This document shows, in pieces, positions 1 to 22,677 of a stretch of DNA of 22,677 bases. The stretch lies in the IMG/VR virus record IMGVR_UViG_3300045051_000102, positions 1-22,677 of that record; one strand, 5' to 3'. Every line of letters begins with the position of its first letter. Position 1 is the stretch's first letter. A model generated the notes under the pieces. It had not been told where the DNA came from and made no database searches. It saw nothing but the letters and a program-made list of their open reading frames with translations. The position numbers and the translations under genes were made by a program. The DNA is from a virus.

Positions 1-152
1 TCTTGCGTGAGTGGCGCACCCTCGCCAACGATGCCTACAAACTTCTGCAAAGCATTCCTGTATGTGTCTCTCGTCTTTTCACTGCGCGCCTGATACACGA
101 AGTCCAAAAAGGCGTTTATTGCTTCTTTTGTGAGTGTTTGGGTTGTTTCCAT
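1..152 (-). CDS. Tyrosine recombinase / phage integrase, N-terminal fragment (runs off left edge)
   Basis: Read on the minus strand from an ATG at 152-150, an uninterrupted frame of 50 codons continues to the window edge. It starts METTQTLTKEAINAFLDFVY and continues with QARSEKTRDTYRNALQKF. An N-terminal helix, then a basic S-x-x-T-x-x-x-Y-x-x-x-L segment is the usual look of the SAM-like core-binding domain of tyrosine site-specific recombinases. Such enzymes integrate and excise prophage DNA. The catalytic domain (Arg-His-Arg-Tyr) lies outside the window, so the family call rests on the N-terminus alone. The gene is divergent from the terminase and structural genes, as expected for a lysogeny gene beside the packaging module. 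No Shine-Dalgarno is visible. A near-perfect promoter sits directly at the start codon, suggesting a leaderless mRNA. The + strand frame across the same bases reads as low-complexity Cys-rich sequence and is probably not a gene. Confidence 0.68.
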   Translation of the reverse strand, partial: METTQTLTKEAINAFLDFVYQARSEKTRDTYRNALQKFVGIVGEGAPLTQ

Positions 153-188
153 AATGATAATTATATCAGGAGAGAGACGGAATAGCAA
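153..188 (-). promoter_or_regulatory. Extended -10 promoter of the integrase-like gene
   Basis: On the minus strand, -35 TTGCTA (188-183, 4 of 6 to consensus), a 17-bp spacer, and -10 TATAAT (165-160) preceded by TG one base upstream (TGATATAAT, 168-160). Only 7 bases separate the -10 from the ATG at 152, so the start site should fall on or beside the first codon. This predicts a leaderless transcript. Confidence 0.7.
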
Positions 189-190
189 TC

Positions 191-389
191 ATGAAACACC
201 CCCCTGCCCCTCCTTCTGATCCTGTTGGTGGTTGCGCTGGCTATACTCCGTCGCCGACCGCTGACGCAGCATGACGAGTATATGCGGAACGAGTACGGCG
301 ATTTACAGCGTGACCTGATGGCGTTCATGATCGGTGAAATGAAGATTGATAAGTATTTGACGGAGTTGGAGAATAAATCAGTCAACTAG
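191..389 (+). CDS. Small single-pass membrane protein, interrupted by a +1 C in a homopolymer
   Basis: From the ATG at 191 the frame reads MKHPP and soon hits a stop. The overlapping frame from 195 to the TAG at 387-389 reads as a good small protein: a hydrophobic helix LLLILLVVALAILRRRP (codons from 210), then a charged soluble tail with DEYMRNEYGDLQRDLMAFM and ending ELENKSVN. Removing one base from the C6 run at 199-204 would join the ATG to this frame, giving MKHPLPLLLILL and a protein of about 65 residues with an N-in or N-out anchor and an RRR stop-transfer motif. The break may be a sequencing error, a real inactivating indel or recoding. The other in-frame starts (TTG 225, GTG 228) would cut the helix and have no ribosome binding site. 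Function unknown. Confidence 0.5.
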
Positions 390-400
390 ATTGCTAGTTG
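383..400 (+). promoter_or_regulatory. Inverted repeat between the membrane-protein ORF and terminase
   Basis: CAACTAG-ATTG-CTAGTTG has perfect 7-bp arms and a 4-base loop. It covers the TAG stop of the upstream ORF and ends 20 bases before the TerS start. No U-tract follows, so it is not a standard terminator. It could be an operator or an RNA hairpin affecting translation of TerS. Confidence 0.35.
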
Positions 401-420
401 GTTCTAGGAATTGAAACAAG

Positions 421-879
421 ATGGCAAACCCGACAGGCAAAGGCGGATTTCAGGAGCGACCCCAGGACATAAATCGTGAGGGCGCGCCGAAACGCGACAA
501 GCAGAATTGGCAGGCGACTATCAAGCGCATTACAGACATGACGCGGGATGAGGCTATTGCCTATGTCGGCCCCAGGTCGAAGATTGCGAAACTGTTGAAG
601 GAATTGCCCGCCGATTTACCTATCAAGGATGCGCTTGTGTTCATCTCGATTATCCAATACGGGCGCGACCCTAACCCGCGGCTATTGGCGGCATTGATGG
701 ATCGTGAGGACGGCAAGCCGCAACAGCAACTAGATGTAACCAGCAATGGAGAAACGATAACGCCAAAGGTAGACCATGAACGATTTGATAGAGCCATTTC
801 TAGCCTCGCTGATGCCGTCAGAGAAAGCATATCTGGAAAGGGTGCAAAACAGGACGGCGGCGTGGGTCCCACAGAGTAA
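421..879 (+). CDS. terS: Terminase small subunit-like protein (DUF5681-type N-terminus)
   Basis: 152 residues directly upstream of, and overlapping, the large terminase gene, which is the usual position of the small subunit that recognises phage DNA and recruits TerL. The N-terminus (MANPTGKGGFQERPQDINRE, then GAPKRDKQNW) carries the Gly/Pro/Asn-rich G-x-G-G-F-x-x-R-P-Q-D-I-N-R segment typical of small-terminase or DUF5681-like phage proteins. A helical middle (about residues 30-95, with DPNPRLLAALMDREDGKPQQ) matches the block often followed in such proteins by an Arg/Asp-rich region. The last 30 residues are probably a TerL- or portal-contacting tail. AGGA at 406-409 lies 11 bases before the ATG, a rather long spacing. 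The assignment is by context and motif; no helix-turn-helix was identified with confidence. Confidence 0.7.
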   Translation: MANPTGKGGFQERPQDINREGAPKRDKQNWQATIKRITDMTRDEAIAYVGPRSKIAKLLKELPADLPIKDALVFISIIQYGRDPNPRLLAALMDREDGKPQQQLDVTSNGETITPKVDHERFDRAISSLADAVRESISGKGAKQDGGVGPTE

Positions 880-2278
880 GCCGCAGTGGTTAGCCTTCCT
901 GTCGCGGGCAGATGAATTGTTCTACGGCGGCGCAGCTGGCGGCGGTAAGTCGGACCTGCTTTTAGGGCTGGCAGGCGAGGCGCACCAGCGGGCAATCATT
1001 TTTCGACGGGTGTTCCCTAATCTGCGCTTTCTGATCGAGCGCTCACGGCAGATATACAACGCGGGCGGCGAAAGCCACGCGAAAGACAGCTACAACGAGA
1101 GCCTGCATATTTGGAGATTAGTAAAAGGCAACATGGTCGAGTTCGGCGCAATGCAGTACGAAAAAGATAAGACAAACTTCCAGGGACGCCCACATGACTT
1201 CTTTGGGTTCGATGAAGCGCCGGAATTTGCCGAAAGCCAGATCCAGTTCGTCACAGCATGGAACCGGACTACCGACGTGAACCAGCGTGTACGTGTGATC
1301 CTGACTGGCAACCCACCGATAGATGAGGCAGGCGCATGGATCATAAGGCGTTATTCGGCGTGGTTAGACAAAACCCACCCCCACCCCGCGAAGCCTGGCG
1401 AACTGCGCTGGTATGCGTCGCTGGACGGCAAAGAACAGGAAGTAGAAAGCGGTAGGCAATTCGACTACAAAGGCGAAACAGTTTACCCGCGCTCGCGCAC
1501 GTTCATCCCTGCCCTGCTGGACGATAACCCGTTCTACTCCGCCGACGGTCGGTATAAGTCTGTATTGCAATCGTTACCGGAGCCGCTCAGGTCGCAATTA
1601 CTCAAAGGCGACTTTGACGCCGCGAACATGCCCGACCCGTTCCAGATCATCCCGACGGACTGGGTACGACAGGCACAAAAACGATGGGCGGAGAGGGAGC
1701 GACCCAGAACGCCGCTGACTTCTGCCGCCATTGACCCATCCAGAGGCGGGCAGGATAAGACGGCGCTTGCAAAGCGATATGATAACTGGTTCGATGAGGT
1801 CAAATCATGGCCTGGGGTTGTGGCAAAGAACGGCCCGATAGTTGTGGAGCTGGCGAGGCAGGCGCTAGGCGACGAAAAGCCGGGCTATATCAACATAGAC
1901 GTGAACGGCATTGGCTCGTCTGTGTACGATCATGCTGTTGTTGTATTTGATAACGTCCTTCCGTTCAACGGCGCAGAAGGCTCAGAGTATCGGGATAAAA
2001 GCCAAAAGCTAAAAATGAGAAACAAGCGGGCTGAAATGTATTGGCGGATGCGGGATGCGCTGGACCCGAAAGACGGCGATGATATTGCATTGCCGCCGGA
2101 CACGGAACTACTCGCGGATTTATGTGCGGCGAAATATGAAGTGACAAGCGCAGGCGTCAAGGTGGAAGAGAAAGATGACATCAAAGAACGCATTGGACGC
2201 TCGCCTGATGTTGGCGAAGCAGTAATGATGGCAAATTTTCAAGGCTTAGACCCCTCCAAGCTGGTGGATAGCATATAG
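776..2278 (+). CDS. terL: Terminase large subunit (packaging ATPase/nuclease)
   Basis: 500 residues, a normal length for TerL. The ATPase domain has Walker A GGAAGGGKS at residues 51-59, Walker B DFFGFDEAPEF with D146-E147, and a coupling motif LTGNPP near 176-181. The C-terminal RNase H-like nuclease shows acidic positions in AAIDPSRGG (about 320), YINIDVNGIG (about 375) and SPDVGEAVMM (about 478). TerL translocates DNA into the prohead through the portal and cuts the concatemer. The ATG at 776 has AAAGG about 7 bases upstream, inside terS, so the two genes overlap by 104 bases. The conserved region before Walker A (from about residue 36) is already encoded by bases 880 onward, but moving the start past terS would remove the adenine-binding region. 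No intein or truncation is seen. Confidence 0.95.
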   Translation: MNDLIEPFLASLMPSEKAYLERVQNRTAAWVPQSKPQWLAFLSRADELFYGGAAGGGKSDLLLGLAGEAHQRAIIFRRVFPNLRFLIERSRQIYNAGGESHAKDSYNESLHIWRLVKGNMVEFGAMQYEKDKTNFQGRPHDFFGFDEAPEFAESQIQFVTAWNRTTDVNQRVRVILTGNPPIDEAGAWIIRRYSAWLDKTHPHPAKPGELRWYASLDGKEQEVESGRQFDYKGETVYPRSRTFIPALLDDNPFYSADGRYKSVLQSLPEPLRSQLLKGDFDAANMPDPFQIIPTDWVRQAQKRWAERERPRTPLTSAAIDPSRGGQDKTALAKRYDNWFDEVKSWPGVVAKNGPIVVELARQALGDEKPGYINIDVNGIGSSVYDHAVVVFDNVLPFNGAEGSEYRDKSQKLKMRNKRAEMYWRMRDALDPKDGDDIALPPDTELLADLCAAKYEVTSAGVKVEEKDDIKERIGRSPDVGEAVMMANFQGLDPSKLVDSI

Positions 2279-2286
2279 GTGACAAC

Positions 2287-4485
2287 ATGGGACTACTCGA
2301 CTATTTCGGACTGATGACGAAGAAATCATTTCAGGCGGAGATTGACGCTTTCAAGCGGCAATTCATGCCGTTTGAGAACTGGCAATTGCAGACGGCAGAG
2401 GCGGAGCGCTACACCTTGCCCGACCCATCCATATTCGGCAACCAGGCGAACCTGTACCGCAGGCTGCCCGCCGTGTTTATCTCGGTGGACATCGTATCGT
2501 CTGCCGCGGCGCTGACAGAGTTTAGCGTGGCACGGGTGATCGCAGAGAAGGAGCCGAAGGACATTCCCAACCATCCATTCGAGATGCTCCTGGCGCAGCC
2601 GAACCCGCTGGACAGCCGGTATGAATTTCTCTACGGCACGATTGCCTATTGGATGCTCAATAAGAATAGTTACTGGTGGCTCAATCGCGCCGACGAGTTT
2701 TCCGCGCCCGACGAGATTTGGGTGATCCCGCCACATATGATCATTCCTGTCCCTGATGACCGCATGTTCCTACGCGGCTATTACTACTATCCCGGCAACG
2801 GGGCAGAGATATTCCTGCCGCCGCATGAGATTATCCATTTCAAGGGATTCAACCCCTTTTCACGTTTCGTCGGCTTGTCGGCAGGTATCGAATCCCTGAT
2901 GATGCTGGCGCAGTCCTACCTCGGCATGACGGGCTGGAATACGAAGCTGTACAACAAATCCAACGGCAGACTGCCGGGCATATTGTCGTTTGAGCAGATG
3001 GTCGCTGACCCCGTTTGGGAAAAGATCAAGAGTGACACGCGGGAAGCGGCGGAGAATCGCGACCTGCTCATGCTGCGCGGCGTCGGGCAGGGTGTCAACT
3101 GGCAGCAGGCCGCCGCAAGCGCCAAAGATATGGATTTCTACACCGGGCTGGATAAGATCGACAAGGTCATTATGGACGTGCTGGCACCCGGCGCATATAC
3201 CATGCTATTTGAGAACGCCAACGAAGCCAACAGCAGAACTGGCCGGGCGACTCTGAACGAATTAGCCGTCTATCCCAAGCATGTCGTCATGGGGGAGAAA
3301 ATCACGTCAGGGATTTTGCCTGCTTACGGCTCGGACAAAGCCCGTCCGCTTGTGGGTCATTTTGAGGACATCCGCGTAACGGACAGGCAGATGGAATTGC
3401 AGGAACAACTGGAATTTTCCAAGGTCCACACGCTGGCAGAGATCCGTGAGGAGTTCTACGGCGATGATCCGCTGGGCGATGATCGGGACGAATTGCTGCC
3501 GGAACAACTCAAGAACTATAAGAGTGAGGCAGATAAGGAACTGGAACTGGAAAAACAGAAGTTGAGCGCACAGAACGCACAGGCGCAAAACAACCAGCCT
3601 CAGCAGCAGATGCAGGCGGCAGAGAACAACCCGCCCGCAGAACAACCGAAAGAGGAAGCGCCCGCCAAAGCCGAAACGCCCATGATCGACGCCCTCGGCA
3701 AGTTCGAGCGATACGCCCTCCGCATGGTCGGCAAGCCGATGAAGTTTGACAATCCCTACCTGCCGGATAAAGTCGTCAAGGCGATTTTGGATGAGCTGAA
3801 GGACTGCCCGAACGAGCTGGCGGTCAAGCAGGTATTCCGGCGGGAACGGGACAAGCTCAGCCCCGTCGTGACGGTGACGCCTGCGCCGAAATACGACGAG
3901 TCGGCGCTGATCACCCTGGCGAAGTCGCTGAACGAACTGACGGCGACCTACAAGATGCAATCTCAGACGTATGCACCCGCGTATGTTTCACCAACGCCTG
4001 AAATGACATTTAATCTGCCGCCTACCCAAAACTACAATTATTTCAACCCACCCACCTATGAACCGCCCGACACGACAATTAATATCTCCAACCCCGTCGA
4101 AGCGGCAAAGCCTCCTGACGTGCAAATCAGTAGCCCCGTCACGATCCACCAGACGGTGGAGCCTGCAGCGTTGCAGCCTGTCACGATCAACCAGACTATA
4201 GAACCCGCCGCGCCGCCAGACGTGCAGGTGGTAAACAATATGCCGGAACAGGTAACGAATATTGCGGTGGAGAATAAGCTGCCGGAACAGAGCGCGCCGG
4301 TTGTGAACGTAGAGAACAAAGTAGAGCCGACGCCGATCAAGTTTGACCCGACCCTGCAAGCGCCGAATGTCATAGTCAACAACGAGATCAAGACACCGAA
4401 GGCGAAACGGGAGCGGCAGAAGGTCAAGCGAGACACAGACGGAAACATCGAAGGCACAGAAACGGAGATCGACTATGAGGAGTGA
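2287..4485 (+). CDS. HK97-family portal protein with long repetitive C-terminal extension
   Basis: 732 residues, against roughly 400-500 for typical HK97-type portals. Residues about 1-400 are the portal proper: a tyrosine-rich clip/wing region (DEIWVIPPHMIIPVPDDRMF, HEIIHFKGFNPFS) and the stem with PGAYTMLFENANEANSRTGR and ELAVYPKH. The portal is the dodecameric ring at the capsid vertex through which TerL pumps DNA and to which the connector binds. After it come a Gln/Ala/Glu-rich linker (about 415-460), a small helical domain (MIDALGKFERYALRMVGKPM onward, about 460-520), then a long Pro/Val/Asn-rich stretch (about 560-700) with motifs such as PVTIHQTVEPAA and PVTINQTIEPAA. The end is basic then acidic (AKRERQKVKRDTDG, EIDYEE). 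SD AGGTGA overlaps the terL stop, 4 bases before the ATG. Confidence 0.92.
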   Translation: MGLLDYFGLMTKKSFQAEIDAFKRQFMPFENWQLQTAEAERYTLPDPSIFGNQANLYRRLPAVFISVDIVSSAAALTEFSVARVIAEKEPKDIPNHPFEMLLAQPNPLDSRYEFLYGTIAYWMLNKNSYWWLNRADEFSAPDEIWVIPPHMIIPVPDDRMFLRGYYYYPGNGAEIFLPPHEIIHFKGFNPFSRFVGLSAGIESLMMLAQSYLGMTGWNTKLYNKSNGRLPGILSFEQMVADPVWEKIKSDTREAAENRDLLMLRGVGQGVNWQQAAASAKDMDFYTGLDKIDKVIMDVLAPGAYTMLFENANEANSRTGRATLNELAVYPKHVVMGEKITSGILPAYGSDKARPLVGHFEDIRVTDRQMELQEQLEFSKVHTLAEIREEFYGDDPLGDDRDELLPEQLKNYKSEADKELELEKQKLSAQNAQAQNNQPQQQMQAAENNPPAEQPKEEAPAKAETPMIDALGKFERYALRMVGKPMKFDNPYLPDKVVKAILDELKDCPNELAVKQVFRRERDKLSPVVTVTPAPKYDESALITLAKSLNELTATYKMQSQTYAPAYVSPTPEMTFNLPPTQNYNYFNPPTYEPPDTTINISNPVEAAKPPDVQISSPVTIHQTVEPAALQPVTINQTIEPAAPPDVQVVNNMPEQVTNIAVENKLPEQSAPVVNVENKVEPTPIKFDPTLQAPNVIVNNEIKTPKAKRERQKVKRDTDGNIEGTETEIDYEE

Positions 4486-4488
4486 TTC

Positions 4489-4575
4489 ATGATCCGAGGC
4501 TTAGTTTATGGTTTGCCAATCGGCTTGCTTTTGTGGGCGATCATTTGTCTGGTGATCCGGGCATTGACCCATTAG
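4489..4575 (+). CDS. 28-residue single-pass membrane peptide
   Basis: A short frame three bases after the portal stop: MIRGLVYGLPIGLLLWAIIC then LVIRALTH. It is almost entirely one transmembrane helix with Arg residues near both ends. Support for expression is good: GAGGAG at 4477-4482 (inside the portal stop region) is 6 bases before the ATG, and the TAG is embedded in the SD of the next gene. Tiny membrane peptides of this kind in late operons may be holin-like, antiholin-like or injection-related. Nothing here identifies which. Confidence 0.7.
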   Translation: MIRGLVYGLPIGLLLWAIICLVIRALTH

Positions 4576-4586
4576 GAGGTTAGAAA

Positions 4587-5780
4587 ATGGCCAGAGCAGA
4601 TGTAATCGCGGCAAATTCAGCCGATGCAGGACAGTACAACGGAGCAGGTACGAATTATGTCATTCGTGCAAATGACGGGACACTGTTCCTGATATTCGTT
4701 GACCGCAGTGTCGATGTCTTTTACACGAAATCCATAGATGGCGGTTTCTCATGGCGAAATCCCATCTCTGTTTTCACTGGTTCCGTTATTGCATTATCTG
4801 TCTGGTATGACCGGTGGAGTGGGTTGAGTACCGACATCATACACATGGTCTATACCGAAACGGGTGGCAATGATATTCTCTACCGCAACTTTGATGCAAC
4901 GGTAGAAACGTTATCCACACAAACGACGGTGTTCAACGGTGCCTCAGCGGTTCAGCCTGCCGGGGCATTGAGCATCACGCGCGGCCGAGATGGGACGCTT
5001 CGGGTGGCTGGCTCGATTGACGCCGGGGCGGAGGATGGCGCCTGGAGCAGTACAGATACCGGCGCAACCTGGGGCGATACGATTGCAGACCCATCCGAAG
5101 GCGCAACACAAGACCAATACATGTTGCTGCCTGATTTCAATGCTGACACTGCCGATGTCCAATTGATCTTTTGGGATGCGTCGGCAAATGAATTGAGTGT
5201 CAAGCGTTACGATGATAGCGCGGATACCTGGACGGAAACAAGCATAGCCGCAAGCATGAGTGACTCGACGGCGGGCAATGGATTTCCGAACATGGCGGCG
5301 ACGGTAGACTTATCAAATAGTCGTGTCGTTGTTGTGGCATGGAGCAATGTAGATACACTCAATGCCGACTTGCGATGCTGGGTGATTACCAATACGACCA
5401 TTACAGAAACAACCGCCAATGTCGTCCTCAACAGCACAGATGATCAGGGGCTTTGTGCAATCGGGATTGATACCGATACAAGTACCTGGTATGTGTTCTA
5501 TGCTGGGAAAAGCGACGGCTCAGAAACCTGGTTAACTTCAGTCAATGTCTATTACAAGACTTCGACGGATGCCGGAGCGACATGGAGCTCGGAGACGTTG
5601 CTAACAAATCAGATCCATGCATCGCAGTGGCTTGCCTGTACTCCGAGGTTTCCAACAAGCTTTGCTGTAGCTTACTATGATGATTTGCCAAATACAGATT
5701 GCATTATGGTGTCTGTTGCTATTCCTTCGGGCACATCTGGCGGCGGGCCGCTGATCAACGGGAGATTGGTTCAATCATGA
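4587..5780 (+). CDS. Asp-box (BNR/sialidase-fold) beta-propeller virion protein
   Basis: 397 residues with three exact S-x-D-x-G-x-x-W Asp boxes: SIDGGFSW (49-56), STDTGATW (155-162) and STDAGATW (326-333). The spaced beta-rich repeats suggest a sialidase-like six-bladed propeller. No signal peptide is seen. The catalytic Arg triad, Tyr/Glu pair and an FRIP-like motif of true sialidases are not evident, so it may bind rather than cleave glycans. The start is fixed by a perfect AGGAGG at 4574-4579, 7 bases upstream. It overlaps the following fibre-like gene by ATGA and lies between portal and head-morphogenesis genes rather than in the tail region. I infer a decoration or host/glycan-binding structural protein; an enzyme cannot be excluded. 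Confidence 0.72.
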   Translation: MARADVIAANSADAGQYNGAGTNYVIRANDGTLFLIFVDRSVDVFYTKSIDGGFSWRNPISVFTGSVIALSVWYDRWSGLSTDIIHMVYTETGGNDILYRNFDATVETLSTQTTVFNGASAVQPAGALSITRGRDGTLRVAGSIDAGAEDGAWSSTDTGATWGDTIADPSEGATQDQYMLLPDFNADTADVQLIFWDASANELSVKRYDDSADTWTETSIAASMSDSTAGNGFPNMAATVDLSNSRVVVVAWSNVDTLNADLRCWVITNTTITETTANVVLNSTDDQGLCAIGIDTDTSTWYVFYAGKSDGSETWLTSVNVYYKTSTDAGATWSSETLLTNQIHASQWLACTPRFPTSFAVAYYDDLPNTDCIMVSVAIPSGTSGGGPLINGRLVQS

Positions 5781-7282
5781 CAACACATCTCGGCTTTTAC
5801 AATACATCCAGCACGCGCACGCATGTCCGGTTCCAGTTCTCCACCCATGCTTCGGCAGGCGGGAATGTTGCGCCGCTGAGCGCATTTGAGGCGGCAGACT
5901 TGCGGATTTACCGGGCAGCCGATGGCGCGGCGTTCTCGGCTACGCAACGGTCCAGCTCGAACGGGATCACCATGACATCGCCGTTCGACTCTCTGACCGG
6001 CTACCATGACGTTGATATCGACCTGACCGATAACACCGACGCCGGGTTCTATGCTTCTGGATACTTGTATCTTGTGGTGCTTGCTCCGGACACGGAGACG
6101 ATTGACAGCCAGACGATCACAGGCATTCCGCTGGAGTATTTCGAGATCGGCGTGGCGAAGGCGGATATGACACAGATCCTCGGGACGGCGGTATCGACGC
6201 CTGCGACCGCGGGTGTCCTGGATGTGAACGTAAAGAATATTGACAATGACGCCGCAAGCGCATCCGGTACAGTGACGTTCCCAAATGCGACATTGGCAAG
6301 CACGACCAATATCACAGCCGGGACAATTACAACTGTCACAAATCTGACCAATGCGCCCACCAATGGTGACCTGACCGCAGCTATGAAAGCCTCAGTCAAC
6401 GCCGAGGCAGATACGGCGTTATCGGATTATGGTGCATTGAAACCGACCACAGCGGGCAGAACGCTGGATGTGACGGCAACCGGCGAAGCCGGGATTGATT
6501 GGGCGAACATTGGCGGACCGACTACAACGCAGAACTTGATCGGCACCACTGTAAAGACTGCAACGGATGTTGAAACAGATACGCAGGACATACAAAGTCG
6601 CTTGCCTGCTGCATTGACAGGCGCAGGAAACATAAAAGCCGATGTCCTGGCGCTTTCTGGTGACGCAACCGCTGCCGACAATCTCGAAACCATGCTGGAC
6701 GGTACAGGCGGGCAGGCGCTTTCCCTGGGGCAATTGAACATCTCTACCGGTTCCGGTAACGCGGTTTTTATCGAAACAACTCAAAACGGCATGGATGCTG
6801 TTGCAATTCAGAACGCACTTGGCAACAGCTCTGGAGCCGCCATCTATATCTACTCACAACAGGATAATGGCAACGCCGTAACTATAGACAGTGGTAACGG
6901 GACCGGAGATGCGCTATTTGTAGGCACAACCGGAACGGGTACAGGAAAGTCTATCAAAGCTCTAAACGATGTTGCTTTGCCCTCAGGTGATCTGGACGAC
7001 CAACTACAGGCAATTGACAATTACATAGACACCGAAATAGCTGCTATTGTGACGGCTGTAAACGCAATCAAATTGAAAACAGACAACCTGCCGTCTGACC
7101 CCGCCGACGACTCGGACATCGACGCGCAACTGGCAGCCATCCAGACGGCAGCAAACGCCATCAAAGCCAAGACAGACAGCCTGACCTTCACAGTCGCCGG
7201 TGAGGTTGACGCGAATGTGCAATCTATCAACGACGCCGCCTTGACCGGCGACGGCAGCGGAACGCCCTGGGGACCGGCGTAA
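5777..7282 (+). CDS. Fibre-like structural protein
   Basis: 501 residues if translation starts at the ATG overlapping the propeller stop (ATGA, 5777-5780); an upstream in-frame ATG at 5699 would overlap the propeller gene by 82 bases and adds a non-homogeneous Cys-rich leader, so it is not preferred. Residues about 1-135 look like a compact beta domain. The rest is Ala/Thr/Asn/Gly-rich with trimeric-fibre character (NLTNAPTNGDLTAAMKASVN; GDATAADNLETMLDGTGGQA). Near residues 423-470 are two copies of an AxNAIKxKTDxL heptad unit (AVNAIKLKTDNL, AANAIKAKTDSL), a coiled coil common in metagenomic phage fibre proteins. The C-terminus is GDGSGTPWGPA. It is probably a virion fibre or spike partner of the upstream propeller. 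GGGAG at 5760-5764 is rather far from the start, so translational coupling is likely. Confidence 0.68.
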   Translation: MTTHLGFYNTSSTRTHVRFQFSTHASAGGNVAPLSAFEAADLRIYRAADGAAFSATQRSSSNGITMTSPFDSLTGYHDVDIDLTDNTDAGFYASGYLYLVVLAPDTETIDSQTITGIPLEYFEIGVAKADMTQILGTAVSTPATAGVLDVNVKNIDNDAASASGTVTFPNATLASTTNITAGTITTVTNLTNAPTNGDLTAAMKASVNAEADTALSDYGALKPTTAGRTLDVTATGEAGIDWANIGGPTTTQNLIGTTVKTATDVETDTQDIQSRLPAALTGAGNIKADVLALSGDATAADNLETMLDGTGGQALSLGQLNISTGSGNAVFIETTQNGMDAVAIQNALGNSSGAAIYIYSQQDNGNAVTIDSGNGTGDALFVGTTGTGTGKSIKALNDVALPSGDLDDQLQAIDNYIDTEIAAIVTAVNAIKLKTDNLPSDPADDSDIDAQLAAIQTAANAIKAKTDSLTFTVAGEVDANVQSINDAALTGDGSGTPWGPA

Positions 7283-7582
7283 ATGGATTTAGGCGCTTGC
7301 TGGCAGAGCGGTGTATGGTCTGCTGGCTCATGGGTCGAAGGCGCGTGGTGTCCTGAGAATGTATGCACCCCTGAATCCATTGGCGAGTGTTGGGCGGTTG
7401 TGTGGTGTTCTGGTTTGTGGCAAACAGGCGTCTGGTGCCCATCGACTACCACACCCGCCGGTAACTATGTACAACGTGTGATCGGCAGGACGACACGTGC
7501 TGAAGATTTTATACGTATTGAAAGAATTGACGTTGACGCTTTGCGCCGTAAGCGTGAAGAGGAAGAGATAATCATACTATGA
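7283..7582 (+). CDS. Trp- and Cys-rich small protein
   Basis: 99 residues starting on the base after the upstream TAA. Residues 1-55 contain 10 Trp and 6 Cys arranged in short related units (CWQSGVWSAGSWVEGAWC; CSGLWQTGVWC), like the repeated W-x-x-G-x-W elements of some phage structural proteins. The C-terminal 40 residues are charged (GRTTRAEDFIRIERIDVDAL, then RRKREEEE). The Trp/Cys face may bind another virion protein, a ligand or a metal. No signal peptide is present, so disulfides would require an oxidising setting such as the assembled virion. It is co-transcribed with the fibre-like gene before it and overlaps the next gene by ATGA. Function unknown. Confidence 0.62.
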   Translation: MDLGACWQSGVWSAGSWVEGAWCPENVCTPESIGECWAVVWCSGLWQTGVWCPSTTTPAGNYVQRVIGRTTRAEDFIRIERIDVDALRRKREEEEIIIL

Positions 7583-7962
7583 GTAATCGTGCCAATGACG
7601 AAGTAGAAAGGATTGAAATGACACGAGATGAGATCTTGAATATGCCAGCAGGGTTTAAGATGGACATTCTTATTGCCGAAAAGGTGTTTGATTACCCCGA
7701 GGAAGTGATAAGAAACAACGGATTCAAGAAAGATGGCGACTGGATGGTTGGAACAATAAAGCCTTACAGCACAGACATCGCGGCGGCTTGGGAAGTGGTT
7801 GATAAAGCATACATAACTTCTTTGCGTAGGGTAGTAAACAACGAACCCGACACGCCCGCTTTGTGGCAGGCATTTATTTACGCAGACCCGAATTTGTCCG
7901 GCATTGCTTCAACCGCCCCGCTTGCCATTTGTCGCGCCGCGCTACTAGCAACACTGAAATAA
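7579..7962 (+). CDS. Phage ABA-sandwich domain protein
   Basis: 127 residues. The pattern MTRDEILNMPAGFKMDILIA, PYSTDIAAAWEVVDKAYI and a C-terminal PLAICRAALLATL is the signature I know from the small phage protein family annotated as Phage ABA sandwich domain (PF18066). The biochemical role of that family is not established to my knowledge. The gene overlaps its neighbour by ATGA and ends four bases before the head-morphogenesis gene. An internal ATG at 7618 (MTRDEI) is the alternative start and would begin exactly at the conserved part; the longer form is kept because of the ATGA coupling. Confidence 0.75.
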   Translation: MSNRANDEVERIEMTRDEILNMPAGFKMDILIAEKVFDYPEEVIRNNGFKKDGDWMVGTIKPYSTDIAAAWEVVDKAYITSLRRVVNNEPDTPALWQAFIYADPNLSGIASTAPLAICRAALLATLK

Positions 7963-7966
7963 CGCT

Positions 7967-8641
7967 ATGACCCTCCCTATCGACCTCCGTGTGAAAATCG
8001 CCCGCGCTGTCATTCGCGCTGTGCCCGCCGTTGTGCCGCATCTCTCTGAAGATGCAATCAAAGCAGCGGGTTATGACGGTATCCGCGCCGTGATGAGCGG
8101 CGCGATATTCGGCGCAGTGTTCGGCTACCTGGAAACAGGCGGATCAATTGCACCGTTTCTAAGCCGCATGGCAACGGCAGTCTCAAAAGCATACGTGCAA
8201 GCGGCTGACGTGGCTTATACCGAGGGCGGCGGAGAATTACCACTGGATGAGGAAACCGCCGCATGGGCACGGGAACAACTTGATGCGCAGCTGGCGTATA
8301 TAGATCAATTGTTCGAGGATCTGAAGGACTTGCGGAAGTCGGGCGATTTCGACGCCGGGGAAGTGGCAACGGCGCGGGCGGAAGGGTACGCAAGCGGGTT
8401 GGACGGCTTTTACAATGAGGCGGTTATGAGGGGGTCGAAAAACAAAATGCTGACGTGGCACCTTGGGAGCACGGAGAAGCATTGTAAAACATGCGCCAGT
8501 CTGGACGGCAAAAGCCATCGAATAAGCTGGTACATTGACAACGACTATATCCCCCGCAAAAACGGCTGTGCATTGGATTGCGGCGGATATAATTGCGATT
8601 GCACGCTGACCGACAAAGACGGAAATGAGTTTACAATATAG
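7967..8641 (+). CDS. MuF-like phage head morphogenesis / minor head protein
   Basis: 224 residues. The N-terminal half is helical (IARAVIRAVPAVVPHLSEDA, then a coil with EEDLKDLRKSG-like sequence). The C-terminal part, from about residue 165, carries the hallmark of gpF/SPP1-gp7-type domains: TEKHCKTCASLDGKSH, then IPRKNGCALDCGGYNCDCTL. The C-x-x-C and C-x-x-x-x-x-C-x-C cysteines suggest a zinc-binding knot. Proteins of this class are minor capsid components near the portal that assist head assembly or DNA ejection. In most HK97-like phages the gene is next to the portal; here six genes intervene. There is no clear SD before the ATG, and the upstream gene stops four bases earlier. Confidence 0.8.
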   Translation: MTLPIDLRVKIARAVIRAVPAVVPHLSEDAIKAAGYDGIRAVMSGAIFGAVFGYLETGGSIAPFLSRMATAVSKAYVQAADVAYTEGGGELPLDEETAAWAREQLDAQLAYIDQLFEDLKDLRKSGDFDAGEVATARAEGYASGLDGFYNEAVMRGSKNKMLTWHLGSTEKHCKTCASLDGKSHRISWYIDNDYIPRKNGCALDCGGYNCDCTLTDKDGNEFTI

Positions 8642-8644
8642 GCT

Positions 8645-8872
8645 ATGAAATTTACCTGCACTTGTTGTCACAAGGAAGCGAAATACAATATATTGCTATT
8701 TCGTGGAGAAAACGAGGACGGTTCGACTAGATGGTACATCCCTAATCAGTCAAGAAACGAAACCCCTGAACTACTAGAGGAGGTTTGGTTTTGCCCCTCT
8801 TGTATGAAAACAATTGAATCCAATTTCAGAGCGACGATTTTGTTTCTAAAATCAGCTAATGGTATTCTGTAA
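8645..8872 (+). CDS. Small zinc-ribbon-like protein
   Basis: 75 residues. An N-terminal CTCCH (from residue 5) and a central VWFCPSCMK pair of cysteines form two C-x-x-C-like knuckles separated by about 45 residues, consistent with a zinc ribbon. The remainder is short beta-like segments and a C-terminal helix. It begins 3 bases after the head-morphogenesis stop, with no clear SD. The role is unknown: zinc ribbons in phages can be DNA-, RNA- or protein-binding. Confidence 0.6.
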   Translation: MKFTCTCCHKEAKYNILLFRGENEDGSTRWYIPNQSRNETPELLEEVWFCPSCMKTIESNFRATILFLKSANGIL

Positions 8873-8885
8873 ATAGGAGAACGGC

Positions 8886-9089
8886 ATGAATATAGAGACT
8901 AAAGAAGTTGATATTTTGAGAGAAATAGCATATGCAGCCGAAAATTTCCAGCAAGTTAGTAGATACACATCCGGGGATTTTTCAAGAGTTTATGCCGCGC
9001 TGGAAAAATGGAAAAAATACAAAAACCAAGTTTCGAAAAGAGAATTAGGTGTTGAGTTACCCGCCGAACGGCTGGAAATCTTGGAATAA
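8886..9089 (+). CDS. Small helical hypothetical protein
   Basis: 67 residues, highly charged and predicted helical (TKEVDILREIAYAAENFQQV, then ALEKWKKYKNQVSKREL). AGGAGA at 8875-8880 is 5 bases upstream of the ATG. Its own stop overlaps the SD of the next gene, so it belongs to the same translational chain. It has no recognisable domain. It is more AT-rich than the flanking structural genes, which suggests an accessory origin. Confidence 0.6.
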   Translation: MNIETKEVDILREIAYAAENFQQVSRYTSGDFSRVYAALEKWKKYKNQVSKRELGVELPAERLEILE

Positions 9090-9099
9090 GGAGAATAAC

Positions 9100-9228
9100 A
9101 TGAACATAGACACCCTTTTATACGTTGCCGCTTTGGTCTGCTTACTGCTGGACGCGTTCGGCGTGGCAGCGAATGTCAAATGGTTCAGCCTCGCCGCGGC
9201 GTTTCTCGTGCTGTCGCTGTTGGTGTAG
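9100..9228 (+). CDS. 42-residue two-helix membrane peptide
   Basis: MNIDTLLYVAALVCLLLDAF followed by GVAANVKWFSLAAAFLVLSLLV. This gives two hydrophobic helices (about 6-20 and 29-42) with a short central turn containing Asn-Val-Lys. AAGGAG at 9088-9093 overlaps the upstream stop codon and lies 6 bases from the ATG, giving strong support. The frame through the same bases that would start at 9125 is a shadow in its first half. The topology is compatible with a small holin-like protein, but no lysis enzyme is nearby. Confidence 0.65.
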   Translation: MNIDTLLYVAALVCLLLDAFGVAANVKWFSLAAAFLVLSLLV

Positions 9229-9229
9229 T

Positions 9230-9358
9230 TTGACCATCATCCACCTCTGCCCCTCCGCTTGGCGGCTGTACGATTTGCGCCGGTGGTCTGCGCTGGATCG
9301 GCATCGGGCAGAGTGCCGGGAGTGTTGGAAGAAAGAAGGAGCAAATGATAGCCCGTAA
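9230..9358 (+). CDS. 42-residue Cys/His peptide, possible zinc knuckle
   Basis: Starting at a TTG one base after the upstream TAG, the frame reads MTIIHLCPSAWRLYDLRRWS then ALDRHRAECRECWKKEG. The spacing C-x(17)-H-x(3)-C-x(2)-C, with two further aromatic positions, looks like a small zinc-binding unit. No SD is evident, so expression would depend on termination-reinitiation after the membrane peptide. The stop overlaps the next gene by 14 bases. The start codon is a guess; the Cys/His pattern is directly visible. Confidence 0.42.
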   Translation: MTIIHLCPSAWRLYDLRRWSALDRHRAECRECWKKEGANDSP

Positions 9359-9554
9359 AGTTGTCATTGAAACACACAACAGGCGGTATATAGAGTTTGT
9401 TGGCGACCTAAAAACCATGCTCTATATAAAACAGGAATTAAAGAAGCCGAACAGTTTTCTTGTTATTGGCGACAATTACGGAGAAACAACGGTAACATCA
9501 GCCGAAGTAAAAAGGGTTGAGTATCAGTATTATGACGAAAGAATGAATTTGTAA
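9345..9554 (+). CDS. Small beta-rich hypothetical protein
   Basis: 69 residues, MIARKVVIETHNRRYIEFVG onward, alternating hydrophobic strands and ending with a tyrosine-rich tail (EYQYYDERMNL). AAGGAG at 9336-9341 lies 3 bases upstream of the ATG. It is the last of the run of tiny genes before a 220-base interval holding a promoter, RNA structure and terminator. I recognise no family. Confidence 0.55.
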   Translation: MIARKVVIETHNRRYIEFVGDLKTMLYIKQELKKPNSFLVIGDNYGETTVTSAEVKRVEYQYYDERMNL

Positions 9555-9566
9555 CCATTGTTACTC

Positions 9567-9594
9567 TTGACGATTAGAACAAAAAGACTATAAT
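9567..9594 (+). promoter_or_regulatory. Consensus sigma-70-like promoter
   Basis: -35 TTGACG (9567-9572, 5 of 6) and -10 TATAAT (9589-9594, 6 of 6) with a 16-bp spacer. The expected start is near 9601. It is the best promoter match on the + strand of the window, yet a strong terminator follows about 80 bases later. It therefore drives a short RNA unless termination is overcome. Confidence 0.75.
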
Positions 9595-9600
9595 CCACGC

Positions 9601-9734
9601 CAGCCAACTAAATACGTACGCACCAGCCATATACTCGGCTTTGCCGGGTCGCTGATGTAAGACATCTATGCTCTATCAAGGGCGATGTGAATTGCAGATT
9701 TATTTCTGCTTCTCACATCGCCCTTTTTGTTGTT
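9601..9734 (+). ncRNA. Putative structured small RNA or attenuated leader
   Basis: The interval between promoter 9567-9594 and the terminator ending near 9734 would give a transcript of about 130 bases. It holds no credible ORF. Visible structure: CCAGCCA twice (9600-9606 and 9623-9629), a CTCGGC-TTT-GCCGGG hairpin (9634-9648, one G-U pair), a GATGT-AAG-ACATC hairpin (9654-9666), then the large terminator hairpin. The ACATC at 9662-9666 could alternatively pair with GATGT at 9684-9688 in the terminator stem, a weak 5-bp antiterminator. The RNA may act in trans as a phage sRNA or in cis as a switch controlling the protease-capsid genes. Confidence 0.55.
9680..9734 (+). terminator. Strong intrinsic terminator upstream of protease/capsid genes
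   Basis: Perfect 11-bp stem GGGCGATGTGA (9680-9690) / TCACATCGCCC (9713-9723), an inner GCAGA/TCTGC stem in the loop, then TTTTTGTTGTT. All criteria of a Rho-independent terminator are met. It ends about 42 bases before the protease start. Confidence 0.88.
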
Positions 9735-9776
9735 AATTCCCAAGTTTGAAGCGGGACTACCCCGATGAGGCAAGCG

Positions 9777-10505
9777 ATGCCCGAAGTAACCGTCGCACAA
9801 ACCGAGAAAGGAACAGTCTACACAATCCAGCCCGCGAGGATGGCAGTCAAAGCTGTCGGAGATTGGGAACTGGATGTTCTGGCGATCCCGTTCGATAGCG
9901 TGGACGCCGACGGGCAATGGTTCGACGCCTCAACCGACATCATGGCGGACGCCTTCCAGACACCGCTGGCAGTTTACCAACACGGCGTAGAGCAAGGCGC
10001 AAAAGGTTTCCAGGGGAAACTGATCGTCGTTGGCAAGTCTGTCGCCGGGTCTCTGGCGAAGAAAGCTGACGGCTGGCACCTGCGGGTCGTTCTGGATAAG
10101 TCTGTCGCGCTGGCAAAAAACATCATGGACGCGGCATACAAAGGACTGGTTGCCGTTTCCAGTGGCTCTATTTCTCACCTTGCCCGGCTAGATGTGGGGG
10201 GGAAATTGATCCCCTACGACAAGGACCGCAAAGGACGGATCGCCGTCTGGCCGCTGGCGGAAGTCTCTTTGTGGGAAAAGGGCAACGGCAATTTCCAACC
10301 GGCAAACCGGCAGGCAATCGCCCTGCCGGTCATGAAAGCGATTTACAGGGATGCGGGTGTTCCCTTCCCTGACGTAAACAAGCCATCTAGTTTTACTAAC
10401 GGTTCCAGTGTCTATGCCTCAACTGAGGCGACGCGGGACGCGTGGAAAGCAGAGGTAACAAAAGCAAAAAAACACCTGGAAGCCCCAGGTAAGGATTTGA
10501 AATGA
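9777..10505 (+). CDS. Prohead maturation protease (HK97 family)
   Basis: 242 residues from the ATG at 9777, chosen because GAGG (9767-9770) sits 6 bases upstream; an in-frame ATG at 9765 would add four residues but has no SD. The family pattern is clear: early AIPFDSVDADGQWFDAST, then VYQHGVEQ with the likely catalytic His (about residue 69), then GLVAVSSGSISHLAR with the likely nucleophilic Ser (about 128-131), and RIAVWPLAEVSLWEKG. These herpesvirus-fold serine proteases cleave the scaffold (delta) domain of the capsid protein inside the prohead and then themselves. The gene overlaps the capsid gene by ATGA, as is typical. It lies just after a promoter-leader-terminator arrangement that may limit its transcription. 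Confidence 0.88.
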   Translation: MPEVTVAQTEKGTVYTIQPARMAVKAVGDWELDVLAIPFDSVDADGQWFDASTDIMADAFQTPLAVYQHGVEQGAKGFQGKLIVVGKSVAGSLAKKADGWHLRVVLDKSVALAKNIMDAAYKGLVAVSSGSISHLARLDVGGKLIPYDKDRKGRIAVWPLAEVSLWEKGNGNFQPANRQAIALPVMKAIYRDAGVPFPDVNKPSSFTNGSSVYASTEATRDAWKAEVTKAKKHLEAPGKDLK

Positions 10506-12064
10506 ACGAACTTGAAAAGAAACTTGCGGAAATCCGCAAAGCAATGAAAGCCCTCGTCGGCGTGGAAGATCCCACTGACGAGCAGGTGGAAAAACTGACC
10601 GGCTTGAACAAGGAAGCCGCAAAGCTCGAAGCGCAGATCGCCGCCGCGAAGCAACTGGACGAAGCCGAGAAAGAAGATGCTGCCCGGATCGAGCGCGAGA
10701 AGCGTGAAGCCGTGGAAGCGGCAGTCAAGGCGGAGCAAGCCAAGTCTCGCCGGCTGCAATTCTCGGAAGTCCCTTATCAGACGCAGTTTTCCGACACGAA
10801 CAAATACGACGAGCTGAGCGCAGGCGAAACCGCCCTCGTGATCGACATCCTGAACGCCAATGGTCGGCGTGTTTCCGGTGCAGCCTTCAAGGCGCTGACC
10901 CTCAAGATTGCCGAACTGAAAGATAACAACACCGACGAAAGCCGCAAGGGTGTCAACTACGTCAAAAACGCTTTCAAGGCGCACAATCCCGGTATCGACC
11001 TGGACCATGCCGCCGACGCAGTAAAGGCTGCGACTGACCCGATGTACTCGACCGGCGCAAACATTGGTACGGATTGGGTCGGCACGGCGTATTCAAACCA
11101 GATCTGGGAAGCCATCCGTGGGCAAAACGTGGTTGTTGATCGTGTTCCCTCGATCACCGTCCCCGATGGTTTTTCGTCCATCTATATCCCGCTGGAATCC
11201 AGCGACCCCACCTGGTACAAGGTGGCGGAAGCAACCACGGCAGATTCGACCCTCAAGGTTCCTGCCGCGACCATCACCGCTTCCCAGATGGCGACCGCCA
11301 ACAAGCAACTGACGCTCGGCAAATTGGGCGCACGTTCCATGTACACCGGGGAATTGACCGAAGATTCTCTGATCCCCTTCGCCCCCCAGCTCCGCCAACA
11401 GCTGACCGTTTCGGGCGGCAACACGCTCGAACACATCATGATCGACGGCGATACAGAAACATCCGCATCGAAGAACATCAACGCGATTGACACGACCCCG
11501 ACCGCTGGAACTGCTTACCTGTTCCTCAATGGTTTCCGCCAACTGGCATTGATCGCCAACACCGCCAACAGCCGCTCGGCTGGCGGCACGCTGTCTGAAG
11601 ACGATTACGTGGAAACACTGAAGCTCCTGGGCACGGCTGGACTGGCTGGTGCAGACCCCCGCGCCGTCGCGTTCATCGTGGATTACAACGTCCACTATGC
11701 CAATATGAAACTTACGTCCGTCAAGACCAAGGACGTGTTCAGCGCTGCGACACTTGAAAACGGTTTCGTCCGCCGGATGTTCGGCTATGAGGTTCTGCCC
11801 GCCTTCCAGATGCACAAGACATCTGCCAAGAGAATGGCGAATACCTCAGGCAAGATCGACGCCGACACAGATTCCAACAACACGACCGGCGCAATTCTGG
11901 CCGTCCGCTTTGACCAGTGGAAACAGGCTTTCAAACGCCGAATGACGCTTGAGACAACCCGCATTGCAAACGCTGATTCATGGGAGATCGTCGCCCTGGT
12001 TCGTTGGGGCATGGTCAACCGTGACGATGAGGCCAGCGCGATTTCATATAACGTCGGAGTTTAA
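10502..12064 (+). CDS. HK97-fold major capsid protein with N-terminal scaffold domain
   Basis: 520 residues. Residues 1-80 form a charged coiled coil (MNELEKKLAEIRKAMKALVG, then repeated EAEKEDAARIEREKREAVEA-type heptads), the expected delta scaffold that the upstream protease removes. From about 180 the capsid fold begins: AYSNQIWEAIRGQNVVVDRV, GFSSIYIPLESSDPTWYKVA, then the E-loop and P/A-domain stretch with KLGARSMYTGELTEDSLIPF. Toward the end come MFGYEVLPAFQMHK, AVRFDQWKQAFKRRMTLE and the C-terminal VALVRWGMVNRDDEASA. It polymerises into the icosahedral shell. The start overlaps the protease stop (ATGA). The length fits a protein that keeps its own scaffold instead of a separate scaffold gene. 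The tRNA-like RNA element begins 18 bases after the stop. Confidence 0.93.
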   Translation: MNELEKKLAEIRKAMKALVGVEDPTDEQVEKLTGLNKEAAKLEAQIAAAKQLDEAEKEDAARIEREKREAVEAAVKAEQAKSRRLQFSEVPYQTQFSDTNKYDELSAGETALVIDILNANGRRVSGAAFKALTLKIAELKDNNTDESRKGVNYVKNAFKAHNPGIDLDHAADAVKAATDPMYSTGANIGTDWVGTAYSNQIWEAIRGQNVVVDRVPSITVPDGFSSIYIPLESSDPTWYKVAEATTADSTLKVPAATITASQMATANKQLTLGKLGARSMYTGELTEDSLIPFAPQLRQQLTVSGGNTLEHIMIDGDTETSASKNINAIDTTPTAGTAYLFLNGFRQLALIANTANSRSAGGTLSEDDYVETLKLLGTAGLAGADPRAVAFIVDYNVHYANMKLTSVKTKDVFSAATLENGFVRRMFGYEVLPAFQMHKTSAKRMANTSGKIDADTDSNNTTGAILAVRFDQWKQAFKRRMTLETTRIANADSWEIVALVRWGMVNRDDEASAISYNVGV

Positions 12065-12081
12065 TACCGACGCTGTAGCAG

Positions 12082-12224
12082 TTCTCGTAAATTGAGCGTG
12101 GCGGAACTGGCATACGCAAGAGGCGACCCCAAAAGGGTTACGGCGAAAGCCTTAAGAGCGAACGTTAGCCAAGCCGAAAGGCAGGGGCTTGCAGGTTCAA
12201 ATCCTGCCGCTCAATTTACGAGAA
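12082..12224 (+). ncRNA. tRNA-Leu-like structured RNA on a perfect 17-bp stem
   Basis: TTCTCGTAAATTGAGCG (12082-12098) and its exact complement CGCTCAATTTACGAGAA (12208-12224) form a 17-bp stem. The inner 7 pairs (12092-12098 / 12208-12214) act as a tRNA acceptor stem. Next come T8-G9, a D-arm GCG-GAACTGGCATA-CGC (12101-12117) with A14, G18-G19 and A21 equivalents, as in bacterial tRNA-Leu, and at the 3' side a T-arm GCAGG-TTCAAAT-CCTGC (12191-12207). No 7-base anticodon loop is found. The 72 intervening bases hold small hairpins instead: GACCC-CAAAA-GGGTT (12125-12139), GGC-GAAA-GCC (12142-12151) and GCC-GAAA-GGC (12173-12182). The tRNA-like part is 123 bases, about 36 longer than a tRNA-Leu, and no CCA is encoded. 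It is probably not a decoding tRNA; it could be an RNase P or RNase III processing signal or a 3'-end protector of capsid mRNA. Confidence 0.7.
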
Positions 12225-12242
12225 ATCAATCCTGATACGAGA

Positions 12243-12269
12243 GCCTGATGAGTTGAAAAACTCGGAGGC
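12243..12269 (+). promoter_or_regulatory. Hairpin with internal loop before the first decoration-like gene
   Basis: GCCT (12243-12246) / AGGC (12266-12269) and GAGTT-GAAA-AACTC (12250-12263) stack with an asymmetric GAT/GG internal loop. The 3' strand contains a GGAGG (12264-12268) that would be sequestered. The nearer AAGGA (12272-12276), 9 bases before the ATG at 12286, stays free and is the likely ribosome binding site. Confidence 0.4.
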
Positions 12270-12285
12270 AAAAGGAAACTAGACA

Positions 12286-12699
12286 ATGGCAAACAATCAT
12301 TACCCCTATCTCGCCCGCGGCAACCAGCGCCAATTCACTGCTACGACCCGCACCACATTCAACATCGATAACGGCGCAGGCACGACCGCAGACGATGCAA
12401 GTGTGGGCCCGTTCCCCTTCGACTGCTGGATTACTGACGCCCGCGCAGTCTACACCGAAGCGACCGACACGACCGGCGCGGCTTCCGCCAATTTCAAAAC
12501 CGGCGTAGCTGCCGGCGGCGCAACACTTGTTGCTGCAACTGCCCTCGAAGCCCTCAAGTCCATCGGCGGATATACATCGGCGTCGCCCCTGGCGGTGCTT
12601 GTTCCCGCCAACACAACGATTTGGACCCGGCACACCGGCGTAGCCACAACGGAAGTCGGGCAGTATTTCGTGCAATACACCATCCTGCCCAAGCCTTAG
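12286..12699 (+). CDS. Beta-rich head decoration-like virion protein (copy 1)
   Basis: 137 residues, rich in Thr, Ala and Gly with alternating strand-forming segments (RQFTATTRTTFNIDNGAGTT, FPFDCWITDARAVYTEATDT, ASPLAVLVPANTTIWTR, VGQYFVQYTILPKP). Composition, size and position right after the major capsid gene suit a head decoration or stabilising protein; the assignment is contextual. AAGGA at 12272-12276 precedes the ATG. The first glycosyltransferase-like gene follows after 11 bases, and a second beta-rich protein lies about 0.9 kb downstream ahead of a paralogous enzyme. Confidence 0.55.
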   Translation: MANNHYPYLARGNQRQFTATTRTTFNIDNGAGTTADDASVGPFPFDCWITDARAVYTEATDTTGAASANFKTGVAAGGATLVAATALEALKSIGGYTSASPLAVLVPANTTIWTRHTGVATTEVGQYFVQYTILPKP

Positions 12700-12710
12700 A
12701 AAGTTAGTTC

Positions 12711-13370
12711 GTGGATCTGTCGCACTTTAAGAATTTACACGCGGGCGAAACCGCCCTGATCGTCGGCAACGGCCTGAACCTGCACCACACTCCGCCGCAT
12801 TGGTTCAAGTATCCAGCCTTCGGGATGAACACGATACACAAATGGATCGACTGGAACCCGACATATTACGTCGCCGTTGACCACCGGGTCTACCGGGAGT
12901 TTGGCGAGGAGATAAGCAGGAAGTACAAGTACATCCCTAAATTCGTCCTGTCGAACAAGCTGGACGAGTGGCAGGGTGACAACTTTGTGAGATTTCCGCA
13001 AAGCCTCAAGAGCGACATAAGGCTGGACGATCTGGAAAACGGTATCGCAGGCACAAACGTGATGCACTTCGCTATGCAGTTGGCGTATTACATGGGCTTT
13101 ACGACGCTGCTGATTATCGGGATGCAGCACAAACTAGACGCAGCGAAAGCTCACTTTTGGGGCACAGATGACGGAATAAGAAACCCCGCGCCGCTTCTGG
13201 AATGGTTCAGGATGTACAGGGAGATTGTCAAGGGAATGGCGGCGCGAGGCGTGGGGGTTCTGAATATTTCCGAGGATACGTATGTGCCAGATGAGGTGAT
13301 CCCGCGTGGAAATTGGAGAGACTATGAAAAAAGTAAGGTTCTTACAAGACTTTCAGGGTCGCGAGACTAA
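12711..13370 (+). CDS. DUF115/GT42-like putative glycosyltransferase, copy 1
   Basis: 219 residues with a GTG start. The start is supported by end-to-end alignment with the paralogue at 14008, whose ATG matches the same residue (MDLSHFKNLHAGETALIVGN versus MQLADFHNYHRGQTCLIVGV). Key elements: nucleotide-binding-like loop LIVGNGLNL (about 16-24), FGMNTIHKW, NPTYYVAVD, then GTNVMHFAMQLAYYMGFTTL and LIIGMQHK near 135, AHFWG, and a C-terminal VLNISEDTYVPDEVIPRGNW. The order G-x-G-x-x-L ... N ... G-T/S ... A ... G-F/Y ... G resembles DUF115 (MptE-like) and GT42 sialyltransferase folds. I infer sugar-nucleotide chemistry, perhaps modifying a virion or host surface; this is not proven. The SD is weak. 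The 3' end overlaps the next gene by 47 bases. Confidence 0.6.
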   Translation: MDLSHFKNLHAGETALIVGNGLNLHHTPPHWFKYPAFGMNTIHKWIDWNPTYYVAVDHRVYREFGEEISRKYKYIPKFVLSNKLDEWQGDNFVRFPQSLKSDIRLDDLENGIAGTNVMHFAMQLAYYMGFTTLLIIGMQHKLDAAKAHFWGTDDGIRNPAPLLEWFRMYREIVKGMAARGVGVLNISEDTYVPDEVIPRGNWRDYEKSKVLTRLSGSRD

Positions 13371-13629
13371 CGAAGTCTTTTACAAAAAAGGTCAAGAGGT
13401 GGAGTTACCCGACTCGCAAACTCAAATCCTGCTGGCTGATCGGCGCGTGGAATTGGTCGATTTTCCGCAGCCCCAAACGGCAAAGGAATTTCTTGAGCCG
13501 GTTGTATTCGAGAATGTGACCGATGTTGAAACCGAAACCGCCGACGTATTCAAGGATGGCGGCAGCGTGGAAGTGGTGGAACCTGCCAAGCCGCAGGCAG
13601 AGCCGAAACGCAAACGAGGCAAGAAATGA
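13324..13629 (+). CDS. Small SH3-like/KOW-like head-proximal protein with basic tail
   Basis: 101 residues from the ATG at 13324, preferred over a GTG at 13306 because GGAG (13315-13318) is 5 bases upstream. The N-terminus MKKVRFLQDFQ, then YKKGQEVELPDSQTQILLAD and RRVELVD is the small beta-barrel unit (K-V-x-x-L-x-D-x ... G-x-x-V-x-L-x-x-x-x-A-x-x-L) found in many phage genes beside capsid and connector genes. It is followed by an acidic Glu/Val stretch and a basic end (AEPKRKRGKK). It overlaps the glycosyltransferase gene before it and the decoration-like gene after it (ATGA). The function is unknown; the charged tail could bind DNA or capsid. Confidence 0.6.
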   Translation: MKKVRFLQDFQGRETNEVFYKKGQEVELPDSQTQILLADRRVELVDFPQPQTAKEFLEPVVFENVTDVETETADVFKDGGSVEVVEPAKPQAEPKRKRGKK

Positions 13630-14006
13630 GAAAACAGGTTTTCTCTTGGACAACCGACGCAAGCGGCGACGCGACCGTTGGACAAAGCACGTCTAGCGCA
13701 CAGGCAACTGTTTTTGGTTTGCTTCGTGCAATCGCCTATCTCCCCGGCACTACGGACACCGGAGCGACTGTGACCGTTACTTGTGTTGGAAACATAACAT
13801 CGACCCTGCTTACCAAAGCCACCGCCGGGACATCCAATGTGATGTTCTACCCGCGCATTGTGCAGAACGGCAACACCGACGGCGCAGCCCTGACCGGGAC
13901 CGCAGGCGGCGACCGCACGCAAATCCTCATGGAAGGCAAGATCAAAGTTGTGATTGCGTCCGGCGGGAATGGCGGGGCTGGCTCACTGGTTGTTTACTAC
14001 GAATAA
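13626..14006 (+). CDS. Beta-rich head decoration-like virion protein (copy 2 of the module)
   Basis: 126 residues, MRKQVFSWTTDASGDATVGQ onward, then ATVTVTCVGNITSTLLTKAT-like strands and a C-terminal KIKVVIASGGNGGAGSLVVYYE. Thr/Gly/Val-rich composition with many short strands fits a virion surface or head-stabilising protein. Sequence similarity to the protein at 12286 is low by eye, so this is a second module member rather than a clear duplicate. Only one base separates it from the second glycosyltransferase-like gene. Confidence 0.55.
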   Translation: MRKQVFSWTTDASGDATVGQSTSSAQATVFGLLRAIAYLPGTTDTGATVTVTCVGNITSTLLTKATAGTSNVMFYPRIVQNGNTDGAALTGTAGGDRTQILMEGKIKVVIASGGNGGAGSLVVYYE

Positions 14007-14007
14007 C

Positions 14008-14709
14008 ATGCAGCTCGCAGACTTCCACAACTACCACCGCGGGCAAACCTGCCTGATCGTCGGCGTAGGTCCAAACCTCCACCTGACGCCGCCAGCATGG
14101 TTTGACTACGTATCTTTTGGCGTCAACACCATCTACAAGTATGACGGTTGGAACCCGACCTATTATGTCGGCGTGGATGAACGCCTGCGCCTCGAAGATG
14201 GCGCGGCAATTGTGGAACGCTACCCAGACACGCCTAAGTTTTTCCCGACGCCGGATTGGGACGAATTGAAGGGTGAGAATATCTACCGCTTCAAGCACCG
14301 CGCCGGGATAGATTTTGTCGTCGGCGGACATCTGCCCTCTCACCGCGACGCACTCACGCAACACGGCATCACCTACCGCCGCATTATGGACGCGGTATTC
14401 CAGATTGCGTGGCACATGGGATTTACGACCATGCTCATGATCGGCGTACAGCACAAGCCGAACCAGGGGAAGCACGACGACACGGCGCACTTTTGGGGCG
14501 ATGATTTGAGGGCGGTACAGGACCAACCGAATACATGGTGGTTTGATGGCTACCGCTACTTTTCCAACATCCCCGGTATCCGCGTGCTGAATATCTCAGA
14601 GGATACCTACGTCCCCAAAGATGTATTGCCCCGCGATGATTGGTGGAAGTGGGCGAATAACCCGACGGTGACGAAAGCGCCGCATTATACCGAGTGGGTG
14701 CGAGCATGA
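14008..14709 (+). CDS. DUF115/GT42-like putative glycosyltransferase, copy 2
   Basis: 233 residues. ATG at 14008, one base after the previous stop; an upstream GC-rich extension from 13954 is out of register with the paralogue and rejected. By hand about 37 of the first 60 residues match the 12711 protein, including CLIVGVGPNL (about 15-24), FGVNTIYK, GWNPTYYVGVDE, MGFTTMLMIGVQHK, AHFWGDD and VLNISEDTYVPKDVLPRDDW. A segment around residues 95-130 (GIDFVVGGHLPSHRDALTQH) is longer and differs from copy 1, and the small loop GTNVMHFAMQ there becomes TYRRIMDAVF, so substrate or activity may differ. This copy keeps the G-x-G-P-N-L glycine loop seen in sugar-nucleotide enzymes of this fold. It overlaps the next small gene by ATGA. 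Confidence 0.62.
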   Translation: MQLADFHNYHRGQTCLIVGVGPNLHLTPPAWFDYVSFGVNTIYKYDGWNPTYYVGVDERLRLEDGAAIVERYPDTPKFFPTPDWDELKGENIYRFKHRAGIDFVVGGHLPSHRDALTQHGITYRRIMDAVFQIAWHMGFTTMLMIGVQHKPNQGKHDDTAHFWGDDLRAVQDQPNTWWFDGYRYFSNIPGIRVLNISEDTYVPKDVLPRDDWWKWANNPTVTKAPHYTEWVRA

Positions 14710-14885
14710 GGCACATTACACTTTTCCTCTCTACTTTGTTCTGCATGGTTGGAACGGTTTTTATCTCTGTTGGCGTTGCCCTGGATGAACATATTGGGCA
14801 GACAACCATTAATGCGCTTTGCAAAAGTTTTGACGAAGTGTACGACTGTAAAAACCCATTTGTCGAGGCAGCGAAAAACAAATGA
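14706..14885 (+). CDS. Small exported or membrane-anchored protein
   Basis: 59 residues from the ATG that overlaps the enzyme stop (ATGA). An upstream GTG at 14694 is possible but less favoured. An N-terminal hydrophobic stretch (HITLFLSTLFCMVGTVFISV, about 3-22) is followed by a soluble tail with two Cys (ALCKSFDEVYDCKNPF) and a basic end. It may be a signal-anchored peptide with an extracytoplasmic, possibly disulfide-bonded domain. The stop overlaps the connector start. Function unknown. Confidence 0.6.
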   Translation: MRHITLFLSTLFCMVGTVFISVGVALDEHIGQTTINALCKSFDEVYDCKNPFVEAAKNK

Positions 14886-15826
14886 CCACGCGCCAAGTAG
14901 AAACCGCCACCGTTCTAGGCACCGTCACTGGAACAGGCAACGCCTCTGTCACCGTGACCGCCTACGGCATAGGCAACAGCCCTAAGACGATCTCGGTCGC
15001 AGTCACGAACGGCGATACTGCCTCGGTAGTCGGCGGCTTGGTGCGTACCGCCCTGGCGTTCGATACCGATGTTGCCGCGATGTTCCTGGTATCCGGCAGC
15101 GGCGCAAATGTGGTCCTGACAAAGCACGTCGCCGCGGCAAACGATAGCACACTCAATATCGCCATAGACAACGGTACATGCACCGGCTTGACCGCAGCGC
15201 CGACCAGCACGAACACGACCGCGGGCGACGGTCTCAATCATGCCTACTGTGCTATCACAGACGTTCGTAATGTGGACGTGGTAAATGTGACCGGCGCAAC
15301 ACACGATGATTTGATGACGAAAGTTATCAATGGCGTGTCCAGAAAAATAGATCTGTTCTGCGGGCGGCGATTTTATTACATATCCGAAACGCGCTACTAC
15401 AAAGCAAAAGACGATTACTGTCTTGATGTAAATGATATTGCTTCGTCAAGCGGCATCACGATTGAAACCGACTTGAACGGCGACGGCGTTTATGAATACT
15501 CATGGTCGAGCACAGATTATTACATGGCTGGCTATAACGACGTTCTTGACAACTGGCCTTACAGCCAGATTGAAATCACACCGCAGGGCTTATACACATT
15601 TTCCAAGCAGCGCAAGGGAAACAAGATTACCGCCCCGTTTGGCTGGCCTTCCATTCCTGAGCCCGTTGTTTTGGCTTGTATCCTGCAATCTAGCCGAGTT
15701 TGGGCACGCTTCAAGACGCCGCTGGGACAGGCGGGTGCGTCGGCTGTTGGAATGATTACTCTCGACATTCCTGCACTTGACCCTGACGTAGAGGAAATGC
15801 TTATCCAGTACAGGAAGTTGACATGA
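14882..15826 (+). CDS. Head-tail connector (gp6-like) fused to an N-terminal beta domain
   Basis: 314 residues. Residues about 120-314 are a connector of the HK97 gp6 / phage head-tail connector type: AYCAITDVRNVDVVNVTGA, DDLMTKVINGVSRKIDLFCG, RRFYYISETRYYKAKDDY, ITIETDLNGDGVYEYSW, then a Pro-rich C-terminus (WPSIPEPVVLACILQSSRVW) and DIPALDPDVEEMLIQYRKL. This ring docks onto the portal. Residues 1-118 are an added Thr/Val/Asn-rich beta domain (VLGTVTGTGNASVTVTAYGI, DTASVVGGLVRTALAFDT, TLNIAIDNGTCTGLTAAPTS). That unit resembles repeats in phage tail and structural proteins, not the normal connector. The fusion makes the protein about 1.5-2 times the usual length. ATGA overlaps join it to both neighbours. 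Confidence 0.78.
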   Translation: MTTRQVETATVLGTVTGTGNASVTVTAYGIGNSPKTISVAVTNGDTASVVGGLVRTALAFDTDVAAMFLVSGSGANVVLTKHVAAANDSTLNIAIDNGTCTGLTAAPTSTNTTAGDGLNHAYCAITDVRNVDVVNVTGATHDDLMTKVINGVSRKIDLFCGRRFYYISETRYYKAKDDYCLDVNDIASSSGITIETDLNGDGVYEYSWSSTDYYMAGYNDVLDNWPYSQIEITPQGLYTFSKQRKGNKITAPFGWPSIPEPVVLACILQSSRVWARFKTPLGQAGASAVGMITLDIPALDPDVEEMLIQYRKLT

Positions 15827-16281
15827 CAGGGCAAATACAAGAAATCGACCTTGCTACAAGTGCCATCGCCACTGTCGCCGCCTCTGTGAGTGGAGTAGAC
15901 GCCGCGCCTGCCTTTTCGATATTCAATGTCCGCGACAACATTATTGCACTAGTCTACCCAATGACCAGCGAAACGATAATCAGCGAGTTAGGCACAATGC
16001 AGGATTTGGCAATGATTGCCTGTGATGTACTAACCCCGTTTGTGGATGCGCTCAATACTGACTATCAGGGAATTTTAGTAATTGCCAAGAATATCAAAAA
16101 GGCGTTTGTAAGAGAAGTTTCTAACCATAGCGATGGAAGTGCTGGAACATTCTTTAACAACACTATTAGCGCGGTAACTACTTGTCGGCTTGAGTTTCTG
16201 CCGTATTACGTCTACGGCAATACGCAATATATCGGCTACCGCGTAAGCCTTGAAGATGTGAAGTTGAAATACGACCTATGA
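15823..16281 (+). CDS. Neck/head-closure or tail-terminator candidate
   Basis: 152 residues: an alpha/beta protein with FSIFNVRDNIIALVYPMTSE, DLAMIACDVLTPFVDALN and a C-terminal TTCRLEFLPYYVYGNTQYIG then VSLEDVKLKYDL. Its place between the connector and the gp10-like gene is where siphoviruses encode head-closure or tail-terminator proteins. I do not recognise a family motif, so the call is positional. ATGA overlaps at both ends indicate co-translation. Confidence 0.5.
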   Translation: MTGQIQEIDLATSAIATVAASVSGVDAAPAFSIFNVRDNIIALVYPMTSETIISELGTMQDLAMIACDVLTPFVDALNTDYQGILVIAKNIKKAFVREVSNHSDGSAGTFFNNTISAVTTCRLEFLPYYVYGNTQYIGYRVSLEDVKLKYDL

Positions 16282-16685
16282 CGCAGCTATCCATCCAAGT
16301 GACAGGCGCAGAGTTGGTCCGCCGTGGCTTACAGGACTTGTCGGCGGAAATCCCGCAGATTGGCCGCCTGCAGATCTACCAGACCGAGCAGGCGATTGTG
16401 CGGCGCATGAAAACGTATCCGCCTCCGCCGGCAGCATCCACCTACGTTCGCACAGGCACGCTGGGCGGTGGCTGGATGATCACGCCGCTCACGAACGGCT
16501 ACACCATCCGCAACGACGTGCCTTATACAAAACACGTCGTCGGCAACGCCTACGGGTTGGAACAGGCCTGGATGCACGTTGAACGCTGGCAGCTTTTGCG
16601 GGATGTGAACGATGAGGAGGTGGCGAAACTGCCAAAAGCAATTGAGGACAATATCACGCAGGTAGCACGGAGAGTAGGACTATGA
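16278..16685 (+). CDS. HK97 gp10-like neck/tail-completion protein
   Basis: 135 residues. The pattern TGAELVRRGLQDLSAEIPQI, AIVRRMKTYPPPPAASTYVR, TGTLGGGWMI and NDVPYTKHVVG is the usual core of HK97 gp10 / phage virion-morphogenesis proteins, in which the R-T-G-x-L ... Y-x-x-x-V motif is widespread. The family takes part in joining or closing the tail at the head. ATGA overlaps both neighbours, and the tail tube gene follows one small gene later, as in other siphoviruses. Confidence 0.77.
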   Translation: MTQLSIQVTGAELVRRGLQDLSAEIPQIGRLQIYQTEQAIVRRMKTYPPPPAASTYVRTGTLGGGWMITPLTNGYTIRNDVPYTKHVVGNAYGLEQAWMHVERWQLLRDVNDEEVAKLPKAIEDNITQVARRVGL

Positions 16686-16906
16686 CAATCAAACTGATTT
16701 ACACAGGACGCGGAGAGCATATTTTCCACGTGCCGTCGCGGGATCTGACAGACGAGGATTTCGCAGAGCGTGCGGAATTGTGGCAGGAACACGGTATCAC
16801 GGATACCGTGCTAATCGAGAGCGGGCTATACAAAAAGGTCGAAGCGGCGCAAGCCGAACCAAAGAAATCAAAGCGCGGCACAGCAGCCGCCGAGGAAGGT
16901 GAATAA
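16682..16906 (+). CDS. Small tail-proximal hypothetical protein
   Basis: 74 residues: a compact N-terminal domain (IKLIYTGRGEHIFHVPSRDL, DEDFAERAELWQEHGI) and a Lys/Ala/Glu-rich C-terminal tail (AQAEPKKSKRGTAAAEEGE). It overlaps the gene before it by ATGA and shares one base with the tail tube start (TAATG). Its layout of a small folded unit plus charged tail recalls the protein at 13324, but no homology is evident. Function unknown. Confidence 0.55.
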   Translation: MTIKLIYTGRGEHIFHVPSRDLTDEDFAERAELWQEHGITDTVLIESGLYKKVEAAQAEPKKSKRGTAAAEEGE

Positions 16907-17907
16907 TGGCGGGTCGAAGAAGTCTCAGGTTTATCCAGTTAGGACGCGAAAGCACGGCGGGTACATCTGTCGCCGCTACAACCATCTGGCGCGGTGTTGG
17001 AACGATCAAGGATAATTTTGCGGTTACACCTGTCAGTGAGGACGTGGGGATCATCGGCGGGACAGACGCGGTAAACAATCCGATGAAGGGTGGAAGTCTC
17101 GCAATCTCGCAGACCCCGGCGACGTTTGAGCAGTTCTTGCATATCTTGGAAATGTCCGTCAAAACGGCGACGCCCGCACAGGACGGCGCGGGTACGGATT
17201 ATATCTATACCTATGCCTTCCCGACTACAAGCGGCAACACCATCAAAACCTACACCATCGAGGGCGGCGACGATACAGGTGAAGAGGAAATGCCGTATTG
17301 CTTCGTCAACGACTGGACGTTATCCGGCAACGGGCGTACCGCCTGGCAGTTACAAGCCAATATCCAGGGGCGCGAGGTTACAGCCAGCACGAAAACAGGA
17401 TCACTGACCCTGCCTGCCATCAATTACATGAATTTTGGTTTATCCAAGCTGTATATTGACGCGATTGGCGGCACGTATGGATCAACGCAAAAATCCAACA
17501 CCCTGAGAGGCGCAAGTATCAAATTTGTGTCTGGAATACAGCCGAAGGACACCGCTGATGGGCGTTTGGATTTCTCGTTCGTACAGGGCACAGATTACAC
17601 ATGCACGGGTCAATTGGAGTTTGAGCATGACTCCATCGCGCTTGCCAATAAGGTGGACTGGCGCGCCCTGACCGCCCGGAAGTTGCAAATCAAGATCGAA
17701 GGTACGACGGCATTTGCTACTCCCGGCACGACATACAGCGTCCCGACGGTGATTATTAACCTGCCTATTCGGTGGAGCAACTTCGAGAAAATTGGAGAAG
17801 CGAACGGTAACGACATTGTCCAGGGCAGCTTTATGTCGAAATACAACACAACCGCCGCAGGAGCGGGAAGCATTATCAACGTAGTTGAACTAAGTGCGGT
17901 TCCTTAG
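16906..17907 (+). CDS. Major tail tube protein
   Basis: 333 residues. N-terminal RFIQLGRESTAGTSVAATTI then WRGVGTIKDNFAVTPVSEDV is the start expected of long-tail tube proteins. Further features are PMKGGSLAISQTPATFEQFL, CFVNDWTLSGNGRTAWQLQA and the C-terminal INLPIRWSNFEKIGEANGND. Subunits stack as hexameric rings round the tape measure. The length is at the larger end for siphoviral tube proteins, which may mean an added surface domain. ATG shares its A with the upstream stop; no SD needed beyond coupling. It precedes the chaperone and tape measure genes, which fixes the identity. Confidence 0.85.
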   Translation: MAGRRSLRFIQLGRESTAGTSVAATTIWRGVGTIKDNFAVTPVSEDVGIIGGTDAVNNPMKGGSLAISQTPATFEQFLHILEMSVKTATPAQDGAGTDYIYTYAFPTTSGNTIKTYTIEGGDDTGEEEMPYCFVNDWTLSGNGRTAWQLQANIQGREVTASTKTGSLTLPAINYMNFGLSKLYIDAIGGTYGSTQKSNTLRGASIKFVSGIQPKDTADGRLDFSFVQGTDYTCTGQLEFEHDSIALANKVDWRALTARKLQIKIEGTTAFATPGTTYSVPTVIINLPIRWSNFEKIGEANGNDIVQGSFMSKYNTTAAGAGSIINVVELSAVP

Positions 17908-17922
17908 TAGAAAGCGTTTGGA

Positions 17923-18258
17923 ATGGATCAAATCAGATTTGTAATCAACAGAAATAAAACGGGCTTGACCTGGGAAGAGTTTGAAACAATCGAGTTAGCC
18001 CAAGAGGGCGATGTGAAAATGCGCCGCCTGCGTCCGCTCGTGGCGCGTTTCATGGTTGACGAAAGCGGGCAGCCCCTCCCCCATGAGCAGGCGATCAAGG
18101 TGCTTGGCAAGCTCCCGCTTGATGAAGTCAAGGACGTATTCCAGAAGTTTGCGGAGGCGATGACTAACAGCGCCGTCCCTTTAGCGAACAGGACGCCCTC
18201 GAGCTCGCCTTCCGCAGCAAATTCGGCGGCTCCGTCCCCGGATGGGTTATCAAGCTAG
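17923..18258 (+). CDS. Tail assembly chaperone, unshifted form (gpG-like)
   Basis: 111 residues between tail tube and tape measure. It starts MDQIRFVINRNKTGLTWEEF and has a central LRPLVARFMVDESGQPLPHE, then DEVKDVFQKFAEAMTNSAVP; the end is Ser/Pro/Ala-rich low complexity (SSSPSAANSAAPSPDGLSS), typical of a frame read past its functional end. Such proteins keep the tape measure soluble and recruit tube subunits. A canonical slippery heptamer CCCTTTA lies at 18177-18183 and leads into the downstream frame, so this is the shorter of two products. Confidence 0.82.
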   Translation: MDQIRFVINRNKTGLTWEEFETIELAQEGDVKMRRLRPLVARFMVDESGQPLPHEQAIKVLGKLPLDEVKDVFQKFAEAMTNSAVPLANRTPSSSPSAANSAAPSPDGLSS

Positions 18259-18422
18259 AAACGGCGACGGATTGGGGCGTGCCGCCGTGGGAAGTGGACA
18301 GGATACCCCTGACACCCTGGCGCTTGTTCGTGTGGCGCACGCGGCGAAATCTGTACACGGCGGAAGTCGTAGCGAAGCGGGAACGGGAGCGCGAGGAATT
18401 AGAACAAAGGTTCAATAGATAA
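18168..18422 (+). CDS. Tail assembly chaperone, frameshift extension (gpT-like)
   Basis: This frame lies one base back from the chaperone frame and has no credible start of its own. Read after the slip at 18177-18183 it gives FSEQDALELAFRSKFGGSVP, GWVIKLETATDWGVPPWEVD, RIPLTPWRLFVWRTRRNLYT and a charged helix ending AKREREREELEQRFNR. It supplies the carboxyl part of a fusion of about 166 residues, equivalent to lambda gpGT. The W-R-L-F-x-W and charged tail suit contact with the tape measure or tube subunits. The stop overlaps the tape measure ATG (TAATG). Confidence 0.8.
   Translation, partial: QRRPFSEQDALELAFRSKFGGSVPGWVIKLETATDWGVPPWEVDRIPLTPWRLFVWRTRRNLYTAEVVAKREREREELEQRFNR
18177..18183 (+). 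promoter_or_regulatory. -1 programmed ribosomal frameshift site (CCCTTTA)
   Basis: In the chaperone frame the codons are GTC-CCT-TTA, giving X-XXY-YYZ = C-CCT-TTA. Slipping one base back gives CCC-TTT-AGC and continues in a frame that is open from 18168 to the TAA at 18420-18422. A GC-rich downstream region with the CTCGAGCTCG palindrome at 18198-18207 could stimulate slippage. Confidence 0.85.
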
Positions 18423-20272
18423 TGACCGCTGAAGTAATTATTGACATCATCGGGCGAGATAGTGCAAGTGGATCGCTTGGCAACCTCGGCAACATCATTA
18501 CAGGCATTAAAAGCGCTGTTGATTTAGCCGGGGACGCTTTCCGCACGTTTACAGGTTTTGCAGGGGAAGGACTTGACGCGATTGCAAATTATGAGCGCAT
18601 GAGTGCGTCCCTGCAATCTCTCACCGCCTCTCAGATCCTGCAAAGTGGTGCGGTTGACGACATGGCAACAGCGATGGAGATGGCGGCACCAAAAGCGGAA
18701 GAATTATTAGGGTGGATTCAGGAAATAGCAATCAAATCCCCGTTTACAAGCGCGGGGGTTGCACAGGCTTTCCGCATGGCGGAGGCTTACGGGTTTTCAG
18801 CCGATGAGTCAAAAAGATTAGTACAAGCCTTGATTGATTTCACAGCAGGCACAGGCGCGAGTGAGTACGCCATGCAACAAATCGCCCGCGCTCTTGGGCA
18901 AATCAGCGCAACAGGAAGAGTAACAGGCGGCGATATGTTGCAATTAGTAAACGCTGGCTTGCCTGTTACGCAAATCCTAGCCGATGGGTTTGGAGTGACT
19001 ACGGCAAAAATAATGGAAATGCGAGAGAAGGGGCTGTTGCCTGCTAAAGAATCCATCGAAATGATTACAACCTACCTTGAAACAAATTTCCAGGGTGCGG
19101 CGGAGAGGCAAGCGAACACGTGGGCAGGTTTAAAGGGTACGTTTGAAGATTTGAAAACAATGGGTTTGCGGGAGTTTTTCGGCGGCTTGTTTGATGTTAT
19201 CCAGCCTCTAGCTGTTGAGTTTTCTAGCTGGCTGCAAACAGAGGGAATGGATAAATTGCGCGAATGGGGTGCAGTCCTGGGTGAGTTTACTCAAAATATC
19301 GTAGACAAAATCCCCTTAGTGGTCGCTAAGTTAGAAGAGTTGAAAGCGGCGTTTGACGCGGGTGGTTTTACGGGAGTGATGCAGATACTTGCGAATGACC
19401 TAGGGGCAGCTTTGACAGACGCAATTTCAAACATTGATTGGATCGGAATTACAGACAGTATTGACGCAGCCCTGGCGAGTGCTATCCGAAATCACGATTG
19501 GACCGCCTCGGGTCAATCGTTCGGCGCGATGTTGGACGGCGTTTTAGCGGGGAGTATTGACAGCCAGGATTCCACCGCCACGCCCGCGCTTGTGGATGCG
19601 ATCAATAACTGGCTGCTGGGTGCGGTCGGTGCGGTGAGTTGGGACGAGTGGCGCGCGTCTGCAAGCGCGAAGATCAGGGAGTTTATCAACGGGGTTGTGG
19701 AAGATTTCAAGAATTGGGTTATCGCGAAGGCGTGGGAATCTCACAATGCCTGGGTAAATTTCTGGATGAGCGCCCTGGATATTACGCCGATTAGTGACTG
19801 GATTAGAGGAATTATTGACAAAGTAAAAAATTTCCTCGGCATTTCCTCCCCCTCTACAGTCTTTTATGACATCGGGAGAAATATCGTACAGGGGTTAATT
19901 AACGGGTGGGATTCGATGTTCAACGCATTCCAGACGGTTGTAAAAAATGCCCTGCAAGGATTGCTAGATGCCACGATCAACCCAATACTAAGCGTCCTCG
20001 GATTGGATACTATCAACCTCGGCGGCTCCTCTACCGGCTCGGTCGGCGGGCAGGCGGGCAGTTGGGGTGGCGGCAGCACAACGGGCACCGGCACGCCTTC
20101 CACCGGCGCTGCGGGAACGGTCGTCAACCAGTACTTCGCAGGCGCGACGATCAACGTCGGCTCGTGGGATCAAATCTCCTACGAATGTCTCTCTCCCAAT
20201 CCGTTTGTAGGCGCAACATCTAACCAGCTTGTCACCGGCTCGGTCGGCGGCGGGCAAGGGACGCCGCACTAA
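18422..20272 (+). CDS. Tape measure protein
   Basis: 616 residues. Residues about 20-280 match the tape-measure N-terminal domain: NYERMSASLQSLTASQILQS, IAIKSPFTSAGVAQAFRMAE, FTAGTGASEYAMQQIARALG, QISATGRVTGGDMLQLVNAG and MITTYLETNFQGAAERQANT. A long helical and hydrophobic middle follows, then FLGISSPSTVFYDIGRNIVQ (about 475) and VKNALQGLLDATINPILSVL. The last 100 residues are Gly/Ser/Thr-rich. It sets tail length and occupies the tube lumen. At about 1.5 A per residue it predicts a tail near 90 nm, short for a siphovirus. It starts on the last base of the chaperone stop. Confidence 0.88.
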   Translation: MTAEVIIDIIGRDSASGSLGNLGNIITGIKSAVDLAGDAFRTFTGFAGEGLDAIANYERMSASLQSLTASQILQSGAVDDMATAMEMAAPKAEELLGWIQEIAIKSPFTSAGVAQAFRMAEAYGFSADESKRLVQALIDFTAGTGASEYAMQQIARALGQISATGRVTGGDMLQLVNAGLPVTQILADGFGVTTAKIMEMREKGLLPAKESIEMITTYLETNFQGAAERQANTWAGLKGTFEDLKTMGLREFFGGLFDVIQPLAVEFSSWLQTEGMDKLREWGAVLGEFTQNIVDKIPLVVAKLEELKAAFDAGGFTGVMQILANDLGAALTDAISNIDWIGITDSIDAALASAIRNHDWTASGQSFGAMLDGVLAGSIDSQDSTATPALVDAINNWLLGAVGAVSWDEWRASASAKIREFINGVVEDFKNWVIAKAWESHNAWVNFWMSALDITPISDWIRGIIDKVKNFLGISSPSTVFYDIGRNIVQGLINGWDSMFNAFQTVVKNALQGLLDATINPILSVLGLDTINLGGSSTGSVGGQAGSWGGGSTTGTGTPSTGAAGTVVNQYFAGATINVGSWDQISYECLSPNPFVGATSNQLVTGSVGGGQGTPH

Positions 20273-20290
20273 CCCACAGGGTGCTTCGCT

Positions 20291-22447
20291 ATGGATCTCA
20301 GACTGCTTTCATGGAATGGCAATAGCATCAACAACGGCACGCCGTTCTTCGCGTGGTTCCCCAGGGGATCAAAGGTGAATTATTCAGGCAATGTTGTTAC
20401 CGTCCCGCGCGCGGGCAACTATCCGACCATCAACGGCATTGTACCTAATTCGCCAGTTTTGCAAATCGGCGTCAGGATTGCCGAGGGGCAGAACATCAAC
20501 ACGAACCGCGAGGTATTCAAACAATACTTTAATTTCGAGGACGGACAGCGGCATAACCTGATTGCAGAGGACGGGTCTGGTGGGACCCAATGGTATCTGA
20601 CCGGGATCGTTCGCCAGGTGAACAACGAGGGCAATAATGAAAACTCGTTCCTGGTCCTGATCCAAACCGAATACCCTTACTGGCGGCTCGTCACGGCGAC
20701 AGATACGACCTGGAGCGTTACAGGAACCGCCCAGACACAGGCGATCACCAACGCCGGGAACATCGCCGCGAAGCCGAAACTGACCCTGACACCGACCGTC
20801 ACGAAATCGGGCGGGCTATCCTACCGGCGGCACGTGGCGATTTACAACAACCTGGATGTGTCCTACATTGCGCCGCTGGACATCACCGCAGGCGGATTGA
20901 ACACTTCAGCCCTTGTGGCGGATACATCGGTGAGTAATCAAATCAACGTCGGCGGGGGCATTACGAACTCGGCTACTTCCTGGGCGATCGACACCGCTGT
21001 GGGCGGAGGACTGGCCACCACCGGCGGCGCATTTTACATGGGTACTGAACAATGCACTTATACGAGTATCGCCGCGGGCACTATTTCAGGCGTAACGCGC
21101 GGCGTCAACGGCACAACCGCCGCCACTCACGGGGATAACACCGTCATGACCCGTTCCAAGGTAGAGGCAGACGGTGAGGATTTCCGGGTGTGGAAAAATA
21201 ACACCGAGATCGACTGCTGGCTTTACAACATGAACGCCTCGGCTACAAAGTGCTGGGTCAACGAGAGTTTATCCCCTCGCCAACTCGCTACGCTTTCCGG
21301 GTCGCTTGCGAACAATTCCAGCGACGCTACCGTGTCATTCAAGCAGACACGGGCGAACCTGGCTGTCTTGCAATTCCTGAAAAGCGCCACCGAAAATTAT
21401 TTCATGATCGGGACGGAGATCTTCCGCTACACCCCGGCAAATATCAACCTTGTGACGTATTCCATTACGACCGTCAAGCGGGCACAGAAAGGCTCGAGCG
21501 CGGCGGGGCACTCTGACGGGGATACCATCCGATACATCACCCTTTTGCAGATCCTTTACGGCGATTCCAGCCTGGGCGCGCCGGACGTGGACGATGGCAA
21601 TAAGCCGATGATCAGCCTATCTTCCACTAATGGCGCCTGGAGTTGGTCGAACTTCTATGACGAGGATGAGCGCGGCAGAACTGCCGGGTGGCGGGGCGAA
21701 GTGCTTGCCTCCCGCACAGGGCTATCCTACGTCTACACCGCCTCAGAGAATACGTTTGCAACGCCCTCGGAAACGCTGGGGCTGGCGCTGATCGGCTCGA
21801 TGGACTTCCAGGTGCAAAATGAAACAGGGACACTGGATTGGATATTTAGCCACCCCGCAGGGATTACAGACATCACCAACAGCGGCAAGAAATACAACAC
21901 CGCTTCGTGGCCTGCCGTGATCGGGCTGCAATACCTGCAACCGAACGCCGTATGGTTCACGGCGTACAACCACGACGCGCCCGCATTGTCGTACTTCTGG
22001 GAAGCGTTCGGACCCGTCACAACCACATTTACCGCGCCCTACCCTAACACACTGCGCTTTGTGATCGACGGGCTGCTCTCTAGCGCCCTGGGTGAAGCGG
22101 CGGCCATCCAGAACGACACTATCACCGCGACCTTTGCCAGCGCGAACCTGCCGACAATATCGGTGAGCGCGGAGGAAACAGTCAACTTCTTCGATGTGAA
22201 GATCACGAATAACACATCCGGGGAATATCTGACAGTGAAAGTCCCTTGCGCCGTGAATGACACCCTGACGATTGACTGCGAGAACAAGGCGGCGTATTTG
22301 GGCGACGGCTCGCCGGTGGCTGTGACGCTCTCCACCGACCGCGCCGAATGGCTGGACCTCTCACCCGGGTCGAATACGCTGCGCTATGACGATGTGGGAA
22401 CACAGGCGGTGACTATGCATGTGATCCATCGGGACCGCACTTTATGA
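20291..22447 (+). CDS. Large distal-tail (Dit-like) protein with inserted domains
   Basis: 718 residues. Residues 1-135 are Dit-like: LRLLSWNGNSINNGTPFFAW, RIAEGQNINTNREVFKQYFN, WYLTGIVRQVNNEGNNENSF, ending IQTEYPYWR. The C-terminus SPGSNTLRYDDVGTQAVTMH, then VIHRDRTL is the closing strand of siphovirus tail-component domains. Between lie a DUF2341-like beta domain (SYRRHVAIYNNLDV about 177-190; EADGEDFRVWKNNTEIDCW about 292-310; LQILYGDSSLGA about 419-430) and two inserted units each ending with a T-R-G-V or K-R-A-Q ... H-x-D-G/D-N-T signature (about 220-287 and 336-413). A region around 490-600 looks jelly-roll-like. It sits after the tape measure, consistent with the tail tip. A weak GGG precedes the ATG. 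DUF2341 and insertion calls are by eye. Confidence 0.7.
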   Translation: MDLRLLSWNGNSINNGTPFFAWFPRGSKVNYSGNVVTVPRAGNYPTINGIVPNSPVLQIGVRIAEGQNINTNREVFKQYFNFEDGQRHNLIAEDGSGGTQWYLTGIVRQVNNEGNNENSFLVLIQTEYPYWRLVTATDTTWSVTGTAQTQAITNAGNIAAKPKLTLTPTVTKSGGLSYRRHVAIYNNLDVSYIAPLDITAGGLNTSALVADTSVSNQINVGGGITNSATSWAIDTAVGGGLATTGGAFYMGTEQCTYTSIAAGTISGVTRGVNGTTAATHGDNTVMTRSKVEADGEDFRVWKNNTEIDCWLYNMNASATKCWVNESLSPRQLATLSGSLANNSSDATVSFKQTRANLAVLQFLKSATENYFMIGTEIFRYTPANINLVTYSITTVKRAQKGSSAAGHSDGDTIRYITLLQILYGDSSLGAPDVDDGNKPMISLSSTNGAWSWSNFYDEDERGRTAGWRGEVLASRTGLSYVYTASENTFATPSETLGLALIGSMDFQVQNETGTLDWIFSHPAGITDITNSGKKYNTASWPAVIGLQYLQPNAVWFTAYNHDAPALSYFWEAFGPVTTTFTAPYPNTLRFVIDGLLSSALGEAAAIQNDTITATFASANLPTISVSAEETVNFFDVKITNNTSGEYLTVKVPCAVNDTLTIDCENKAAYLGDGSPVAVTLSTDRAEWLDLSPGSNTLRYDDVGTQAVTMHVIHRDRTL

Positions 22448-22451
22448 CAAA

Positions 22452-22475
22452 TAAAAAGCCCCTTGCGGGTCCAAT
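22452..22475 (-). terminator. Weak intrinsic terminator for the convergent minus-strand gene
   Basis: On the minus strand GGACCC-GCAA-GGGGCT is followed by TTTTTAT. Only three C-G pairs are contiguous before an A-G mismatch, then G-C and G-U pairs. It lies between two convergent genes and is the only U-tract near either stop. Confidence 0.45.
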
Positions 22476-22476
22476 C

Positions 22477-22677
22477 TTAGCGTTTCAGTGTGTCCAGCCA
22501 TCCAGGTTGATTGCCACTTGCGACGAAGTTCCACCAACGCTCGGAGGCGTCTATCAACGCGCATTTCTCTGGATACGGCAGACTCTTGATTTTCTCAACA
22601 AGTGCCGCGCCGTTAATGTTCCATTTTTTATCAAGCCCGTCCAGTTGGATTCCGTCTTTGACCTCAACCCACACAAG
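22477..22677 (-). CDS. C-terminal part of an unidentified protein (runs off right edge)
   Basis: A minus-strand frame enters at the right edge and ends at the TAA complementing 22477-22479. The readable end is VWVEVKDGIQLDGLDKKWNI, NGAALVEKIKSLPYPEKCAL, IDASERWWNFVASGNQPGWL, DTLKR. The mixed helical content, Trp residues and lack of stops across 200 bases support coding. The GTG at 22674 could be a start, but the true start probably lies outside the window. It is convergent with the tail gene and separated by 29 bases with a weak terminator. I recognise no family. Confidence 0.6.
   Translation of the reverse strand, partial: LVWVEVKDGIQLDGLDKKWNINGAALVEKIKSLPYPEKCALIDASERWWNFVASGNQPGWLDTLKR

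What the first reader, a model, noticed from the sequence alone, without database searches (positions are those of the whole stretch)
12082..12224. A tRNA-Leu-like RNA without an anticodon arm, mounted on a perfect 17-bp stem after the capsid gene
Acceptor stem, D-arm with G18-G19, and a T-arm with TTCAAAT are all present and correctly spaced at the two ends. The middle 72 bases, however, form small GNRA-capped hairpins rather than a 7-base anticodon loop. The acceptor helix continues without mismatch to 17 pairs, far beyond any tRNA. This looks like a tRNA mimic used for RNA processing, mRNA 3'-end protection or stoichiometry control after the most abundant virion transcript. An intron-bearing or remodelled tRNA-Leu is the alternative.
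Basis: partly seen in the sequence, partly recalled or inferred. Interest (0 to 1): 0.88.

Follow-up and report, generated by a model that had tools for sequence, protein, structure and literature searches.

The report
Anticodon-less tRNA-Leu mimic behind phage gene
Directly behind a phage's main shell-protein gene sits an RNA that keeps the elbow of a leucine tRNA but has lost the part that reads codons. It is mounted on a long stem and probably acts as a structural tail of the messenger, and it belongs to a large, apparently undescribed set of decoding-incompetent tRNA look-alikes found mainly in viral DNA.

Summary
Window 12082-12224 holds a perfect 17-bp stem, a complete tRNA-Leu-type D-arm and T-arm, and 73 nt between them without an anticodon arm. 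No single intron removal restores one, although the same test recovers two true insert-bearing tRNAs. One close homologue exists (L079, another phage contig). Its core is conserved, while its acceptor, T-stem, outer stem and an inner hairpin differ by paired, compensatory changes. It too lies directly behind a virion gene (portal). The outer stem is therefore probably selected for.

In capsid-homologous loci the same gap usually carries a short GC-rich hairpin. In the window the conserved leader after the stop codon is intact, but the element lies in front of it and the GC-rich hairpin is gone. Best reading: a tRNA-Leu-derived 3'UTR/intercistronic module that replaced that hairpin and stabilises or processes the capsid mRNA (inferred, not shown). 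U73 and the paired ends argue against leucylation and ordinary RNase P maturation.

More than 80 distinct Leu-type tRNA-like RNAs without an anticodon arm turned up in viral contigs, against about two in 257 Gb of cellular genomes (narrower pattern). Rfam knows them at most as weak "tRNA". T4 RNA C, function unknown, is the nearest studied analogue.

The parts
10502..12064 (+). major head (capsid) protein gene in front of the element
   Evidence: 520 aa; PHROG 10 major head protein E 9e-4; 35-69% identical homologues in viral contigs
12065..12081 (+). 17-nt spacer gained together with the element; its 5' part (CCGACG 12067-12072) pairs with CGTCGG 12052-12057 around the stop codon
   Evidence: absent from relatives, in which the conserved leader follows the stop codon
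12082..12091 (+). 5' strand of the 10-bp outer extension of the acceptor stem
   Evidence: a differing but complementary outer stem in L079
12092..12098 (+). acceptor stem, 5' strand (TTGAGCG)
   Evidence: two compensatory pairs against L079
12099..12117 (+). U8-G9 and tRNA-Leu-type D-arm with A14, G18G19
   Evidence: sequence; identical in L079; matches tRNA-Leu of a Microcystis phage
12118..12166 (+). region that replaces the anticodon arm: small hairpins, among them GGC-GAAA-GCC (12142-12151); no 7-nt anticodon loop
12167..12190 (+). variable-arm analogue: AGCC/GGCT enclosing GCC-GAAA-GGC, then T before the T-stem
   Evidence: outer pairs conserved, inner hairpin covaries (AGT-GAA-ACT) in L079
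12191..12207 (+). T-arm (GCAGG-TTCAAAT-CCTGC)
   Evidence: two compensatory pairs against L079
12208..12224 (+). 3' strand of acceptor stem (12208-12214) and of outer extension (12215-12224); nt 73 is U and paired, no CCA
12225..12285 (+). conserved intercistronic leader (GATACGAGAGCCTGAT..GAGGCAAAAGGA) in which the GC-rich hairpin of relatives is missing and a 6-bp UGAGUU-type hairpin remains

Best explanation
The element is a tRNA-Leu-derived structural RNA that can no longer decode. It was inserted between the stop codon and the conserved intercistronic leader of the capsid gene and is kept under selection. It is read through as part of the late structural mRNA. The acceptor and T-stems stack into one 22-bp helix, closed at the top by an intact tRNA elbow (D-loop/T-loop contacts), while the anticodon and variable arms are small GNRA-type hairpins. 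Most likely it does the job of the GC-rich hairpin that relatives have at this spot: it blocks 3'->5' exonucleases and/or sets a cut by a double-strand RNase, so that the capsid message is separated from, and outlives, the downstream message. Shown here: the anatomy, the compensatory changes against one homologue, the position right behind two different virion genes, the insertion, and the loss of the standard hairpin. Inferred: that the tRNA fold forms, that RNase III-type processing or exonuclease blocking occurs, and that capsid expression depends on it.
For: Homologue L079 keeps the core (AGGCGACC, CCTTAAGAGCGAA, TTAGCCAAG, GGGCTT) but changes both partners in 2 acceptor pairs, 2 T-stem pairs and at least 4 outer pairs, and in an inner hairpin. 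Its stem is 11 bp + one mismatch + 11 bp, and the stop codon of its portal gene lies in the outer helix. Of 57 capsid-homologous loci examined none has a T-arm in the 400 nt behind the capsid gene, and roughly 40 have a 7-16-bp, mostly GC-rich hairpin in that gap. In the window the leader GATACGA-AGCCTGAT..GAGGCAAA follows the element and the GC-rich hairpin is missing. There is no promoter-like site, and the only terminator-like site in 11700-12800 lies inside the next gene, which fits an mRNA-embedded element. nt 73 is U and paired in both homologues, against A73 in 65 of 88 Leu-type relatives. Single-intron removal gives no anticodon arm.
Against: Only one close homologue was found, and the window and L079 cores fold differently in places. 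No transcript data exist. Why a tRNA elbow would be kept if only a strong stem is needed is not explained by mRNA protection alone. Two other long-stem elements (L127, L063) do not sit behind an obvious virion gene.
Confidence: 0.45

Rival explanations
1. It is a free-standing stable small RNA, cut out of the late transcript and then working in trans, comparable to T4 RNA C: a tRNA scaffold makes it stable while the remodelled middle binds something.
For: Many Leu-type relatives have an ordinary 7-bp acceptor with A73 and sit in intergenic or tRNA-array settings. T4 RNA C ends in a T-arm and tRNA-like acceptor, is a late RNA seen by Northern blot, and has no known function (PMC9697503). The conserved core sequence between window and L079 suggests more than a mere stem.
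Against: In the window and L079 the 5' and 3' flanks are paired for 10 or more bp beyond the acceptor (one mismatch in L079), which hides the usual RNase P and RNase Z sites. There is no own promoter and no encoded CCA.
Confidence: 0.27
2. It is a decoy: a tRNA-shaped RNA that occupies a tRNA-binding host factor or a tRNA-cutting defence enzyme, harmless because it cannot decode.
For: The L-shape contacts of tRNA-Leu are complete. Anticodon-less tRNA look-alikes appear enriched in viral over cellular DNA and have fast-changing middles.
Against: Known tRNA-cutting defences mostly cut the anticodon loop (general knowledge), which is the missing part. No defence or counter-defence gene was recognised beside it in the window.
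Confidence: 0.13
3. It is an intron-bearing tRNA-Leu, or one whose anticodon arm is restored by splicing.
For: The D-arm, T-arm and variable arm are of tRNA-Leu type. True insert-bearing tRNAs do occur in viral contigs (L094, L102, and 31 of 82 class-I hits).
Against: Exhaustive single-segment removal gives no arm with 4 or more of 5 pairs and T33 in either homologue, for any anticodon. The positive controls L102 and L094 are recovered, and the whole Leu-type set is at the shuffled level (7 of 91 against 41 of 455).
Confidence: 0.03
4. It is the decaying remnant of an inserted tRNA-Leu gene without present function.
For: It is absent from all 57 capsid relatives examined, so it is a recent or sporadic insertion.
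Against: Compensatory changes in acceptor, T-stem and outer stem and a conserved core between two otherwise unrelated contigs; the 17-bp stem is perfect.
Confidence: 0.08

Closest known systems
Phage T4 RNA C (species 1 RNA, rnaC)
   Same: phage-encoded RNA of about 140 nt with a tRNA T-arm and tRNA-like acceptor 3' half (CCGGGTTCGAATCCCGG-CGTTTCG), U at nt 73, late expression (PMC9697503)
   Different: stands in a tRNA gene cluster rather than behind a virion gene; no Leu-type D-arm; no 17-bp stem; no sequence match
tRNA-Leu (class II tRNA)
   Same: U8, A14, A15-U48, G18G19, T54-A58, C56, D-arm sequence, 7-bp acceptor, long variable arm before the T-stem
   Different: no anticodon stem-loop, U73 instead of A73, no CCA, acceptor continued to 17 bp
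tmRNA (tRNA-like domain with remodelled middle)
   Same: tRNA-like ends joined to a non-anticodon middle
   Different: no Rfam tmRNA match; complete D-arm; Leu- rather than Ala-type; paired 3' end; far too short
tRNA-like structures at the 3' ends of plant viral RNAs
   Same: tRNA mimic as a 3'-end element of a message
   Different: DNA phage, intercistronic, 3' end paired and without CCA, so it cannot be aminoacylated as drawn; no pseudoknotted acceptor
intercistronic mRNA-stabilising stem-loops (REP-type and the capsid 3' hairpins of this phage group)
   Same: same place, same strand, stable stem, no U-tract
   Different: simple hairpin; here a whole tRNA-like fold caps the stem

Membership tests
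tRNA-Leu (decoding) | 7-bp acceptor, D-arm and T-arm with elbow nucleotides | tested here: met
tRNA-Leu (decoding) | 5-bp anticodon stem with 7-nt loop carrying a Leu anticodon, directly or after removal of one intron | tested here: not met
tRNA-Leu (decoding) | A73 discriminator and free 3' end for CCA | tested here: not met
   U73, paired in the extension
tmRNA | match to the tmRNA covariance models | tested here: not met
   Rfam at gathering and at E up to 5
T4 RNA C type phage stable RNA | sequence or structural homology to rnaC | tested here: inconclusive
   T-arm and acceptor shared in kind, no recognisable common core by eye; no formal comparison run
T4 RNA C type phage stable RNA | discrete stable transcript | not testable with these tools
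   needs RNA data
viral aminoacylatable tRNA-like structure | 3' CCA end that is charged | tested here: not met
   no CCA at 12215; 3' flank paired; charging itself not testable here
group I intron or other Rfam RNA | match to a curated family | tested here: not met
virus-enriched anticodon-less Leu-type tRNA-like RNAs (defined here) | Leu-type D-arm and T-arm, 7/7 acceptor pairs, 55-85-nt middle without anticodon arm | tested here: met
   88 distinct members in the same scan

The most novel reading that the evidence does not exclude
Phages encode a large, undescribed superfamily of tRNA-scaffolded, decoding-incompetent RNAs. The tRNA elbow and ends are held constant, and the anticodon arm is replaced by fast-evolving modules, often a pseudoknot. 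The window element is a long-stem branch that has been recruited as the 3' end of late structural mRNAs.
Probability: 0.4. Interest if true: 0.88.

Novelty: new variant of a known kind. Interest (0 to 1): 0.72.

Why it matters
T4 RNA C and RNA D have been known for decades without a function. A sizeable, virus-enriched set of tRNA-shaped RNAs that cannot decode, some with clear compensatory changes, would turn that orphan into a class with many natural variants to test. The window element adds a specific, testable case: a tRNA mimic that has taken the place of the standard stem-loop behind a capsid gene. Standard annotation misses it, since ARAGORN and Rfam report nothing here.

Tried and rejected
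An intron-bearing tRNA was rejected by exhaustive single-deletion search with positive controls. tmRNA and other Rfam families: no match. A closer homologue set was sought with four motif scans: only L079 is a homologue, and the other matches read without the tRNA-like ends, most likely coding DNA. GenBank phages: only T-arm or D-arm matches to ordinary tRNAs, no relative of the capsid protein, no match for Leu-type member L040. A P1/P3 pseudoknot shared by the whole Leu-type class: enriched over shuffles (71% against 49% of inserts), but in L079 alone it is not significant (p about 0.3), so it is not claimed for the window. A tmRNA-like tag frame GCG..TAA at 12123-12155, with an in-frame length difference in L079, rests on two sequences and was not pursued. 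The class-I control scan was meant to show that the class is Leu-only and did not: class-I tRNA-like RNAs with long middles are also common. Literature searches found no description of such a class in the open-access library, which does not exclude one elsewhere.

Full report
WHAT IS THERE. The window is a 22,677-base virus record from IMG/VR with terminase, portal, capsid and tape-measure genes. Eighteen bases behind the capsid stop codon (12062-12064) begins a perfect 17-bp helix (12082-12098 with 12208-12224; duplex -25.4 kcal/mol). Its inner seven pairs are the acceptor stem of a tRNA-like fold with U8, a Leu-type D-arm and a T-arm, all correctly spaced. The folding z-score is -4.5, with no shuffle as stable. 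Forcing the tRNA-like fold costs only 0.5 kcal/mol against the unconstrained optimum. ARAGORN and Rfam do not recognise it.

NO ANTICODON ARM, WITH OR WITHOUT SPLICING. Every removal of one internal segment of 10 or more nt was tested for a 5-bp/7-nt anticodon arm. The window and L079 give none, even with four of five pairs and any anticodon. Two true insert-bearing tRNAs (L102, L094) are recovered. The Leu-type set as a whole is at the shuffled level, 7 of 91 against 41 of 455.

THE ONE CLOSE HOMOLOGUE. L079, from another viral contig, was found by the tRNA-Leu pattern scan. Its core is nearly identical while its helices differ in sequence and remain paired. Acceptor TTGAGCG/CGCTCAA against TGCAGCG/CGCTGCA has two double changes. 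T-stem GCAGG/CCTGC against GTGGG/CCCAC has two. The inner hairpin of the variable arm is GCC-GAAA-GGC against AGT-GAA-ACT. The outer stem is different in sequence: in L079 it is four further pairs, one C-A mismatch and eleven more pairs, three of these positions G-U or in an A+T-rich tract, with at least four double changes in the first ten positions. In L079 the element lies directly behind the portal gene, whose TAA stop codon falls inside the outer helix. A long stem beyond the acceptor is rare in the class. Of 88 distinct members 79 have 0-1 further pairs; L127 has 15 and L063 has 10.

HOW IT GOT THERE. Of 57 capsid-homologous loci examined, none has a T-arm in the 400 nt behind the capsid gene. 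About 40 of them have a 7-16-bp, mostly GC-rich hairpin in the gap. The gap in several of them follows one plan: stop codon, GATACGATAGCCTGAT, hairpin, GAGGCAAAGGA. In the window this leader is intact but comes after the element, and its GC-rich hairpin is missing. The element plus a 17-nt spacer is therefore best read as an insertion between the stop codon and the leader. The loss of the ordinary hairpin where a stronger stem has been gained is the main argument for a shared job. The Leu-type D-arm is absent from the 19 capsid-related records that were searched whole; of the 20 records searched, only L079 has it.

HOW IT PROBABLY WORKS. The element has no own promoter-like site, and the only terminator-like site in the stretch lies inside the next gene. 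Nucleotide 73 is U and paired, and there is no CCA, so charging with leucine and normal RNase P or RNase Z maturation are unlikely unless the outer helix is first opened or cut. The acceptor and T-stem together make a 22-bp helix, which is long enough for RNase III-type enzymes (general knowledge). The most economical reading is an mRNA-embedded barrier or processing site behind a highly expressed virion gene. The steps from structure to mRNA half-life are inferred.

THE WIDER CLASS. Eighty-eight distinct ones have complete acceptor and near-complete T-stem pairing, and nearly all lack an anticodon arm. A narrower version of the pattern over 257 Gb of cellular genomes gave ten hits, of which about two (L137, L144) are single long-insert elements; five of the others are tandem tRNAs and three were not resolved. 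The patterns and collections differ, so this supports viral enrichment but does not measure it. Thirty-six of the 88 share the acceptor AGTCAGG, and 65 have A73. In one sub-family (L105, L024, L134) a pseudoknot replaces the anticodon arm and its second helix is changed wholesale but complementary in all three. Bacteroides phage BS-TP2 carries a member that its record does not annotate. The nearest studied analogue is T4 RNA C, whose function is unknown.

LIMITS. There is one close homologue, no transcript data, and no metagenome scan. The literature search covers an open-access library only.

Noticed in passing
L244, L203, L205, L206, L172, L155, L265, L262 and others: Viral-contig tRNAs with a normal 7-nt anticodon loop but a roughly 30-57-nt insertion in the 5' strand of the anticodon stem, mostly after nt 28 or 29. 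Many inserts carry a hairpin followed by ACAGCAA, or end in GTTACTT. They look like a small intron or fifth arm that I could not find described; 31 of 82 distinct class-I hits fit (no shuffled control run).
   Followed up: partly
L178, L190, L191, L200, L207, L209, L217, L233, L245: A recurrent class-I tRNA-like RNA without anticodon loop: an inner stem such as CCTCC/GGAGG that covaries, enclosing GGT-GAAGG-ACC, then GGTAAANNAAGCC.
   Followed up: partly
L042, L045, L061, L067, L082, L130, L131, L132 and T4 rnaD in L136: A motif GTTCCCT-GAG-AAGGAA occurs in several phage contigs, often right behind a Leu-type tRNA-like RNA, and also inside T4 RNA D.
   Followed up: no
upstream of the L017, L042, L105, L071 elements: A small hairpin TTGACAG-NNN-GGAAAGAC with variable stem stands just in front of some tRNA-like RNAs (GGAAAGAC type in 9 of 119).
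   Followed up: no
window 12052-12072: A CGTCGG..CCGACG hairpin wraps the capsid stop codon.
   Followed up: no
window 12123-12155 and the matching part of L079: Open frame GCG..CCT-TAA (ATPKGLRRKP, against ATYMVTDNRKRP in L079) with an in-frame length difference; could be chance or a tag-like frame.
   Followed up: no
window 12711-13370 and 13954-14709: Two genes with a shared motif (LIVGxGxNLHxTPPxWF), the first with a weak sialyltransferase-like match, stand in the head-gene operon.
   Followed up: no
L079 957-2768 (minus): Putative head-morphogenesis protein with an intein-like stretch (FYHDGDIFVINTASGKFLPVTANHPVLTRRGWVAA).
   Followed up: no
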